From positions 313,460-377,459 of the forward strand of contig NZ_KB895376.1 in NCBI RefSeq assembly GCF_000374825.1: DNA of 64,000 nucleotides. The letters run 5' to 3'. The position numbers and the translations under genes are program-made. This document shows positions 1-64,000 of this stretch, piece by piece. The number at the start of each line of letters is the position of its first letter. Within the stretch, counting starts at the first letter, position 1. The DNA is from Paenibacillus sanguinis 2301083 = DSM 16941. GTDB taxonomy: Bacteria > Bacillota > Bacilli > Paenibacillales > Paenibacillaceae. The notes under the pieces were generated by a model. That model made no database searches. It had not been told where the DNA came from and worked only from the letters and a program-made list of their open reading frames with translations.

Positions 1-687
1 GGGAATCAGCCACGGATCAATCCGGCTAATCCAGTGTTCCCGGCCAATCTCCACGAAGAAATCATATACCTTGTCGTGATAGGTTTTATATGCGGTGATC
101 CCGCCAATAACGGACCCGGCAAAAATCACCAGGGCGATCAAGGCATGCATGTACTTAATGTTGCCAATCCAGAGCATTCCGGCGAGAATGACGACATAGC
201 TCAGCGCATTGCCCAAATCGTTTTGCGCCATAACCGCCACGAACGGAATGAACGTTATCAGACAGACCGGCACAACATCTCGCCAGAAGGCAAGGCGAGG
301 CTTGCGCTTGCGCAGCAGCATGAAGCCCAGGAAGATAACCAGCAGCAACTTGAAGAATTCAGCCGGTTGGAAGCTTTGCTTGATAATCGGGATGGTTAGC
401 CACCCCTTGGCATTGTAATAGGTATTGCCAACGAGCATAACAACCAATAGCAGCCCGAAGCCAAACAGGTATAAGTAAGGCGCATATTTGATCACCAGAC
501 GGTAATCCAGCAAAGAAACGCCGAAAAACACCACGAAGCCGATTAAATAATACACCAGCATGCGCAAATGATAGCCATGGTAAGCCGTATTTGACGTTGC
601 GCTGTACAACACAGTAATGCTGATCCCCATTAACAGCAGGAGGATAAACACGATGGTGTAATCGATTTTCTTCAATTTGCTCAGCAT
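1..687 (-). CDS. FtsW/RodA/SpoVE-family peptidoglycan polymerase, N-terminal part (truncated by window edge)
   Basis: This is a reading frame open to the left window edge, of which the first 229 codons are present. It starts at ATG 687 behind an AAGAGGG ribosome binding site. The translation begins MLSKLKKIDYTIVF and shows several hydrophobic membrane segments. The conserved SEDS signatures are visible: an FQPAEFFK stretch (family usual form QPSEFxK) and AQNDLGNAL (family QPDLGTAL). SEDS proteins are multi-pass glycosyltransferases that polymerise lipid II during elongation, division or spore cortex formation. The missing C-terminus prevents deciding between RodA, FtsW and SpoVE. The next gene upstream is on the same strand but is separated by a terminator, so this gene is probably its own transcription unit. 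Confidence 0.85.
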   Translation of the reverse strand, partial: MLSKLKKIDYTIVFILLLLMGISITVLYSATSNTAYHGYHLRMLVYYLIGFVVFFGVSLLDYRLVIKYAPYLYLFGFGLLLVVMLVGNTYYNAKGWLTIPIIKQSFQPAEFFKLLLVIFLGFMLLRKRKPRLAFWRDVVPVCLITFIPFVAVMAQNDLGNALSYVVILAGMLWIGNIKYMHALIALVIFAGSVIGGITAYKTYHDKVYDFFVEIGREHWISRIDPWLIP

Positions 688-807
688 GACAAGCCCTCTT
701 TTCCTCAAGTCGATCAGCGGACTTTCCAGCTTGCTCGGCTTAAATCTACCCACATCTCTACATTAAAAGATACGCGGTTAAAGTACAATTGGTTGCTCCC
801 CCGCAAA

Positions 808-838
808 AAAAAGAACGCCGACACGGATCGTCGGCGTC
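808..838 (-). terminator. Intrinsic terminator of the small beta-rich protein gene
   Basis: The arms ACGCCGAC (815-822) and GTCGGCGT (830-837) form a perfect stem. An A-run at about 805-812 reads as a U-tract on the minus strand. It closes the unit starting at 1227 and insulates the downstream SEDS gene. Confidence 0.8.
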
Positions 839-891
839 AATAAATAACCTCGGGATAGAAAGGGGCGCGCATGGAAGGTCTTACCAGTCGG

Positions 892-912
892 TGCACAACT
901 CAGAGTTGTGCA
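892..912. repeat. 9-bp perfect inverted repeat
   Basis: TGCACAACT, a 3-nt loop and AGTTGTGCA form a perfect dyad 40 bp downstream of the stop codon of the small gene ending at 952. It has no U-tract on either strand, so it is more likely an mRNA 3' structure or a protein site than a terminator. Confidence 0.5.
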
Positions 913-951
913 ATAGGCTTCATGCGAAAGCACTGTCAAGCACGATATACC

Positions 952-1227
952 TTACACGTTAGTAATTAAAGTCACGATTCCCGTCGCTGCAGTACCCGCG
1001 AATACTCCAATGGTCTGAATATTGCCAAGTCCAACGGAGAACGTGCTACCAGCGGCCACAGGCTGGATGAAGCTGGGAGCATTATAGCGGGTGATGCGAA
1101 GCTCGACATTCCCCGCCGTCGCCGTGATCGTGACAATACCGGTGACACCAAGCGGATCAGGGGCCACAAAATACCCTTGCCCCACCCCGGCGGCTTGCGT
1201 ATAGGGCAGCGTCAAAGTAACAGCCAT
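952..1227 (-). CDS. Small Ala/Thr/Val-rich beta-strand protein, possible endospore-appendage (Ena)-like subunit
   Basis: This 91-residue protein starts at ATG 1227 behind a very strong AAAGGAGG site and ends in a dedicated terminator. It has no signal peptide, no transmembrane helix, no cysteine and no lysine. It is built of alternating Val/Thr/Ile strands (GIVTITATAGNVELRI, then GSTFSVGLGNIQTIGV and ATGIVTLITNV). The order of short strands, an xGSxFSV element and a C-terminal GxxTLxT strand recalls the jelly-roll subunits of Bacillus endospore appendages (DUF3992/Ena), but that resemblance is my own pattern match. Those Ena proteins use cysteines for fibre cross-linking and this one has none. 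Treat it as a hypothetical structural protein, probably well expressed. Confidence 0.7.
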   Translation of the reverse strand: MAVTLTLPYTQAAGVGQGYFVAPDPLGVTGIVTITATAGNVELRITRYNAPSFIQPVAAGSTFSVGLGNIQTIGVFAGTAATGIVTLITNV

Positions 1228-1371
1228 GTTGAATCTCCTCCTTTCAGGTTATACCACATTCTATGAAACTATTTCTTAGTGGTTAGCGACATTTGATTGA
1301 GGAGATTCATCCATTTTTCTGTTATTTCCGAGACAATTAGCTAGATTTCCGGATAATAGTCCAACGGGCTG

Positions 1372-2265
1372 CTAAGCTTTATTACGTGCAACGCCCAGCA
1401 CATGGCGTTCAATTCCGGCCAAATCAGGCACGGTAATAATCTCGTCCCAATGCCCGGCGGCGCGCAGCAGCGCAGCTACTGCTGCAGCCTGACCCATCCC
1501 CAGTTCAAAGCCGATCAAGCGCGGCGGCCGGGGCAACAAGCCAAGCTGCGCCATCATGATCCGGTAGGGAACCAGCCCGTCCGGGCCGCCGTCCAGCGCA
1601 CCGCGCGGTTCATAATCTCGCACCTCCGGCTGAAGGTGCGAAATCTCCTCCGCCGGAATATACGGCGGATTCGACACCACGATGTCCAGCGGCTCGCCAG
1701 CGAACGGTTCAAGCAGGTCCCCCTGCTTGAACGTGACGGCAAGGCCGAGCCGCCGGACATTGGCCTGCGCCACCGCCAGGGCGTCCGGCGAGATATCGCT
1801 CGCCGCGACGTGCCACGCCGGGCGCAGGGAAGCCAGCGCGGCGGCAATCGCGCCGCTGCCGGTGCCAATATCGGCGGCGCGGGGCGTGCCGCCAGGCCAT
1901 AGCGAATCGCCTTCAAGCGCGATTCGCTCCACGAGCAGCTCCGTCTCCGGGCGAGGGATCAGCACCGCCGGATTGACCTGGAAGGTCAATCCGTAGAACT
2001 CCTGCTCCCCGATAATATACTGCGCTGGCTCGCCCGCCGCTTTGCGGCGGATGACCTCCTCCCAGGCGTCTCTGCGCTCCGCCGGGAAGGGATCGCGCAG
2101 GGCGGCGAGATAAGCCGCCCCCTCCAGCTCCAGCACATGCCGAAGCAGCAGCTCGGCATTCGCATCCGGCTCACCGATGCCGGCTGCAGCTAAAAAAGAA
2201 GAAGCCTCTTTGCGGGCTTCCCAAATGGTGACTGTTCCGGATAACCGGTAGCCTTCACTCTTCAA
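1372..2265 (-). CDS. prmC: Peptide chain release factor N5-glutamine methyltransferase
   Basis: PrmC (HemK) methylates the glutamine of the GGQ motif in release factors, using S-adenosylmethionine. The 297-residue protein has the helical N-terminal substrate domain, the SAM-binding DIGTGSG motif at about residues 132-138, and the catalytic NPPY at 199-202 (context VVSNPPYIP). It uses a TTG start at 2265. The AAAGGAG ribosome binding site lies inside the last codons of prfA and overlaps its stop, 5 bp away, so translation is probably coupled to prfA. It sits directly downstream of its own substrate gene, as in other Firmicutes. Confidence 0.95.
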   Translation of the reverse strand: MKSEGYRLSGTVTIWEARKEASSFLAAAGIGEPDANAELLLRHVLELEGAAYLAALRDPFPAERRDAWEEVIRRKAAGEPAQYIIGEQEFYGLTFQVNPAVLIPRPETELLVERIALEGDSLWPGGTPRAADIGTGSGAIAAALASLRPAWHVAASDISPDALAVAQANVRRLGLAVTFKQGDLLEPFAGEPLDIVVSNPPYIPAEEISHLQPEVRDYEPRGALDGGPDGLVPYRIMMAQLGLLPRPPRLIGFELGMGQAAAVAALLRAAGHWDEIITVPDLAGIERHVLGVARNKA

Positions 2266-2270
2266 TCGTC

Positions 2271-3338
2271 TTATTCTCCTTTATCCATCAACTCAGCCTG
2301 CTCGGCAATCGTCAGGGCCGAAACGATATCTTCGATCTCGCCGTTCATGACCTGATCCAGCTTGTGCAAAGTGAGTCCGATCCGGTGATCGGTCACCCGG
2401 CTTTGCGGGAAGTTATAAGTCCGGATACGCTCGCTGCGGTCCCCGGTGCCCACTTTGCTCTTGCGTTCTCCGGCATATTTGGCTTCCTCTTCCTGGCGCT
2501 TAAGGTCAAAAATCCGGGCGCGAAGCACTTGCAGTGCCTTCTCCTTATTGGAGTTCTGCGATTTGCCATCCTGACAGGTCGCTACGATGCCTGTCGGGAT
2601 ATGTGTCACCCGCACTGCCGACTTGGTCGTGTTAACCGATTGGCCGCCTGCACCGCTGGAACAGAAGGTGTCTACCCGAATATCCTTATCCAGGATTTCG
2701 ATATCCACATCTTCCACTTCCGGCAACACCGCAACGGTAGAGGTGGAGGTATGAATCCGCCCCCCCGATTCCGTCGTTGGGATACGCTGCACGCGATGCG
2801 CGCCACTCTCATATTTCATTTTGCTGTACGCCCCGCGGCCGTTGATCATAAAGATCACTTCTTTAAAACCGCCGAGGTCGCTTTCGTTCATATCCATAAT
2901 ATCAACACGCCAGCCTTGGGAGTCAGCATACCGTGTATACATCCGGTACAGATCAGAAGCGAACAAAGCCGCTTCATCCCCTCCGGCAGCACCGCGAATT
3001 TCCACAATCACGTTCTTCTCATCATTTGGATCCTTGGGAAGCAGCAGCACACGAATCTTCTCTTCCAGTTCCTGATGGCGTGCGCTTAATTCCTCAATCT
3101 CCATCTTGACCATTTCACGCATTTCATCGTCCAGCTTTTCAGCTTGCATTGCCTTGGCCGCATCCAACTCTGCAATGACATTTTTATATTCAACAAACGC
3201 CTCATAAGCCGGCTGCAAATCCGATTGTTCTTTGGAGTAATCCCGCAGCTTCTTTGAATCATTCGCCACATCCGGATCACAAAGCAGCTCGCTGAGCTTT
3301 TCATAACGGTCGGCCAGGGATTGTAGTCGGTCCAACAA
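2271..3338 (-). CDS. prfA: Peptide chain release factor 1
   Basis: RF1 recognises UAA and UAG stop codons and triggers peptide release on the ribosome. The 355-residue length is standard. The codon-recognition PxT motif is seen as IPTTES at about 187-189, and the catalytic GGQ at 231-233 ([10 protein letters not shown]). The ORF begins at TTG 3338 immediately followed by a second TTG codon (Leu). The AGAGG-type ribosome binding site is about 8 bp upstream. prmC follows after 5 bp, forming a two-gene operon. The upstream 650 bp contain no gene. Confidence 0.97.
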
Positions 3339-3990
3339 GGGAAGTCACCTCTCTTCACATTCACAATAATTCTTCATTATAACCGGGGTAAACGACTTTT
3401 TATTATAGCACAAAACGGACGTATTGAATAGCTCCCCTATGGTCAACTTCTCTAGAATTTTTCATAAAAGTGCCTGACGGGTGAGGGAGCCTGGGATAGG
3501 GGCTAAGGGAACGAAACTGCAATTCAGATTATATATACGTCACCTAATAAGTCATTTAAATACATCATCTGAACCTTAACGTGAATTTCAATCATCTATT
3601 ATCTCATAAATTATATAATCGCCTATCGTATCGCTCATCATGATCTAACAGGAAATTTTCCAGCTAAAATTCACATTTACCCCAACCCTAAACAAGTAAC
3701 TTGAATTTCTCAGACTGTTAAGAAAGGGCGTAACGTACTATTTTTATGGAGAAGAACCCTATAGGCTAAGGACTTTTCTATCCGAGATGCACGTAAAACC
3801 AAATTTCTCAACAATCTGAGTATTTAAGCGAAGTAAAGTAGCCCCTGCGTTAGCGGGTTCCTGTGCCAGTTGCGAGCAGAATCCAGCTTGATTCAAGGTA
3901 AATTTAACCAGTGCCACCCTCATTGTTTTCATGTAAAATATTCTCACACTACTGCACCGGATATTAAACGGAAACGAGGAGGCATCGTCC
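3339..3990. other. 652-bp intergenic region with two dispersed repeats, no gene seen
   Basis: The gap between divergent prfA and the LysR gene holds one short GGA/TCC dyad repeat at about 3648-3672 and one copy of the 109-bp hairpin element at 3711-3819. The first 300 bp are AT-rich and must include the prfA promoter, but I cannot pick it confidently. Short ORFs here on both strands lack ribosome binding sites. Confidence 0.7.
3711..3819 (+). repeat. Long-hairpin dispersed element, copy A
   Basis: This is one of three copies (others 38686-38793 reversed, 57577-57685). It begins CAGACTGTTAAGAAAGGGCG and ends with the complementary TTTCTCAACAATCTG. The centre contains GAAGAACCCT, a loop of about 7 nt and AAGGACTTTTC. 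The whole unit can fold back on itself with internal mismatches. Copy A is the most diverged. Confidence 0.8.
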
Positions 3991-4908
3991 GTGGATCTGT
4001 TGGACTTGAAAGTCTTTATTGCCGTAGCCGAAACGGAGAGCATGAGCAAAGCGGCTCACTACGTCGCTCTGACACAGCCTGCTGTCAGCATTCGCATCGC
4101 CGGCCTGGAAGCTGAGCTAGGTGCTTCCCTGTTCCATCGCACACGCTCCGGCGCTTTTCTGACAGAAGCCGGACGCAAATACTACTTCTACGCCCAATAT
4201 GCCCTAAGTGCCCTGGAAGCCGGGCAGGAATCCCTCTGTATGCTATCGGCTCCACCCACCGAGAAAAAGCTGCGCATCGGTATCGTAGAATCGCTGACCC
4301 ATGTTATGCTTCCCACCATTATACAATCGATGAAAGAGCAGACCTCTCTGATTGAGTGGAAGATCAGTACCGGCCAGTCTCTTGATTTGGCCCTCCGCAC
4401 TGCTTCCGGCGAACTCGATATCTCCTTCATCAATCAGACCTTCTCACCGCTCCCTCAGCTTCAAAGTGTCAAGCTATTTGAAGAGCCTTTGGTCTTCATC
4501 GGCCCGAAGCAGTCGGTTTTCCCTCGCTACCGCAGCCTGTCCACTTATTTGGAGGAGGTCCCCTTTATTTTGCTCAAAAGACATATGCCTTTGCGGGAGT
4601 TGCTGGAGCATCAGTTGTTTGCCCCCCTGCGCATGCATCCCCAAAAGCTGATTGAGGTAGACACCTCCCACGTCATTCGCCAAATGGTCGAGCAAGGGAC
4701 AGGCTGCTCCTTTTTGCCCGTTTCCTCCCTGTGGCCCTCCGGCCGAGATGCGTCTATCGAAAGAATCTCCCTACCCGAAATTCAGCTGCAACAGAGCTTT
4801 TATTGTGTATATTCGCAATCCGCATCGGATCAAATCCTGAATTCACTGCCTAAACTGCAAGCTGGCATTATTACTCAAGTAGACCAATTCCGCAATAACA
4901 GGAACTAA
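3991..4908 (+). CDS. LysR-type transcriptional regulator
   Basis: This 305-residue protein starts at GTG 3991 behind an ACGAGGAGG site. It has the N-terminal winged helix of LysR regulators (LDLKVFIAVAETESMSKAA, then LTQPAVSIRIAGLEAELGASLF) and a C-terminal periplasmic-binding-like effector domain. It is encoded just upstream of, and in the same direction as, an ABC importer and hydrolase operon starting at 5035, so it most likely controls that operon in response to its substrate. LysR regulators are more often divergent from their targets, so the codirectional placement is a mild oddity. The effector is unknown. Confidence 0.9.
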   Translation: MDLLDLKVFIAVAETESMSKAAHYVALTQPAVSIRIAGLEAELGASLFHRTRSGAFLTEAGRKYYFYAQYALSALEAGQESLCMLSAPPTEKKLRIGIVESLTHVMLPTIIQSMKEQTSLIEWKISTGQSLDLALRTASGELDISFINQTFSPLPQLQSVKLFEEPLVFIGPKQSVFPRYRSLSTYLEEVPFILLKRHMPLRELLEHQLFAPLRMHPQKLIEVDTSHVIRQMVEQGTGCSFLPVSSLWPSGRDASIERISLPEIQLQQSFYCVYSQSASDQILNSLPKLQAGIITQVDQFRNNRN

Positions 4909-4940
4909 TCATCTCCTTCATTCCCCTCTCTCATTATCTA

Positions 4941-5004
4941 TGTTATATATAAGTTAATTTATCTGACATAAAAATCTCTTATCACCTTCATTGTGTTATA
5001 TATA
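4941..5004 (+). promoter_or_regulatory. Candidate control region of the ABC importer operon (direct TGTTATATATA repeats)
   Basis: The AT-rich gap between the LysR gene and the ATPase carries the 11-mer TGTTATATATA twice, at 4941-4951 and 4994-5004. The 53-bp start-to-start spacing puts them on about the same helix face. They may be LysR sites or promoter elements. The assignment is inference. Confidence 0.35.
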
Positions 5005-5034
5005 CTACTATGTATTTAACACAAAGGAGGTGCG

Positions 5035-5838
5035 ATGAAGATGAATCCTTACAAGATGGAGCTTGAGAACATCAGTAAAACCTATCCGTCCGCAGACGGC
5101 ACTTTGGTTCAAGCACTAGGCCCGATCGATATGCGGATTCCCAATCACCGCTTTGTCAGCATCGTGGGTCCCAGCGGGTGTGGGAAATCCACCTTGTTCA
5201 ATATCATTTCCGGGCTGCTTGACAATACGGAAGGGGCTATTTATGTCAATGGCAATCGTGTCGATGGATTGACCGGTATCACCGGCTACATGCTGCAGAA
5301 GGACTTGCTCCTTCCCTGGAGGACCATTCTGGACAACGTGATACTTGGCTTGGAGATTCAAGGCACTTCCAAACGGGAGGCTAAAGCCAAGGCGCTCCCC
5401 TTGCTACACAAATATGGCCTTAAGGGGTTTGAGTATCATTTCCCGGCCCAGCTCTCCGGAGGGATGAGACAGAGGGCGGCACTGCTTCGCACCATCCTGT
5501 ATGATCGGGACGTCATTTTGCTGGATGAGCCCTTCGGCGCTCTGGATGCCCAGACCCGTGCCATGATGCAAGAGTGGCTGCTCGACCTCTGGGACGACTT
5601 TCAAAAAACGATTCTCTTCGTCACCCATGACATGGAAGAGGCCATCTACCTCTCTGATGAGGTATACATTATGACCTCCCGTCCAGGCACAATCAAGCGG
5701 CATCTGATGATTGACTTGCCCCGGCCGCGGAAGCCGCAGATCATCACCTCGCCGGAATTTACTCAATTGAAGGAAGAAGCGTTACGTACGCTTTCCGAAG
5801 AAACCCTGAAGGCATATCAGCAGGAAGCTGCCGGTTAA
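5035..5838 (+). CDS. ABC transporter ATP-binding protein (nitrate/sulfonate/taurine type)
   Basis: This is the ATPase subunit of an importer of the NrtD/SsuB/TauB class, 267 residues. It shows Walker A GPSGCGKST at about residues 43-51, the signature LSGGMRQRAALLR, and Walker B VILLDEPFGALD with a following switch histidine (FVTHDMEEA). The ATG at 5035 is only 4 bp from AGGAGG, so the in-frame ATG at 5041 (spacing 10) is an equally good or better start. A permease and a lipoprotein receptor follow in the same direction, giving a complete three-part importer. Confidence 0.92.
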   Translation: MKMNPYKMELENISKTYPSADGTLVQALGPIDMRIPNHRFVSIVGPSGCGKSTLFNIISGLLDNTEGAIYVNGNRVDGLTGITGYMLQKDLLLPWRTILDNVILGLEIQGTSKREAKAKALPLLHKYGLKGFEYHFPAQLSGGMRQRAALLRTILYDRDVILLDEPFGALDAQTRAMMQEWLLDLWDDFQKTILFVTHDMEEAIYLSDEVYIMTSRPGTIKRHLMIDLPRPRKPQIITSPEFTQLKEEALRTLSEETLKAYQQEAAG

Positions 5839-5866
5839 AAGCCAAAACCGAAAGGAGTGAGCAACG

Positions 5867-6733
5867 ATGCCAAGTGAAGGAGATGTCGTAGAACGCAACG
5901 GGAGCCTGAGCAAGCTAAAAAATGCTCCGTTCCCCCGCACCCGGACCAACGCCTTGAAGTACGAAATGTCCACACCCAAACCCTGGCTCGTTAATATCGG
6001 GCGTTTGGCGTTATTCCTCGCGGTCCTGCTCCTGTGGGAGCTTGGAGCCGGTATCGGATGGATTAACTCCTTTTTCTGGAGTCAGCCTTCAGAGATCGCC
6101 CGCACATGGTTAACCAGTGTACAGACGGGAGCCGTCTGGCAGGATACCTTCTATACCTTCCGCTCCACCGTGTACGGGTTTCTGCTAGGAACGGCAGGGG
6201 GCACGCTGCTAGGTTTATCATTCTGGTGGTCCAAATATTATGCCCGGATTTTTGAACCGTTCATCATTATGTTTGAAGCCATGCCCAAATTGGCCCTCGC
6301 CCCCATCATCGTGTTGGTCTTCGGAATCGGAATGGGCTCCAAGGTCGCCATGGGTTTTGCCATCACTGTCGTTATTACAACTCTGACCACTTACAACGGG
6401 GTGCGGAGCGTCGACAAAGACTTGGTTCGCATGGTGTATTCTCTGGGCGCTTCCCGGCTGCAAGTATTCAGTAAAGTCATCGTTCCCACAGCCATTCCGG
6501 CGATGATCTCCGCCTTGCGTATCAATATCGGGTTGGCACTCACTGGAGCCATCGTTGGTGAATATATCGGCTCCGAGCAAGGCCTGGGCCGAATGATCTT
6601 CTATGCAGGTCAAACCTATGAGATCAGTCTCATTTGGGCTAATATATTTAACTTGTCCATCCTGTCCATGTTGCTGTACATTCTGGTCGGCAAGCTGGAG
6701 GGATATTTACTCAAAGGCTTCACTCATAAATAA
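5867..6733 (+). CDS. ABC transporter permease (nitrate/sulfonate/taurine type)
   Basis: This 288-residue inner-membrane protein has about six hydrophobic segments and the BPD_transp_1 EAA-like loop (LVRMVYSLGASRLQVFSKVIVPTAIP, quoted in parts: SLGASRLQVF and VIVPTAIPAM). It starts at ATG 5867 behind AAAGGAG. The 45-residue charged N-terminal extension before the first membrane helix is longer than usual for SsuC or TauC. It forms the channel of the importer with the flanking ATPase and lipoprotein. Confidence 0.9.
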   Translation: MPSEGDVVERNGSLSKLKNAPFPRTRTNALKYEMSTPKPWLVNIGRLALFLAVLLLWELGAGIGWINSFFWSQPSEIARTWLTSVQTGAVWQDTFYTFRSTVYGFLLGTAGGTLLGLSFWWSKYYARIFEPFIIMFEAMPKLALAPIIVLVFGIGMGSKVAMGFAITVVITTLTTYNGVRSVDKDLVRMVYSLGASRLQVFSKVIVPTAIPAMISALRINIGLALTGAIVGEYIGSEQGLGRMIFYAGQTYEISLIWANIFNLSILSMLLYILVGKLEGYLLKGFTHK

Positions 6734-6739
6734 ATTGTG

Positions 6740-6755
6740 GATTCGACATCGAATC
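6740..6755. repeat. Short palindrome shared with the 30.8-kb element
   Basis: GATTCGACATCGAATC is a perfect dyad around a 2-nt centre, in the gap between permease and lipoprotein genes. The following bases (TTGAA) continue a match to about 30814-30834, where the sequence is GATTCAACATCGAATCTTGAA. The shared stretch suggests a remnant of the same dispersed element. Confidence 0.45.
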
Positions 6756-6801
6756 TTGAACTCGCACATAAAGAGAACACGGATATGGAGGGGGAACTAT
6801 C

Positions 6802-7863
6802 ATGAATCAACGCTTGTTATTCACTCGTTGCGCCTGGCTGCCTGCCATCGTGCTGATCATCACACTGATTGCCGGGTGCGGCACCAATACCGCACAGAGT
6901 CCGGCACCTGCTCCAGCAGATGATTCTTCCCTGGGCACGGAAGCCAGTAATCAAGGCGGCTCAAATCAAACGAAGGAACTGACCATTGCCGAGCCCGTTC
7001 ACAGCACGGGGTATTTACCGCTTTACATCGCCATTCGCAAAAATTTGTTTGAAGGATTGAGCGTTAAGGCCGTGACTCTTTCGGGAGGAAGCGCGCATAC
7101 CAACGCTGTCTTGACCGATCAGGCCTTTGGATTCATCGGCGGCCCGGAGCATAATGCTTTTGCCAAGGCCAAAGGAGCGGAGCTCCGGGCTATCGTCAAC
7201 ATCGTGAACCGGGGCAATGTATATCTGGTAGCCAGAGCCGATCTGGAACCCGGTGCTGATATCGCCGCCTTCATGAAGGGCAAGACGGTAGCGGTCTCTC
7301 AATACGGGGGAACCCCCAATTCGATTATCCGTTTTCTGGCTGGCGAATGGGGACTGGAACTCAATAAGGATTTGATGCTAAAGGAAGTCGACAATGGAGC
7401 TATCCCTGCCGTATTGCAGCAAAATCAGGGTGATGTAGCCGTCGTAACTGAACCTTTGCTGACACAAGGGATTGAGGAAGGCATCTGGGGCGAGCCCTTC
7501 TACAATGTTCCTCAGGAGCTTGGTCCGTACGCCTACTCCACAATCAATATCAAGCTAGACAACATCACCAATGACCCTGATACGGTCGAGAAATTGGTGG
7601 AAGGCATTCATAAGGGACTGGAATTCATCCGCGACAACAAGGAAGAGAGCATGGAGATTGCCAAGCTGGAATTCCCTACAATGTCCCAGGAGCTGCTGGA
7701 AGCCACGATCGATCGTTCTTATGAGGATGAGATGTGGGAGTATTCCGGTCAAATCACCGAAGAATCTGTAGCTACAGGCCTGTCGGTTGTCCGGGCTGCC
7801 GGGCTGCTGAAAGATGAAAATATCGGCTATAGCGACATTGTAGACACCCAATTTGTTAAGTAA
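6802..7863 (+). CDS. ABC transporter substrate-binding lipoprotein (NrtA/SsuA/TauA class)
   Basis: This 353-residue receptor starts at ATG 6802 behind GGAGGGGG. It has a lipoprotein signal with lipobox LIAGC at about residues 22-26, then a Pro/Ala/Ser linker. The mature part is an NMT1/SsuA-like bilobed binding domain (ELTIAEPVHSTGYLPLYIAI; QNQGDVAVVTEP). Such receptors bind small nitrogen- or sulfur-containing organics. The ligand cannot be read from sequence, but the downstream amidase-like hydrolase suggests an amide, ureido or carbamoyl compound. Confidence 0.9.
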   Translation: MNQRLLFTRCAWLPAIVLIITLIAGCGTNTAQSPAPAPADDSSLGTEASNQGGSNQTKELTIAEPVHSTGYLPLYIAIRKNLFEGLSVKAVTLSGGSAHTNAVLTDQAFGFIGGPEHNAFAKAKGAELRAIVNIVNRGNVYLVARADLEPGADIAAFMKGKTVAVSQYGGTPNSIIRFLAGEWGLELNKDLMLKEVDNGAIPAVLQQNQGDVAVVTEPLLTQGIEEGIWGEPFYNVPQELGPYAYSTINIKLDNITNDPDTVEKLVEGIHKGLEFIRDNKEESMEIAKLEFPTMSQELLEATIDRSYEDEMWEYSGQITEESVATGLSVVRAAGLLKDENIGYSDIVDTQFVK

Positions 7864-7903
7864 CTCAAATTCACCACACTACTACTAAGGAGGCTGTATC
7901 AAT

Positions 7904-8656
7904 ATGAAAGTATGGGACCGCTTTTTGACGGATCGTGATAAGCAAGTATTTGGTAGTGCCGGTTATGACGCCAAGGCTGGCTTTGGCCAGCGCCCTGCCC
8001 TGCTGGTAATTGATGTCAGCTACGGATTTTGCGGACATAAGAAGGAGCCGATTCTGGATTCGGTCAAGCACTGGCGCAATAGCTGCGGCGAAGCCGCTTG
8101 GGAGGCCATCCCTTATATCCAGAAGCTCCTGCAAGCCGCCCGCGACCAACGTATACCCATCTTCTATACCACCGGCATTGAAAGCCGTCCCGATGGATTT
8201 GATGCCGGGGGCTGGCGGCGGAAGAATACCCGCTCGGCGGAAGCCGAGACCATTGCCGGATACGGCGGCAACGAAATTGTACGTGAGATTGCGCCTCAGC
8301 CAGAAGACATCGTGATCGAGAAATTAAAGCCCTCCCCATTTCATGGCACACCACTGGTTGGATATCTGACCGATTTAGGTATCGATACATTACTTATTTG
8401 TGGCACCACAACCGGTGGATGCGTACGAGCCGGGGTCATCGATGCCTTCTCCTACAACTACTATGTCGGCGTGGTTGAAGACTGTACCTTTGACCGCGGG
8501 GAAGCCTCGCACGCTATTAATCTCTTCGACATGAACGCTAAGTATGCCGACGTGGTCAGCACGGAGGAAGCTGTGAATTATATGAAGCAAACGGAGAAAG
8601 GACTGCATGACAGCAAAATCGCCTTCCCAGCCCGCCAGTCCAATGCCACTGTGTAA
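7904..8656 (+). CDS. Isochorismatase-fold cysteine hydrolase (N-carbamoylsarcosine amidase-like)
   Basis: This 250-residue hydrolase starts at ATG 7904 behind AAGGAGG. The cysteine-hydrolase triad is visible: Asp in ALLVIDVSYGF (about residue 31), Lys in EKLKPSPFHGT, and Cys in GTTTGGCVRA. The cis-peptide region precedes the cysteine as usual. Family members hydrolyse isochorismate, nicotinamide, N-carbamoylsarcosine or maleamate. The long N-terminal part (RFLTDRDKQVF) and the FHGT motif fit the carbamoylsarcosine/maleamate-like branch better than isochorismatase. It ends the importer operon, so it probably processes the imported compound in the cytoplasm. Confidence 0.88.
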   Translation: MKVWDRFLTDRDKQVFGSAGYDAKAGFGQRPALLVIDVSYGFCGHKKEPILDSVKHWRNSCGEAAWEAIPYIQKLLQAARDQRIPIFYTTGIESRPDGFDAGGWRRKNTRSAEAETIAGYGGNEIVREIAPQPEDIVIEKLKPSPFHGTPLVGYLTDLGIDTLLICGTTTGGCVRAGVIDAFSYNYYVGVVEDCTFDRGEASHAINLFDMNAKYADVVSTEEAVNYMKQTEKGLHDSKIAFPARQSNATV

Positions 8657-8671
8657 CCTAAGCCCAAGGAA

Positions 8672-8720
8672 GACAGCAAAGGCGGAGCCCAGAGCCCCTG
8701 GGAACTCCGCTTTTGCTGTC
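8672..8720 (+). terminator. Long stem-loop closing the importer-hydrolase operon
   Basis: GACAGCAAAGGCGGAG (8672-8687) pairs with CTCCGCTTTTGCTGTC (8705-8720), with an inner CCCAG/CTGGG stem. The uridines are in the 3' arm rather than after it, so termination may be partial and allow read-through into the MFS gene. Confidence 0.6.
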
Positions 8721-8751
8721 CAATAACGTCAATTTGCCAAGGGGGCCGCAT

Positions 8752-10029
8752 ATGCTTCAACCAACATCACCCATTCGTGCTAATCATCGCAACTTCATCT
8801 GGGTATCCATCTCCTGCGGTTTGTACTGGTTCGCCTTTTCGCTAACCAGACCGATCATCACCTTATATGCAGCCTCACTGGGTTTGCAAGGATTGGCTAT
8901 CGGCGCCGTGCTTGCCGTCTATGCTCTATTGCCTATGCTTGCCGCCATCCCCGGCGGATTCATTGCCGACCGCTTCGGCAGGACCACCGTTTTGCGCATT
9001 GGTTCATTCATGATGCTCGGCAGCGGCCTGTTGTATTGGATTTCAGACGGCCCTTGGACACTGGCTTTAGCCCAATTGCTTGCCGGTCTTGGTCAAATGG
9101 CTGTCTGGCTGGCCGTGCAGGTGCTCATTACGGAAGGACCTGTCCACGGCAATGAAGGCCGCTTCGCCACCTTTGCTTTGTACATGGCGATCGGCCAAAT
9201 GCTTGCACCAATTCTTTCCGGCTATTTGTCCGACCACTTCGGTTATAAAATGGTGTTTGTTAGTTACATCCTTAGCAGTGTGCTGCTGATCTTCACATCC
9301 TGGCAATGCCGGGATGAAGCTCCCTCGGCTCTGCCTTCCAGAGAAGGCAACGACGCGTCTCCCTTATCGCTGGAGAGCAGGACCGCAAAAATTCGCCGCT
9401 GGCTGGGCCAATGTCTCGGACTGCTGCGCAACCCTGGCTTCGTTGTAATTTTGCTAACGACCTTCATTTCCCTGTTCATCGTCGATGTGCGTACAGCTTA
9501 TCTGCCGCTGCACCTGGAGTCTCTGGGCATCTCCAACACCAAGGTTGGCTTACTTGTATCCATCGGAGCAGTGTCTGCCCTGTTCGTCCGTCCCATCTAC
9601 CCACGGCTTATGGCCAGACTGAGCTTTGGCTGGATGCTGATCTTGACTTATGCCGTTTCACTGTTGCTGTTGTTCGTCACCCCACTGCTTACTAACTTCT
9701 ACGGCATTGTAGCTCTTGTGTTCATCACCGGGCTCGCACTGGGCATCAACCAGCCGTTGACCCTATCGATGATCGCTCATTCCACCGCACCGGAGGAGCG
9801 GGGGCTGGGCATTGGCCTGCGCCTGATGTCCAATCGAGCCGCCCAACTGATGGACCCTTTGCTGTTTGGCTTTTTCACCGCCTTTGTCAGCCTACAGGCC
9901 TCCTTCCTGCTAGTAGGCATCTTGCTGCTCGCCTGCTGTGTGTTCACAGTGCAGCTTCATGTCTCCGTAGAACGAGCCCCGCGCTCGCCTGAGCCTTGTC
10001 ACGACAAAAAACCACGAGCTTCAACATAA
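8752..10029 (+). CDS. MFS transporter
   Basis: This major facilitator protein has about 12 membrane segments. I place the start at ATG 8752 behind AAGGGGG (425 residues), because the longer in-frame TTG start at 8713 lies inside the terminator hairpin. The motif-A-like loop is GGFIADRFGRTTVLRIG. It may act with the preceding importer-hydrolase operon, for instance as an exporter of a product, or be independent. The last codons and stop lie inside a hairpin that serves the opposite-strand gene. Confidence 0.85.
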   Translation: MLQPTSPIRANHRNFIWVSISCGLYWFAFSLTRPIITLYAASLGLQGLAIGAVLAVYALLPMLAAIPGGFIADRFGRTTVLRIGSFMMLGSGLLYWISDGPWTLALAQLLAGLGQMAVWLAVQVLITEGPVHGNEGRFATFALYMAIGQMLAPILSGYLSDHFGYKMVFVSYILSSVLLIFTSWQCRDEAPSALPSREGNDASPLSLESRTAKIRRWLGQCLGLLRNPGFVVILLTTFISLFIVDVRTAYLPLHLESLGISNTKVGLLVSIGAVSALFVRPIYPRLMARLSFGWMLILTYAVSLLLLFVTPLLTNFYGIVALVFITGLALGINQPLTLSMIAHSTAPEERGLGIGLRLMSNRAAQLMDPLLFGFFTAFVSLQASFLLVGILLLACCVFTVQLHVSVERAPRSPEPCHDKKPRAST

Positions 10030-10044
10030 TGTTGAAGCTCGTGG
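10006..10044 (-). terminator. Terminator of the TM2 operon, overlapping the MFS stop codon
   Basis: CCACGAGCTTCAAC (10012-10025) pairs perfectly with GTTGAAGCTCGTGG (10031-10044). The adjoining A-run at 10006-10011 is a U-tract on the minus strand. The convergent MFS gene ends inside the loop, so one structure separates both genes. Confidence 0.85.
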
Positions 10045-10069
10045 CCCCCTCTGTCCTTAGTTGCGATCA

Positions 10070-10495
10070 TTAAATCCGGTTCTCCGCCCCTGTCCGGTGG
10101 GATACGATCTCGGCAATCAACGATTGTTCCACACGCTGGTTCCAGCTTTGTACCATCCCCGGAAGCATACAAGCATCGATGATGACCCAGATCGTTAAGC
10201 CTAACCCCGTTACGAGAAGGCCCATCATCCAAACCAGGTAATACATCGTATCAGGTGAATTATAACTCTCAATCTCGAAGCTAATCAGGAAGACAAAATA
10301 AAAAACAAGTACAAGCACAAATAAACAAAGTTGAATAATTCCCGAGACAATTCGCTTCATATAGAAGCGATGTACCCCTAAATGGCCGGCCAATAACATC
10401 AAATAAGCCAGAACCAGAGATTTCTCCCGCTTATTCATCTCGGAGTTCAAGAGCATCATCTCAGTGGTCGACAGATCGCTTTTGTTAAACGTCAT
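10070..10495 (-). CDS. TM2-domain membrane protein, second copy
   Basis: This 141-residue protein has a TM2 domain: a first helix SLVLAYLMLLAGHLGVHRFY with the typical GxHRFY turn, then two further hydrophobic segments including LTIWVIIDACMLPGMV. TM2 proteins are small membrane proteins of largely unknown role. Its ATG overlaps the stop of the preceding TM2 gene by one base (TAATG), so the two are translationally coupled. It is a diverged tandem paralogue of that gene. Confidence 0.8.
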   Translation of the reverse strand: MTFNKSDLSTTEMMLLNSEMNKREKSLVLAYLMLLAGHLGVHRFYMKRIVSGIIQLCLFVLVLVFYFVFLISFEIESYNSPDTMYYLVWMMGLLVTGLGLTIWVIIDACMLPGMVQSWNQRVEQSLIAEIVSHRTGAENRI

Positions 10496-10845
10496 TAGAT
10501 GGGAAACTCCTCAGATCTGCCCCGGTCAGAGAAAATACGATCAATCACACGGTTCTCCAATTGAGCGTTGTGATCTTTCACCCAGGTATGCACCAGGAAA
10601 GCATCCACAATCCACCAGACCGAAGTAACAAGCATACCGATCAGTGTAATCGACAACACCAGTTGAGCTACTGCTGAACCTGTACGTCCCATGTAAAAGC
10701 GATGTCCGCCGAACATACCCAGGAAGTACCACAGGATATAAGCCACCACCATGTTCTTGCCATAGCTCTTCACTTCGGATTCCAGCAGCAACAATTCGCG
10801 GGTATCCAATTGAGTCTTGCGGGATAATGCGTAATTCATACTCAC
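10495..10845 (-). CDS. TM2-domain membrane protein, first copy
   Basis: This 116-residue protein starts at GTG 10845 (GGGGGAG 5 bp upstream); an ATG at 10839 is the alternative. It carries the TM2 signature YFLGMFGGHRFYMGRTG followed by WWIVDAFLVHTWVKDHN. The soluble N-terminus (TRELLLLESEVKSYGKN) is shared with the next gene (TEMMLLNSEMNKREKSL), which shows the pair arose by duplication. Function unknown. Confidence 0.82.
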   Translation of the reverse strand: MSMNYALSRKTQLDTRELLLLESEVKSYGKNMVVAYILWYFLGMFGGHRFYMGRTGSAVAQLVLSITLIGMLVTSVWWIVDAFLVHTWVKDHNAQLENRVIDRIFSDRGRSEEFPI

Positions 10846-10956
10846 TAAAACTCCCCCTAAATATACTAAGTTGCTTAAGTATAATCATGAATTTACAGAA
10901 AAAACAAGAAATTTATTGCCAATTTATTGGACCCATTCAAATATGTGACTTCCGAA

Positions 10957-12057
10957 CTACACATTGAAACGGAAGTGCATAACATCGCCATCCTGCACCA
11001 CGTACTCTTTCCCCTCCAGCCGCAATTGGCCACGTTCGCGGGCAGCATTCATGGAACCGGCTGCCGCAAGGTCCTCATACGATACAACCTCGGCACGAAT
11101 AAAGCCGCGTTCGAAGTCAGAGTGGATGACACCGGCTGCTCCCGGAGCCTTGGTTCCTTTGCGGATGGTCCAGGCACGAACCTCCTGTACACCTGCCGTG
11201 AAATACGTGTACAATCCCAACAGACGATATGCAGCTTGAATCAAACGATCCAGACCCGAAGCGCTAAGTCCCAGCTCTTCCAGGAACATTGCCTTGTCTT
11301 CGCCTTCAAGCTCAGCAATTTCCGCTTCCACTTTGGCGCTGATCGGCACGACCTCAGCTCCTTCAGCAGCAGCAAATTCCTTCACCTTTTGCACATAAGG
11401 GTTATTATCGGTATCGGTGACACCTTCTTCACTCACATTGGCCGCGTACAAAATCGGCTTCAAGGTTAATAGATGCAGATCGCGCACGATTTGCTTCTCA
11501 TCCTCGGTCAGTTCCACACTTCGTGCCGGCTGATCATTATACAAAGCGTCCTTGATCCGTTCCAGCACCTCAACTTCCTGTGCATATTGCTTATTGCCGC
11601 CCTTCATATTTTTACGCGAGCGCTCAATCCGCTTTTCCACACTTTCCACATCAGCTAATATCAATTCCAGGTTAATCGTCTGGATGTCGCTGATAGGATC
11701 GATTTGACCGTCAACATGGGTAATGTTCTCGTCCTCGAAGCAGCGAACCACATGGACAATCGCATCCACTTCACGGATATGAGCCAGGAACTTGTTGCCC
11801 AGCCCTTCGCCTTTGCTCGCCCCACGTACTAGGCCCGCAATATCTACAAATTCAAAAGCGGTCGGTACTGTACGGTTAGGAGTAACCAGTTCCGTCAGCT
11901 TATCAAGCCGTTCGTCCGGCACTTCAACCACACCCACGTTAGGGTCAATCGTACAGAACGGGTAATTTGCGGATTCAGCCCCCGCCTGGGTTATCGCGTT
12001 AAACAGTGTAGACTTACCCACGTTGGGAAGCCCAACTATTCCTGCCTTTAAAGCCAT
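10957..12057 (-). CDS. ychF: Redox-regulated ATPase/GTPase YchF
   Basis: This conserved Obg-family P-loop protein of 366 residues binds the ribosome and prefers ATP in characterised homologues. The P-loop GLPNVGKST is at residues 9-17, switch II is [20 protein letters not shown], and the G4 position reads NVSEEG rather than NKxD, which is normal for YchF. The C-terminal TGS-like domain ([21 protein letters not shown], in parts) is complete. It is a single gene with no clear operon partner. Confidence 0.95.
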
Positions 12058-12139
12058 ATGTTTGACAACTCCTATTCATGTAATTGCTCATTCTTCCTTC
12101 AACCATAGTAACGATACATTGAATATATTTCAAGGACAC

Positions 12140-12619
12140 TTAGATCTCATCCAGATATTTGATCATGGTAATGTCCGTAGACAGGTATCCCATTTTTTGA
12201 TACAAACGAAAAGCCCGTTCATTATGTCCAAACACATGTAAGGAAATCCGGTTCAATCCCAGTGCGCGAACCTCATGCTCCAGTGCCTTCATTGTGGCCT
12301 GACCATATCCTTGGCCCTGAAAGGGATCATCGATTAGAATATCATAAATAAATGCAGACCGGATACCTTCCTTCTCTACTGCACTGAACCACAAATGCCC
12401 GATGGGAGTATCGCTATCTGCGGCCCGCACGGTGAACAGATGGGCCCCTTCCGTATGCTGTTGATTCGGCAGATATTGCTCCATAGATTCTCGGGCCAGC
12501 CTGAGAGCGTCCTTCTCTTTCCAAGTGCCCGCTGTTACTTTGTCCTCTGCGTAGTCTCTAATGGAGCGCTCCAGAAATAATGAGTATTCTGATGCGTTCA
12601 TGCGATTCAGCTTGACCAT
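12140..12619 (-). CDS. GNAT-family N-acetyltransferase
   Basis: I place the start at ATG 12619 (MVKLNRMNASEY), behind AGGAAAC, giving 159 residues; a longer in-frame ORF extends upstream without a ribosome binding site. The acetyl-CoA binding motif is seen as DDPFQGQGYGQATMKALE, followed by NRISLHVFGHNERAFRLYQKMGY, the usual GNAT C-terminus. The substrate is unknown. It lies 16 bp downstream of the ECF membrane protein and may be cotranscribed with it. Confidence 0.85.
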   Translation of the reverse strand: MVKLNRMNASEYSLFLERSIRDYAEDKVTAGTWKEKDALRLARESMEQYLPNQQHTEGAHLFTVRAADSDTPIGHLWFSAVEKEGIRSAFIYDILIDDPFQGQGYGQATMKALEHEVRALGLNRISLHVFGHNERAFRLYQKMGYLSTDITMIKYLDEI

Positions 12620-12635
12620 TCTTGTTTCCTGCTTC

Positions 12636-13205
12636 CTATTTATATTGTCTATTCTGGGTAGGCTGGACAGATCCCCGGTTGCGCTTGGCATAGGCCCATA
12701 CGGCGGGCAAACCTACAATCAGAAATACCGCAACATTAGCTATCCCGGCATAAAGCACCTGCTCTGCCAGACTCCCCAGCGGTTCTCTCAACACTAAGGC
12801 ATCGAATATCCCCGAGAACAGAAGTGACACGAAAATACCCACTGTGCCATATAGGACAAACCGGATCAGGTGCCGCTTCTCCATCCTGCCTTCATGCGCA
12901 TCGAAGCCCCTGGACAGGCAAATAAGCCCCATAAATGCTGCCGTCATCCCTGATCCCAGCGCCCAGCCCCACCACACGGTTCCATCCATCAGCAAGTCAT
13001 TGATCGCATGGCCTGCAAAGCCTGCAATAAAGCCGACAACCGGACCAAATAGCGCCCCCAGAACGGTCAGCAGCGCAATTCCCGGTCTTAGTTCAACGGT
13101 AGTTGTAATCGGAATGCCTATCCAGCTTGTCGCCCAGTACAAAAGCGCTCCTAGTCCTGTAACGACCCATGTTCTCGAAGTCCAGACCCGCCATGAAGGT
13201 TTCAT
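12636..13205 (-). CDS. ECF-transporter S component, UPF0397-like membrane protein
   Basis: This protein of about 189 residues starts at ATG 13205 with AGGAGG 7 bp upstream; the in-frame GTG at 13211 abuts the ribosome binding site. It has five to six hydrophobic segments. The stretches ELRPGIALLTVLGALFGPVVGF and WWGWALGSGMTAAFMG match the UPF0397/ECF S-component pattern (vitamin or nucleobase-type substrate capture). No ECF ATPase or T component is nearby, so it probably uses the shared housekeeping energising module. Substrate unknown. Confidence 0.75.
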   Translation of the reverse strand: MKPSWRVWTSRTWVVTGLGALLYWATSWIGIPITTTVELRPGIALLTVLGALFGPVVGFIAGFAGHAINDLLMDGTVWWGWALGSGMTAAFMGLICLSRGFDAHEGRMEKRHLIRFVLYGTVGIFVSLLFSGIFDALVLREPLGSLAEQVLYAGIANVAVFLIVGLPAVWAYAKRNRGSVQPTQNRQYK

Positions 13206-13277
13206 ACTCACCCCTCCTCGTAACCAACCAAATCCGCGACTATGAGCTTTGGATAAAAACCCTAATTCAATCAGTCA

Positions 13278-14306
13278 CTACTCTCTGCGAATCAACCTTG
13301 TTGTATTCTTCAGCTCCGCGATACTGCCAGCGCCGATGCCGAACATGGCTGTGCGCAGCTCCAACTCCACACGCTCCAGCAGCATGTCCAGCCGCTCCTC
13401 AGAGTGTACCGCAGGCTCCAGCAAAGTTCTGCCGAGCCCCGCCAGGTCCGCCCCCAAAGCAAGCGCCTTGGCTACATCTACGCCCGTATGGAGTCCTCCA
13501 CTCCCAATCAGTGCAGCCTCCGGCAAGGCTGCCCGCACTTCACGGATGCATTCGGCGGTGGGGATGCCCCAATCGGCAAAGGCATTAGCCGCTTCCCGGC
13601 GGACGGCATCGCTGCCGCGGAACTTCTCGACCTGACTCCACGAGGTGCCCCCGGCTCCGGCAACATCGATAAAGGCTGCTCCCGCCTCACGCAGCCTTCT
13701 GGCCGTCACACCGTCGATGCCCCAGCCGACCTCTTTGATGCCTACCGGAATAGGCAACTCCCGGCACACGCGCTCAATACGGCTTAACAGGCCGCTGAAG
13801 TTCGTATTCCCTTCCGGCTGGAACACCTCCTGCAAGCTGTTCAGATGCAGGACGAGCATATCCGCGCCGACAATCTCCACCGCCCGGCGGCAATCCTCGG
13901 GACCATATCCATAATTAAGCTGCACCGCGCCCAGATTAGCAATGATAGGGATGGATGGCGCTAACCGCCTGACGTTAAATGTAGGCGCCAGTTCGCCATG
14001 CTCGACGGCTGCTCGCACAGACCCGACAGCCAGCGTCCAACCACGGCGCTCCGCGGCTTCGGCCAGCCGTGCATTGATCTCGCCCGCAAGCTTGCTGCCA
14101 CCGGTCATGGAGCTAATCAACAACGGTGTCCGCAACGAGGCTCCCAGAAATACGGTCTTCAAATGCACCTCGGCAAAATTCAATTCAGGCACTGCCTGAT
14201 GACGAAACCGATATTGCTCCAAGCCGGAGCTTATTCCCTCCGCATTGACCTGCTCCTCCAGACAAAGCCTGATATGCTCGGCCTTGCGTTCGGATGTGTT
14301 ACTCAT
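13278..14306 (-). CDS. fni: Type 2 isopentenyl-diphosphate delta-isomerase
   Basis: Type 2 IDI is an FMN- and NADPH-dependent enzyme interconverting isopentenyl and dimethylallyl diphosphate. The 342-residue length is typical. Seen motifs include the N-terminal RKAEHIRLCL, FLGASLRTPLLISSMTGG, LHLNSLQEVFQPEGNTNF, KEVGWGI, and the FMN-phosphate site AGAGGTSW. It starts at ATG 14306 behind GAGGAGGGG. It lies 15 bp downstream of cls on the same strand, so lipid-precursor and phospholipid genes are probably cotranscribed. Confidence 0.95.
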   Translation of the reverse strand: MSNTSERKAEHIRLCLEEQVNAEGISSGLEQYRFRHQAVPELNFAEVHLKTVFLGASLRTPLLISSMTGGSKLAGEINARLAEAAERRGWTLAVGSVRAAVEHGELAPTFNVRRLAPSIPIIANLGAVQLNYGYGPEDCRRAVEIVGADMLVLHLNSLQEVFQPEGNTNFSGLLSRIERVCRELPIPVGIKEVGWGIDGVTARRLREAGAAFIDVAGAGGTSWSQVEKFRGSDAVRREAANAFADWGIPTAECIREVRAALPEAALIGSGGLHTGVDVAKALALGADLAGLGRTLLEPAVHSEERLDMLLERVELELRTAMFGIGAGSIAELKNTTRLIRRE

Positions 14307-14321
14307 CGCGCTTCCCCTCCT

Positions 14322-15830
14322 CTATAACAGCGGCGACAGCAGCCGGGCCGCCGACTCCGCCAGGCGAACCAGAAACTTCTTATTCATGAATTCATCCTTG
14401 TCGATCAGCTTGGTCGATAACAAATCCCGTTGGAAATCCTTGACCATATTCCCGATACTGTCGTCATGCACCAACAGCACGTTCACTTCAAAGTTCAAGT
14501 GAAAGCTTCGCATATCCATGTTCGCCGTTCCCACCGTAGCCACTTCCCCATCAATGATCAACAGCTTGGAATGAAGAAATCCCTTCTCATATTCATAAAT
14601 TTTCACCCCTACCTCAAGCAATGCGGGAAAGTAGGAATGCGAAGCCAGGAAAGGAAGACGCTTATCCGGCTTGGCCGGGAACAGCAGACGGACATCGATG
14701 CCAGCCAGACCTGCCACCCGAAGCGCCGTCATAATATCCTCATCCGGGATGAAGTATGGTGTAGCCAGCCATACTGACTTTTTGGCCGAGGTGATCATGG
14801 CGAAGAAAATATTTTTGAGTGTACGACTTTCGTTATCGGGACCACTAGGTACGATCTGTACCGCTCCGCTACACCCTTGCTCCATCTCCGGCGACAAATA
14901 AGACGGATCCATAATTTTTTCACCAGTGACGTATTGCCAGTCTTGGAGAAATATGATTTGCAGTGAGCGAACCGCTTCACCCTTCACGAGCATATGCGTG
15001 TCCCGCCAAAATCCATAGGTCTTGCTCCGGCTCAGATACTCATCGCCTACGTTAAGCCCGCCGATAAAGCCGGTATTGCCATCGACCACTACAATTTTGC
15101 GGTGATTACGGTAATTCACCCGGCTTGATAAGGCCAGAAAGCGGACCTCGCCATAGATGCCAACCTTGACGCCAGCCTCCCTTAACTCATGAATGAACGC
15201 CTTAGGCAAACCAATGCTGCCCACAGCATCAAACATAAAGCGGACCTCTACCCCGGCACGGGCCTTCGCGATCAGCGTCTTCTGTATCTCCCGCCCGATA
15301 TCGTCCGCACGATAGATGTAATACTCCATATGAATGTGGTGTTTGGCCTTCTTTAGCTCTCGCAGCAGTGTAGAGAATGTCTCTTCTCCATTGGTAAGCA
15401 CCTGTGTACGAGTGGCCATAGTGAAGGGCGTCCGCGCCAACCTCTGCGACAGATGCAGCAATCGTTGTTGCCCCGGGCTGAATTGGGACAAATCGCGAGG
15501 CAATAATTTGCCGCCACGGTCAATCCGTTCATAGCTTAAGCGGTCTTGTTCGGCTTTTTTATCGAATTTCCGCCGACGGAAGTAATTTTGACCCAGCAGG
15601 AAGTAAAGAACAAGCCCAACCCCTGGCAACAGGGCTAATACCATAATCCAGGCAAGTGTGCTGGAAGGATTGCGGTTCTGCATAAATATAGCCAACCCGA
15701 TGGTGATAACTGTAAGTGTCTGGAATATACTAAGCAGCGTCCCCCCAAATTTCCCGAAGACGCCAAATCCAAGGAAATAAAACGCAAATAGAACTAGGAC
15801 AATGATTATGATTTGTAGTCCTCGTCGCAT
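14322..15830 (-). CDS. cls: Cardiolipin synthase
   Basis: Cls condenses two phosphatidylglycerols to cardiolipin at the membrane. I set the start at ATG 15830 behind AAAGGAG (502 residues); the frame extends further upstream without a ribosome binding site. Two N-terminal transmembrane helices are followed by two phospholipase-D HKD motifs, NHRKIVVVDG with GFIGG and HSKLLIIDGEVATVGTANMD. fni follows after 15 bp. Confidence 0.95.
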   Translation of the reverse strand: MRRGLQIIIIVLVLFAFYFLGFGVFGKFGGTLLSIFQTLTVITIGLAIFMQNRNPSSTLAWIMVLALLPGVGLVLYFLLGQNYFRRRKFDKKAEQDRLSYERIDRGGKLLPRDLSQFSPGQQRLLHLSQRLARTPFTMATRTQVLTNGEETFSTLLRELKKAKHHIHMEYYIYRADDIGREIQKTLIAKARAGVEVRFMFDAVGSIGLPKAFIHELREAGVKVGIYGEVRFLALSSRVNYRNHRKIVVVDGNTGFIGGLNVGDEYLSRSKTYGFWRDTHMLVKGEAVRSLQIIFLQDWQYVTGEKIMDPSYLSPEMEQGCSGAVQIVPSGPDNESRTLKNIFFAMITSAKKSVWLATPYFIPDEDIMTALRVAGLAGIDVRLLFPAKPDKRLPFLASHSYFPALLEVGVKIYEYEKGFLHSKLLIIDGEVATVGTANMDMRSFHLNFEVNVLLVHDDSIGNMVKDFQRDLLSTKLIDKDEFMNKKFLVRLAESAARLLSPLL

Positions 15831-16007
15831 GGTTGTCTCCTTTGTATGAGTTTTCGCGAGAATAGCTTGTTTATATTCTACATGAACGTCTGCGTTCTTC
15901 CTAGCCAGATAGATGAAAATTTCTTTCCTGGACAATCGTGGCAATCCTATAGTGTTATAAAGGTATAGGTTATCCTGCTTTTTCATTACATAGCCCAAAC
16001 GCAAAGA

Positions 16008-16043
16008 AGCTCCTCGTGCTGCATGAATCCAGCATGAGAAGCT
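16008..16043 (-). terminator. Probable terminator between the TorD-like gene and cls
   Basis: AGCTCCTCGTGCTG and CAGCATGAGAAGCT pair with two non-Watson-Crick positions. The U-tract on the minus strand is weak (CTTCTTTG), so it may be a leaky terminator or processing site. Confidence 0.5.
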
Positions 16044-16063
16044 CCAAAGTTGAGGGGGCTTGT

Positions 16064-16759
16064 TTAGTGCTCCGCTTCTTGTTGACTATTGCGCCAAGCA
16101 CAAAGCGAGTTGAAATCCTCTGTCAGAAAAAGATCCATCAGTTCGGCTACTGCTTGATATAATGGACTATCTGTCGCCTGCAATAATTCCCGGGAGAACA
16201 GATGAGCCCATCTTAACAGATGAAGTCTCAGAAAGCTGATCTGTGAATCAGCCAGAGCAAGGCAGCTCTGTTGCAAATTAACCTTCGCCAGCATTCCCTC
16301 TGCCAGCACGGCCATAAACTCCAATTCCAGTGCGATATGATCATCGCGCTCTCCATTCAGCTTATTGAACACGATACCGTTGTCCATGTAATTTTTGCTC
16401 ACTCGGGCGATGCAGGCAACGGCATTCTCTCCTTCTAGTCGGGAGCGATAAATGCTTTCACAAGCGGGCACAATCGCCTCATGCCCGGTGAACAGACGTG
16501 TATATTCTTCAGCTTCCTGATGACATACGCGGCGGAAGCTGTCTTCGTCAATACTCTCCAGGAACAACCTGAGCTTGCGCCAACCTTCGTCACCCTCAAT
16601 TCTATGGTTCATTCCCAATCTGTGTCTCCACTGAGCGATCAAGGACATTCGCGGAGGACGGCTCAAGAAATCCATTAACACATGATACACCAATCCGCGA
16701 GTTTCCAGCCACCTAACCTGCTCCTGTGTGTAGACCAAAGGTTTGAACAGCATAGCCAT
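16064..16759 (-). CDS. TorD/DmsD-family redox-enzyme maturation chaperone
   Basis: This 231-residue all-helical protein starts at ATG 16759 behind AAGGAG. It shows the family signature EYTRLFTGHEAIVPACESIY around residues 85-105. TorD-type chaperones bind the signal peptide of molybdenum oxidoreductases and guard cofactor insertion before Tat export. No molybdoenzyme is encoded in the window, so it acts on a distant partner. An FNR-like site and a leader terminator lie upstream, consistent with anaerobic control. Confidence 0.8.
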   Translation of the reverse strand: MAMLFKPLVYTQEQVRWLETRGLVYHVLMDFLSRPPRMSLIAQWRHRLGMNHRIEGDEGWRKLRLFLESIDEDSFRRVCHQEAEEYTRLFTGHEAIVPACESIYRSRLEGENAVACIARVSKNYMDNGIVFNKLNGERDDHIALELEFMAVLAEGMLAKVNLQQSCLALADSQISFLRLHLLRWAHLFSRELLQATDSPLYQAVAELMDLFLTEDFNSLCAWRNSQQEAEH

Positions 16760-16807
16760 CTGAATTCATCTCCTTAACTTGTTGCGCTTCCTTGCAGCCT
16801 CAGGGTT

Positions 16808-16848
16808 AAAAAAAGATGACTTCCTTAAGTTCTGCCGGAAATCATCTT
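16808..16848 (-). terminator. Intrinsic terminator in the 5' leader of the TorD-like gene (possible attenuator)
   Basis: On the minus strand AAGATGATTTCC pairs with GGAAGTCATCTT (one mismatch) and is followed directly by a run of seven U. It lies 49-89 nt upstream of the TorD start and downstream of the FNR-like site, with no other minus-strand gene upstream. It therefore terminates a leader transcript or attenuates the TorD gene. Confidence 0.7.
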
Positions 16849-16927
16849 GGATGCATATACCGACACATGATTAAGGGGGATCACGTATCGCTTAACTGCA
16901 TTATAACCCTAAATGTAAGCGCTTTAA

Positions 16928-16943
16928 TGTGATCTTTGTTACA
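16928..16943. promoter_or_regulatory. FNR/CRP-type site between the TorD-like and MFS genes
   Basis: TGTGATCTTTGTTACA fits the TGTGA-N6-TCACA pattern with one mismatch. It stands in the divergent control region, about 170 bp from the TorD start and 245 bp from the MFS start. Confidence 0.5.
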
Positions 16944-16975
16944 ATTTCTTCCTTATTTCATTGTATCGCTTAAGC

Positions 16976-17008
16976 GACTGACATATACTTGAACAGTATG
17001 TGTCAGTC
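16976..17008. repeat. 13-bp-arm hairpin in the TorD/MFS divergent region
   Basis: GACTGACATATAC and GTATGTGTCAGTC pair around a TTGAACA loop with one G-U position. There is no U-tract. It may be an operator or an mRNA leader element. The 11-mer GTATCGCTTAA also occurs twice nearby (about 16885 and 16963). Confidence 0.5.
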
Positions 17009-17135
17009 TCGCGTATAACCCTGATCAAAACCTGTAAGGAAACGGACATTCACTCTCGCAAATCTATAAACAATGGAAATTAAATTAAAACTTGGTTTGT
17101 GCCCCTTTTCATCTGTGTGTTACATTGGGATTATA

Positions 17136-17155
17136 GTCACATGCCTACTTGTGAC
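17136..17155. promoter_or_regulatory. Palindrome GTCACA-N8-TGTGAC before the MFS gene
   Basis: This 20-bp perfect dyad (6-bp arms) lies 23 bp before the MFS start, overlapping a possible TATAGT -10 element at 17133-17138. Its position suits a repressor operator. The binding protein is unknown. Confidence 0.4.
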
Positions 17156-17187
17156 GAATCAGGACCGGGTAGAAAGGAATGGCGCGT

Positions 17188-18396
17188 TTGCAGGACACAA
17201 AACGACATTCGTCCTTTTCGTTGATGCCGCTAAGACTCCTTAACTTTTTCATATACGGCACTATGGTTATTTTTGCCGCCTTTTTTCAGCTTTATCTACA
17301 GGATATCGGTATGGACAAGCTGGAGATTGGCAGTTTGATGGCGATCGGCCCCTTTGTCTCGTTACTTGCCCATCCATTCTGGCGTCATTGGGGGGATCAA
17401 CGGCACAATCCGCGTGCAGTATTGCTTGTGATGATGCTGGGTATGCTCCTGACGGGGCATCTCATGTTCAAGGCAACTACATTCACGATGCTTTATCTGA
17501 CTATCCTCTTGCTATATTTCTTTCAGAGCCCTATTTTATCGCAAAGCAATACGCTGATATTGGGCTATACCGACAATACGGAACGAAAATTTGGCAGCTA
17601 TCGCCTCTTTGGTTCGTTAGGCTGGACCATCTTTGCCTTGGCCGCCGGCCCGATCATCGATTCGGTAGGACATCACGGAATCTCCCTGCTGTTCAGCAGC
17701 ACGCTTATGCTGGCTATCGGTTCAACACTGCTATTGCCTTCCATACGGCAAACGCTCCATACTCCCTGGTTCGGGAAGAAGGAGCTTGGCCAAGTGCTGC
17801 AATATAAATACTTTGTCGCTTTTGTGATCTTTGGCACGCTGGTAGCCATTCCGAACTTTATGAACAACATCTTCATGCCTCTATTCATTGTCGATCTGGG
17901 TGGTTCGCGCCTTGAGGTGGGAGGAGCCGTAGCTCTTTCCACAGCCTTTGAAATGCTGATATTCCTCCTGTTGAATCGATACTTGAAAAAGAAAATGACG
18001 ATGCTAATGGCTTGTATTACCATCGTCAGCATCCTGTCGGCAGTGCGTTGGGACTTAATGTCGGAGGCCACTCGTCCAGGACAGATACTGCTTATTCAAC
18101 TGCTGCACTCCGTCACATTTGCCGGGTTCTTCTATGTAGGCACCCGGTTGATCGGTTTGTTCCTGCCAAAGCCGCTGCGCTCAGCAGGACAGGCTGCCTA
18201 TGCTTTTGCCGTAAGCGGCCTGGCTGGCATTTTTGCCAGTCTCTACGGTGGCTGGATGTTTCAGAACTTCGGGGCCGTCATCATGTATCGTTCGGGAGTT
18301 GCCTTAACCCTAATTGGAGCGCTTGGTCTAGCGTCTATGTGGTATCGCATCCGCCGCCATGGATATTCTCCGGTGATCCTCCAAGGGGAGCCGTAG
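17188..18396 (+). CDS. MFS transporter, nucleoside/sugar:proton symporter-like
   Basis: This protein has about 402 residues and 12 hydrophobic segments. The TTG at 17188 has AAAGGA at spacing 9, while the ATG at 17179 abuts that site, so I prefer TTG. The sequence (GTMVIFAAFFQLYLQDIGMDKLEIGSLM; NTERKFGSYRLFGSLGWTIF, in parts) resembles the MFS_1_like group related to LacY and 3-phenylpropionate permeases. The substrate is unknown. It is monocistronic and ends at a strong bidirectional terminator. Confidence 0.82.
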   Translation: MQDTKRHSSFSLMPLRLLNFFIYGTMVIFAAFFQLYLQDIGMDKLEIGSLMAIGPFVSLLAHPFWRHWGDQRHNPRAVLLVMMLGMLLTGHLMFKATTFTMLYLTILLLYFFQSPILSQSNTLILGYTDNTERKFGSYRLFGSLGWTIFALAAGPIIDSVGHHGISLLFSSTLMLAIGSTLLLPSIRQTLHTPWFGKKELGQVLQYKYFVAFVIFGTLVAIPNFMNNIFMPLFIVDLGGSRLEVGGAVALSTAFEMLIFLLLNRYLKKKMTMLMACITIVSILSAVRWDLMSEATRPGQILLIQLLHSVTFAGFFYVGTRLIGLFLPKPLRSAGQAAYAFAVSGLAGIFASLYGGWMFQNFGAVIMYRSGVALTLIGALGLASMWYRIRRHGYSPVILQGEP

Positions 18397-18415
18397 GTCA
18401 ATAAAAAAACAAACA

Positions 18416-18478
18416 GGGCCCTTCGTCCTACAAACTATCTGGTGTCCAGCATAGCTTGAAGGCGAAGGGCCCTTTACT
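18416..18478. terminator. Bidirectional terminator between MFS and glnS
   Basis: GGGCCCTTCG (18416-18425) pairs with CGAAGGGCCC (18463-18472). A T-rich stretch follows on the plus strand and an A-run at 18402-18408 precedes it, so it can terminate both converging genes. Confidence 0.85.
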
Positions 18479-18496
18479 TTTAAAGTTCAGCCCGGT

Positions 18497-20257
18497 TTAT
18501 TTAGGCAATTGAAATGAACTCTTGAGCGATACAACCCGGTTAAACACCGGCCGTCCCGGTGCGGAATACTTGGTATCCACATTGAAATAGCCGTGGCGGA
18601 AAAATTGGAACTTATCCTGCGGCTGAGCATCCTTCATCCCCGGCTCTACAAAGCCTTGGGCAATGGTTAGTGAATTCGGATTAATCAGATCAAGGAATGT
18701 CTTCTCCTCTGCCGACTCCTTCTCCGGATCTGTAGATGCTGGATCAGGTTCATCCAGCAACCCTTCAGCGATACCATGCAAACCTTCTTCTGGCTCATCC
18801 AGCGTTACGCCCTCAACCTCTTCTTCCAGAATCAACGGCTCGAAGAGATGGAATTCTGCCGGCACCGCCTGGTTCGCCTCCACCCAATGAATCGTCCCCT
18901 TCACCTTACGTCCGGTAAAGCCACTACCGCTCTTGGTTTCCGGATCATAGGTGCAGTGGATTTCCACCACTTCGCCATGCTCATCCTTGATAACCTCATT
19001 GCATTTAATGAAATAAGCATGCTTCAAGCGCACTTCATTCCCAGGAAACAAGCGGAAATACTTGCTTGGCGGGTTCTCCATAAAGTCCTCCCGCTCGATA
19101 TAAATCTCTCGTGAAAAAGGGATTTGCCGATGGCCCATCTCAGGATTCTCGCTATTGTTCTCAGCCTCCAGCATTTCCGTTTGGCCTTCCGGATAGTTGG
19201 TAATAACAACCTTCAACGGATCAAGCACCGCCATGGTGCGTGGCGCCTTCATCTTCAAATCCTCACGGATGAAATGCTCCAGCATTTTCACGTCGATATT
19301 GCCGTAAGCCTTGGAAATCCCGGTCTCATACACAAACGCTTTAATGGCCTCCGGCGTATAGCCACGACGACGCATTCCGGAAATGGTTGGCATACGTGGA
19401 TCATCCCAGCCATCTACAACCTTCTCGTCCACCAGCTTTTTCAGCTTGCGTTTGCTGGTCACCGTTTGCGTCAGGTTAAGCCGTCCAAATTCATATTGAT
19501 GGGAGACGTGCGGCATCTCGGTCTCGGCAATCGCCCAGTCGTAGAACGGACGCTGATCTTCAAACTCGGTGGAGCAAAGCGAGTGCGTCACACCCTCAAT
19601 GGCATCCTCCAGCGGATGAGCGAAGGTATACATCGGATAAATACACCATTTGTCCCCGGTATTATGATGGGATGCATGTATGATCCGATAAATAACAGGG
19701 TCCCGCAGATTCATATTCGACGACGCCATATCAATCTTGGCGCGAAGCACCTTTTCCCCGTCCTTGAATTCTCCGGCGCGCATCCGCTCGAACAAGTCCA
19801 GGTTCTCTTCGACAGAACGATCGCGGCAAGGGCTATTCTTGCCCGGCTCGGTTAACGTTCCGCGCAGCTCGCGAATTTGCTCGGCACTCAAGTCATCTAC
19901 ATAAGCCTTGCCTTTCTTGATCAATACGGTAGCACGATGGTACATTTCCTCAAAATAATCGGAAGCGAAGCGAAGCTCGTCCCAATCGAAGCCCAGCCAC
20001 TTGACATCCTCCTTGATGGAGTTAACGTATTCCACGTCCTCCTTGACTGGATTCGTATCATCAAAGCGCAGATGGGTCCGGCCGCCGAATTCATCGGCCA
20101 GCGCAAAGTTAATCCAGATGGCCTTGGCATGTCCCACATGCAGATAGCCGTTCGGCTCCGGTGGAAAGCGGGTTACGACGGTCTTAACCTTGCCGCTCTT
20201 CAAATCTTCCGAAATAATGTTCTTAATGAAATTGGGAGGAGTAAGTGTGTTCTCCAC
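18497..20257 (-). CDS. glnS: Glutaminyl-tRNA synthetase
   Basis: GlnRS charges tRNA-Gln with glutamine. I set the start at GTG 20257, behind AAAGGTG, giving 586 residues; longer in-frame starts lack a ribosome binding site. The class I HIGH motif appears as [17 protein letters not shown], and the KMSKS-like motif as [15 protein letters not shown]. An acidic insertion ([21 protein letters not shown], in parts) of about 50 residues interrupts the C-terminal anticodon-binding beta-barrel. There is no YqeY fusion. Most Firmicutes lack GlnRS and use GluRS plus GatCAB, so this is an acquired gene by lineage. Confidence 0.95.
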
Positions 20258-20378
20258 GGCTATCACCTTTCTATTCATAGAAGTCAAACCTGCGTACAAT
20301 AAATATTGGTTTATGCTTCCCCGATTTTTCTTCTTCTAAATATACCGATATATTTCCAATAGTTCAATGCCTGGCTGC

Positions 20379-20867
20379 CTATACTCTCCGCCACATCAGG
20401 ACATCGTCCACATATTGCCCCTGAATGAGAAATTCCTCAACTAATCGCCCTTGCTTCGTAAATCCACAGCTTTCATAAAAGGCAATCGCTCCGGGATTGC
20501 TGGACAACACGCGGAGTGACAGCTTGCTTACCCCCTGTGCTGCCGCCCATTCAACCAAGGCGTCCATCAGAAGACGGCCAATACCCTGTCGCTGGTAAGC
20601 CGGATGAATGGCGATGTTCAAATCAAGCACATGCCGATTGCTTGGCAGAGAGGTCGGGGTTTTGAAGCCGATATATCCGCAGATTTGTTCTCCCAGACAG
20701 GCCACAATCTGACTGCCCGGAGGACAGGACTTCAAATAGTGCTCGCGCGAATTCCATTGCAACGTTTCGGCAGGCGTATTGTTGCGGTCCCAAGTCAGCT
20801 TGTCGATGTCCATCAGCGCAGCCGCATCACGCATTTCTGACAGCCGCGTCGTGAATGTATGCCCCAT
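20379..20867 (-). CDS. GNAT-family N-acetyltransferase
   Basis: This 162-residue acetyltransferase starts at ATG 20867 behind GGGGGG. It shows the core LNIAIHPAYQRQGIGRLLMDALVEWA with the RQGIGR acetyl-CoA loop, then LSLRVLSSNPGAIAFYESCGF. The substrate is unknown. It lies between glnS and an MFS gene, all on the minus strand, without obvious coupling. Confidence 0.88.
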   Translation of the reverse strand: MGHTFTTRLSEMRDAAALMDIDKLTWDRNNTPAETLQWNSREHYLKSCPPGSQIVACLGEQICGYIGFKTPTSLPSNRHVLDLNIAIHPAYQRQGIGRLLMDALVEWAAAQGVSKLSLRVLSSNPGAIAFYESCGFTKQGRLVEEFLIQGQYVDDVLMWRRV

Positions 20868-20924
20868 ACAAGGTCCCCCCTTCTAATCCTTTAACAGATA
20901 TCCTTATGTTATCATATACCATAA

Positions 20925-22145
20925 TCAGAAAGTCGAGCCGGCTGGCTGATGATCATCCCGGTTCATCACAGCATGAATCAGGAAGGACAGCGCAGAAAGC
21001 CCGGCAATGCCAACGGCGAGCCATGCCACCGGAAGCAGCCCGTTCCAGTCGAACAGGACCCCCATCGCGTATGGACCAACTACACGTCCTGCAGCCCCCA
21101 TTCCGCCCACAACTCCTAGATAAAATGGCGCCGCCTTGCCCGTCCGGTCAGATACAAAGGCTGGAATAGCCGGAGAGATTAACATCTCTCCAAAGGTTGT
21201 CAGGATCATCCCCGCAATCATGCTGGGGTAGTTATGAAAACCAAGAATGATGGCGTAACCCATCATGTAGAATAAGGCACTAACCGTCATCTGCGCTTGA
21301 GCTGAGCCGGCAAACACCCGTTTTACCCACAAAATAAACGGTTGTCCCACAAAAATCAACACTCCGTTTAATGTCCATAATATACTATAATTCCATTCAG
21401 GCATCCCCTGCGAAATAGTAAACGGAGATACCCCATTATTCCAGATACAGTTACCAAGCCAGAGGAAAAACGAACCCACCCCCATAAACAGATAAACAGG
21501 GTAACGGCGCAGCAATGTCTTGACACTCTCACCCTCCACGGTATTTTTGCGTTTTTGCACATGCAGTTCGCCTTCATCTTTCTGAACCTTATTCAAATAA
21601 ATCCAGAAGAAAGCAGCAAATGCCGCCGAGGTCAGACCGTTCAACACAAAGCTCAGATTATAGGAAATTTGCGCCAGAAATCCGCTCATGGCCGTCCCCA
21701 AAGCAACGCCAATATTGTTGGCAACATAGATAATGTTGAATAGCTCTCCCCGCCGTTCGGCAAAGCGAAAGCCGATAAATGCCTGAATGGCCGGCATCGA
21801 GGTGGCATTAAAGAAGCCCACCAGCAACATCAGCAGCATAAATAAATACCAATGGCCACTGCCATAGGGCAGAAGCAACAGAAACAGCGCATTGAAGCCA
21901 ATACCGCCTACAATCAGACGTTTTACACCCAATCGGTGGTAGAGCGCACCTCCAAGCAATTGTCCGGCGATCCCGCCAACGGACATAACCAAAATAACTA
22001 GCCCGGCATCCGTAACCGTTCGACCGAGCACCTTGAATACAAACATCGTCACCAAAGGCCACATCAATGAGCCCCCGGCCGAGCTAATCAAGCTGGCAGC
22101 CAGAAAAATTTTGACTTCACGTGGATAGGATTGCAGCCATTTCAT
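20925..22145 (-). CDS. MFS transporter
   Basis: This 406-residue protein starts at ATG 22145 behind AAGGGAG; the frame continues upstream without a ribosome binding site. It has 12 hydrophobic segments and a motif-A-like GGALYHRLGVKRLIVGG. The arrangement is that of the DHA1-type drug/multidrug efflux branch, but the substrate is not evident. There are no regulator genes next to it. Confidence 0.85.
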   Translation of the reverse strand: MKWLQSYPREVKIFLAASLISSAGGSLMWPLVTMFVFKVLGRTVTDAGLVILVMSVGGIAGQLLGGALYHRLGVKRLIVGGIGFNALFLLLLPYGSGHWYLFMLLMLLVGFFNATSMPAIQAFIGFRFAERRGELFNIIYVANNIGVALGTAMSGFLAQISYNLSFVLNGLTSAAFAAFFWIYLNKVQKDEGELHVQKRKNTVEGESVKTLLRRYPVYLFMGVGSFFLWLGNCIWNNGVSPFTISQGMPEWNYSILWTLNGVLIFVGQPFILWVKRVFAGSAQAQMTVSALFYMMGYAIILGFHNYPSMIAGMILTTFGEMLISPAIPAFVSDRTGKAAPFYLGVVGGMGAAGRVVGPYAMGVLFDWNGLLPVAWLAVGIAGLSALSFLIHAVMNRDDHQPAGSTF

Positions 22146-22383
22146 GTTATCCACTCCCTTCTGCAGCAACGTCAATATATAAACAGATTAGAATAGTATC
22201 GCTTAAAACAACTGAGCAGGCAAGTACATCCATCGCCGCATTGATGGGGCAAATTTTGCATTTCATACGGTCCAAAACGCATGTGACTGCGGTGCCATGA
22301 CAATAGTTCCTATGTTGTAGAGGCATAACATGCTAAGGTAGATAGTAAATAACGAACTGGGATACTGGAGGTTGAAAGTTGGT

Positions 22384-22710
22384 ATGGAATACATCGGAAT
22401 TGTAGCCCTGCTGTTGGTTGTTGTGCTGTGGAATCGCTTATCCAATTTAGAAAACCAATTAAATACGCTGAAGGAGGAAATCAACTCGCTAAAGTGGCAG
22501 TCTGGTTCTACCACGAACGTAAATTCATATGCTCCCTCATCCATGGCCGCAGCTATTAACCCCGATTTGGAGCAAAAGCTTTATGCGCTTATTATGGAGA
22601 ATCAAACCATCAGGGCCATCAAGGAGGTTAGAATAGCCACCGGTATGTCGCTAATCGATGCCAAAACCTATGTGCAAGACCTGGAACAGAAATATCGGCC
22701 ACAGCGGTAG
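22384..22710 (+). CDS. Membrane-anchored small protein with an L7/L12-C-terminal-like fold
   Basis: I place the start at ATG 22384 (MEYIGIVALLLVVVLW), with GGAGG 12 bp upstream, giving 108 residues. One N-terminal transmembrane helix is followed by a short coiled coil (LSNLENQLNTLKEEINSLK), a Ser/Ala linker, and a C-terminal module LEQKLYALIMENQTIRAIKEV plus RIATGMSLIDAKTYVQDLE. That module has the helix pattern and the GxxLxDAKxxV signature of ribosomal protein L7/L12 C-terminal domains. Such stand-alone modules are known in Firmicutes but have no assigned function. Confidence 0.75.
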   Translation: MEYIGIVALLLVVVLWNRLSNLENQLNTLKEEINSLKWQSGSTTNVNSYAPSSMAAAINPDLEQKLYALIMENQTIRAIKEVRIATGMSLIDAKTYVQDLEQKYRPQR

Positions 22711-22752
22711 CCTGATCCTCTACAAGCTTCAAAAAGCTTGATTCATGAGAGA

Positions 22753-22805
22753 AACAGCGCAAGCTTCCCAGCCAAAATCGGCTGGAGAGCTTGCGCTGTT
22801 TTTGC
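22753..22805. terminator. Strong bidirectional terminator
   Basis: The 21-nt arms 22753-22773 and 22780-22800 (AACAGCGCAAGCT... with CCAGCC/GGCTGG) pair with a 2-nt mismatch, followed by a T-run. It separates the convergent small-protein and FNT genes. Confidence 0.85.
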
Positions 22806-22845
22806 CAAAAGCAAATTCGCTTGTACTGTGATCCAGACAGATATA

Positions 22846-23667
22846 TTATTTGCTAACGGAGACCGAGTCCGTCGACTGTCCAGCAGCCGGCGCATGTCCT
22901 TTATCCTTCAAATAAGCAGCCCAATAGGCTCCCGCTACAAAGATTGCTCCGCCCGTCAGGTTGCCAAGCCATACAGGAACGAAATTGCGCAGGTAATCCC
23001 CCCAGGAATAGTAGCCCTCAAAGATGGCTGCCGGAATCAGGAACATATTAGCCACCACGTGCTGGAAGCCGATCGCTACGAAGGCCATCGTCGGGAACCA
23101 GATTCCCATGATTTTCCCGCTCATGTTATCAGCACCATAAGACAGCCATACGGCCAAAGCAACCAGCCAGTTGCATCCGATACCGGAAATAAAGGCTTGC
23201 AGGAAGCTATCATCCAGCTTATGCGCAACCATATCCACCAACTTTTCCAGGTAAGGTCCACTGGAGGTCAAGCCAACAATATGGCCGAAGAAATAAGCAA
23301 CGAACAAAGCGCCCACGAAGTTACTCAGTGTAATGAGCACCAAGTTCTTGAACATCTCCAAGGTCGTAATCCGCTTCGCCATCCGGGCAAGGGGTACGGC
23401 CATCATATTGCCGGTCAGCAGCTCTCCCCCCGCCAGCAGAACAAGTACCAGCCCGATCGGGAACACCGCAGCCCCAACAAAGTTAGCTATACTGCCCCAT
23501 TCTGCCGGGGTATTGCTGATGACACGAATATCAAGCAAAAAGCCGAGGGCGATAAAAGCTCCGCCCAGAAAGCCAAGAATCAGCACGGTCAGCAGCGGGT
23601 TATGCGCCTTCTTGATCCCGTTCTCTACGGTAACTTCAGCAATTTGCGCAGGTTTATAATACGCCAT
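22846..23667 (-). CDS. Formate/nitrite transporter (FNT) family channel
   Basis: This 273-residue protein has six membrane segments and both FNT signatures: GGELLTGNMM in the first half and GIGCNWLVALAVWL plus GFQHVVANMF in the second. FNT pentamers move formate, nitrite or hydrosulfide. The gene is monocistronic. An FNR-like site about 110 bp upstream suggests anaerobic induction, which fits either formate efflux in fermentation or nitrite handling in nitrate respiration. Sequence alone does not separate FocA from NirC. Confidence 0.93.
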   Translation of the reverse strand: MAYYKPAQIAEVTVENGIKKAHNPLLTVLILGFLGGAFIALGFLLDIRVISNTPAEWGSIANFVGAAVFPIGLVLVLLAGGELLTGNMMAVPLARMAKRITTLEMFKNLVLITLSNFVGALFVAYFFGHIVGLTSSGPYLEKLVDMVAHKLDDSFLQAFISGIGCNWLVALAVWLSYGADNMSGKIMGIWFPTMAFVAIGFQHVVANMFLIPAAIFEGYYSWGDYLRNFVPVWLGNLTGGAIFVAGAYWAAYLKDKGHAPAAGQSTDSVSVSK

Positions 23668-23772
23668 AATCCAAATCTCCTTTATCCATTTAAGTGTGTG
23701 TTCCTAAAGTCAGGTTTTCAGCACCGAAGTTTTACAGTCCAATCTATTGTAGCCCGCTCTTTTTTCTGAATA

Positions 23773-23788
23773 AGTAACATAAATCACA
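23773..23788. promoter_or_regulatory. FNR-like site upstream of the FNT gene
   Basis: On the minus strand TGTGATTTATGTTACT matches TGTGA-N6-TCACT with one mismatch. It lies about 105 bp upstream of the FNT start. Confidence 0.5.
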
Positions 23789-23813
23789 ATCTCCGATGCA
23801 GAAAGGATTGGCA

Positions 23814-23851
23814 GAAAAAAAGCGCAGCCTCCATGAAGGAAGCTGCACGCT
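23814..23851 (-). terminator. Terminator of the siderophore ATPase gene
   Basis: On the minus strand GCAGCTTCC pairs with GGAGGCTGC (one G-U), extended by AGCG/CGCT, followed by seven U. Confidence 0.75.
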
Positions 23852-23933
23852 TACGCCGCTTGGGCGGCTGCTAGTCTCTTGACAATAACCTGGCGCTTGC
23901 TGCGAGTTGCCATTTCACTAAAAACCCAATCTA

Positions 23934-24791
23934 TTAAGATGAAGCTGCGGCTGGTGGCATCTCCGGGCCGTCGTTCTTGCTCTTTCGCACTTTGCCCTCT
24001 GTAGCCGCACGGTACAGCTCGTAAGGAAGACATAGCGGCACACCGCTACGCGGGTCGGTTACGATATCTGCCTCAATTCCAAACACATCCCGCAGTACGG
24101 GAGAGGTGACGACCTCTTCCGGGCTTCCTGAAGCAACAGCCTGCCCTTGCTTGATAGCAATCATATAATGAGCATATCGGGCCGCATGGTTCAAATCATG
24201 CACCACCATCACGATGGTACGGGCCGAGTCGGCATTTAATTCTTCCAGCAGTTGCAGAACCTCCAACTGATGCGCCATATCCAGGAAAGTTGTCGGCTCA
24301 TCCAGGAACAGAATATTCGTCTCCTGAGCCAACGCCATTGCGATCCAGGCCCGTTGCCGTTGGCCACCGGATAGCTGCTCCAGAGCACGGTCGCTAAATT
24401 CACCCATGCGGGTAGCTTCAATCGCCCATTCTACCACTTGGCGATCCTCCGCCTTCAAGCCCCCAAATCCCTTCTGATGAGGGAATCGGCCGTAAGACAC
24501 CAGTTCATAGACGGTCAGCCCCTCGGGAGCCGTTGGGTTCTGCGGAAGAATTGCCAGTTGCTTGGCAACTTCCCTTGTTGACTGCTTATGAATGGATTTT
24601 CCATTCAGCAATACGCTGCCTGACTTGGGATTCAGAATCCGGGCCATCGTCTTCAGCACGGTTGACTTCCCCGAACCATTGGCCCCTACCAGTGCGGTAA
24701 TTTTTCCTTGGGGAATCGAAATATTTAAATCCTTAACTATCAGGCGATCCTCGTAGGCAATATCTAAATGGGAAGTATTTAAGAAATTCAT
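23934..24791 (-). CDS. Orphan ABC transporter ATPase for iron-siderophore uptake (FecE/FhuC/YusV-like)
   Basis: This 285-residue ATPase has Walker A GANGSGKST at about 37-45, the Q-loop AILPQNPTAPEGLTVYELV, signature LSGGQRQRAWIAMALAQ, and Walker B ILFLDEPTTFLDMAHQ, all typical of the iron-siderophore class. No permease or receptor gene is adjacent. In Bacillus subtilis the solitary YusV ATPase powers several siderophore importers, so a shared role is likely here. A perfect Fur box precedes the gene. The C-terminus has a 25-residue charged tail beyond the usual end. Confidence 0.9.
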   Translation of the reverse strand: MNFLNTSHLDIAYEDRLIVKDLNISIPQGKITALVGANGSGKSTVLKTMARILNPKSGSVLLNGKSIHKQSTREVAKQLAILPQNPTAPEGLTVYELVSYGRFPHQKGFGGLKAEDRQVVEWAIEATRMGEFSDRALEQLSGGQRQRAWIAMALAQETNILFLDEPTTFLDMAHQLEVLQLLEELNADSARTIVMVVHDLNHAARYAHYMIAIKQGQAVASGSPEEVVTSPVLRDVFGIEADIVTDPRSGVPLCLPYELYRAATEGKVRKSKNDGPEMPPAAASS

Positions 24792-24871
24792 ACCACTCTT
24801 CCTTTCCAGAATGCAGCTTTACAGCTCAATCATCGGCTCAAGGGTTATTTTTCATCTACAACTAAAGATAC

Positions 24872-24886
24872 TGATAATCATTATCA
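24872..24886. promoter_or_regulatory. Fur box
   Basis: TGATAATCATTATCA is a perfect 7-1-7 palindrome identical to the Bacillus Fur consensus. It lies 81 bp upstream of the ATPase start and predicts iron-repressed expression. Confidence 0.9.
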
Positions 24887-24930
24887 TCTGTCAACCGTTA
24901 ATTTGCCAGGTTCAAAAGCTTGATGAAGTG

Positions 24931-24982
24931 AAACAAAAAAGAAAGGAAGGTGTCTGGTGTTTGCCAGGCCCTCCTTTCTTTC
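24931..24982 (-). terminator. Terminator of the VanY-like gene
   Basis: On the minus strand AAAGAAAGGAGG pairs with CCTTCCTTTCTTT, with an inner CTGG/CCAG stem, followed by a U-tract. Confidence 0.85.
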
Positions 24983-25018
24983 ATAGACAGTTTATAATGG
25001 CCGCACATCCAAAGCAAA

Positions 25019-25912
25019 TTAAGGCTGCCCGGATACCGGAACCGCATCATAATACTCTTCAAGCGTAATGCCGCGCTCGCTGATATCCGTAGAAATTTCC
25101 TTACCGACGTAGCGAAGATGCCATGGTTCATATTTGTAGCCGGTGATGCTCTCTTTGCCCTCAGGATAACGAATGATAAAGCCGTATTCTACAGCATGAT
25201 CGGCAAGCCAGGCGGCTTCCTTTGTATCGCCGAAGCAGCTTTCCGCCGCACATTTGCCGTCGCTGCCCGAGACATCGATAGCTAGACCTGTCTCATGCTC
25301 ACTATGGCCGGGAACAGCGCTATAAGTCTTGGCCACCTCTTCCCCATCCTTGGCCACATAGCGGTTAAACAATGCCGTCTGTGTCTTGTGGGAACGATAA
25401 GCGGATACACCGGCCAAATAAATACCTTCCTTCTCCGCTCCCGCAAACAGCTCCTCAAGCGCAGCAGCAGCTTCCTTGCGCAGCATACGCTTCTCGATCT
25501 TCTCCTTGAACGTAAAGCGCACATCCGGATAGACAAGATCCTGCGGCTCGTAATCCTCAGGCAATGCGAACTGCTTGTTGATCAACACCGCAATACTCTG
25601 TGGGTCGGCTGCCGCTGCCTGATCCGGACCTGCACTATTACCCTCTCCAGCACCATCCTGCCCCGGCTCTCCTTCTGGAGCACCGTCCAAATCCGTGGCC
25701 TGATTGCCCTCGCCGGTTCCCTTCTGATCAGATCCATCAGGCTCCTTGTCATCTCCCAGTGTTCCCTGATTCTCTCCGGATACGTTGGCCTCGTTCTCAT
25801 CGGATGCCGGCGATAACTCGGCTTGCTTGTCGCCGCAACCAGCGATCCATATAACGGTAAGGAGCATAAGCACGATCACTGCCGCAAACGTACTCTTCTT
25901 CCTGCTATGCAT
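25019..25912 (-). CDS. D-alanyl-D-alanine carboxypeptidase lipoprotein, VanY family
   Basis: This 297-residue protein has a lipoprotein signal with lipobox IAGC near residue 23-26. A long Gly/Glu/Asp/Gln-rich linker of about 80 residues follows. The C-terminal VanY (M15B) zinc peptidase domain shows SAYRSHKTQ, PGHSEHETGLAIDV with the His and Asp zinc ligands, and EPWHLRYVG with the third His. It probably trims D-Ala from cell-wall stem peptides at the outer face of the membrane. There are no VanA-type resistance genes nearby, so a housekeeping role is likely. Confidence 0.92.
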   Translation of the reverse strand: MHSRKKSTFAAVIVLMLLTVIWIAGCGDKQAELSPASDENEANVSGENQGTLGDDKEPDGSDQKGTGEGNQATDLDGAPEGEPGQDGAGEGNSAGPDQAAAADPQSIAVLINKQFALPEDYEPQDLVYPDVRFTFKEKIEKRMLRKEAAAALEELFAGAEKEGIYLAGVSAYRSHKTQTALFNRYVAKDGEEVAKTYSAVPGHSEHETGLAIDVSGSDGKCAAESCFGDTKEAAWLADHAVEYGFIIRYPEGKESITGYKYEPWHLRYVGKEISTDISERGITLEEYYDAVPVSGQP

Positions 25913-26116
25913 TTCTCGTTCCTCCCTGATCGGCCCCCCCTATTCTTGGGTCAGGGGTTGACCGGTTCTTTGTTGCTCTGTACATCCATAGACGGATTTA
26001 CCCGTCCGGATGTTGCATGGTCAAATGCGGGAGCGTATGCTCCGGCCCCTTCGCGTTGGCCCCAGACCAGCGCGGGCCCAAGGCTCACGCTCACGCAGGA
26101 CCATGCTGCGCTGGGG

Positions 26117-27562
26117 CTATCTCCCCCGGCGCCCGCGCCCGCCGCCGTCATCGCGGCCACGGCGGTCTTGGCCTTGCGCGCGCGACGCGCCCCCGGCGGA
26201 GCCGCGCTGAGCGCGCGCATCCTCACCGCGGCGGCTGTTCCCGCCGCGGCCTCCCTTGGCCGGCGCTCCGGCAGAGCGGCCACGCCCTCCTGCGGCATCG
26301 CCACTGCGCCCGCCTTGACGCTTCGCGCCACCGCGCTGCTCATCGCGCCCGCTGCGGCGCGGCTTGCCCGCACCTGCACCGCCGTCTTCGCCCCGGCCAG
26401 TGCTGCCGCGCCGCTCGGCACCGTCGCCCGTGCCGGACTTCTCATATCGCTGGCGCTCCAGCTTGCGGCCGATGCCTCGCTCGATCAGACGCAGCTCCTC
26501 CACATCCTTCGGCGCTGCAAACGTCACCGCCACGCCGCTTTCTCCCGCGCGGCCCGTCCGCCCGATGCGGTGAATGTAGCTGTCCACATCGTGCGGAATA
26601 TCGTAATTGAACACGTGGGTGACACCCTCCACGTCAATCCCGCGCGCCGCCACATCCGTGGCTACCAGCAGCTCCAGCTTCGCCTCGCGGAAGGCGCGCA
26701 TCACTTGCTCGCGCTTCGCCTGCGATAAGTCGCCATGCAGCTCAGCGGACTGGAATCCCGCGCCCTGGAGCGCTTCGTTCAGCGTACTGGCCCGGCGCTT
26801 CGTCCGGCAAAAGATAACCGCCAGATATGGCCGCTCCTTGCGGATCATATCCAGCAACGCAGCCTGCTTCGTGCGATCCGTGCATTCCACCAGAATCTGG
26901 CGGATGCTGTCCAGCGTTACCCGTGTCGTCTCTGCTATGCGTATATCATGAGGCTTATTCATATACGCTCGCGCCAGCCGCTTTACATTGTCCGGCATCG
27001 TAGCGGAAAATAGCATCGTCTGCCGACTGCGGGGCACCAGAGAGATAATCTCCTCCACTTCCGTCAGGAAGCCCATATGCAGCATCAAATCCGCCTCATC
27101 AAGCACCAGCATACGGACCGAGCCAAGGGTCAGCGAGCCGCGCCGCAAGTGATCCAGCAGCCGTCCCGGCGTGCCGATAACCAATTGCGTTCCGTTTTTC
27201 AGCTTGCGGAGTTGGCGCTCCACATCCTGACCGCCATATGCAGCCAGAACGGATAGGCCTTCGCGGGCTTCGGCCAGCTTGCGAGCCTCTGCTGTAATCT
27301 GAATCGCCAGTTCACGGGTTGGCGTAATAATCAATGCCTGGGCATCCGTCCGGTCGGGACGAATCTTCTCCAGAATGGGCAGCAGAAAGGCAAGAGTCTT
27401 GCCTGTACCGGTCTGCGCCTGTACAATCACATCTTCACCGGACATGAGCACCGGAATCGATGCCGCCTGGACCGGAGTTGGCGTCGTAATGCCTTGCCCT
27501 TGCAGCTTACCCAATACGGCTGGCGAAAGACCCAGGTTCTCAAAAGTTGTCAACAAGTTCAC
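26117..27562 (-). CDS. DEAD-box RNA helicase with RGG-rich tail
   Basis: This 481-residue helicase has the Q motif (TTFENLGLSPAVL), motif I AQTGTGKT, PTRELA, TPGR, motif II VLDEAD, SAT, and motif VI HRIGRTGRAG. After about residue 375 the core gives way to a roughly 105-residue tail rich in Arg and Gly (RRGSTGRGEDGGAG, GGRGRSAG), a nucleic-acid binding region. The tail DNA is very GC-rich. The annotated GTG start at 27562 is weakly supported; the TTG at 27553 (MTTFENLG) has GAGGTG at a better distance. It likely acts in ribosome assembly, cold response or mRNA decay. Confidence 0.93.
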   Translation of the reverse strand: MNLLTTFENLGLSPAVLGKLQGQGITTPTPVQAASIPVLMSGEDVIVQAQTGTGKTLAFLLPILEKIRPDRTDAQALIITPTRELAIQITAEARKLAEAREGLSVLAAYGGQDVERQLRKLKNGTQLVIGTPGRLLDHLRRGSLTLGSVRMLVLDEADLMLHMGFLTEVEEIISLVPRSRQTMLFSATMPDNVKRLARAYMNKPHDIRIAETTRVTLDSIRQILVECTDRTKQAALLDMIRKERPYLAVIFCRTKRRASTLNEALQGAGFQSAELHGDLSQAKREQVMRAFREAKLELLVATDVAARGIDVEGVTHVFNYDIPHDVDSYIHRIGRTGRAGESGVAVTFAAPKDVEELRLIERGIGRKLERQRYEKSGTGDGAERRGSTGRGEDGGAGAGKPRRSGRDEQRGGAKRQGGRSGDAAGGRGRSAGAPAKGGRGGNSRRGEDARAQRGSAGGASRAQGQDRRGRDDGGGRGRRGR

Positions 27563-27701
27563 CTCAACCTATCTCAATTCGTGTTTGTCCACTCAATTAC
27601 TATATTTAAGGAAATGGCCTTCTTATTGTAACAGAACACCTCCAAGTTTCAAAAGAGGGAAGGATCCCACCCAGCAAACACTTACAATTAGATTCAACAT
27701 T

Positions 27702-27749
27702 TTAGATTTTAAAGCGCACTTAGATTTTAAAGAGGGCTTAGATTTTAAA
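27702..27749. repeat. 18-bp tandem repeat, three units
   Basis: TTAGATTTTAAA recurs at 27702, 27720 and 27738, an exact 18-bp period with variable 6-bp filler, then decays into related G-rich copies up to about 27800. One frame reads as a repeated Leu-Asp-Phe-Lys unit but has no start or ribosome binding site. Confidence 0.85.
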
Positions 27750-28109
27750 AGGGCTTTGTTTTTAGGAGGGCTTGGAGATTTGAAGGAGCTTAGGATGTTT
27801 TTCAGCCCCAGAGTACACCTCCTCAGCCTTACTTGCCTGACTGCCTTGACTTCCTGTTCAAAAAGTTAAGGCCACATCTCTCAAATCTGACTTCCGAGTG
27901 TTTTTGTTCAAAACGCTAAGCGTGGATAGGCCTTCGATATAAGCTTTCGATATAAGATAAGCTTTCGATATAGGATTCAATATAATATTTCGATATAGGC
28001 TGTTGGTATAAGCCTTTGAGGATGAGGATAGGCTTTTAAGGACAGGCCTTTTGAGAACAGGCCTTTTGAGGGCAGTAGTGGAGCGTATGTTTGGAACAGT
28101 AGAAGCCCT

Positions 28110-28300
28110 ATTTAACAGGAAATCATCCAACTAAAATCCATTCATTTAACCATTAGAGGGAATTAGCGGGAATTCCTCCATATATTTTTGTCCAAAACAC
28201 CAGAAATGAACCAAATACACTGATTTATATGGAGGTTTTCCACCTAAAATATGAAAAACAGCAAATTCTCACGAATTATCGGGAGGATTTCCCACTATTC
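28110..28300. repeat. Cluster of short GGA/TCC dyad repeats
   Basis: Four related units occur at about 60-bp intervals: AACAGGAAATCATCCAACTA, TTAGCGGGAATTCCTCCATA, TTATATGGAGGTTTTCCACC and TTATCGGGAGGATTTCCCAC. The family also occurs near 3650, 38795-38975 and 57385-57575. Confidence 0.75.
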
Positions 28301-28409
28301 TCACGAATTATCGAAACCATTCCAAATCCATAGATGAGTGGGAGGCTTTCTAGCTCTATTCCCACCCTTATGTGAAACTCCTACAAGGTTAGAACGCAAG
28401 GTTACGGCG

Positions 28410-28520
28410 CTAAGTTGGGCCGCCAGATTGGGACCGCTAGGTTCGGACGCCAGGTTGGGGCCGCCAGGTTCGGACGCTAGGTTCGGACGCCAGGTTGGGG
28501 CCGTCAGGTTCGGACGCTTA
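28410..28520. repeat. 13/14-bp GC-rich minisatellite (27-bp higher-order unit)
   Basis: Units of the type GGACGCCAGGTTG and GGGCCGCCAGGTTC alternate about eight times, giving a 27-bp higher-order period. On the minus strand this keeps a frame of Pro-Asn-Leu repeats, but without initiation signals. Confidence 0.85.
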
Positions 28521-28585
28521 ATGCGAATCCTTGTCCCGCAAGTAAGCAATTTCACTCGAGGCTCGCCCTATTTCTCCACCACGCC

Positions 28586-29422
28586 CTAGTCTGGCATACG
28601 CATGAGCGGCTGAGCATCCCCTGCATAATAACGGGCCAGTTCCACCATCATACTGCCCATGCGTTCCTCCTTGGGCGCAAGCACTCGCGGTACTCCTGCC
28701 TCATACAGGCCCATGGCCGTAATCCGGCCAACCGCTACAGGCAGCACCGGCCCCTCAAGCGCTGCCAGCAGTTCGTTCAGTTGCCCCTGCTTCTCGGCAT
28801 GCTCCATGAGAAAGCGCACCTGCGGGGCACTGGTGAACGTGACCGCATCGACCTGTCCGCCAACAAGCTCCGACAGCAGCCTGGACAGTTGCTCATCCGA
28901 AGGAGCAATATGGCGGTAAGGCAATATCTGCCGGCACACCGCCCCTTGCTCCTCCAGCCAGGCGACCAGCCGCGGGGCAGGATCACCATGCAATTGCAGC
29001 AGAACCTCCATCCCTCGCAAGTGATGCCCGGATAAGCCGCGAATCAAACCTTCCGTACTGCCATCATCGTCGCGAACAATGGGATTCAGTTGCCGCTTCT
29101 TCAATGCATTGACAGTCTTATAACCCCGCGCAGCAATGGAGCAGGAATGCAAATGGTCCCAGAGCTGCCGGGCAACGCCCATATTCTCCGCCATGCCAAA
29201 TATCGCTTCCAGCCCCATGCCTGTCGTAAAGATCGACCAGTCCGGTGGATGCTCGATCCAATGAACAAGCCCGCTGCGCAAATCATCATCATCCAGCAGC
29301 ACCGTTCCCTGTGCAGGCCGGTACAGTGGAATACCTCCCATATTTTCCACCAGCTTGCCTAATTCCTCCGCCCGGCGCGGACCTGTGAGTGCAATTCTTT
29401 TTCCTTCCAGTCTCCGTGCCAT
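28586..29422 (-). CDS. hemD: Uroporphyrinogen-III synthase (HEM4) family protein
   Basis: HemD closes hydroxymethylbilane to uroporphyrinogen III, the branch point to heme, siroheme and cobalamin. I set the start at ATG 29422 with AGGAGG 6 bp upstream (278 residues). It shows the bilobed HEM4 pattern: KRIALTGPRRAEELGKLVENMG, then STEGLIRGL, VDAVTFTSAPQVRFLMEHA, and PVLPVAVGRITAMGLYEAGV. It stands alone, outside a hem cluster, so it may be a second, siroheme-dedicated or regulatory copy. No fused regulator domain is present. Confidence 0.85.
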   Translation of the reverse strand: MARRLEGKRIALTGPRRAEELGKLVENMGGIPLYRPAQGTVLLDDDDLRSGLVHWIEHPPDWSIFTTGMGLEAIFGMAENMGVARQLWDHLHSCSIAARGYKTVNALKKRQLNPIVRDDDGSTEGLIRGLSGHHLRGMEVLLQLHGDPAPRLVAWLEEQGAVCRQILPYRHIAPSDEQLSRLLSELVGGQVDAVTFTSAPQVRFLMEHAEKQGQLNELLAALEGPVLPVAVGRITAMGLYEAGVPRVLAPKEERMGSMMVELARYYAGDAQPLMRMPD

Positions 29423-29491
29423 ATCGTGCCTCCTAATCAAGATATCTTCCGACTTGAATTATTGATTTGTAATCCGCTTATCCATCTATGA

Positions 29492-30736
29492 TTATTGAAC
29501 CCTGAATTTACTGGCCAATTCCTGCAAATCTGTGGCCATACGTGACAGGTCTGTGGAGGAAGCAGCTATTTCCTCAATCGAAGCAAGCTGCTGCTCGGCA
29601 GCGGCTGAAATGGTCTGTGTATTGCCAGCCGTTTCTTCCGATATCGAACGGATATCCTTGATCGACTCTGTTACTTTACCGGCTCCAGCAGCCAATTCAA
29701 CAGCGGCTTGGGCCACGCCTTCCATCTTTACTGCGGCTCCGCGAACAGCCTTGCGGATACGAGAGAACGAGCGCCCGGAAGTGTCGACGGCCAAAATGCC
29801 ATCATGAACGCCTTGCTTGGCTTGCTCCATCGAAGCGACAGCACGCTGCATCTCCGCCTGAATGCCTCCCACCAGATCGGCGATTTGATGAGCTGACTGC
29901 TCTGAGCCTTCGGCCAGCTTGCGTACTTCGGAAGCGACAACGGCAAAGCCCCGGCCCTCTTCCCCTGCTCTGGCTGCTTCAATGGAAGCATTCAGTGCGA
30001 GCAGATTAGTCTGCTGGGCAATACCTGTAATGACCTCAACAATATTGCCAATGTTGTCGGTGTGCTCGCCCAGCGTTTGAATGACCGAACCCAATTGGTC
30101 GACGGTCTGCTGAATATGCTCGATCTTCTCCACCACACTAAGCACCGAGCTATTGCCCTCTTCAGCTACCCCTGTCGTTTGCTCCATCGTCTCCGTTACT
30201 GCCTGAATTTGCTCTGAAATTGTCATGACCTGACGAGACATGTCTTCCACACCATCAGCACCGTTCTCCACCTGCTGCAACTGCTGGTCGCTGCCGGTAG
30301 CCATCTCCTGAATTGCCACCGTCACATGTTCAATCGCTTTCGTGGTTTGTTCCGCCCCGGCAGAGAGTTGCCCCGCCGATAGCGTAACTTGATTTGTTGT
30401 ATTCTGAACGCTTGTGATCATATCATGGAGGTTGTCCACCATCCGCTGAACCTGATTGGCCAACATTCCGATCTCATCTCTGCGCTGTAAATAATCCACC
30501 CGTTTCGTCAAATCGCCTTCACTGATTTTCTTTGTCGTTTCGCCTAACCGATCCAGCGGCACAACCACCAACCAAATATTCACCGCTGCCGCCACGACGG
30601 CAAGTACAATGGATATTCCGGCAATCAGGAACCACGTTCCCCCCACTCCGCCATTCAACAGCCAATCCAAGATGCATGGAATAAGAGCCGCAATAACCGT
30701 TGTTGATAACAGAGACAACCGTATGCGCTTTTTCAT
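29492..30736 (-). CDS. Methyl-accepting chemotaxis protein without extracellular sensor
   Basis: This 414-residue receptor has two closely spaced transmembrane helices (about 11-28 and 36-58) with only a few residues outside, then a HAMP domain ([20 protein letters not shown]) and a full methyl-accepting signalling domain. The hairpin tip [29 protein letters not shown] (in parts) contacts CheA/CheW. Lacking a ligand-binding ectodomain, it may sense membrane state, energy or a partner protein. No chemotaxis genes are near. Confidence 0.93.
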
Positions 30737-30767
30737 CGTCTTCTAATCCCTTCTCTTTTAGAGGTTG

Positions 30768-31033
30768 TTCAAAAAGTCGTCTTCCCAGGACGAAGCTGTT
30801 CGAGGAGTAGATTCAACATCGAATCTTGAATTCAGCCGGGACTAGCCTATGCTTACGCAGTATGTTTCCTTCAGAAACATTTCAGTTGCTCGCATACCCC
30901 TGCTTCCGAAGTCGTTTTCTGCGAAAACGTGTAGCTCCGTTTCTTACGTCCCTGGCTTCATCGGGGCTCAAGCGTTTTGAAAAAACGCACATCGGAAGCC
31001 TAAGCTTCGGTCCTGTAAACCCCACTTTTTGAA
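30768..31033. mobile_element. Candidate 266-bp MITE-like element with terminal inverted repeats
   Basis: TTCAAAAAGT at 30768-30777 is the inverse of ACTTTTTGAA at 31024-31033. The interior contains no gene but is rich in small perfect hairpins (TGTTTC/GAAACA, CGTTTT/AAAACG, GCGTTTT/AAAACGC). A 21-bp segment at about 30814-30834 resembles 6740-6760. These are features of a non-autonomous transposable element, but no transposase or target duplication is confirmed. Confidence 0.5.
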
Positions 31034-31170
31034 CTCGCTCTATTTAGAAATATTTAGTAGGCCTATCCTCCTAATTATACTCACTCCTTCCCCGGTTTGA
31101 AATAAGAAAAACAGCCGCTCTCCCTAAGGAAAAGCAGCTGGAAACATATAGCCGGTCTAATCTTCGATAG

Positions 31171-31998
31171 TCAATCGGCGAGTCGATAGCCAACGCCCCG
31201 AACTGTAGTGATGTACATAGGACGTGCCGCATTATCCCCCAGCTTCTTGCGCAGGCTCTTGATGTGCACATCAACCACGTTGCTTCCACCAAGGAAGGAA
31301 GTGCCCCACACCTCTGCGAGCAGCTCCTCCCGCGACAGGACGGCTCCCTCTTGCTCCAGCAACTTCACCAGAAGCTCATATTCCGTCTTCGTAAGCTCAA
31401 TTCGGGCCCCGTTCCGATAGACAGACATCTTCTTGCGGTCTACCCACAAGTCCTTATAGATTGCGGGAGAGGTACCGGGCAGAAGCTGAGAAGCTACAGG
31501 CCGTGGATGGGCTCCATGTGCCCGTATAATACGCTGGACATGGTACACCGCTTCCTTGGGACGAGCAGGCCAGACCAGCAGCTCATGATTCGTTAATCCT
31601 TGGCCGCCCAAGGAGGACAACATCTTCTCGTGAACGAGCAACAACGAAGGGATGCCACCCGTCTCTTGCTCTGTTAAAGACGCCAGTGTTTCAATCTCTT
31701 CCCCCTCCCGGAAGGAGGTCACGTCAAAGATCAATAGATCGGCGTGCAGCGAGTTGCGAAGGCCTTGCTCCCAGTGGTGGAACACCAATACATCAAAGCA
31801 TTCCTCCGACAGGTCCCGCACCAGTTCATGAACATCCCGTGGGAACGGGCTGATCAGTATCACCCGCTGGGTAATCGGACAGGCTACTCTTGCTTCTGTC
31901 TGCTCTTCCGCTAGGAAGCCTATCTCTGTAGCGGGGGAAATCCCGCGAGCTTCGGCCACATTAACCAAGTTGCGCGATGTCATCTCTTCTGTTGACAT
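31171..31998 (-). CDS. OmpR-type winged-helix regulator with a degenerate receiver domain
   Basis: I set the start at ATG 31998, about 8 bp from a GGGGGGGTG site, though ATG 31983 overlaps the perR stop as ATGA and is also plausible. The N-terminal half resembles a response-regulator receiver: VILISPF, DLLIFDVTSF with the Asp at the usual phospho-site, and LLVWPARPKEAV. The acidic pair after strand 1 and the conserved Lys of strand 5 are missing, so it is a pseudo-receiver. The C-terminal Trans_reg_C domain is intact (ELTKTEYELLVKLLEQEGAV; NVVDVHIKSLRKKLG). No histidine kinase is adjacent. It overlaps perR and is cotranscribed with it. Confidence 0.85.
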   Translation of the reverse strand: MSTEEMTSRNLVNVAEARGISPATEIGFLAEEQTEARVACPITQRVILISPFPRDVHELVRDLSEECFDVLVFHHWEQGLRNSLHADLLIFDVTSFREGEEIETLASLTEQETGGIPSLLLVHEKMLSSLGGQGLTNHELLVWPARPKEAVYHVQRIIRAHGAHPRPVASQLLPGTSPAIYKDLWVDRKKMSVYRNGARIELTKTEYELLVKLLEQEGAVLSREELLAEVWGTSFLGGSNVVDVHIKSLRKKLGDNAARPMYITTVRGVGYRLAD

Positions 31999-32369
31999 GC
32001 CGGGCACACCCCCCCGAATACGACATGGGCATGATGCACCTCATACCCGGTCTCTTTAGCAACGGTACTGTTCCACTCCGGCGGCAAGCCGCTCATCACT
32101 TCATCCACGCGTCCGCATACCTCACACAGGATATGCTGATGATCATCCATCTTCGCATCATAACGGCTGGCGGCTTCCCCCAGCTTGAGTTCACGGATCA
32201 TCTCCTTATCCGTTAAATAGCGCAGGGAGTTATACACGGTCCCATAGGCAAAATTATAACCCTTCTCCACCAAACGGTTCATAACCTCCGCAGCAGTCGG
32301 ATGGTCGTTGGCATGGCGGACTACGTCGTATACAGCTTGACGCTGGGTTGTGAGATTTAATGACTTCAT
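31980..32369 (-). CDS. perR: Fur-family regulator, PerR-like
   Basis: This 129-residue metalloregulator starts at ATG 32369. It has the winged helix (TTQRQAVYDVVRHANDHPTAAEVMNRL) with the PerR-like His near residue 35-38, the metal-site stretch RYDAKMDDHQHILCEVCG, and a C-terminal CPAC with CEVC that would hold the structural zinc. The DDHQHI arrangement and small size favour peroxide sensing (PerR) over Fur or Zur. The downstream pseudo-receiver gene overlaps its end. Confidence 0.8.
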   Translation of the reverse strand: MKSLNLTTQRQAVYDVVRHANDHPTAAEVMNRLVEKGYNFAYGTVYNSLRYLTDKEMIRELKLGEAASRYDAKMDDHQHILCEVCGRVDEVMSGLPPEWNSTVAKETGYEVHHAHVVFGGVCPACQQKR

Positions 32370-32515
32370 ATATGATCAGATCCTTATTTTTATTTTTAGA
32401 ATTAGTATAAGTCTTATTTTAGAGTAAGTCAACGGAACAACCTGAACAGACACATGCGGAGCTGCCCTTTGATTTCCACTACCTTGTATTGATCAGTAGT
32501 GTGTGATATGGTGTA

Positions 32516-32562
32516 AATACGGTATTAATCATTATTCAGTACCTCGGATACATGAGGTGTAT
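32516..32562. promoter_or_regulatory. Two palindromes upstream of padR, candidate PadR operators
   Basis: AATACGGTATT (32516-32526) and ATACATGAGGTGTAT (32548-32562) are perfect dyads 44-90 bp before the padR start. PadR-family regulators usually bind ATGTA/TACAT-type dyads at their own promoters, so autoregulation is likely. Confidence 0.4.
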
Positions 32563-32605
32563 AACGCCAGGTGATATTTATAAATAGGATGGGGGCGGAG
32601 CAACC

Positions 32606-32932
32606 TTGGACATCAACATCCAGTTTAAGAAGGGCGCCTTGGAGCTTTGCGTCCTGGTACTGATTCGCCAGCACGACCGCTATGGTTATGAACTGGCGCA
32701 ATCCGTTTCAAAGCATATTGAAGTCGCCGAAGGCGCATTATACCCATTGCTTCGCAGACTGGTGGCCGAAGGCTATTGCACTACTTATTTACAAGAATCT
32801 ACGGGGGGTCCTCCTCGCAAGTATTACAAGCTTACATCTGCAGGTGAAGCCCATACCCGGAAATTGGTGGTGGAGTGGAGACAGTTCGTACACAACGTAT
32901 CAACCTTAATTGAGAAAGGAAGCACGATATGA
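32606..32932 (+). CDS. PadR-family transcriptional regulator
   Basis: This 108-residue protein starts at TTG 32606 with GGAG 5 bp upstream. It has the PadR winged helix (FKKGALELCVLVLIRQHDRYGYELAQSV; EGALYPLLRRLVAEGYCTTY; GGPPRKYYKLTSAG). It overlaps the following DUF1700 gene by 4 bp. PadR-DUF1700-DUF4097 is a recurring Firmicute cassette, in which PadR represses the two membrane/envelope genes. Confidence 0.92.
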   Translation: MDINIQFKKGALELCVLVLIRQHDRYGYELAQSVSKHIEVAEGALYPLLRRLVAEGYCTTYLQESTGGPPRKYYKLTSAGEAHTRKLVVEWRQFVHNVSTLIEKGSTI

Positions 32933-33564
32933 ATAGAAGTGAGTTTTTAGCACTCCTCAAAATCCACTTATCCCCCCTTCCGCCAGAAGAACAGCATGAG
33001 CTACTGGAGGATTATGAATCCCATTTTGCCTTTGGGCTTCAGAGCGGCAGATCAGAGGAAGACATTGTTGCCGAGTTGGGCGATCCGGCCGAGTTAGCCA
33101 AGGAAGCACTTGGTAACCGATATGTACCGAAGGAACCTGTATATTGGTATGGCGGACCCAATTATGCCAGTGAGCAGCAAGGATTCAGCGATCGGGAAAA
33201 ATCGGCGAGAACCAAGCCAGCGGCCCGGAGGAATGCCTTTACTCAAGTGCTCATCTATATAGGGCTGTTCTTCTTGAACATCGCAGGATTCCCCTTGTTG
33301 TTAACCCTTTGGTGCCTGATGGTAAGCCTTGCACTCGCTTCAATGAGCTTCATGCTGAGCCCGCTTCTCGTCGGTCTGGAATACGCCGTGCATGACAACT
33401 TTCATTTGGGCAAGCTTTTTGCCTCGATAACATTGGCAGGCTTAGGGATTCTTGTATTCCTTCCTGCCCGGGTGATGATCCGGAAAACGCTAGCCTTTAG
33501 CGTTTCCTATTTCAGATGGAATAAGCGTTGGGCGAAAGGAGGGGTTGGCCATGAACAGCCATAA
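32929..33564 (+). CDS. DUF1700 (HAAS-domain) membrane protein
   Basis: This 211-residue protein begins with the HAAS fold (MNRSEFLALLKIHLSPLPPEE; HELLEDYESHFAFGLQSGRSEEDI; LGDPAELAKEAL), followed by a polar linker and about three membrane helices. It overlaps padR by ATGA and the next gene by 14 bp, so the three are tightly coupled. HAAS domains are thought to transmit signals between membrane and cytosolic partners. Its exact role is unknown. Confidence 0.9.
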   Translation: MNRSEFLALLKIHLSPLPPEEQHELLEDYESHFAFGLQSGRSEEDIVAELGDPAELAKEALGNRYVPKEPVYWYGGPNYASEQQGFSDREKSARTKPAARRNAFTQVLIYIGLFFLNIAGFPLLLTLWCLMVSLALASMSFMLSPLLVGLEYAVHDNFHLGKLFASITLAGLGILVFLPARVMIRKTLAFSVSYFRWNKRWAKGGVGHEQP

Positions 33565-34504
33565 AAAATGGTTATTATTCGGTCTGGGGCTCATTCTCGT
33601 CGGCTTCGCAGGAATGGTCTGGCAAAAATTTGATTTTGGCGATTCTCTGCCCTCCCACCAACAAAGGTGGACCTTTGAAGAGGGACAACTAAAGAACCTG
33701 GCTATCGACAGCACTTATAGTACAGACATAGAGTTTGTTGATAGCCCGGACGGGACCAGCTATGTCGAAATTAGCGGCAATATGGATCCAGAGGTGATCA
33801 ATCACTTGATCGACACGAATTCATCGGGCGATGCCCTGCAGCTCTCGTTGCAACATTCGCCAAAATGGAGCTTTTTCAGCATGAATTTCCAATCCACACG
33901 GCAACGAATTACCGTAGCACTTGCAAGCTCAGATTCACTCCAGAATATCAGCTATTCAGCAAGCTCGGCTAATGGAGAGTTCCGAAATTTGCGGGCGGAC
34001 AACATCACTTTATCTACCGCTAGCGGCAATCTGAAGGCGGAGTCCATCACCGCTCATCGCTTGCAATTGGCAACTGAGGGCGGCAATATCGCGGCCAAGC
34101 AGATCGAGGGAGATACGGATATCAAAGTGGATTCCGGCCGCATCCAGGTGGATGCTCTGCAAGGGACCCTCACGGCCGAGACGCAGGAGGGCAATATGTC
34201 TGTCCGGAATACAACGGGCATGATCCAGGCTACTACCCTCTCTGGAAGGATTGAATTGGACCACTATACCGGCAATGGCGTCTTAGCAACCACTAGCGGG
34301 GATATCAGGCTCAAAAATCAACGTTCGGATAATCTGGATATCTCCACTGAATCTGGTGAGATTCGGTTGTCACCGGATGCAGCCTTCAAGGGTTGGTATG
34401 ACTTGCAGACCAGTGCGGGCAAGATTACTGCACCCGAGTCATTGCGACAGACCGAAGATATCATCAAGGCCCGATCCTTTTCCGGTGATATTCGGATCAA
34501 ATAA
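33551..34504 (+). CDS. DUF4097 beta-helix envelope protein
   Basis: I set the start at ATG 33551 with AAAGGAGG 8 bp upstream (317 residues). One N-terminal membrane helix (WLLFGLGLILVGFAGMVW) anchors an extracellular domain of repeated short strands: ITLSTASGNLKAESI, LQLATEGGNIAAKQI, IKVDSGRIQVDAL, GDIRLKNQRSDNLDI, SGEIRLSP. This is the right-handed beta-helix seen in DUF4097/LiaX-like proteins. Homologous cassettes respond to cell-envelope stress. It is the last gene of the PadR operon. Confidence 0.9.
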   Translation: MNSHKKWLLFGLGLILVGFAGMVWQKFDFGDSLPSHQQRWTFEEGQLKNLAIDSTYSTDIEFVDSPDGTSYVEISGNMDPEVINHLIDTNSSGDALQLSLQHSPKWSFFSMNFQSTRQRITVALASSDSLQNISYSASSANGEFRNLRADNITLSTASGNLKAESITAHRLQLATEGGNIAAKQIEGDTDIKVDSGRIQVDALQGTLTAETQEGNMSVRNTTGMIQATTLSGRIELDHYTGNGVLATTSGDIRLKNQRSDNLDISTESGEIRLSPDAAFKGWYDLQTSAGKITAPESLRQTEDIIKARSFSGDIRIK

Positions 34505-34519
34505 TATTCTGGTAACGAA

Positions 34520-34573
34520 AACAAGCGAGAGCTTGGGAGTTGCAACCTCACTCCCATCTCTCGCTTGTTTGTT
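34520..34573. terminator. Bidirectional terminator after the PadR cassette
   Basis: AACAAGCGAGAG (34520-34531) pairs with CTCTCGCTTGTT (34558-34569), with an inner GGGAGT/ACTCCC stem. T-rich flanks occur on both strands, separating convergent genes. Confidence 0.85.
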
Positions 34574-34583
34574 CATTGCACTT

Positions 34584-35090
34584 CTAGGCTTTAAGTGATC
34601 CCTCCAGCTTATCAGCCACTGCTTGCCGGTATGCCAGCAACGAATTGTCGATAACTCGTTCCAGCATCCCCGGATCGATATCCGGAATCAAGGTTCGTGC
34701 ATAATTCCAGGCATTCTCTTCGATCCGCAAAGCCGTCTCGCTGCGTTCTCGTTCGCTCTCGCAGGCATCCAGCCGCTCGCATAACGCCGGGAGCTCAGGG
34801 TCTCTGGCATGCCCCAGCTCATGGGCAAACACGATAGCAAAGAACGTTCTCCATCCTTGGACGGAACCAAATAACAATCGACATTGTTTCCTGACTTCCC
34901 CAAGGTACATCGTCACGGAACGATCCCCCATGCTATACTTGCCACCAATCATGCGTGGGCCGGGATAACGGTTATGCAAGCGAACTACAACCTCGGCGTC
35001 CGAGCGGTTGAGCAGCTCACGGATAATTTGCCGTGCTTTCCTTCTGTTCACGTAAATCTCCTTGCTTTGAGTAGAATACGAGGCTTCCAC
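34584..35090 (-). CDS. Small putative zinc metallopeptidase (HELGH motif)
   Basis: This 168-residue protein starts at GTG 35090 behind AGAGGA. The zincin motif VFAHELGHARDPE is near residues 88-100, and an EENAWNYARTLIP stretch about 30 residues later offers the third ligand Glu. This HExxH-n-ExxA spacing resembles ImmA/IrrE-type minimal gluzincins. There is no signal peptide, membrane helix or fused HTH. I do not recognise the family. Substrate and role are unknown. Confidence 0.75.
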   Translation of the reverse strand: MEASYSTQSKEIYVNRRKARQIIRELLNRSDAEVVVRLHNRYPGPRMIGGKYSMGDRSVTMYLGEVRKQCRLLFGSVQGWRTFFAIVFAHELGHARDPELPALCERLDACESERERSETALRIEENAWNYARTLIPDIDPGMLERVIDNSLLAYRQAVADKLEGSLKA

Positions 35091-35170
35091 GTCATTTCCT
35101 CTGTCATTTATTATAGATTAGCAGCGCTGAAAGCAAAAGCAAGCAAGCGGATATCCTGTCCTTGTACATT

Positions 35171-35926
35171 CTAGACAAGCTCCTTTTGGGCAATCCGATT
35201 CAGGAAGGCCCGCGCCCGTTCGCTAGAGGGGTGCTCCAGTACCCTCTCGGGTGTGCCAGACTCAATCACTTTCCCGGCATCCATCAATACAACCCGGTCC
35301 GCCACCTCAGCAGCAAACTTCATTTCATGGGTTACTACCACCATCGTACGGCCCTCACGGGCTAGCTCCTTCATAACCTTTAGCACTTCCCCAACCAGTT
35401 CAGGATCAAGTGCTGAGGTGGGTTCGTCAAAAAGCAGCAATTCCGGACTAACCGCCATGGCCCGAGCGATGCCCACCCGCTGCTGCTGGCCTCCGGAAAG
35501 TTGGTGCGGATAGAATTCTTTACGGTCGCCCAATCCTACCTTGGCAAGCAAGTCCTCGGCACATAAACGAGCCTCTTGCTTACTCTTCTTTTGCACCTGA
35601 ACCTGGGCTTCCATCACATTTTGCAAAGCCGTCATATGTGGAAATAAATAACAGGACTGGAACACCATGCCCGACTTCTTGCGGAGTGCCAGAATTTCAC
35701 TTTGCTTGTGCTTCAGAATCTTGCCAAACGCAAGACTAATATCGCCAATCTGAATCCTTCCCCCATCCGGGGTCTCCAGCAGGTTCAGACAGCGCAATAA
35801 CGTTGTTTTGCCCGAGCCGGAAGGGCCGATAATAACCAGTACCTTGCCCGGGTCGATTTGTAGATCAATGTCATTGAGCACATTCTGCGCTCCAAATGAT
35901 TTGTGCAAACCGCGCACCTGTATCAT
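35171..35926 (-). CDS. Orphan polar amino-acid ABC transporter ATPase (GlnQ/TcyN-like)
   Basis: This 251-residue ATPase has Walker [10 protein letters not shown] at about 34-42, Q-loop [13 protein letters not shown], signature [16 protein letters not shown], Walker [15 protein letters not shown] and the H-switch VVTHEMKFA. It is of the polar amino-acid uptake class, closest in feel to cystine or glutamine importers. No permease or receptor gene lies within the window, so it must work with distant partners or be a remnant of a split operon. Confidence 0.88.
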
Positions 35927-36038
35927 ATAAGGTTCTTCCGATCGCTGCCCCTTATGGATTTTCCTGATTCAATAGATTCTTGTAAGCTCCTTCACAAAAT
36001 GGACATACGGCTGCTGAATGGAATAGGCTCCCTGCTGC

Positions 36039-36067
36039 TTGCTTTCCCTCCGTTTAGCAACTATAAT
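36039..36067 (+). promoter_or_regulatory. SigA-type promoter of the ABC-F leader
   Basis: TTGCTT (36039-36044) and TATAAT (36062-36067) are separated by 17 bp. It drives a transcript starting near 36074, just before the leader ribosome binding site. Confidence 0.65.
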
Positions 36068-36099
36068 AAAAAGAACTATTTGTGAAGGAGGTGAGGAGT

Positions 36100-36249
36100 G
36101 TGGATCGCAAATTTGCGTGGAATCGATTGAGCCAACTGCCGCTGGCAATGTTTGGCATTGTTAATGTGACAGCTCATTACGGGAGAAGTCTGTCCTTTTT
36201 TACAAATTCGATATCCATAACAAATTGCGAAATGCCGCTCCTACCTTAA
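36100..36249 (+). CDS. Leader ORF (49 codons) upstream of the ABC-F gene
   Basis: A GTG at 36100 is preceded by AAGGAGGTGAGG, an unusually strong ribosome binding site, and opens a 49-codon frame (start VDRKFAWNRLSQLP, end NCEMPLLP) stopping at TAA 36247-36249. A perfect terminator begins 19 nt after the stop. The unit is promoter, leader ORF, terminator, then ABC-F gene. This is the arrangement of ribosome-stalling attenuators that induce ABC-F resistance genes such as vmlR. It could also be an independent small protein gene. A 12-bp palindrome CGCAAATTTGCG (36106-36117) lies early in the frame. Confidence 0.55.
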   Translation: MDRKFAWNRLSQLPLAMFGIVNVTAHYGRSLSFFTNSISITNCEMPLLP

Positions 36250-36268
36250 CTTCACTGTCCGTGAATCC

Positions 36269-36306
36269 AAGAAGGCAGCAGGATTTCCTGCTGCCTTCTT
36301 TATTTT
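36269..36306 (+). terminator. Terminator between leader ORF and ABC-F gene (putative attenuator)
   Basis: AAGAAGGCAGCAGG (36269-36282) pairs perfectly with CCTGCTGCCTTCTT (36287-36300) around a 4-nt loop, followed by TATTTTTA. It stands 106 nt before the ABC-F start. Confidence 0.88.
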
Positions 36307-36411
36307 TATACAAACACCTCAGAGCATTCGCTGCTCCTGATGGCATTTGCTTGTATTTAACTAACGACAGGATCAGGGCTGGACGGCATGGGAATGAAGG
36401 AGAATACACCC

Positions 36412-38517
36412 ATGATGATCCAATGTCAGCATGTTCAGAAATATTATGGCGCCGAGCTGGTGCTTGGTAGCGTTACGTTTGAAATCAAAAGCGGTGAGAC
36501 GGTTGGCCTCATCGGCCGCAACGGCACGGGCAAAACGACCCTGATGAGGCTGCTGGCGGGGAGCGAGCCGCCGGATCAAGGGCAAATTCACATTCGCAGG
36601 AATGTCCGCATCGGAACCTTGGCGCAAATCCCGGATTATCGCCGGGAGGATACGGTCTATGATGTTCTACTTGGAGCCTACGACGATTTGCGCCAAGTGC
36701 AGGCTGAGATGAAGCGGCTGGAAGCTGAAATGTCCAGAATGTCCCTTGCAGCCGGTGAAGACAACGGGATAACGGCTGCACAATCTGGTGGAGCCTTCGG
36801 TTCGGCACCTCTTACACTGGATGAACTTCTACGCCAATACGGCGTGCTGCAAGAAGCCTTCGAGCGTGGTGGCGGATATGAGATGGAAGCCTCCATCCTG
36901 CGCATCGCCTTGGGCCTTGGTATTACGGAAGAGCATTTCGGGCGTGGCTTCGCCTCTTTATCTGGCGGTGAGAAAACAAAGGTTGGCCTTGCGGTCATGC
37001 TGCTGCGGAATCCGGATTTGCTGCTGCTTGACGAGCCCACCAATCACCTCGACATGGCTGCAACGGAATGGCTGGAGGGCTTTGTGCGCAGCTTCCCCGG
37101 CACTACGGTGGTCATCTCGCATGATCGTTTTTTCCTGGATGCGGTAACTGAGAAAATCGTGGAGCTGGAGGATGGAGAAGCCTTCACCTATTTTGGCAAT
37201 TACAGTGCATACAAGGAAGAAAAAGAACAACGACTGCTGCAGCAATTCGCGGATTATCAGGAGCAGCAAAAGAAAATAAAAAAGATGCAGGAATCGATCA
37301 AGCAGTTGATTGAGTGGGGCAATCGTTCCAATCCGCCAAATGCTGGATTTCACCGCCGGGCCGCCTCGATGCAAAAGGCGCTGGATCGAATGACCAAGCT
37401 CAAAAGGCCGATTCTGGAGCGACAGCGCATTGACCTGCAGCTTCAACAAGGAGACCGCTCAGGGAAGGACGCGATTATACTTCGCGAGGTTGGCGCTTGC
37501 CGAGGAGGCCGCTGGCTGTACCGCGAGCTGACCCATACTCTTCGTTATGGCGAAGCAGCCGTGCTAATTGGAGCTAACGGAACAGGGAAGAGCACGCTCT
37601 TAAAAAATATTCTGGGGACCGAGCCACCGCAGGAAGGCCAGGTGCAGCTAGGCTCGCGTGTGGAACCCGGCTACCTGGCCCAGCAGGCTGCACCGGCAGG
37701 TCATGAAGAGACCGTGCTGGAATTCTTCCGGGACCACATCGGTATTGAGACCGGCGAGGCTCGCGGTCAATTGGCCCGTTTTCTATTCTACGGAGCGGAC
37801 GTATTCAAGAAGGTCAGCCGCTTGTCTGGCGGCGAGTGGACTCGGCTGCGCCTGGCTGTATTGATGCATCAGAAGCCAAATCTGCTGATGCTCGACGAGC
37901 CAACGAACCATCTGGATATCGATGCCCGCGAAGCGCTGGAGGAAGCGTTGGAAGAGTACACCGGCACACTGCTGGCGGTGTCCCATGACCGCTACTTTAT
38001 CAACAAAGTAGCGAGTCAGGTCTGGGCGCTGGAGGGTGGGCGCCTCGGCGTCACCCCGGGCGGGTACGATGATTTCCGGGCTGAACTGGCCCGGAAGGAG
38101 GCTGCCCGAGCCGGGGGCGAACCGGCCCGGAAGAGCGGGAGGCCGACTGGCCCCGCAGAACAGGCGGCCTGGGCCGGCGGCGCCAGCGACGCAGGCGCCG
38201 TGCCTGACGGGCGCAGCAAGCCAGCGGCAGCTGCGCCGGGGACGCCTTCGCCTGTGACGCGGGCCACAGGCGGCGAGGCCCAGGGCGGGCGCGCGGGAAG
38301 CGGGGCGCGCCCGCCCGCGAATCCGGCCTCCGTGCGCAAGCTGGAGGCCGACATCGCCGCCGCCGAAGCGGAGCTGGCGGCGGCAGAGGCGGCGATGCAG
38401 GCCCCGGCGGTGGCCTGCGACGCCGTGCGGCTCGCGGAGCTGCTGGAGCTTCGCAATGCCCAGCAGCTTCGCGTCGATGCGCTACTTACACAGTACGTAG
38501 CGCTGCTGGATGACTAG
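36412..38517 (+). CDS. ABC-F family ATPase, putative ribosomal protection protein
   Basis: ABC-F proteins bind the ribosomal E site and either protect against antibiotics or tune translation. I set the start at ATG 36412 with AAGGAG 9 bp upstream (701 residues). Two complete ATPase domains are present: GRNGTGKTT at about 35-43 with LSGGEKTK and LLLLDEPTNHLDMAA, then GANGTGKST with LSGGEWTR and LLMLDEPTNHLDIDA. A charged helical linker of about 70 residues (QEQQKKIKKMQESIKQL) joins them. No transmembrane segment exists. A GC-rich Ala/Gly/Pro-rich stretch of about 90 residues precedes a C-terminal coiled coil (KLEADIAAAEAELAAAEAAM). The leader attenuator points to inducible antibiotic resistance. 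Confidence 0.9.
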   Translation: MMIQCQHVQKYYGAELVLGSVTFEIKSGETVGLIGRNGTGKTTLMRLLAGSEPPDQGQIHIRRNVRIGTLAQIPDYRREDTVYDVLLGAYDDLRQVQAEMKRLEAEMSRMSLAAGEDNGITAAQSGGAFGSAPLTLDELLRQYGVLQEAFERGGGYEMEASILRIALGLGITEEHFGRGFASLSGGEKTKVGLAVMLLRNPDLLLLDEPTNHLDMAATEWLEGFVRSFPGTTVVISHDRFFLDAVTEKIVELEDGEAFTYFGNYSAYKEEKEQRLLQQFADYQEQQKKIKKMQESIKQLIEWGNRSNPPNAGFHRRAASMQKALDRMTKLKRPILERQRIDLQLQQGDRSGKDAIILREVGACRGGRWLYRELTHTLRYGEAAVLIGANGTGKSTLLKNILGTEPPQEGQVQLGSRVEPGYLAQQAAPAGHEETVLEFFRDHIGIETGEARGQLARFLFYGADVFKKVSRLSGGEWTRLRLAVLMHQKPNLLMLDEPTNHLDIDAREALEEALEEYTGTLLAVSHDRYFINKVASQVWALEGGRLGVTPGGYDDFRAELARKEAARAGGEPARKSGRPTGPAEQAAWAGGASDAGAVPDGRSKPAAAAPGTPSPVTRATGGEAQGGRAGSGARPPANPASVRKLEADIAAAEAELAAAEAAMQAPAVACDAVRLAELLELRNAQQLRVDALLTQYVALLDD

Positions 38518-38611
38518 GGCGAGCGACATTTCAGCTCCCGCTCACCCTAGTCAACCCCAAAGAAGGTGGCACCCAAAGCTTGTATAGCTTTGGATGCCGC
38601 CTTCTTCTTTT
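38512..38611 (+). terminator. Tandem stem-loops terminating the ABC-F gene
   Basis: A first stem spans the stop codon (GACTAGGGCGAGCG with CGCTCACCCTAGTC). A second, stronger stem pairs 38559-38580 with 38586-38606 (AAGAAGGTGGC... GCCGCCTTCTT) and is followed by a T-rich tract. Confidence 0.85.
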
Positions 38612-38685
38612 CTCCCTAGCAAGCCACTGCCCCGCTGGAGCCCCAGCATAGCTGGGTTAGCAATCGCCCAGCTATGGGAAATCCT

Positions 38686-38793
38686 CAGATTGTTGAGAAA
38701 GTTGGTTTTCCGTACATCTCGGATAAAAGAGCCCTTAGTCTATGGGGTTCTTTTCCATAGAAATGGTACGTTACGCCCTTTCTCGACAGTCTG
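38686..38793 (-). repeat. Long-hairpin dispersed element, copy B (inverted)
   Basis: On the plus strand it begins CAGATTGTTGAGAAAGTTGG and ends CCCTTTCTCGACAGTCTG, the reverse complement of copies A and C over its whole length. It is flanked by GGGAAATCCT and AAATCCTCC, fragments of the GGA/TCC repeat family. Confidence 0.85.
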
Positions 38794-38794
38794 A

Positions 38795-38975
38795 AATCCT
38801 CCAGCTAATTTCCCGCAAATCTCGATTTTTCTCCGTTTAGCGGGAAATCATCATGTTAATTTACCTGTTTCCGCCGTAAATGCCGATAATCACCTGAATT
38901 ATAGGGAGCATTTCCTGCTAAGCTCTATGAACGCCCCAATCCATGCGAATTATAGGGACTTTTTCCCATTAATTC
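38795..38975. repeat. Cluster of GGA/TCC dyad repeats
   Basis: Units read AAATCCTCCAGCTAATTTCC, TTTAGCGGGAAATCATCATG, TTATAGGGAGCATTTCCTGC and TTATAGGGACTTTTTCCCAT at about 50-bp spacing. They share the pattern TTA-N2-GGGA-N5-TTTCC-N-GCTAA with 28110-28300 and 57385-57575. Confidence 0.7.
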
Positions 38976-39099
38976 ATATCTGGCATAGACTTATACTCGC
39001 TGTTTCTGCCTCTGCACCCCACCGGCTACTCGATCGCTTGTCTGCCACATTTTTTATCACATTTTTAACGACTGTCACCCATTCAATTCAACTCTGAAC

Positions 39100-39555
39100 C
39101 TAATTAGCATAAATCCGGACTTCGTACTCGCAATGCTCATCCCCACACACATTACACTTGGTCTCCCGCACACTGACCTTTTGGTTCAGGATACGCCCCA
39201 GTGCTCCTTCCAGGATAGCACCTTCCAGGTCACAGACCTTCTTCTCTTCAATAAGCGGAAGTCCCTTGCAAAAGCAGTCGTCCACGACGATACGAATCAG
39301 TCTCTCCGTGCGCTCAATTACATGCGGCAAACCGATACGCAATTCCGCAAATAAAGCCAACAGTTCCTCCAACGTGTTCACGGGCAGCTTTTCTCCAATC
39401 TTGCGGCCAATTGATGCAGTTGTTCCCTTGCCCTCCAGCGGCAGCCCCTGCTGCATCCCGATCAGCCGGATGGCCCGGAACAGCTCCAGCGGCACCTCAC
39501 CTCCAAGCGTGGCCCGGTCAATATGACGCAAATCCTCAAATGTGAAGCTTTTCAT
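39100..39555 (-). CDS. V4R-domain protein with CxxC metal site
   Basis: This 151-residue protein ends in a V4R-type module: VVDDCFCKGLP, then VCDLEGAILEGALGRILNQKVSVRE and TKCNVCGDEHCEYEV. The Cys pattern (C-N-V-C-G-x-x-x-C) and upstream CFC would bind a metal or small ligand. V4R domains sense small molecules or act in tetrapyrrole and hydrocarbon pathways. It is divergent from an FNR-type regulator and shares its control region, which carries two FNR-like sites, so it is probably a target of that regulator. Confidence 0.8.
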   Translation of the reverse strand: MKSFTFEDLRHIDRATLGGEVPLELFRAIRLIGMQQGLPLEGKGTTASIGRKIGEKLPVNTLEELLALFAELRIGLPHVIERTERLIRIVVDDCFCKGLPLIEEKKVCDLEGAILEGALGRILNQKVSVRETKCNVCGDEHCEYEVRIYAN

Positions 39556-39630
39556 GATAGTTCCCCTTTCTAGCCCTATAGTTTCAGATCATTGATAGGT
39601 TCATTTTTCCATACTTGTCCGGAGCAAGCC

Positions 39631-39644
39631 TTGACTCACATCAA
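39631..39644. promoter_or_regulatory. FNR site of the E. coli type
   Basis: TTGACTCACATCAA matches TTGAT-N4-ATCAA with one mismatch. It lies in the divergent V4R/FNR control region. Confidence 0.6.
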
Positions 39645-39661
39645 GAATTCGCCATCTAATT

Positions 39662-39677
39662 TGTGATATAAATCACT
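39662..39677. promoter_or_regulatory. FNR site of the Bacillus type
   Basis: TGTGATATAAATCACT is a full match to TGTGA-N6-TCACT. It is 18 bp from the previous site and 70 bp before the FNR-type gene. Confidence 0.75.
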
Positions 39678-39746
39678 TGGGGTAATTTCAGCCACTGATA
39701 GGGTTGAATTAATGCTGCATAAATAACCGGAAAGGAAGGAATTCGC

Positions 39747-40460
39747 ATGAAATCCTGTGCTTGCCACCTCCAGCCTCCCCATCATAATCATCCCTCTTGT
39801 CTGGCTCATGTTCCGGTATTCGCCGGACTACACAGCAGTGAGGCAGAACTGCTTCATTCGGTAATGCGAACTGCCCAATACCGCAAGGGAGAGCTGATCT
39901 TCCGGGAGGGAGATCGTTCCGAATCACTATATGTTGTGAATCAAGGAATCATTAAGCTGACCAAGCTGGAGGATAACGGCAAGGAGCACATCATTCGCTT
40001 GCTGTTCCCCGGTGATTTCTTCGGGCAATTTGCCCTATTGCAGGAGAAGCCGCATTATGCCAGTGCCTATGCTGCCGATACGACCGGAGTTTGCCGGATC
40101 CACCGCAGCGATTTCCTGAATGTTCTACGCAGGGACACCGATACGGCAGCCCGTTTTATGACCGCCCTGAGCGCACAATTAGAGGAAGCCGACGCTTGGG
40201 CTGCTGTACTGACTTTGCTGGAGGCTGACCGGAGATTAGCCAAGATGTTGCTGTACTTCCGTCAGAAGACCGCCCTCTCTTCCGATGAGTTTATCCTGCC
40301 CGTATCCAAAAAGGAGCTGGCCGGACTGATTGGCGCAACACCGGAAACACTTAGTCGCAAGCTAAAGCAGCTTAGCCAAGAAGGGGTGCTCTCCGTCACA
40401 GGACGCAAGCTCCGTCTTCTCGACATCCCCGCTTTGCATCGCTTGGCAGGGGATGTCTAG
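39747..40460 (+). CDS. Crp/Fnr-family regulator with candidate Fe-S cysteines
   Basis: This 237-residue regulator starts at ATG 39747 with GGAAAGGAA upstream. It has a cyclic-nucleotide-like beta-roll (GELIFREGDRSESLYVVNQG; FPGDFFGQFALLQEKP), a dimer helix, and a C-terminal HTH (VSKKELAGLIGATPETLSRKLKQLSQEG). Cysteines at residues 4, 6 and 18 in the N-terminal tail and at 116 (TTGVCRIHR) are placed as in E. coli FNR, where three N-terminal and one internal Cys hold an oxygen-labile 4Fe-4S cluster. B. subtilis Fnr has them at the C-terminus instead. The E-x2-S-R recognition helix (ETLSRK) fits TGTGA or TTGAT half sites. Confidence 0.9.
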   Translation: MKSCACHLQPPHHNHPSCLAHVPVFAGLHSSEAELLHSVMRTAQYRKGELIFREGDRSESLYVVNQGIIKLTKLEDNGKEHIIRLLFPGDFFGQFALLQEKPHYASAYAADTTGVCRIHRSDFLNVLRRDTDTAARFMTALSAQLEEADAWAAVLTLLEADRRLAKMLLYFRQKTALSSDEFILPVSKKELAGLIGATPETLSRKLKQLSQEGVLSVTGRKLRLLDIPALHRLAGDV

Positions 40461-40628
40461 GCCGTGCAACAAGTATCCAGTATCCCCTGCCCAAAACTGC
40501 CTACGCTTAATTAGACACCATTCCTGGACCTGACCCTTCCTTTTGGAAAACAGTATCATGGTGCTGTATTCCCGAACATAATAGACCAAAATCGTACACA
40601 GCATTGCAGCGCCAAACTTGACATGCTA

Positions 40629-40667
40629 TGAAAGCGATTTAAAATTATGTTGACGAAAATTATTTTC
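40629..40667. promoter_or_regulatory. cre-like site and palindromic operator before the PTS gene
   Basis: TGAAAGCGATTTAA (40629-40642) fits the CcpA cre consensus with one mismatch. GAAAATTATTTTC (40655-40667) is a perfect 13-bp palindrome of the kind bound by RpiR-family sugar regulators. Both lie 50-90 bp before the PTS start. Confidence 0.5.
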
Positions 40668-40715
40668 ATAATTATTATTTATTTGAAAATAGTATTCCAG
40701 GGAGTGAATATCATC

Positions 40716-42290
40716 ATGAAGCAATATTTTGAAAAGGCTCAAAAGTTTGGCAAATCATTTATGCTGCCTATTGCGGTCTTGCCTGCGGCTGGTCTTTTGC
40801 TGGGAATTGGAGGAGCGCTGTCCAACGCCAATACGATTAGCACATATCCTTTCTTGCAAATCACCTGGCTGCAGCAAGTGTTTACGGTGATGAGCAGTGC
40901 GGGAAGCATTGTTTTCGATAATCTGGCATTGATCTTTGCGATTGGTGTGGCTGTCGGCCTAGCCAGAGGAGATAAGGGAACCGCCGGCTTGGCAGCGGGC
41001 CTTGCCTACCTTGTCATGAATGCGTCTATTAATGCCATGCTAGTCAATTCAGGGAAGCTGGCTTCCGATCAGCTCGCTAAAGCCGGTCAGGGCATGGTGC
41101 TAGGGATTCAAACCCTGCAAACCGGTGTGCTTGGCGGTATTATCATCGGTCTGGTTACCGCCTGGCTGCATAATCGCTATAACAAGATAGAATTGCCTCA
41201 ATTCCTCGGATTTTTCGGAGGCTCTCGCTTCATCCCTATTGTTTCGTCTTTTGCCGCGATTTTCGTCGGTATTATTTTGTTCCTGATCTGGCCAACCATT
41301 CAGCTTGGTATCGCCCAGCTGGGAAGTCTGGTGGACAGAACCGGATATATCGGAACGCTGTTTTATGGGTTCATTCTGAGAATGCTTGGCCCGCTGGGAC
41401 TGCATCATATCTTCTATCTCCCCTTCTGGCAGACGGGCCTTGGAGGAACGATGGAGATTGCCGGGAAGGTTTACGAGGGCACTCAAAATATTTTCTTTGC
41501 TCAACTGGGAGACCCCTCAACTGAAAAGTTCTTCTCTGGCACATCGCGTTTCATGTCAGGGCGATTCATCACGATGATGTTCGGTCTGCTGGGAGCAGCT
41601 TTAGCTATTTACCATACAGCCAAACCCGAGCGCAAGAAGGTAGTTGGCGGTCTGATGCTGTCTGCGGCACTCACCTCATTCCTGACCGGGATTACGGAGC
41701 CGCTGGAATTTTCATTTCTGTTTGTTGCTCCCCTTCTATATGTCATCCATGCCTTCTTTGATGGATTGGCCTTTATGCTCTCACATATATTTGAAATTAC
41801 CGTCGGGCAAACATTCTCCGGCGGGTTGATCGACTTTATCCTGTTCGGAATCCTTCAGGGGAATGCCAAGACCAATTGGGTTATCGTGCCGATCATCGGG
41901 GTTATTTGGTTCCTCCTGTATTACTTCACCTTCCGGATTTTGATTAGCAAGTTGAATCTGAAGACGGCTGGACGTGAAGATGATGGAGCATCCGAGCAGG
42001 ACGTTAATGAATCAGGCTCGGCCACTGCCGCCTCATCAGGCTTACAGGGGAAGGAACGACCTGTCGCCATTCTGAACGGACTTGGCGGCAAGGACAATAT
42101 CGATGAGTTGGATTGCTGCGCCACCCGGCTGCGCGTAACAGTTAAAGATGTAGATAAGGTCCGCAAGGAAGCCCTTAGCGCCACCGGAGCCAAGGGAGTA
42201 CTTCTGGTAGGCAATGGAGTTCAGGTCATTTATGGGCCACAGGTCACAGTAATTAAAAATGAAATCGAAGAAATTATGGAAACGGAGTAA
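40716..42290 (+). CDS. PTS sugar transporter subunit IICB (glucose/N-acetylhexosamine family)
   Basis: This 524-residue permease imports and phosphorylates a sugar. I prefer ATG 40716 (MKQYFEKAQKFGKSFMLPIAVLPAAGL, in parts) with AGGGAG upstream. The EIIC domain shows FDNLALIFAIGVAVGLAR, LHHIFYLPFWQTGLGG, and GITEPLEFSFLFVAPLLY. The C-terminal EIIB has the phospho-cysteine motif DELDCCATRLRV. No EIIA domain is present. The next gene, nanE, converts ManNAc-6-P to GlcNAc-6-P, so the most likely substrate is N-acetylmannosamine or a related amino sugar. Confidence 0.9.
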   Translation: MKQYFEKAQKFGKSFMLPIAVLPAAGLLLGIGGALSNANTISTYPFLQITWLQQVFTVMSSAGSIVFDNLALIFAIGVAVGLARGDKGTAGLAAGLAYLVMNASINAMLVNSGKLASDQLAKAGQGMVLGIQTLQTGVLGGIIIGLVTAWLHNRYNKIELPQFLGFFGGSRFIPIVSSFAAIFVGIILFLIWPTIQLGIAQLGSLVDRTGYIGTLFYGFILRMLGPLGLHHIFYLPFWQTGLGGTMEIAGKVYEGTQNIFFAQLGDPSTEKFFSGTSRFMSGRFITMMFGLLGAALAIYHTAKPERKKVVGGLMLSAALTSFLTGITEPLEFSFLFVAPLLYVIHAFFDGLAFMLSHIFEITVGQTFSGGLIDFILFGILQGNAKTNWVIVPIIGVIWFLLYYFTFRILISKLNLKTAGREDDGASEQDVNESGSATAASSGLQGKERPVAILNGLGGKDNIDELDCCATRLRVTVKDVDKVRKEALSATGAKGVLLVGNGVQVIYGPQVTVIKNEIEEIMETE

Positions 42291-42295
42291 TTAAA

Positions 42296-43000
42296 ATGAA
42301 TCTGGATGAATTAGGCCTAAAGGGCGGTCTCATCGTATCCTGCCAGGCTTTAGAGGAAGAGCCGCTTCATAGCTCGATGATTATGGGGAGAATGGCCATC
42401 GCGGCCAAGGAGGGCGGAGCCGTAGGTATTCGCGCAAATACGGCAGCTGATGTGAAGGAAATTAAAAAGCAGGTCGATCTTCCCGTCATTGGTATTGTGA
42501 AGAGAAATTATGGAAACCATGCTGTATTTATTACACCAACGATCAGGGAGATCGATGAACTGGCAGAGGCCCGGCCGGAGATTGTTGCTGTGGATGCTAC
42601 CTTGCGAGCACGTCCAGATGGCAAGTCACTGGAGGAATTTGTGAAGGAGATTCGTTCCAAATATCCCGAGCTTCTAATTATGGCGGATATATCCACCAAG
42701 GAGGAAGCCCGGTATGCGGAGCAGCTCGGTTTTGACCTGATCTCCTCGACATTGGTCGGATATACGGAGGAGTCGGCCGGAATCAAGCTTTATGACCATG
42801 ACTTTGCCGCCTTGAAGGAGATTCTGGCTAGCGTGCAAGTCCCTGTTGTTGCGGAAGGAAACGTGATCACCCCCGAGATGGCGGTTCAATGCCTGAAGCT
42901 GGGGGCCTACTGTGTTGTTGTTGGGGGAGCCATTACCCGTCCTCAACAGATTACACAACGGTTTGTATCTGAAATTACAAAATGGCAGCAGCCTTCCTAA
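42296..43000 (+). CDS. nanE: N-acylglucosamine-6-phosphate 2-epimerase
   Basis: NanE interconverts N-acetylmannosamine-6-P and N-acetylglucosamine-6-P. The 234-residue TIM barrel shows KGGLIVSCQALEEEPLHSS, GAVGIRANTAADVKEIK, PVIGIVKRNY, VAVDATLRARPDG, IMADIST, and PVVAEGNVITPEMA. It starts 5 bp after the PTS stop and is cotranscribed. No nanA or nanK is in the cluster, so the pathway starts from an already phosphorylated sugar delivered by the PTS. nagA and nagB must be elsewhere. Confidence 0.93.
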   Translation: MNLDELGLKGGLIVSCQALEEEPLHSSMIMGRMAIAAKEGGAVGIRANTAADVKEIKKQVDLPVIGIVKRNYGNHAVFITPTIREIDELAEARPEIVAVDATLRARPDGKSLEEFVKEIRSKYPELLIMADISTKEEARYAEQLGFDLISSTLVGYTEESAGIKLYDHDFAALKEILASVQVPVVAEGNVITPEMAVQCLKLGAYCVVVGGAITRPQQITQRFVSEITKWQQPS

Positions 43001-43020
43001 TTTGATTTAACAGACAGCAT

Positions 43021-43112
43021 AAAAAAACAGTCAACGGTATTGAACTACACCCGCCAAGGTACATCCTGGCCCATCACTTCGGGTGCCGTTCAAACCTGAT
43101 TGACTGTTTTTT
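43021..43112. terminator. Large nested bidirectional terminator between nanE and the RpiR gene
   Basis: AACAGTCAA (43027-43035) pairs with TTGACTGTT (43100-43108), followed by a T-run and preceded by an A-run. Inside are a TTGAAC/GTTCAA stem, a CACCCG/CGGGTG stem and a small CCA/TGG hairpin, an unusually elaborate 88-nt structure. Confidence 0.8.
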
Positions 43113-43113
43113 C

Positions 43114-43917
43114 TTATTCTCTGGAATACAGAGTCTGCAAGGTAAGCTGCCGCGCCTTATACAATCTGGTATCCTCAAGCAGCAGAAGCGAGATGATGTC
43201 CAGAATATATATAATGGCTAACTGGCTGTTGATAAAATTACCGTCCCCGCTTCGCTCGACATTCGGGGTAAAGATGCACAAATCTGAAATATCGGATAAC
43301 GGGGTATGATCAAAATTAGTGATGCCAACGATCGTGCTCCCTCTCCGCTTGGCTTCCCTTAAAGCATCGCTAACCTCCAGCGTTCGGCCTGAATTGGATA
43401 AGCCAATGACCAGATCGCCTTCTCCCAGCAAAGCAGCGCTCATCAGCATCATGTGTGAGTCAGTGACTGCATCAATGACCATATCCATTCTCATCAATCT
43501 GTATTTAAACTCTAATGCGGACAGACCTGAGCTTCCCAGACCGTATACATAAATGCGGCGGGCCCGCTTCAAATACTGAACAACCTGCTCAATATTAGCC
43601 GTATCCAGCATCTCAGCCGTTTTATTAATAACTTCGTTATGAATCTGCTGCGCTCTTCTGAAAAAATCCGAGTGTGGATGAGGCTGCTGAACTTCTCGAC
43701 TAAGCTGAATTTTGAAATCAACAAAGGTGGAACAGCCTACTTTTTTACAAAATCTAGTGATGGTTGACATGAATGTATTCGTATGTTCAGCTAAATCCCT
43801 GATGTTAATATTGTTAATGGACGATTTATTGCGGATCACATAGTTAGCTATTTCCTTTTCTTTAGCTGAAAAACGTTGATATTCAAGCTGCAGGATATCA
43901 ATGATACTGGGAGACAT
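43114..43917 (-). CDS. RpiR-family sugar-phosphate regulator
   Basis: This 267-residue regulator has the N-terminal HTH_6 domain (LAEHTNTFMSTITRFCKKVGC) and a C-terminal SIS sugar-phosphate isomerase-like domain (RIYVYGLGSSGLSALEFKYRLMR; DLVIGLSNSGRTLEV). RpiR proteins sense phosphosugars. It is convergent to the PTS-nanE operon and is its probable regulator, with the 13-bp palindrome at 40655 as a candidate operator. Confidence 0.9.
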   Translation of the reverse strand: MSPSIIDILQLEYQRFSAKEKEIANYVIRNKSSINNINIRDLAEHTNTFMSTITRFCKKVGCSTFVDFKIQLSREVQQPHPHSDFFRRAQQIHNEVINKTAEMLDTANIEQVVQYLKRARRIYVYGLGSSGLSALEFKYRLMRMDMVIDAVTDSHMMLMSAALLGEGDLVIGLSNSGRTLEVSDALREAKRRGSTIVGITNFDHTPLSDISDLCIFTPNVERSGDGNFINSQLAIIYILDIISLLLLEDTRLYKARQLTLQTLYSRE

Positions 43918-44033
43918 AAAGAGCCCCTTTCTGAAACAGGTTGCTTTGCATGGTTCTCTTCCTTAGTCTACTTCCTGCAAGCCAAATCATCAATCCTGCC
44001 ATCCCATCCACCAGTGCTCCTGCTGATCATGAA

Positions 44034-45926
44034 TTAACCCGCCTCAGGTTCAAATTCACCGCGGGTGAACTGACTGTTGTACAGATCGGCGTAGAAGCCG
44101 CCCAGTTCCAGCAATTCCTCATGCGTACCTTGTTCAATGACCGAACCGTGGTTCATCACGAGAATAAGATCGGCATCCTTGATCGTGGACAAGCGGTGGG
44201 CAATCACAAAGCTGGTTCTCCCTTTCATCAGCTCATTCATCGCCTGCTGGATATGCAACTCGGTCCGTGTGTCAACGCTGCTGGTTGCCTCGTCCAGTAT
44301 AAGAATAGCCGGATCCGCCAAAATCGCGCGGGCAATGGTCAACAACTGTTTTTGCCCCTGCGAGATATTAGAGGCTTCCTCATTCAGCACGGTATTATAG
44401 CCGTCCGGCAAGGTACGGATAAAGTGATCGGCATAGGCTGTTTTGGCAGCACGCACAACTTCTTCATCGGTAGCTCCTTCACGACCGTAGGCAATATTAT
44501 CGCGAATCGTGCCGTTGAACAACCACGTATCCTGCAATACCATACCGAACATACTGCGCAAATCTCCACGCTTCATCTCGGCGATATTCACACCATCCAC
44601 GGTAATAGAACCGCCGTTAAGCTCGTAGAAGCGCATCAGCAGGTTGATCAATGTCGTTTTCCCTGCCCCGGTCGGACCTACAATGGCAATGGTTTGCCCA
44701 TTGTGAACATTGATATTCATGTCCTCAATCAGCGTCTGCTCGCTGTCATATCCGAACCGCACATGCTCGAAAACAACATTGCCTTGAGGTTGTTTCAGCA
44801 CAGCAGGCTTCGCCGCTTCCGGAACCTCTTCCTCCTCATCCAGAATCTCGAATACCCGTTCCGCCGAAGCAACGGTAGACTGAATAATGTTGGCAATATT
44901 CGCCGTTTGTGTAATCGGCATCGTAAATTGACGGGCATATTGGATAAAGGCCTGCACATCCCCGATTTCAATCGAACGCTTGGTGACCAGGATACCCCCG
45001 ACCACCGAGATCAATACGTAGCCAATGTTACCGATAAAGCTCATGATTGGCATAATTACCCCGGAGATAAACTGCGCTTTCCAGCCCGACTCATACAAAC
45101 GTTCATTGATTTCATCGAATTGCTCCAACGATTTTCCTTCGCGGCCAAAGGCCTTCACAATTTTGTGTCCTGTATACATTTCCTCTACGTGACCATTGAG
45201 TTGTCCCAGCTCTTTCTGCTGACGAACAAACTGCTTCTGTGAATGCTTGGCAACCGAGGTAATCGCAATAATGCTTATAGGCAGTGTTAACACGGCAATC
45301 AGTGTCAATAACGGACTGATTGACAGCATCATCACGATAACCCCGATGATCGTCAGCATCGACGTAATCAATTGGGTTAAGCTCTGCTGGAGCGTGGTAC
45401 TGATATTATCAACATCATTCGTAACCCGGCTCAAAATGTCGCCATGAGTCCGGGCATCAAAATATTTCAGCGGCAGCTTGTTCAGCTTGACGTTCACATC
45501 CCGCCGCAAATCATATACGGTCTTCTGAGCCACTCCAGCCATCAGATACTGCTGTATATAACTAAAGAGAGCACTAAGCACATAAAGCCCAATCAAAATC
45601 ATAATAATTTGCCAAATATATTGAAAATCTATCTCCGCTCCCGGAATTCCCTGGAACTTGGCAACGATGCCTTCAAACAGCTTGGTTGTCGCCTTCCCCA
45701 TCACTTTCGGGCTAAAAATGCTGAATATTGTACTTAAGATGGCCATCACCAGGACGGCGAATAAATATAAACGATGTGGCTTCAAATACTGAACCAGCCG
45801 TTTTAATGTGCCTTTGAAATCCTTGGCTTTTTCTACCGGCATTGCCATGCTTGGTCCTCCGGGACCGCCGTGTTTGCCGCCAGGTCCACCAAATCCGCGT
45901 TTTCTTCCCTTTTGTTCCTGGCTCAT
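44034..45926 (-). CDS. ABC exporter, second half-transporter (YfiC-like)
   Basis: This 630-residue half-transporter has a Gly/Pro-rich basic N-terminal tail (KRGFGGPGGKHGGPGGP), six membrane helices, and an ATPase domain with Walker A GPTGAGKTT, signature NISQGQKQLLTIARA and Walker B ILILDEATSSVD. Its start overlaps the stop of the partner gene by ATGA. With that partner it forms a heterodimeric multidrug/lipid exporter of the YfiBC/BmrCD type. Here the catalytic Glu follows Walker B (DEATSS), so this half carries the canonical site. Confidence 0.93.
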   Translation of the reverse strand: MSQEQKGRKRGFGGPGGKHGGPGGPSMAMPVEKAKDFKGTLKRLVQYLKPHRLYLFAVLVMAILSTIFSIFSPKVMGKATTKLFEGIVAKFQGIPGAEIDFQYIWQIIMILIGLYVLSALFSYIQQYLMAGVAQKTVYDLRRDVNVKLNKLPLKYFDARTHGDILSRVTNDVDNISTTLQQSLTQLITSMLTIIGVIVMMLSISPLLTLIAVLTLPISIIAITSVAKHSQKQFVRQQKELGQLNGHVEEMYTGHKIVKAFGREGKSLEQFDEINERLYESGWKAQFISGVIMPIMSFIGNIGYVLISVVGGILVTKRSIEIGDVQAFIQYARQFTMPITQTANIANIIQSTVASAERVFEILDEEEEVPEAAKPAVLKQPQGNVVFEHVRFGYDSEQTLIEDMNINVHNGQTIAIVGPTGAGKTTLINLLMRFYELNGGSITVDGVNIAEMKRGDLRSMFGMVLQDTWLFNGTIRDNIAYGREGATDEEVVRAAKTAYADHFIRTLPDGYNTVLNEEASNISQGQKQLLTIARAILADPAILILDEATSSVDTRTELHIQQAMNELMKGRTSFVIAHRLSTIKDADLILVMNHGSVIEQGTHEELLELGGFYADLYNSQFTRGEFEPEAG

Positions 45927-47653
45927 GCGATCTCCTCCTCTGAAAGCTGCGAACGGACAATTTCCTGATAAACCTCACAAGTTTCCATCAACTCTCTGTG
46001 GCTGCCGATGCCTACGATTTGACCTTCGTGCATCACGATGATTTGATCGGCATCCAGCACCGTGCTCACCCGCTGAGCTACGATCATCACCGTGGACTCT
46101 TTCGTTTCCTTCTTCAACGCCGCCCGCAGCTTGGCATCGGTCTTGAAGTCCAATGCCGAGAAGCTATCGTCGAAGATGTAAATCTCCGCAGGACGCACCA
46201 GCGCCCGAGCAATGGACAAGCGCTGCTTCTGACCACCCGATACGTTCGTGCCGCCTTGAGCAATCAGCGAGTTGAAGCCTTCCTCCATATTGCCAATAAA
46301 GTCGCTCGCCTGAGCAATATGTGCGGCATGACGTACTTCCTCGTCACTGGCGTCCTCCTTGCCGTATCGAATATTCTCACTGATTGTGCCGGAGAATAAC
46401 ACCGCCTTCTGCGGCACGAAGCCAATCTTGCTCCGCAGTTCCTCCTGGGTCAGGTCGCGAATATCCAAGCCACCTACCCGAACACTTCCCTCCTGCACAT
46501 CATAGAACCTTGGAATCAAGCTGATTAGCGTGGATTTACCGGAGCCGGTGCCGCCGATAATCGCCGTTACCTGGCCCGGCTTGGCAGTGAACGAAATATT
46601 CTGTACCGCAGGCTGCTCAGCCCCCGGGTAGCTAAAGGAGACATGATCGAATTCCACCAGACCACGTTGGCCTGCTTTGGGCGTTTTCCCGGTAGCCGGA
46701 TCTTTAATAACAGGCTCCATGTCCAGTACCTCATTGATCCGAACAGCCGAAGCCGCAGCCCGTGGAATCATGACAAACATCATCGATACCATCACAAGGG
46801 AGAACATGATTTGCATGGCATATTGCAGAAAGGCCATCAGGTCCCCTACCTGCATATGCCCGGCATCAATTCGCAAGCCTCCAAACCAAATGATCGCCAC
46901 GGAAGATAAATTCATCACCAGCATCATCACCGGCATCATAAACGCCATAATTTTATTGACTTTAATCGAAATGTCAGTTAAATCCAGGTTGGCTTCGTCA
47001 AAGCGTTTGCTCTCATAATCAGTACGGTTAAATGATCGAATAACCCGAATGCCGATCAAGCTTTCGCGCATGACCAGGTTCAACTTGTCTATTTTCTTCT
47101 GAATCGCCTTGAATAACGGCATTCCTTTTCTGGCGATGATCCAGATTGCCAAGGCCAGCACAGGCAAAACCACAACGAGAATCAAAGACAGCGTAGCGTC
47201 CTTGGAAACAGCCATCAGAATGCCGCCCAAACACATCATCGGCGCCATAACCATCATTCGCAGCATCATGATCAGCACTTGCTGAACCTGGTTAATATCA
47301 TTGGTAGTCCGTGTAATCAGCGACGCGGTACCAATCTTGTCGAACTCCTCCAATGAGAAATTGGAGGCATGCTTAAATACTTTGTCCCGCAGTAATTTAC
47401 CAAAGCCGGTTGCCGCCTTGGATGAGTAGAGGCTGGCCGCTATAGAGCAGATCATGCCACCTAACGCCACAAGCAGCATCAAGCCGCCAACACGCCATAT
47501 ATAGGGCGTATCCCCATTCACTACACCCTTGTCCACGATATCGGCCATTAATGTTGGTAAATATAATTCGGATAAGGTCTGGAAGAACACCAACACCAGC
47601 ACGGCCGCTACCATCAAGCGGTAGGGCTTTAAATTACGGAAAAGCTTAATCAT
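45923..47653 (-). CDS. ABC exporter, first half-transporter (YfiB-like)
   Basis: This 576-residue half-transporter has six membrane helices and an ATPase domain with Walker A GGTGSGKST, signature NVSGGQKQRLSIARALV and Walker B IYIFDDSFSALD. The Asp replacing the catalytic Glu after Walker B (FDDS) marks the degenerate site typical of one half of heterodimeric exporters. The marR gene lies 20 bp upstream and the partner gene overlaps downstream, so all three form one operon. Confidence 0.93.
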   Translation of the reverse strand: MIKLFRNLKPYRLMVAAVLVLVFFQTLSELYLPTLMADIVDKGVVNGDTPYIWRVGGLMLLVALGGMICSIAASLYSSKAATGFGKLLRDKVFKHASNFSLEEFDKIGTASLITRTTNDINQVQQVLIMMLRMMVMAPMMCLGGILMAVSKDATLSLILVVVLPVLALAIWIIARKGMPLFKAIQKKIDKLNLVMRESLIGIRVIRSFNRTDYESKRFDEANLDLTDISIKVNKIMAFMMPVMMLVMNLSSVAIIWFGGLRIDAGHMQVGDLMAFLQYAMQIMFSLVMVSMMFVMIPRAAASAVRINEVLDMEPVIKDPATGKTPKAGQRGLVEFDHVSFSYPGAEQPAVQNISFTAKPGQVTAIIGGTGSGKSTLISLIPRFYDVQEGSVRVGGLDIRDLTQEELRSKIGFVPQKAVLFSGTISENIRYGKEDASDEEVRHAAHIAQASDFIGNMEEGFNSLIAQGGTNVSGGQKQRLSIARALVRPAEIYIFDDSFSALDFKTDAKLRAALKKETKESTVMIVAQRVSTVLDADQIIVMHEGQIVGIGSHRELMETCEVYQEIVRSQLSEEEIA

Positions 47654-47673
47654 TTCCCATCACTCCACATGTT

Positions 47674-48150
47674 CTAGTCTTTGTCTGCTTGATTGTCTTT
47701 CACTTGCAATTCTATATACGTATATACTTGCTCTAACAACTCACTAAGCTGCTTGCTCTTCTCCGGCCCCAAATAATTAACAAGGCCCCTAAGCTGTTCA
47801 GATCGCTTCCTGGCCGTTTCCTCAAGCACGGCTCTACCTTGATCCGTCAATAAAACTCTTACCGCTCGCCGGTCTTCCTCATCGTTGCGTCGCAGCACCA
47901 GTCCATGTTCCTCCAGACTGCGAATCAACGGCGTCACTGTAGGGGAAGCCACCTCCAACATCGCGCTAAGCTCTGACATCTTCACACCGCGCTCATCCAT
48001 CTCCAGCCCATGAGCAATAACGAACAATAGCCGAACTTCGCTTGGCTTATATTTATCCGATGGCGACATCATTCGCCTCATATCCAGCTTCCGGAAGCGA
48101 TGGAACGCATTAAACAATCGCTGTGTTTGCGGATCCTTGCCGATAAACAA
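47674..48150 (-). CDS. MarR-family regulator of the ABC exporter operon
   Basis: This 158-residue winged-helix regulator starts at TTG 48150 with GGGGGG 7 bp upstream. It shows the MarR fold (MSELSAMLEVASPTVTPLIRSLEEHGLVLRRNDEEDRRAVRVLLT, in parts: EVASPTVTPLIRSLEEHGLV and DEEDRRAVRVLLT). It is the first gene of the exporter operon and a near-palindromic site lies 33 bp upstream, so it most likely represses its own operon and responds to an exported compound. Confidence 0.9.
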   Translation of the reverse strand: MFIGKDPQTQRLFNAFHRFRKLDMRRMMSPSDKYKPSEVRLLFVIAHGLEMDERGVKMSELSAMLEVASPTVTPLIRSLEEHGLVLRRNDEEDRRAVRVLLTDQGRAVLEETARKRSEQLRGLVNYLGPEKSKQLSELLEQVYTYIELQVKDNQADKD

Positions 48151-48182
48151 GCAACATCCCCCCTTTTATTTTCATTATTTAA

Positions 48183-48217
48183 TAATTAGCTATGCTATTA
48201 ATTTGCATTACTAATTA
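48183..48217. promoter_or_regulatory. Candidate MarR operator
   Basis: TAATTAGCTATGC (48183-48195) and GCATTACTAATTA (48205-48217) form an inverted repeat with two mismatches and a 9-bp spacer, just upstream of the marR start. Confidence 0.55.
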
Positions 48218-48285
48218 TAAGAGGGTAAGCCCGGCAAAATCAAGCGTCGGCAAAATTTGGACAAACTATGGGCATATCATTCAGG

Positions 48286-48333
48286 TAAAAAAAGACCACA
48301 CCCGCCAGGAAAAAGCCCTGACGACTGCGGTCT
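48286..48333 (-). terminator. Terminator of pdaA
   Basis: On the minus strand AGACC...CAGG pairs with CCTG...GGTCT, followed by seven U. Confidence 0.75.
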
Positions 48334-48347
48334 CCCACGACTCGGTG

Positions 48348-49142
48348 TTACGGATGCGGCTGGCGGAGCGCATCCAGGCTCTTGAACTCATAGCCCTGCC
48401 TATGAGCCTCATCAATGATGGCGCCCAATGCCTCTGCATTGTCCTTCGATATAGCATGCAGCAACAGGACCGCACCGGGGTGGAGTTGAGATACTACCTT
48501 CTGGTAGGCATAGTCAGCACCCTTCTGGGCATTGACATCCCAATCCTTGTAGGCAGCGGACCAGAAGACATTAATATATCCGAGTTCCCGGGTTACTCGC
48601 AACGTACGGTCACTGAATATCCCGCGCGGCGGACGAAGATAGAGCATCTCCGTTTGTCCCGTAACTTTGGCTGCTGCACTCTTCACCTTATCCAGCTCCT
48701 CCCTAATTTGCTCATCGGAGATGGTGGTCATGTCCGGGTGGCTCCAGGAATGGTTCCCGATCAAATGTCCCTCTGCCTTCATCCGCTTCAGCAATTCAGG
48801 CTGCGTCTTGACATAATGACCGGTTACAAAGAAGATCGCCGGCACCTTCTTGGCCTTTAGAGTATCAAGAATAGAGGCTGTGTACCCATTCTCATAGCCG
48901 TTATCAAAAGTCAGAAAGAGCTCCTTGCGCGTAGTGTCGCCAAGAAAAATCGCTCCGTTCTTGTCAATGATGTCCTTGAAGCCCTCCTCATTAATCGAGG
49001 GTAGCCGTCCTTCCACACTCTTCTTGAACCCAAAGTGATGGGCACCATCGGCAAATACCGGAGCAGAGGGTTCCAGGCCAAATAGCAAACTGGCCAACAG
49101 CGAGCAAATCAAAGCAAGTTTCAAAGCTGGCGCTCCCTTCAC
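48348..49142 (-). CDS. pdaA: Delta-lactam-biosynthetic de-N-acetylase, polysaccharide deacetylase family
   Basis: PdaA removes the acetyl group of N-acetylmuramic acid during muramic-delta-lactam formation in the spore cortex. The 264-residue protein has a signal peptide (LALICSLLASLLFG) and a NodB domain with LFLTFDNGYENGYTASIL, where TFDNG replaces the usual TFDDG as in characterised PdaA, then GNHSWSHPDM with the metal His pair and YLRPPRGIFSDRTL. The gene supports a spore-forming host. It is monocistronic. Confidence 0.9.
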   Translation of the reverse strand: MKGAPALKLALICSLLASLLFGLEPSAPVFADGAHHFGFKKSVEGRLPSINEEGFKDIIDKNGAIFLGDTTRKELFLTFDNGYENGYTASILDTLKAKKVPAIFFVTGHYVKTQPELLKRMKAEGHLIGNHSWSHPDMTTISDEQIREELDKVKSAAAKVTGQTEMLYLRPPRGIFSDRTLRVTRELGYINVFWSAAYKDWDVNAQKGADYAYQKVVSQLHPGAVLLLHAISKDNAEALGAIIDEAHRQGYEFKSLDALRQPHP

Positions 49143-49183
49143 ATAATATCGCCCATACTATTTGCAGGACAGGACAGAAATAT

Positions 49184-49242
49184 GCAAAAAAAATCCCCTG
49201 CCATGCGCTCGAAACCAGGTCTCGAAGGCTGGTAGAGGATTT
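49184..49242 (-). terminator. Terminator of the amino-acid permease gene
   Basis: On the minus strand AAATCCTCTACC pairs with GGCAGGGGATTT (one mismatch), with an inner TTCGAG stem, then eight U. Confidence 0.85.
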
Positions 49243-49275
49243 CCTCAATGGAGCTTATTCTGCTTGGAGCTAAGC

Positions 49276-50691
49276 TTATTTCCCAGCTGTACGGCTTGCC
49301 TCTCCCGATAGCTCGCTATGCTTGTATCCATAGCTAAAATAAATGACCAGGCCAATGGCCATCCATATCAGGAAGGCAATCCAGGTAATGCCTGGCAGAC
49401 TGATCAGCAAGTAACCACAGGTTGCTACGGCCAGCAGCGGAATCCATGGCACCAGAGGTACCTTGAAGGAACGTTTCAGATCCGGGCGCACGCGACGCAG
49501 GATAACAACACCCAGCGAAACGGAAATGAAGGCGAACAAGGTACCGATGCTAACCAGGTCGGCCAGCTTGTTCAGCGGAATCAGGCCGGAAAAAATCGCA
49601 ACAACGATTCCCGTTACCCACGTGCTGCTTGCAGGAGCCCCGGTCTTGGGATTCAGCTTAGCCAACCGCTTTGGCAGCAGGCCGTCGCGGCCGATCGCAT
49701 ACAACAGCCGGGTTTGCCCGAACAAAAGCACGAAGAGTACGGTAGTAATCCCTACGATCGCCCCGAGTGAGATGAAGCCTGCCACCCAGGTCTGATTGAT
49801 ATACTGCAAGGCGAAAGCAACCGGATTCTTCACATCCAGCAATTGATAAGGTACAATACCTGTCAGCACAGCCGTCACCAGTACATAGAGTATGGAGCAG
49901 ATGACCAGCGACCACAGAATACCGCGTGGCAGATCCTTCTGCGGGTTCTTCACTTCTTCGGCAGCCGTCGCCACCGCATCAAAACCGATATAAGACAGGA
50001 AAGCTGTTGCCGCCCCGGTCACCACACCGCTGAAGCCAAACGGCATAAACGGCTGCCAGTTGCCCGGCTTCACGTAAAAGGCGCCTACGACAATAAACAA
50101 AATGATAACGGCGACCTTGACGATAACCATAATCGAGTTCAACCTTGAGGACTCCTTGGAGCCCCGGGAAACGATAAAGGTTAATGCCAACACGATCAGA
50201 ATGGCCGGAAGGTCGATATATGTCCCATTGGCCGGGTCAAACGCACTGCTGATTGCAGGAGGTATCGTAAAGCCAAGACCCGAGATCAGGCCCTGAAAAT
50301 ACCCCGACCAACCACTGGCCACCATCGAGGCGGCAAAGCCATATTCCAGAATCAGGTCCCAGCCGAGAATCCAGGCTATCAATTCACCGAAGGTGGCATA
50401 GCTGTAGGTATAGGCGCTCCCTGAGACCGGTACCATCGAAGCAAATTCGGCATAACATAAGGCGCAGAATGCACAAACAATTCCCGCCAATACAAAGGAT
50501 AGGATAAGGCCCGGACCGGCATGCTGCGCCGCGGCAACGCCCGTCAGTACAAATATCCCCGTCCCCACCACGCAGCCTACTCCCAGCATGGTCAGGTCGA
50601 ACACGCCCAGTTCCTTCTTCAAACCACCGGAACCGGCCGACTGCTTCTCCATCAGCATGGAAGCAATCGATTTTTTTCGTAGCAAGCTCAT
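49276..50691 (-). CDS. APC-family amino-acid permease (CAT type)
   Basis: This transporter of about 471 residues starts at ATG 50691 (or TTG 50694) behind AGGGG. It has 12 membrane helices with the APC signatures LTMLGVGCVVGTGIFVLTG, AALCYAEFASMVPVSGSAYTY (in parts: CYAEFASMVPVSGSAYTY), and GFDAVATAAEEVKNPQKDLP. This pattern matches the cationic/branched amino-acid transporter group represented by YfnA. The exact amino acid is unknown. Confidence 0.92.
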   Translation of the reverse strand: MSLLRKKSIASMLMEKQSAGSGGLKKELGVFDLTMLGVGCVVGTGIFVLTGVAAAQHAGPGLILSFVLAGIVCAFCALCYAEFASMVPVSGSAYTYSYATFGELIAWILGWDLILEYGFAASMVASGWSGYFQGLISGLGFTIPPAISSAFDPANGTYIDLPAILIVLALTFIVSRGSKESSRLNSIMVIVKVAVIILFIVVGAFYVKPGNWQPFMPFGFSGVVTGAATAFLSYIGFDAVATAAEEVKNPQKDLPRGILWSLVICSILYVLVTAVLTGIVPYQLLDVKNPVAFALQYINQTWVAGFISLGAIVGITTVLFVLLFGQTRLLYAIGRDGLLPKRLAKLNPKTGAPASSTWVTGIVVAIFSGLIPLNKLADLVSIGTLFAFISVSLGVVILRRVRPDLKRSFKVPLVPWIPLLAVATCGYLLISLPGITWIAFLIWMAIGLVIYFSYGYKHSELSGEASRTAGK

Positions 50692-50835
50692 CAAATATCT
50701 GTCCCCTAATGTCAATTTTAGCAATTCATTTCGCTAATTATAGGCACCCTTTCCGAATTGTACAAGTAACCATCTCACATTTTATTTGTGAATATTTTTA
50801 AATTATTGGTAACCCGATCCAATCACAAGCGCATT

Positions 50836-51735
50836 TTAAGCCTCCTCTTCCCGGGGCAACAGCACTTCTCTTGCAAAGCGAATCCATTCCCTCGTAGCAA
50901 AAGAAAGATAACGGTCATCGCGCCAGACAATCCCCAGTTTCCAGGGAATGACTGGCTTGACGAGTGGAATAATTCGCACACCCTCGTCATCAATTTCGCG
51001 GCAGATCGTTTCCGGCAGCAAGGTAATGCCCAGCCCTACCGCCACCATTTCACTAATTAAATCCCATTGTGAGCTTTCATAAATAACATGGGGCTGAAAA
51101 CCGGCCTTGGCGCATTCACTAATGATCCGGTCATGCAGAGTAAAGTCCTCGCGAAACAGCACAAATCCATCCTGCACCAGCTCGGCCAGGTCTGCACTGG
51201 CCCGCTCCGCCAAAGGGTGGGTAGGATGCACCACCAGGTTCAATTTCTCTTCCACAAATGGAAAGTAGCTTAGCTCCTCCTCTACGGTAGGCAGGACGGC
51301 GACGCCCACATCAAGAGCCCCGCTAGCGACCCCCTGCTCCACCTTTTTGGCCCCATCCTCGAACAATTGAATGGTAATTTCCGGATAGCGCTGGTGAAAC
51401 TCCCCGATCACCTTCGGAAAAAAGCTGGAGCCTACCATGGGAGGAAGCCCAATTCGGATATGTCCCTTCTTCATATTTCGCAGATCATCCAGTTCAGCCA
51501 TCAAATTCTGAAAGGAAGTAACGATTTGCTGCGCCTGTGACACGATAATCTGTCCCGCATCAGTCAGCTCTATTTTCTTCCCGACCCGGTCGAACAGCAC
51601 TACGCCCAGCTCTTCCTCCATCGCCTTTACCGTCTTGCTGATTGTGGGCTGAGTGATATATAACGCTTGAGCGGCCTTCGTAAAGCTTCCTAGCCGGGCT
51701 ACTTCAATAAGGTATTGCATTTGCCGAATATCCAC
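50836..51735 (-). CDS. LysR-type regulator of the CidAB genes (CidR-like)
   Basis: I set the start at GTG 51735 (VDIRQMQYLIEVARLGS) with AAAGGAG 9 bp upstream (299 residues). It has the LysR HTH (FTKAAQALYITQPTISKTVKAMEEELG) and effector domain. It is divergent from cidA across a 135-bp gap. CidR regulators in Staphylococcus and Bacillus activate cidAB in response to acetate and carbon overflow, so the same role is likely. Confidence 0.88.
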   Translation of the reverse strand: MDIRQMQYLIEVARLGSFTKAAQALYITQPTISKTVKAMEEELGVVLFDRVGKKIELTDAGQIIVSQAQQIVTSFQNLMAELDDLRNMKKGHIRIGLPPMVGSSFFPKVIGEFHQRYPEITIQLFEDGAKKVEQGVASGALDVGVAVLPTVEEELSYFPFVEEKLNLVVHPTHPLAERASADLAELVQDGFVLFREDFTLHDRIISECAKAGFQPHVIYESSQWDLISEMVAVGLGITLLPETICREIDDEGVRIIPLVKPVIPWKLGIVWRDDRYLSFATREWIRFAREVLLPREEEA

Positions 51736-51779
51736 AGGCTTGCACTCCTTTACATTTATTATGTATAGATAACAAAACG

Positions 51780-51794
51780 GAATGATAATCATTC
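51780..51794. promoter_or_regulatory. Perfect palindrome GAATGATAATCATTC in the cid control region
   Basis: This 7-1-7 dyad contains the central 13 bases of the E. coli 19-bp Fur box (AATGATAATCATT), 76 bp before cidA. It may be a Fur site or the CidR site. Confidence 0.45.
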
Positions 51795-51870
51795 AGTATA
51801 TTCATTTTACTCATGAAAATAATCGTTGTAAGATTTCATTACCAACCATAAACAGAAAGGAGCTGCTCCC

Positions 51871-52251
51871 ATGCATCGAATGAAAACGATTGGCAACATC
51901 ATCCTGCAAGTCAGCATCCTGTTCTTTGTCTCTATCGCCATGAACGCTATTGTGGAGCTTCTCCATATACCGATTCCCGGTTCCATTCTGGGAATTGCTG
52001 TATTATTCATTCTCTTGAAGACGAAGGTCGTCAAATTATCGTGGATTGAACAGGGCGCCAATTGGCTGCTCGCCGAATTATTGCTCTTCTTCATCCCTTC
52101 CGCTGTTGGCGTGATGCAATATATTCCCTTGCTTGAAAGCGAAGGCCTGCGGATTCTGGTCGTTGTGGTCTCCAGCACCATCATCGTGATGGTCAGCTCC
52201 GGACTGATCGCCTCCCGCATCGCGAAACGAAAGGAGCACCAAGTCTTATGA
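51871..52251 (+). CDS. cidA: Holin-like protein CidA/LrgA
   Basis: This 126-residue protein has four membrane segments and the LrgA family pattern (LHIPIPGSILGIAVLFILL, LLAELLLFFIPSAVGVMQY). It starts at ATG 51871 behind AGAAAGGAG. CidA/LrgA proteins act with CidB/LrgB in pyruvate/acetate-linked transport and control of autolysis. It overlaps cidB by 4 bp. Confidence 0.92.
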   Translation: MHRMKTIGNIILQVSILFFVSIAMNAIVELLHIPIPGSILGIAVLFILLKTKVVKLSWIEQGANWLLAELLLFFIPSAVGVMQYIPLLESEGLRILVVVVSSTIIVMVSSGLIASRIAKRKEHQVL

Positions 52252-52931
52252 TCACAGGGCTGCTATACCTCATCTTTACATTGGTCGTCTATCGCTTGTC
52301 CACCCGGCTTTATAAAGTCCGGCCCAAAATCTACTTGTCCCCCCTGCTGGTGACGCCTATCGTGCTTGTAGCCGTCCTGTTATGGGCAAAGGTTCCATAT
52401 GAATCCTATCATTCCGGAGGCAAATGGCTGAGCAATATGCTCCAGCCCGCTACCATCGCTTTTGCCGTACCGCTTTATAAATACTATAACGTATTAAAAA
52501 AACATGCGGTGGAGATTTTCATTAGTGTCTTGAGTGGCTCGATGGTTGCTATGTTCTCGTCTGCCTTGCTGGCGGAATGGATGCATCTGGATAGCGAGCT
52601 GATTACCAGCCTGATTCCCCGCTCCGTAACTACGCCGATCGCCATGAGCGTATCTCAGGTGATCGGCGGCGTTCCCAATATTACAGCTGTCTTCGTCATC
52701 CTGACCGGGCTGCTTGGAGCTATGCTGGGACCTTGGGTGATGAAGCTATTCCGTATTGAAGGCGAGGTCGCACGTGGCGTTCTGTTCGGCACCAGCGCCC
52801 ACGGCACCGGGACCTCTATCGCCTTTGAATTGAGTTCACTCACCGGCACCATCTCCAGTATCTCTATGATACTGGCCGCCCTGTTCACACTTAGTGTGGC
52901 ACCTCTGATGATGTCGTTACTGCATTTTTAA
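52248..52931 (+). CDS. cidB: CidB/LrgB-family membrane protein
   Basis: This 227-residue protein has several membrane helices and the LrgB signatures PATIAFAVPLYKYYN, SLIPRSVTTPIAMSVSQVIGG, and GTSAHGTGTSIAFE. Its ATG overlaps the cidA stop (ATGA). It is the partner of CidA. Confidence 0.93.
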   Translation: MITGLLYLIFTLVVYRLSTRLYKVRPKIYLSPLLVTPIVLVAVLLWAKVPYESYHSGGKWLSNMLQPATIAFAVPLYKYYNVLKKHAVEIFISVLSGSMVAMFSSALLAEWMHLDSELITSLIPRSVTTPIAMSVSQVIGGVPNITAVFVILTGLLGAMLGPWVMKLFRIEGEVARGVLFGTSAHGTGTSIAFELSSLTGTISSISMILAALFTLSVAPLMMSLLHF

Positions 52932-52973
52932 CTCCAGGTTCCTCCTAAATTTTAAATAGGTATTTTTCTCCTC

Positions 52974-53006
52974 AGACCCCGATTAACGTCAGGGTCTCCT
53001 TTTTTA
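52974..53006 (+). terminator. Terminator of cidAB
   Basis: AGACCC (52974-52979) pairs with GGGTCT (52992-52997) and is followed by CC and a run of T. Confidence 0.75.
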
Positions 53007-53120
53007 TTCCAATATGCCTTAAAAGAGTTGAACTGCCTTATAAAAAACATTGTCGTGTTTTTGTATCTGTTATATTATTATTTGGTTAAAACTACTGCGG
53101 CAAGAGGGGAGCTTCCATCC

Positions 53121-54509
53121 TTGTTATTTAATTCCTATGAATTCATCTTCGTTTTTTGGCCAATTTCCTTTATCGTATATTTCCTGCTGAATCGGTTTTG
53201 CCCTCCATTGGTCGGCAAGCTATGGCTGGCTCTAGCCTCTTTATTCTTTTACAGCTATTGGAGCATTAAATCTCTGCCGTTAATTCTCGCCTCCATCGCC
53301 TTCAACTATGTGATGGGACGGACGATCAGCCATTCAACTGCCAAGCCGTTAAAGCTGCGAAAGGCGTTGCTGGCTGCTGGAATTATTGGCAACCTGCTGC
53401 TCTTGGGCTACTATAAATACGCCGATTTCTTCATTACCAACGTCAACTCCTTGTTTGATTCACATATCCGATTGCTGGAGTTGGCCTTGCCACTGGGAAT
53501 CAGCTTCTTTACCTTTACGCAAATCGCCTACCTGGTCGATGCTTATCGGGGCAATGCCAAGGAATACAGCATCGTCAGCTACGTGCTGTTCGTAACGTTC
53601 TACCCTCACCTGATCGCCGGCCCCATTCTGCATCATAAAGAAATGATGCCACAGTTTGACCGCGCCCGCAGCAAACACATCATTCCGGGCAACGTAGCCC
53701 GCGGCCTGTTCGTCTTCTGCATCGGCCTGTTCAAGAAGGTCGTGATTGCTGATGCGCTGGCTCCAATTGCTACACAGGGCTTTGATGTTTCTTCTGGGCT
53801 TGGCTTTATCGAAGCCTGGACCACATCACTCGCCTATACCTTCCAGCTCTATTTCGACTTTAGCGGATATTCGGACATGGCGATTGGCATCGCGCTATTA
53901 TTCAATATCAAGCTGCCTGTTAACTTTAATTCTCCTTATAAGGCTGTCAGCATTCAAGATTTCTGGAGTCGCTGGCATATGACCCTAAGTCGCTTCCTGA
54001 AGGACTACATTTACATTCCACTTGGCGGCAACCGCAAGGGAACCGCCCGTACTTATTTCAATTTGATTGCTACCTTTCTGATTGGCGGCTTCTGGCATGG
54101 TGCAGGCTGGACCTTTATCATTTGGGGATTGCTGCACGGGATAGCTCAGGTATTACATCGGCTATGGCGGAGAACAGGCATCACCTTGCCCCGCTGGTGC
54201 GGCTGGCTGATTACCTTCCTGTTCATCAATGCGACCTGGGTGTTCTTCCGGGCTAAAACATGGGATGACGCCCTGAAGGTATTTCGCGGAATGATCAGCT
54301 TGCACCAGCTTCACTTTTCTATAGATTTAGCCAGTCAAGTACTATACGTTATCGCAGCCGCTGCTATCGCGCTGTTCGTCCGCAATTCGATGGAGTGGAC
54401 AACGCGCTTCAAGCCTACCGTCAAGTATGCTGCTATCATTGCCGGACTGTTCGTGTTCTCTCTCCTGTATTTTAATCAGGTCAGTGAATTTTTATATTTC
54501 ACCTTCTAG
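53121..54509 (+). CDS. MBOAT-family O-acyltransferase (AlgI/DltB-like)
   Basis: This membrane acyltransferase moves an acyl group from a cytoplasmic donor across the membrane for polysaccharide O-acetylation. I set the start at TTG 53121 (MLFNSYEFIFVF, the usual AlgI N-terminus) with GAGGGGAG 9 bp upstream, giving 462 residues; the upstream frame is not needed. It has about ten membrane helices. The MBOAT core is seen as FDFSGYSDMAIGIALLF, NFNSPYKAVSIQDFWSRWH, and the catalytic His in GGFWHGAGWTFIIWGLLHG. The SGNH-type gene follows after 41 bp. Confidence 0.93.
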   Translation: MLFNSYEFIFVFWPISFIVYFLLNRFCPPLVGKLWLALASLFFYSYWSIKSLPLILASIAFNYVMGRTISHSTAKPLKLRKALLAAGIIGNLLLLGYYKYADFFITNVNSLFDSHIRLLELALPLGISFFTFTQIAYLVDAYRGNAKEYSIVSYVLFVTFYPHLIAGPILHHKEMMPQFDRARSKHIIPGNVARGLFVFCIGLFKKVVIADALAPIATQGFDVSSGLGFIEAWTTSLAYTFQLYFDFSGYSDMAIGIALLFNIKLPVNFNSPYKAVSIQDFWSRWHMTLSRFLKDYIYIPLGGNRKGTARTYFNLIATFLIGGFWHGAGWTFIIWGLLHGIAQVLHRLWRRTGITLPRWCGWLITFLFINATWVFFRAKTWDDALKVFRGMISLHQLHFSIDLASQVLYVIAAAAIALFVRNSMEWTTRFKPTVKYAAIIAGLFVFSLLYFNQVSEFLYFTF

Positions 54510-54550
54510 GACACGCCCAACCTCACACCCTGAAAAAAGGAGATCACGAC

Positions 54551-55969
54551 TTGAAGAACCTTCGCTTTGTCGCCTGGTTTATAGGCTTTACCCTGCTATT
54601 TGTCACTCTGGTCGGAACGCTTGTCTTCGCAATAGACCCATTGCAGCTCTACCGGAAAGCGGCCTACACTCCGCTCTTCAGCAAGCAGCAGCGTTACCAG
54701 AATCCGGGCCTGGCCAAAAATTATACTTATGATACCCTGATCCTCGGCAGCTCCATGACAGAGAACTTTGTTCCTTCAGAGGTTGAAAACATCCTGGGTG
54801 GCGACGTTATGAAGCTCTCGATCGAGGGATCAACCGCCAAGGAGCAGCGTATGATCGCCGATGTCGCTATCGGAACCGGTCAAGTGCAGAAGGTGCTCTG
54901 GGGTATCGATTACTTCTCCTTCCGCACCAATGAAGTGCGGGATGAAGCCAATTTTCCATTCTATCTGTATGACAACAATATCTGGAATGATTATAAATAT
55001 CTTTTTAATATTTCTAACGTAAAGCATGCGTTCGCCGAATGGTTGGTACCGAAGAACTACTTAACCGCTTTGCGAAATCTCGACATGCTGAACAATTGGG
55101 ATGCCGATGCAACCTATGACTTGGATAAGGTGTTCGCCAAGTGGCATGAGGCGCGTTTGGCTGAGCAGCTTGAAGCAGCTAACGAACCTCCCATCAATGT
55201 GGTCAAACAGAACTTTGAGGAAAATGTAATCAGCCTGATTAAAGCCCATCCGGATATTCAATTTATGATATACTATCCGCCGTACTCCATATTGCGCCAG
55301 CAAATGTGGTACGATCTCAACCCTCAGCGGTTCGCCAATCAGCTTGAGATGAAGAAATATATGTTCGAGCGCTTCAGTGCATTCCATAATGTACAGGTCC
55401 ATGACTTCCAAAGCGACAGCTCGATTACTTACAATCTGGATGAGTACAAGGACTTGTCGCACCACTCCGGGGCTATCAATCGCCTTATAGCAGAGGAGAT
55501 CGCCGCCGGATCACATCTCGTCACTGCGGCAAATGTAGATGAGAACAATCGCAGGCTGGAGGAACAAATTCAGAACCTGATCATCGACGAGCAAGGCTCT
55601 GTGTTCTCCGTTGACGTCAACGTGAACGGCAAGCAGGTTGCCTTCGAGGAGCTTCCTCCCTCCGCAAGGGATCAGATACGTGTACCACTGAAGGATTTTG
55701 CCCTGGCGGCAGGAATCGACTTCAACTATGATGCCGGGGAAAAGACCGTGTATCTGACGCATGATGACCAGAAAGTCTCTATTGCCGTGGGTGCATCCAC
55801 CGCTACAGTGAACGGTCAGGAAACCAAGCTGGAGGCCCCGGCCAAAATCTACAATAACCGGCTGACAGGTCCGTTGATCCAAATCATTCATCTGCTTCGG
55901 GGCACCGTAGAAGTAGATCGGTCGAAACAGAATGCTTATCTGGTAACCTACAATATTACACTGAATTAA
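54551..55969 (+). CDS. SGNH-like O-acyltransferase partner with a copper-amine-oxidase-N-like domain
   Basis: This 472-residue protein starts at TTG 54551 behind AAAGGAG. It has one N-terminal membrane anchor (WFIGFTLLFVTLVGTLVF). The middle domain shows SGNH-like elements: LILGSSMTENF as block I (Ser), MIYYPPYS, and KDLSHHSG with the Asp-x2-His of block V. From about residue 355 the C-terminus (VNGKQVAFEELP; LKDFALAAGIDFNYD; KTVYLTHDDQKVSIAVGA; NNRLTGPLIQIIHLL) reads as a copper-amine-oxidase N-terminal-like module, frequent on Paenibacillus surface proteins. It is probably the extracytoplasmic transferase that works with the MBOAT protein. Confidence 0.8.
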   Translation: MKNLRFVAWFIGFTLLFVTLVGTLVFAIDPLQLYRKAAYTPLFSKQQRYQNPGLAKNYTYDTLILGSSMTENFVPSEVENILGGDVMKLSIEGSTAKEQRMIADVAIGTGQVQKVLWGIDYFSFRTNEVRDEANFPFYLYDNNIWNDYKYLFNISNVKHAFAEWLVPKNYLTALRNLDMLNNWDADATYDLDKVFAKWHEARLAEQLEAANEPPINVVKQNFEENVISLIKAHPDIQFMIYYPPYSILRQQMWYDLNPQRFANQLEMKKYMFERFSAFHNVQVHDFQSDSSITYNLDEYKDLSHHSGAINRLIAEEIAAGSHLVTAANVDENNRRLEEQIQNLIIDEQGSVFSVDVNVNGKQVAFEELPPSARDQIRVPLKDFALAAGIDFNYDAGEKTVYLTHDDQKVSIAVGASTATVNGQETKLEAPAKIYNNRLTGPLIQIIHLLRGTVEVDRSKQNAYLVTYNITLN

Positions 55970-55983
55970 ACAGCCAGCATGAA

Positions 55984-56017
55984 CAAGGCTCCTTTTCCAT
56001 AGTGGAAAGGAGCCTTG
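55984..56017. terminator. Stem-loop between the acyltransferase pair and the oxidoreductase
   Basis: CAAGGCTCCTTTTCCA pairs with TGGAAAGGAGCCTTG around TAG. T-tracts are weak on both sides, but it stands between convergent genes. Confidence 0.7.
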
Positions 56018-56051
56018 TATGATTTCGCTTTGTTTTCGGGGACTATCTTCT

Positions 56052-57029
56052 TTATTGGTTCAATTGCACCGGCTTGCCTGTGGAAGCCGACTCCAACGCC
56101 GCACAAGTAACGCGCTGGGTCTTTACGGCATCGGCGTAATCCGACAGGATGCTGGACGTATCCCCGGTGCGCAAGGCATGAATGAAGGCCTCTGTCTCCG
56201 CGACATAAGGATCGTCCTGCATATGATAGATTGTTTTCTGGTGCGGAGCCACTACTTCCAGTTGCTGCGGCTGCCAGTCGAGGATGCCCATATCCGTATA
56301 CAAATGCAGTCCAACCTCATTTACTCCGCCTGGCAAGATGCAGGTATTGGATACCGTTGCCACAGCCCCACTCTTCAACTTCATCGTCACCGTCCCCACA
56401 TCGGGAACAGTTACATTGTCGTGGACCTGGTGCATTAAGCGGCTGCCAAAGGCGGCATACACTTCCTCCACCTCTCCTGCCGTATAGCGCAGCAAATCGA
56501 CGATATGCGTAGTTTGCTCCACAAATTGTCCACCCGAGCCCTGTAAATCTCTCCACCAGGCGACCTGCGGCATATCGCCCATCCAGGTTCCCAGCGCCAT
56601 GCCGATAGTTCGTCCCTCCAAGGTCTCTTTCAACTTGCGAATGGATTCCTTGTAACGCAAATGATAACCTACCGCATGGATTAAAGGTTGTTGCTGCAGC
56701 TTATCCAGAATTCTCAAAGGCGTATCGAGATCCGCTGCCAGCGGCTTCTCTACAAAGAAGGGAATGCCCCGTTCAATCAATTGAGCTTCGAGCTCGCCAT
56801 GTGCCATTGGGGGGACACAGATGTAGACAGCATCCAGCTTTTGCGCATCAAGCATATCCGTCAAGCTGCCAAAGCCGATGGCTCCCGGGTAACGATCGGC
56901 CAGTGCCTGTGCCTTCGCTGCACTTGTTCCACTTACGGCTTTGATCCGGACCCCGTCCATCGCGGCCAAAATATCTCCATGTACCTTGCTGAACCAGCCT
57001 GTGCCAATGATTCCGATATGTAGTGCCAT
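56052..57029 (-). CDS. Gfo/Idh/MocA-family NAD(P)-dependent oxidoreductase
   Basis: This 325-residue protein starts at ATG 57029 behind an AGGAGG-type site (CCTCCT on the plus strand). It has the Rossmann motif GIIGTGWFSKVHG at the N-terminus, the conserved VEKPLA motif at about residue 92-97, and the C-terminal Gfo domain with GGQFVEQTTHIVDLLRY. Members oxidise or reduce sugars and inositols. The substrate is unknown. It is monocistronic. Confidence 0.9.
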   Translation of the reverse strand: MALHIGIIGTGWFSKVHGDILAAMDGVRIKAVSGTSAAKAQALADRYPGAIGFGSLTDMLDAQKLDAVYICVPPMAHGELEAQLIERGIPFFVEKPLAADLDTPLRILDKLQQQPLIHAVGYHLRYKESIRKLKETLEGRTIGMALGTWMGDMPQVAWWRDLQGSGGQFVEQTTHIVDLLRYTAGEVEEVYAAFGSRLMHQVHDNVTVPDVGTVTMKLKSGAVATVSNTCILPGGVNEVGLHLYTDMGILDWQPQQLEVVAPHQKTIYHMQDDPYVAETEAFIHALRTGDTSSILSDYADAVKTQRVTCAALESASTGKPVQLNQ

Positions 57030-57105
57030 GTGCCATCCTCCTTGTGTATGATTGCGTTTTCTTACCTCCTAAAGATAACGCTTCCTCACCGGAAGCTCAA
57101 GACTC

Positions 57106-57258
57106 TATTGCTCGTACTCTATTGCTCGTGTCTATTGCTCGTGCTTTATTGCTCATGCCCTATTGCTCATGCCCTATTGCTCATGCTCTATTGCTCATGC
57201 TCTATTGCTCATGCCCTATTGCTCATGCTCTATTGCTCATGCTCTATTGCTCATGCCT
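57106..57258. repeat. 14-bp tandem repeat (about 11 units)
   Basis: TATTGCTCATGCCC-type units repeat head to tail from 57106; one unit is 13 bp and early units have CGT for CAT. Because 14 is not a multiple of three, the frames cycle every 42 bp, which argues against a coding role. There are no spacers, so it is not a CRISPR. Confidence 0.92.
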
Positions 57259-57384
57259 GGATCGCTGCTGTATCACACACGATCGCTGCTGTAATGGGAG
57301 GGAAAACGTAAATGTATGTTAAATTTCGCTGGAAGTTGCCTGGTCGAGGGGAATTTGCAGAGCCGAAATTTAGTTTTCCGCCGC

Positions 57385-57575
57385 GATTTGGGATAATTAG
57401 CGGGAATTCCTCCATATAAAACTTGGTTTTTTCGCGACTCCTGTTAATTAGCAGGAATTCCTCCATATAATGTGGCTCCTATCGCTCGAATTGGGCCTAA
57501 TCCGCCGATTTATAGGGAGGTTTTCCAGCTAAAGATCAAAAAATAGCTCTTTTGGGCAAATTAGCGGGAGGATTT
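57385..57575. repeat. Cluster of GGA/TCC dyad repeats
   Basis: Units AATTAGCGGGAATTCCTCCA, AATTAGCAGGAATTCCTCCA, TTATAGGGAGGTTTTCCAGC and AATTAGCGGGAGGATTTCCA follow at about 50-bp spacing, close to those at 28110-28300. Confidence 0.75.
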
Positions 57576-57576
57576 C

Positions 57577-57685
57577 CAGACTTTTGAGAAAGGGCGTAAC
57601 GTAGCATTTCTATGGAGAAGAACCCTTATAGGCTAAGGGCTCTTCTATGCGAGATGTACGGAAAACCAACTTTCTCGACAGTCTG
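57577..57685 (+). repeat. Long-hairpin dispersed element, copy C
   Basis: It begins CAGACTTTTGAGAAAGGGCG and ends ACTTTCTCGACAGTCTG. The central AGAAGAACCCTT, 7-nt loop and AAGGGCTCTTCT show the internal hairpin best. It is flanked on both sides by GGATTTCC. Confidence 0.85.
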
Positions 57686-57777
57686 AGGATTTCCCACTCG
57701 TGCTCACTCGTGCACCTGTTTGCTGTCCACAACCGTCTGTCCCATCACACTTAACGAGTTCAGTCATTGATTGGCTC

Positions 57778-57850
57778 AACACCTTCAAGCGCCAGCTGCC
57801 ATACCTTAACGATATGGGGCCACTTGGAAGTCACTTGGAGGTGTTTTTTT
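57778..57850 (+). terminator. Isolated plus-strand intrinsic terminator upstream of gdhA
   Basis: AACACCTTCAAG (57778-57789) pairs with CTTGGAGGTGTT (57834-57845, one G-U), with an inner CCATA/TATGG stem, followed by seven T. No plus-strand gene precedes it, so it ends an unknown transcript or insulates gdhA. Confidence 0.7.
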
Positions 57851-57905
57851 GCATCTCGCTACATAGTTCATCTCACCAGATCATCAACTTGATCTCAAAT
57901 TAGCT

Positions 57906-57934
57906 TTGTTTAAAGCTTACATCAATATTACAAT
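57906..57934 (+). promoter_or_regulatory. Candidate gdhA promoter
   Basis: TTGTTT (57906-57911) and TACAAT (57929-57934) are 17 bp apart, 72 bp before the gdhA start. A palindrome AGCTTTGTTTAAAGCT (57902-57917) overlaps the -35 and could be an operator. Confidence 0.45.
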
Positions 57935-57954
57935 AAAGGTCATAATTATCGTGA

Positions 57955-59382
<1,428 letters not shown>

Positions 59383-59408
59383 TAACATAGCATTCTGATC
59401 AAAATAAA

Positions 59409-59453
59409 GGCCATCCTCCAAAGCGATGAATTCTACTGGAGGATGGGCCCTTT
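59409..59453. terminator. Terminator between gdhA and ndh
   Basis: ATCCTCCA and TGGAGGAT form the stem core, extended by GGCC/GGCC, followed by TTTAAAT. It separates convergent genes. Confidence 0.75.
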
Positions 59454-59465
59454 AAATGTATAAAA

Positions 59466-60644
59466 CTAATATGCCAATGCGTCGAGCGCATGAATATGAG
59501 ACAAATAGCGAATATTGCTTGCTTCCTTCATTAGCGTTGCCGGCAACCCGCGCAATTGCGTGTTGTTCGCTCCGATGGTTGCCACGGCATCCTTGCGGCC
59601 CAGGCTCGCCAGTGTTCCCGAGTTGACAGGGTGGAAGCTCTCCAGAGGTTTGCCTGTAAGCTGGGCAAACAAGTTATATCCAATCAGCTCACCCATTTGC
59701 CAGGCAATTTGAGCTGTTGGCGGATATGGCCGACCGTCTGGCCCCATATACACAGCGCTATCGCCTGCAACAAATACATCGGGATGGGATACGGATTGCA
59801 GTTGATCATTAACCGAGGCACGACCGCGGTTAACCTCCAGACCCGATTGCCCCACCAATGGATGGCCCTGCACGCCGCCAGTCCAGACAAACGTATTGGC
59901 GACTACTTTTTGCCCATCCTTCAAATCGATAGCATTGCCCTCTACATTGGTTACTGGCAGCCCTGTCAGGAACGTAACCCCACGCTTCTCCAGGCTGGCT
60001 GTTGCCCGCTGAATCAGAACGTCCGGCAGCACCGGCAAAATTTTCGGTCCCGCTTCCACAAGCATTAGCTTGATCGCTTCACGCGGAACACCGTATTTCT
60101 TGGTCAGCTCCGGTAGTTTATCGGCAATTTCTCCGACTAATTCCACACCCGTCAATCCGCCGCCACCGATCAGAATGGTAGCATCAGCTTCATTGCCGGA
60201 CACGGCATATTCACGAATCCGCGCTTCAATATGCCGATGGATTTTATCCGCGTCCTCCGCTGATTTCAACACCATGCTGTATTGCTCCAGCCCAGGAATG
60301 CCGAAATAGGCTGTGGTACTGCCCAGACCCACCACCAGAGCATCGTAGGATAACAAGGTGCCGTCCGAAAGCTTCACCTCCTTATTGTCTACAGAGAAGC
60401 TCTCCACCTTGCCGATCCGCAGATCGATATCCTTGCCCTTGAACAATTTCTCCAGCGGTAACGCAACCGCACGTTCAGACACGCTCCCTGCCGCTAAACG
60501 GTGAAGCTCGGTAATGATCTGATGCGTCGGATATTGGTTCACTACCGTCACCCGCGCTTGCGACTTATCCATATATTTGCGAACGGTCAAAGCGCTAAGC
60601 ACTCCGCCGTAGCCAGCACCCAAAATCAGAATATGTTTTGACAT
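59466..60644 (-). CDS. ndh: Type II NADH:quinone oxidoreductase
   Basis: NDH-2 oxidises NADH and reduces quinone at the membrane without pumping protons. The 392-residue flavoprotein has the FAD site ILILGAGYGGVLSAL, the NADH site ATILIGGGGLTGVELVGEIA, and the second FAD motif VFVAGDSAVY, followed by AQIAWQMGELIGYNL. The DUF1641 gene lies 14 bp upstream, the same order as yjlC-ndh in Bacillus subtilis. A Rex-like site upstream of the pair predicts control by the NADH/NAD ratio. Confidence 0.93.
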   Translation of the reverse strand: MSKHILILGAGYGGVLSALTVRKYMDKSQARVTVVNQYPTHQIITELHRLAAGSVSERAVALPLEKLFKGKDIDLRIGKVESFSVDNKEVKLSDGTLLSYDALVVGLGSTTAYFGIPGLEQYSMVLKSAEDADKIHRHIEARIREYAVSGNEADATILIGGGGLTGVELVGEIADKLPELTKKYGVPREAIKLMLVEAGPKILPVLPDVLIQRATASLEKRGVTFLTGLPVTNVEGNAIDLKDGQKVVANTFVWTGGVQGHPLVGQSGLEVNRGRASVNDQLQSVSHPDVFVAGDSAVYMGPDGRPYPPTAQIAWQMGELIGYNLFAQLTGKPLESFHPVNSGTLASLGRKDAVATIGANNTQLRGLPATLMKEASNIRYLSHIHALDALAY

Positions 60645-60658
60645 CGTCGTATCCCCCG

Positions 60659-61093
60659 TTATTTTTGTTGGCTGTCCCGTTCACCGGACACTTGCAGATA
60701 GGCGTTCATAAAGCGAAATAGCTTCTGAGCTTGCGGGTCCTTGAGCATCTTCATCAGCCCGAACAAGCCGATCGTCTCTTGACTGGCCTCCGCACGATCC
60801 TTTGCCTCGATAACGTTGGCCGCTACCTGCTTCACCTTGCCTACAGCCGGTCCAGCCACTTCGGCAAACCCGCCAACGATATCATTCTTCAACACTTCAT
60901 CCGTGGCTATCGATTTAGCGAAATCATAGGTTTGGGTCAGTGCACCCAGCATCTCGTTAATCTTGGGAAGCTGTTCTACCAATGCATTCAGCGATTGCTG
61001 CACCTCTGGCTTCGATAGCTGTTCCAGCAGCTCCTGCTGACCGGCAGCGGTGGTACTTGGCTCGATCTTGGATTCTGTAATCGTTTCTGACAT
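60659..61093 (-). CDS. DUF1641 protein (YjlC-like)
   Basis: This 144-residue soluble helical protein starts at ATG 61093 behind AAAGGAG. It shows the DUF1641 stretch LVEQLPKINEMLGALTQTYDFAKS and LFGLMKMLKDPQAQKLFRFMNAYL. In B. subtilis yjlC is cotranscribed with ndh under Rex. DUF1641 is also found next to formate dehydrogenases, which hints at a role with membrane redox enzymes. Function unproven. Confidence 0.88.
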   Translation of the reverse strand: MSETITESKIEPSTTAAGQQELLEQLSKPEVQQSLNALVEQLPKINEMLGALTQTYDFAKSIATDEVLKNDIVGGFAEVAGPAVGKVKQVAANVIEAKDRAEASQETIGLFGLMKMLKDPQAQKLFRFMNAYLQVSGERDSQQK

Positions 61094-61154
61094 ATCCCAT
61101 TCTCCTTTAACATAGTGTAGGGACTAGCTGGCCGAATTGTGAATCTGATGTTTC

Positions 61155-61227
61155 TATATAAGCTGAGCTTCTGAGCTAGGCTAGACAGCAGACGAGAAAA
61201 TGTCTATTAATTAGTTCAGCTTATATA
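61155..61227. repeat. 12-bp perfect inverted repeat with 49-bp spacer upstream of the DUF1641 gene
   Basis: TATATAAGCTGA (61155-61166) and TCAGCTTATATA (61216-61227) are exact complements. They flank the probable promoter region of the DUF1641-ndh operon, so may be paired regulator sites or a leader stem. Confidence 0.55.
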
Positions 61228-61257
61228 CTTGCGATATTTCTAAATATGCGGCAAGCT

Positions 61258-61273
61258 AGTGAAAAATTGCACA
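61258..61273. promoter_or_regulatory. Rex-like operator of the DUF1641-ndh operon
   Basis: AGTGAAAAATTGCACA matches the Rex core TGTGAA-N4-TTCACA at all but two bases. A second dyad, GTGATATTTTTCAC, lies at 61349-61362. Confidence 0.5.
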
Positions 61274-61381
61274 TCAAAGCACTGACAAACACCTTGAACC
61301 AATACTTTTAAAATTGTAACATAAATTCAACAAAAAAGAACCATGAAAGTGATATTTTTCACGGCATCCAATTATTTTATA

Positions 61382-62293
61382 TTATTTATATGCATTAAGA
61401 CCCAGTTCTTGCGGCGATACCAGCTTTAAAAATTCATAAAACAGTTTTTCCGTAGGAGATAACTCCCGGCTTGCCGGAATAATAACCCCGACATCGCGAA
61501 TGACCTCCGGCTCTTGGATCGGCAAAGACACGATAGAAGAAGGAATATGCTCTCCTAGTGCAATTTCCGGCAGCAACGTCAACCCCAGGTCAGCGGAGAC
61601 CAGCCCCTTGAGGGCATCCAGGTCATCTCCCTCAAAGGATACCTTGGGTTGAAAGCCTAGCTGCTCGCACGCCTCCACGACGATCTCCCGCAAAATAAAC
61701 CCTTGGGGAAACAGCACAAACCCATCGTCCTTCAGGTCACTAAGCTTGATGGAGGCTTGATTGGCCAGACGATGTCCTGCGGGTAGGAGGGCCTTGAACT
61801 TCTCCCGGAAGAGCACCTCACTCTTTACCTGCGGTTCCTTCTTCGGAACCGGCCCCATCATCGCCAGGTTCATCTCTCCGCCAATCACCCCATCAAGCAG
61901 CTCCCGGTATGACCCATGCTGTAATTGAAAGTGCACCTGTGGATGAAGGCGGCGGAAGGCCGATACGACAGAGGGCACCATATTAGCCGCCAAGCTGCTA
62001 GGGAATCCGATTCTCACGGTCCCGCGTTCCGGGTCAAGATATTCATCGATCTCCTGCTGTGCCTGCTCGATCAGCTTCATCAGCTGTTCCATTCGTCTCA
62101 GGAACTGCCGTCCTATCGGCGTCAATTTCACCTTGCGCCCTTCATGAACGAACAAATCTACCCCAAGCTCGGATTCCAGCTTGAAGATCTGCCTGCTCAC
62201 CGCCGACTGCGACACATGCAGCGCATAAGATGCCTCAGTGACATGCTCCAGCTTGGCCGTTTCGATAAAATATTGAATTTGCCGCAGCTCCAT
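61382..62293 (-). CDS. LysR-type regulator, GltC-like
   Basis: I set the start at ATG 62293 (MELRQIQYFIETAKLEHVTEA) with GGGGG upstream (303 residues). The sequence follows the GltC pattern closely: VSQSAVSRQIFKLESELGVDLF, EIDEYLDPERGTVRIGFPSSLA, VLFPQGFILREI, and EGDDLDALKGLVSADLGLTLLPE. GltC activates glutamate synthase genes in B. subtilis in response to 2-oxoglutarate and glutamate. Here no gltAB is adjacent, but gdhA is near, so glutamate metabolism is the likely target. Confidence 0.88.
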   Translation of the reverse strand: MELRQIQYFIETAKLEHVTEASYALHVSQSAVSRQIFKLESELGVDLFVHEGRKVKLTPIGRQFLRRMEQLMKLIEQAQQEIDEYLDPERGTVRIGFPSSLAANMVPSVVSAFRRLHPQVHFQLQHGSYRELLDGVIGGEMNLAMMGPVPKKEPQVKSEVLFREKFKALLPAGHRLANQASIKLSDLKDDGFVLFPQGFILREIVVEACEQLGFQPKVSFEGDDLDALKGLVSADLGLTLLPEIALGEHIPSSIVSLPIQEPEVIRDVGVIIPASRELSPTEKLFYEFLKLVSPQELGLNAYK

Positions 62294-62486
62294 TCCCTTC
62301 ACCCCCGCTTGCTCATTTTCACTAACTATAGAATGATCCTGACTCTTCCAAAATTATTCCAAGTCCGTTCGGAGTCTAAGCAACTTCACATTCCGTGTAA
62401 ATAGTTTAAATATCATTATATCGACTTCACCCGGGAAACGAAAGCCAAGAAAGCGATTTCCCTTTTCTTGACGAAATGAGCGCGCG

Positions 62487-62526
62487 AAAAGGCGGTACAG
62501 GTCTTCCTCCTGCACCGCCTTTTTAA
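62487..62526. terminator. Bidirectional terminator downstream of cydC
   Basis: AAAGGCGGT-A-CAGG pairs with CCTG-C-ACCGCCTTT, with A and T runs at both ends. It closes the cydC transcript on the minus strand. Confidence 0.85.
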
Positions 62527-62581
62527 TAGTTCAACAATTAAGCATGTAGCTCAGCTGCTATTCTTCTTCACCACTAGCGTC

Positions 62582-64000
62582 CTAGGCTTCCGGACGGTCC
62601 AGCCGATAAAGATTACGGTATCTCGGCTCCTTCTCTAACAGTTCGGCATGAGTGCCGCGCATGACAATATGACCATGCTCCATAAAGATCACTTCGTCCA
62701 TCTGCTCTGCACCTACCAGATGATGCGTCACCCAAATCAGCGACTTGCCTTGCGTCGTACGGAAGACCGTAGACAACAGTTCACGCTCGGTCCGAGGGTC
62801 TAGCCCAACCGTTGGCTCATCCAGAATCAGCACCGGCGTATCCTGAAGCAGCACGCGAGCCAGGGCTACGCGCTGCCGTTCTCCGCCAGAGAAGCGTTGT
62901 CCCGTTTCGCGCATCGGCGTATCCAGGCCCTTCGGCAGCGCAGCGATGAGCGGGCCAAGCTGCGCGGCTTCCGCGGCGCGCAGCACTTCCTCGTCCGTGG
63001 CCTCGGCCCGGCCAAGGCGGATATTGTTCGCCACCGTCGTGTCGAACAGATGGGGGCTTTGATTCAGGACGGAGATGACCTCCGCCACCCGGTCGCCCCA
63101 GGCGGACGCGGATACGCCATTAATCGTCACCGTCCCGGCATTTGGGGCAAGCGCCCCCTGGATCAGCTTCAGCAGCGTCGACTTGCCGGCGCCACTGCGC
63201 CCGATCACCGCCACCCGCTTGCCCTGCGGGATGTCCAGCGACACGCCGTCTACCGAGGCGTCGTCGTGCCCGGCGTAAGCGAAGCGTACGCCGTCCAGGC
63301 GCAGCGCAGCTGCGCTTGGCGCGGGCGCGGCGAAGGCTACCGCCATGCCCGCCGCGGTGGGCTCCGGCGCGGCTGAATGCGCCGCCTCGCCGTCAGGCGT
63401 GCCGGGCGAGCCTGCGTCGCCATGGCCAACCAAGTCCGGCTCGCGTGTTCCCGCAGCCGGGTCCAGTGGCGCAGCGCCAGAACCAGCGCTGCCGCCAGCG
63501 TCTCCCCCCGCGGCCGCCTCGCCGCCCCCGCTCGCAATGCGCGCGAGGCGTTCCAGCGACACGCGGTATTGCGGCGTGCGCTCCACCGCTTCGGAGACGG
63601 GCAAGAAGGCGTCTGCCAGCGGGAAGACGGTCAGCACGAACGCTGCGATCAGCGTGACGTCCATCTGTCCTTCCAGCGCCTGGCCGCCTGCCCAATACAC
63701 CATCGACACCGCGATCAGCCCCACTACAAGCTGGCCTATCAAGCTGCGCCAACGCGCCCAGGACCGCAGGCGGCGGTCTTTGCGGGCCACCGCTGCCTCA
63801 TCCTGCTCGTAGGCGGCAAGGAACTCCGCAGAGCGGCCGCTGATCATCCAATCCCCAATGCCCATGACGGCATCGGTTAATGTCTGATACAAGCCATTGC
63901 GCTCCCGTTTCACTTCCTCGTTCAGACGGCGAGTCAGCCATAACGAGAAATATGGGAGCAAGAAGACCAATACTAACAAATAAGCCGCCAGCAGCAGGGC
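62582..64000 (-). CDS. cydC: Thiol reductant ABC exporter subunit CydC, C-terminal part (truncated by window edge)
   Basis: The frame is open to the right window edge; 472 codons are present, including the later membrane helices and the complete ATPase domain. CydDC exports cysteine/glutathione and is required for cytochrome bd assembly. Seen are ARWRSLIGQLVVGLIA, GRSGAGKST (Walker A), the VAEVISVLNQSPHLFDTTVANNI stretch (in parts: ISVLNQSPHLFDTTVANNIRL), FSGGERQRVALARVLL and PVLILDEPTVGLDP. An unusual insertion of about 70 Gly/Ala/Pro-rich residues, very GC-rich, separates membrane and ATPase domains. CydD and cydAB would lie beyond the right edge. Confidence 0.85.
   Translation of the reverse strand, partial: ALLLAAYLLVLVFLLPYFSLWLTRRLNEEVKRERNGLYQTLTDAVMGIGDWMISGRSAEFLAAYEQDEAAVARKDRRLRSWARWRSLIGQLVVGLIAVSMVYWAGGQALEGQMDVTLIAAFVLTVFPLADAFLPVSEAVERTPQYRVSLERLARIASGGGEAAAGGDAGGSAGSGAAPLDPAAGTREPDLVGHGDAGSPGTPDGEAAHSAAPEPTAAGMAVAFAAPAPSAAALRLDGVRFAYAGHDDASVDGVSLDIPQGKRVAVIGRSGAGKSTLLKLIQGALAPNAGTVTINGVSASAWGDRVAEVISVLNQSPHLFDTTVANNIRLGRAEATDEEVLRAAEAAQLGPLIAALPKGLDTPMRETGQRFSGGERQRVALARVLLQDTPVLILDEPTVGLDPRTERELLSTVFRTTQGKSLIWVTHHLVGAEQMDEVIFMEHGHIVMRGTHAELLEKEPRYRNLYRLDRPEA

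What the first reader, a model, noticed from the sequence alone, without database searches (positions are those of the whole stretch)
36039..36420. Promoter - leader ORF - terminator module in front of an ABC-F gene: a candidate antibiotic-responsive attenuator
Seen directly: TTGCTT-17-TATAAT, an AAGGAGGTG ribosome binding site, a 49-codon GTG-started ORF, a perfect 14-bp terminator with T-tract 19 nt after its stop, and the ABC-F start 106 nt further. Known: several ABC-F resistance genes (for example vmlR in Bacillus) are controlled by drug-stalled ribosomes on a leader ORF that prevent terminator formation. Inferred: this ABC-F is inducible by a ribosome-targeting drug. I did not find a strong antiterminator pairing by eye, only a 5-bp CTGCC/GGCAG match (36137 with the left arm). 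The leader peptide looks unlike any stall peptide I know, so the sensor may be new.
Basis: partly seen in the sequence, partly recalled or inferred. Interest (0 to 1): 0.72.

Follow-up and report, generated by a model that had tools for sequence, protein, structure and literature searches.

The report
Ribosome-parking switch before ABC-F gene
In front of a gene for a ribosome-guarding-type protein, Paenibacillus and many related bacteria carry a conserved RNA leader that is predicted to switch the gene on when a ribosome gets stuck at the start of a short leader gene, as ribosome-blocking antibiotics likely cause.

Summary
The module is widespread: 130 of 131 loci (112 distinct leaders) have the ABC-F directly downstream, as do 17 of 17 hits in six other Bacilli families. 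The ORF is translated (frame-0 stops 0 of 105, other frames 95 and 89), but its end is kept as RNA, read in different frames in different lineages. That strand shows a coevolution signal with two partners: the leader's own SD/start (P1) and a strand just before the ABC-F SD (P6), each 0 of 1000 permutations; P6 repeats in other families, 0 of 2000. Masked folding predicts P6 mainly with a ribosome on codons 1-4. It works like vmlR, but no coevolving antiterminator was found, and drug induction is untested. Extra: the ORF's core, AAYGGGANNNGTNTGYCCNTTTT, recurs in leaders of Erm, Msr, Mef-like, Mph, RlmA-like, Cfr and FexA genes and after one FMN riboswitch, in other frames or outside the ORF: a candidate shared polymerase-pause element.

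The parts
36039..36067 (+). promoter TTGCTT-17-TATAAT
   Evidence: read; TTG and a TATAAT-like hexamer at the same spacing in 29 aligned rows; not reported by the simple scan
36085..36093 (+). Shine-Dalgarno of the leader ORF (overlaps segment 1)
   Evidence: conserved
36088..36100 (+). segment 1: 5' strand of P1, leader SD to start codon
   Evidence: pairs 36088-36092:36243-36247 and 36094-36100:36236-36242; P1 in 108 of 108 single-sequence folds
36100..36249 (+). 49-codon leader ORF, weak match to NCBIfam NF041642 RAxF-45
   Evidence: 20.3 bits, cut-off 27; coding test
36105..36126 (+). 5' strands of P2 (36105-36110) and P3 (36117-36126)
   Evidence: swap test
36178..36201 (+). core element TACGGGAGAAGTCTGTCCTTTTTT (one base off the AAY of the shared motif)
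36208..36230 (+). 3' strands of P3 (36208-36218) and P2 (36225-36230)
36232..36247 (+). segment 2: last codons of the leader; pairs with segment 1 (P1) or with the strand before the ABC-F SD (P6)
36269..36307 (+). intrinsic terminator, 14 bp and U-tract
36381..36389 (+). segment 5: GGACGGCAT, pairs with 36232-36237 and 36239-36241 (P6)
   Evidence: ribosome-masked fold; swap test
36380..36422 (+). P7: predicted hairpin over the ABC-F start (36387-36392:36409-36414, 36380-36383:36419-36422)
   Evidence: accessibility
36397..36402 (+). Shine-Dalgarno of the ABC-F gene
36412..38517 (+). ABC-F gene, ribosomal-protection-like, 701 aa
   Evidence: NF000355 431.4 bits, cut-off 380; homologs

Best explanation
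The stretch is a conserved leader switch in front of an ABC-F gene: the last codons of a 49-codon leader ORF are predicted to pair either with the leader's own ribosome-binding site or, when a ribosome is held at the leader's first codons, with the strand that likely masks the ABC-F start. Shown here by sequence comparison: the module and its link to the ABC-F, translation of the ORF, and a coevolution signal (swap test) of the end-of-ORF strand with both partners. Predicted by folding: without a ribosome the leader closes on itself (P1-P3) and the ABC-F start is covered (P7); with a ribosome on codons 1-4 the end-of-ORF strand is often free and forms P6, which competes with P7. Inferred: drugs that stop ribosomes just after initiation (pleuromutilin, lincosamide, streptogramin A type) would set this state and raise ABC-F synthesis; unhindered ribosomes run over the strand and let it fall back. 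The intrinsic terminator between the two likely limits leak; whether it is also switched is open, since no coevolving antiterminator was found.
For: Context: ABC-F directly downstream in 130 of 131 loci (112 distinct leaders, window included), in 45 of 47 named-genome pattern loci, the other two having only 252 and 216 nt left, and in 17 of 17 loci of six other Bacilli families. Leader-peptide profile in 214 of 295 genomes of the family. Coding: start-to-core length a multiple of 3 in 108 of 108, frame-0 stops 0 of 105 against 95 and 89, pN/pS 0.46 against 0.84 and 1.23. RNA: P1 in 108 of 108 folds against 18% of shuffles of 38 representatives; fold z mean -4.65, below -2 in 36 of 38. Swap test on 38 representatives under 80% identity: P1 -22.0 kcal cognate, -18.2 swapped; P2/P3 -17.6, -11.0; P6 -17.0, -13.3; each 0 of 1000 permutations; three negative window pairs 335, 363 and 95 of 1000. 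Unbiased scan of 351 window pairs has terminator, P3, P1, P2 and P6 windows in its first eight rows. Other families: P6 -17.8 cognate, -13.7 swapped, 0 of 2000. Masked folding: P6 in 31 of 38 with P-site at codon 1, 27 at 2, 21 at 3, 14 at 4, 7 at 5, 1-6 at the later codons tried, 1 without ribosome. ABC-F SD-to-start unpaired 0.39 with P6 off, 0.57 on; higher in 34 of 38, lower in 3.
Against: A tree-based column test on the MAFFT alignment gave only terminator pairs at E 0.00 and 0.45 and one P3 pair at E 1.75. The swap test does not correct for shared descent beyond the 80% cut. In whole-transcript folds mean SD exposure rises only from 0.32 to 0.41, the start codon alone only from 0.41 to 0.51. 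The window's own SD is already open in the P6-off fold (0.97; 0.81 with P6 on); there P7 covers the start codon. In 7 of 38 representatives P6 does not form even with a ribosome at codon 1. No drug, RNA 3'-end or reporter data exist. The ABC-F is under the cut-off of each named resistance family among the 25 of 196 matches shown, so it may not be a resistance factor.
Confidence: 0.66

Rival explanations
1. Classical transcription attenuation: a stalled ribosome frees segment 2, which then pairs with the terminator's 5' arm as an antiterminator.
For: Folding up to the terminator loop with a ribosome at codon 1 pairs segment 2 with the 5' arm in 98 of 108; this is the vmlR model (PMC9226507, section 18 read).
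Against: Cognate pairs are no better than swapped (-9.5 against -10.1; 995 of 1000 permutations as good); cognate arms pair in 30 of 38, swapped in 311 of 456, shuffled in 59% of trials; the terminator stays folded in 38 of 38 masked whole-transcript folds.
Confidence: 0.35
2. The ORF makes a small protein (RAxF-45) with its own function, and the ABC-F beside it is incidental.
For: NCBI keeps a protein family for it; codons 10-20 evolve like coding sequence (24, 15 and 58 differences at positions 1, 2, 3).
Against: The C-terminal part is read in different frames in different lineages while the nucleotides stay; in front of the ABC-F in 130 of 131, 45 of 47 and 17 of 17 loci; core kept as nucleotides, GGG in 105 of 105.
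Confidence: 0.05
3. The leader is a ligand-binding RNA (riboswitch) and the ORF is incidental.
For: Large closed fold with a conserved internal core and an alternative helix at the gene start.
Against: Reading frame and start codon are kept; no Rfam family at gathering score; 25 of the 40 core-bearing loci outside this ABC-F lineage lie before genes of ribosome-drug resistance type.
Confidence: 0.1

Closest known systems
vmlR leader of Bacillus subtilis (PMC9226507; abstract, outline and section 18 read)
   Same: uORF inside an anti-antiterminator fold, intrinsic terminator, hairpin over the main SD, and an alternative pairing that would free that SD; switching by a ribosome at the very start of the uORF
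   Different: vmlR uORF is 3 codons (MIN), here 49 and mostly 44-57 in relatives; here the toggling strand is the last part of the ORF; antiterminator not supported here; no sequence relation tested
cplR, lsaA and vmlR2 leaders (PMC10201436; passages seen)
   Same: ABC-F genes with a uORF; for cplR a terminator and translational attenuation
   Different: uORFs of 3-4 codons; in cplR the terminator stem itself covers the SD
tlrB/yxjB and erm/mef/msr RLR-type leaders (PMC6851288, PMC4335068; passages seen)
   Same: leader ORF, terminator; for tlrB a covered SD and RNAP pausing; the core element found here sits in RLR-type leaders of such genes
   Different: those stall at an R-x-R type peptide motif in short ORFs that end before the core
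NCBIfam NF041642 RAxF-45 (no paper found)
   Same: same ORF family in related genomes, 45 of 296 genomes over cut-off
   Different: named as a protein; evidence here points to a regulatory leader

Membership tests
uORF-controlled ARE-ABCF leader (vmlR/cplR type) | translated uORF with SD upstream of the ABC-F | tested here: met
uORF-controlled ARE-ABCF leader (vmlR/cplR type) | intrinsic terminator between uORF and gene | tested here: met
   window; relatives: hairpin with T-run found in 106 of the 108 leaders scored (not by that rule in L034 and L036; 4 more of 112 were not scored)
uORF-controlled ARE-ABCF leader (vmlR/cplR type) | antiterminator pairing with the terminator arm | tested here: not met
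   995 of 1000 permutations as good
uORF-controlled ARE-ABCF leader (vmlR/cplR type) | alternative pairing that uncovers the main SD | tested here: met
   swap tests; predicted exposure; no experiment
uORF-controlled ARE-ABCF leader (vmlR/cplR type) | uORF of 3-4 codons | tested here: not met
   49 codons here, 40-76
uORF-controlled ARE-ABCF leader (vmlR/cplR type) | induction by a ribosome-targeting drug | not testable with these tools
   needs expression data
ribosomal-protection-like ABC-F (NF000355) | score over curated cut-off | tested here: met
   431.4 of 380 bits
named ARE families (Vga, Lsa, Sal, Msr, OptrA, CplR, CarA) | score over curated cut-off | tested here: not met
   all that are among the 25 matches shown are below cut-off
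RAxF-45 (NF041642) | score over curated cut-off | tested here: not met
   20.3 of 27 bits for the window ORF
NusG-dependent pause site (core element) | TTNTTT in the non-template strand | tested here: inconclusive
   window has TTTTTT after the core; TTNTTT within 0-2 nt of the core in 52 of 90 loci
NusG-dependent pause site (core element) | paused RNA 3' end mapped | not testable with these tools
   needs RNET-seq or in vitro transcription

The most novel reading that the evidence does not exclude
The core of this leader, AAYGGGANNNGTNTGYCCNTTTT, is a portable nucleic-acid control element of Bacilli: one synchroniser, likely an RNA polymerase pause, built into unrelated attenuators for many classes of ribosome-drug resistance (ABC-F, Msr, Erm, RlmA-like, Mef-like, Mph, Cfr, FexA) and at least one riboswitch, whatever the leader peptide. 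In the Paenibacillus ABC-F it sits inside a self-closing leader whose last codons toggle between two ribosome-binding sites.
Probability: 0.5. Interest if true: 0.85.

Novelty: new variant of a known kind. Interest (0 to 1): 0.72.

Why it matters
It turns a family filed as a small protein (RAxF-45) into a likely regulatory leader, gives a testable two-partner RNA switch for a widespread ABC-F of unknown drug range, and shows a sequence element shared by leaders of many ribosome-drug resistance genes. If that element is a pause signal, one sequence would mark inducible resistance genes, including unnamed ones, across Bacilli.

Tried and rejected
Antiterminators: the best partner of the terminator's 5' arm was most often the region of ORF codons 11-14 (42 of 108 in the bins 105-110 nt before segment 2), and segment 2 in only 17 of 108. 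Segment 2 fails the swap test, and among the 45 best window pairs the 5' arm appears only with its 3' arm and, weakly, with the ABC-F SD (z -2.8). Stall at the conserved NG..LS core as a peptide: rejected, because core nucleotides are kept beyond codon need, the core is read in another frame in 4 of 4 Cfr/FexA-type leaders and lies after an R-x-R type ORF in 18 of 19 Erm/Msr/Mef/Mph/RlmA-type leaders. Rfam: nothing at gathering score in the window; lax matches near the terminator look like chance. TaeA as the same protein: recalled; no sequence comparison was made, and a review classes TaeA with Uup (PMC6723617, passage). Plasmids: none of 34 matched records covers 80% of the query. Literature: strings of the core 0 papers, RAxF-45 0 papers; that this leader is not described rests on the searches only, in an open-licence library.

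Weak points of my own tests: representatives were picked at under 80% identity, without a tree. L130 was dropped as the one locus without the ABC-F (by eye it carries an RLR-type leader); L033-L036 were left out of the alignment and folded apart (same closed fold, unrelated sequence). In one search, 3 of 65 loci lacked a start and were dropped, and three rows (L246, L263, L284) have a misplaced main start but stayed in the count. Of the 103 places I fetched 90; the other 13 had been seen before the ABC-F.
Full report
Observation. The ABC-F start that relatives share is ATG 36412. The protein scores 431.4 bits with NCBIfam NF000355 (ribosomal protection-like ABC-F, cut-off 380) and under the cut-off of each named resistance family among the 25 matches shown. 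The genome holds six places with the ABC-F linker domain PF12848.

Distribution. DNA of 35927-36700 matches 39 of 59 genomes, own included; the leader part itself matches in 30 by my count of that table. The window ORF matches NCBIfam RAxF-45 (NF041642) at 20.3 bits, under its cut-off of 27; that family rings in 101 of 296 genomes of the order, 45 over cut-off, one copy in each but one. Of 131 loci examined, several from the same genomes and the window's own among them, 130 have the ABC-F directly downstream (112 distinct leaders); the exception, L130, is a second weak hit that by eye carries an RLR-type leader. A pattern scan of named genomes gave 47 loci, 45 titled Paenibacillus, one 'Bacillus sp. 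FJAT-28004' and one Paenibacillaceae MAG, with the ABC-F within 500 nt in 45, the remaining two stretches ending 252 and 216 nt on. A profile of 32 leader peptides rings in 214 of 295 genomes of the family and 42 of 299 of the class. The 17 class hits outside the family, in six families and one of them strong (G627), were all fetched; 17 of 17 lie before an ABC-F of 44-60% identity.

The ORF is translated, but its end is RNA. From start to core the length is a multiple of three in 108 of 108 leaders; stops in the frame occur in 0 of 105, in the other frames in 95 and 89; pN/pS is 0.46 against 0.84 and 1.23. After the core, related nucleotides (GCGAAAUGCCGCUCCUACCUUAACC and variants) are read as NCEMPLLP, LRNAAPTLT, IARRRLP or CEKMPALTSFGR in different lineages, so this part is kept as nucleic acid. 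The core codons vary no more at third positions than at others (18, 19, 15 differences), and GGG is 105 of 105.

Folds. The leader closes on itself: the SD/start strand pairs with the last codons (P1), with P2 and P3 inside. P1 is in the minimum-energy fold of 108 of 108 leaders, against 18% of shuffles of 38 representatives, whose fold z-scores average -4.65. In a swap test on these 38, cognate strands pair better than strands exchanged between lineages for the terminator (-22.2 against -16.8), P1 (-22.0, -18.2), P2/P3 (-17.6, -11.0) and for a helix P6 between the end of the ORF and the 45 nt before the ABC-F SD (-17.0, -13.3), each with 0 of 1000 permutations as good; three negative window pairs gave 335, 363 and 95 of 1000. 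A scan of 351 window pairs without prior choice puts the same helices in its first eight rows. Examples of P6: AUGCCGCUCC with GGAGCGGCAU in L017, GAUGAC-CUCC with GGAG-GUCAUC in L116, AAUGCCCUU with AAGGGUGUU in L132. In loci of other Bacilli families the closed fold is in 59 of 62 (39% of shuffles) and P6 again has a signal, -17.8 against -13.7, 0 of 2000. A column test with a tree-based null on the MAFFT alignment gave only terminator pairs at E 0.00 and 0.45 and one P3 pair at E 1.75, a result against the strength of the helix evidence on that alignment.

The switch. With a ribosome masked on the transcript (-13 to +16 round the P-site), P6 appears in 31 of 38 representatives at codon 1, 27 at codon 2, 21 at 3, 14 at 4, 7 at 5, and 1-6 at the later codons tried; without a ribosome in 1 of 38, where P1/P2 form in 38 of 38. 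The strand used by P6 lies in, or next to, a predicted hairpin over the ABC-F start; in the window it is CAUGGG:CCCAUG on the start codon. The stretch from SD to start codon is unpaired 0.39 with P6 off, 0.57 with P6 on and 0.45 with shuffled upstream sequence; on exceeds off in 34 of 38 and falls below it in 3. The effect is smaller in whole-transcript ensembles (SD 0.32 to 0.41), and the window's own SD is open either way.

The terminator. Pairing of segment 2 with the terminator arm forms in silico with a ribosome at codon 1 (98 of 108), but shuffled arms do so in 59% of trials and cognate arms are no better than swapped ones. I therefore do not claim that the terminator is switched.

Comparison. 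The vmlR paper (abstract and section 18 read) describes an anti-antiterminator around a 3-codon uORF, a terminator and an SD-covering hairpin that an alternative pairing would undo. The layout is the same here, with a much longer uORF and with the toggling strand inside that uORF. The short uORFs of cplR, vmlR, vmlR2 and lsaA are said to be likely stalled by drugs that act after initiation with little context need (PMC10201436, passages), which fits a sensor at codons 1-4, whose amino acids vary between lineages.

The core element. AAYGGGANNNGTNTGYCCNTTTT matches 91 of 398 Bacilli genomes exactly at 103 places by my count, with no match of the reversed pattern in the table; in a phylum sample 4 of 299 genomes match, two of them outside Bacilli, by eye before a Mef-like and an Msr-like gene. 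The window copy differs at its first base (TAC for AAC), so the window genome itself is not among the 91. Of the 103 places 63 lie before this ABC-F lineage: 50 of the 90 loci fetched and the 13 others, seen earlier. The remaining 40 lie before RlmA/G748-type methyltransferases (6), Msr (5), Erm (4), Mef-like (3), FexA or FexA-like (3), other ABC-F (2), Cfr (1), Mph (1), ribD with an FMN riboswitch (1), and 14 unclassified. Over their NCBIfam cut-offs were Cfr, FexA (L299), Msr (L274, L293, L319), Erm (L295, L310, L323), the two other ABC-F (NF000355) and RibD; the Mef-like, Mph, RlmA-like, two FexA-like and one cut-short Msr proteins scanned were below, and further members were placed by blastp only. 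The core is in frame 0 of a leader ORF in 45 of 50 ABC-F loci, in frame 2 in 4 of 4 Cfr/FexA-type loci, and after an R-x-R type ORF in 18 of 19 Erm/Msr/Mef/Mph/RlmA-type loci. In 19 RLR-type leaders the core can pair with the stall codons, and the wobble base covaries: G:C 8, T:A 5, A:T 2, mismatched 4. So it is a nucleic-acid element. The elemental pause signal is G at -10, Y at -1, G at +1, and NusG pauses are known in the tlrB, vmlR and ribD leaders of B. subtilis (PMC12288461, passages); the core fits that signal (GG, eight bases, TG) and ends in a T-run, TTNTTT in 52 of 90. That it is a pause site is inference.

Noticed in passing
L240-L332: The leader core motif recurs before many ribosome-drug resistance genes in Bacilli, in different frames or outside the leader ORF.
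   Followed up: yes
L258:1340-1632: The core motif follows directly after an FMN riboswitch (Rfam RF00050) and before ribD, so it is not limited to ribosome-sensing leaders.
   Followed up: partly
L033-L036: A distant group of RAxF-45 leaders has the same closed fold with unrelated sequence and, by eye, two terminators in a row before the ABC-F.
   Followed up: partly
L009 and L051 (same genome): The ABC-F reading frame looks broken near its start although the leader is intact; described only.
   Followed up: no
L303-L305: The core motif precedes an ORF that looks like an acetyltransferase by eye and has no NCBIfam match at the limit used (for L303 and L304); it may be an unnamed resistance gene.
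   Followed up: no
window:35928-35986: A stretch of about 59 bases recurs at 83-92% identity in eight other places of the genome and in two relatives; a dispersed repeat beside the divergent amino-acid ABC transporter gene.
   Followed up: no
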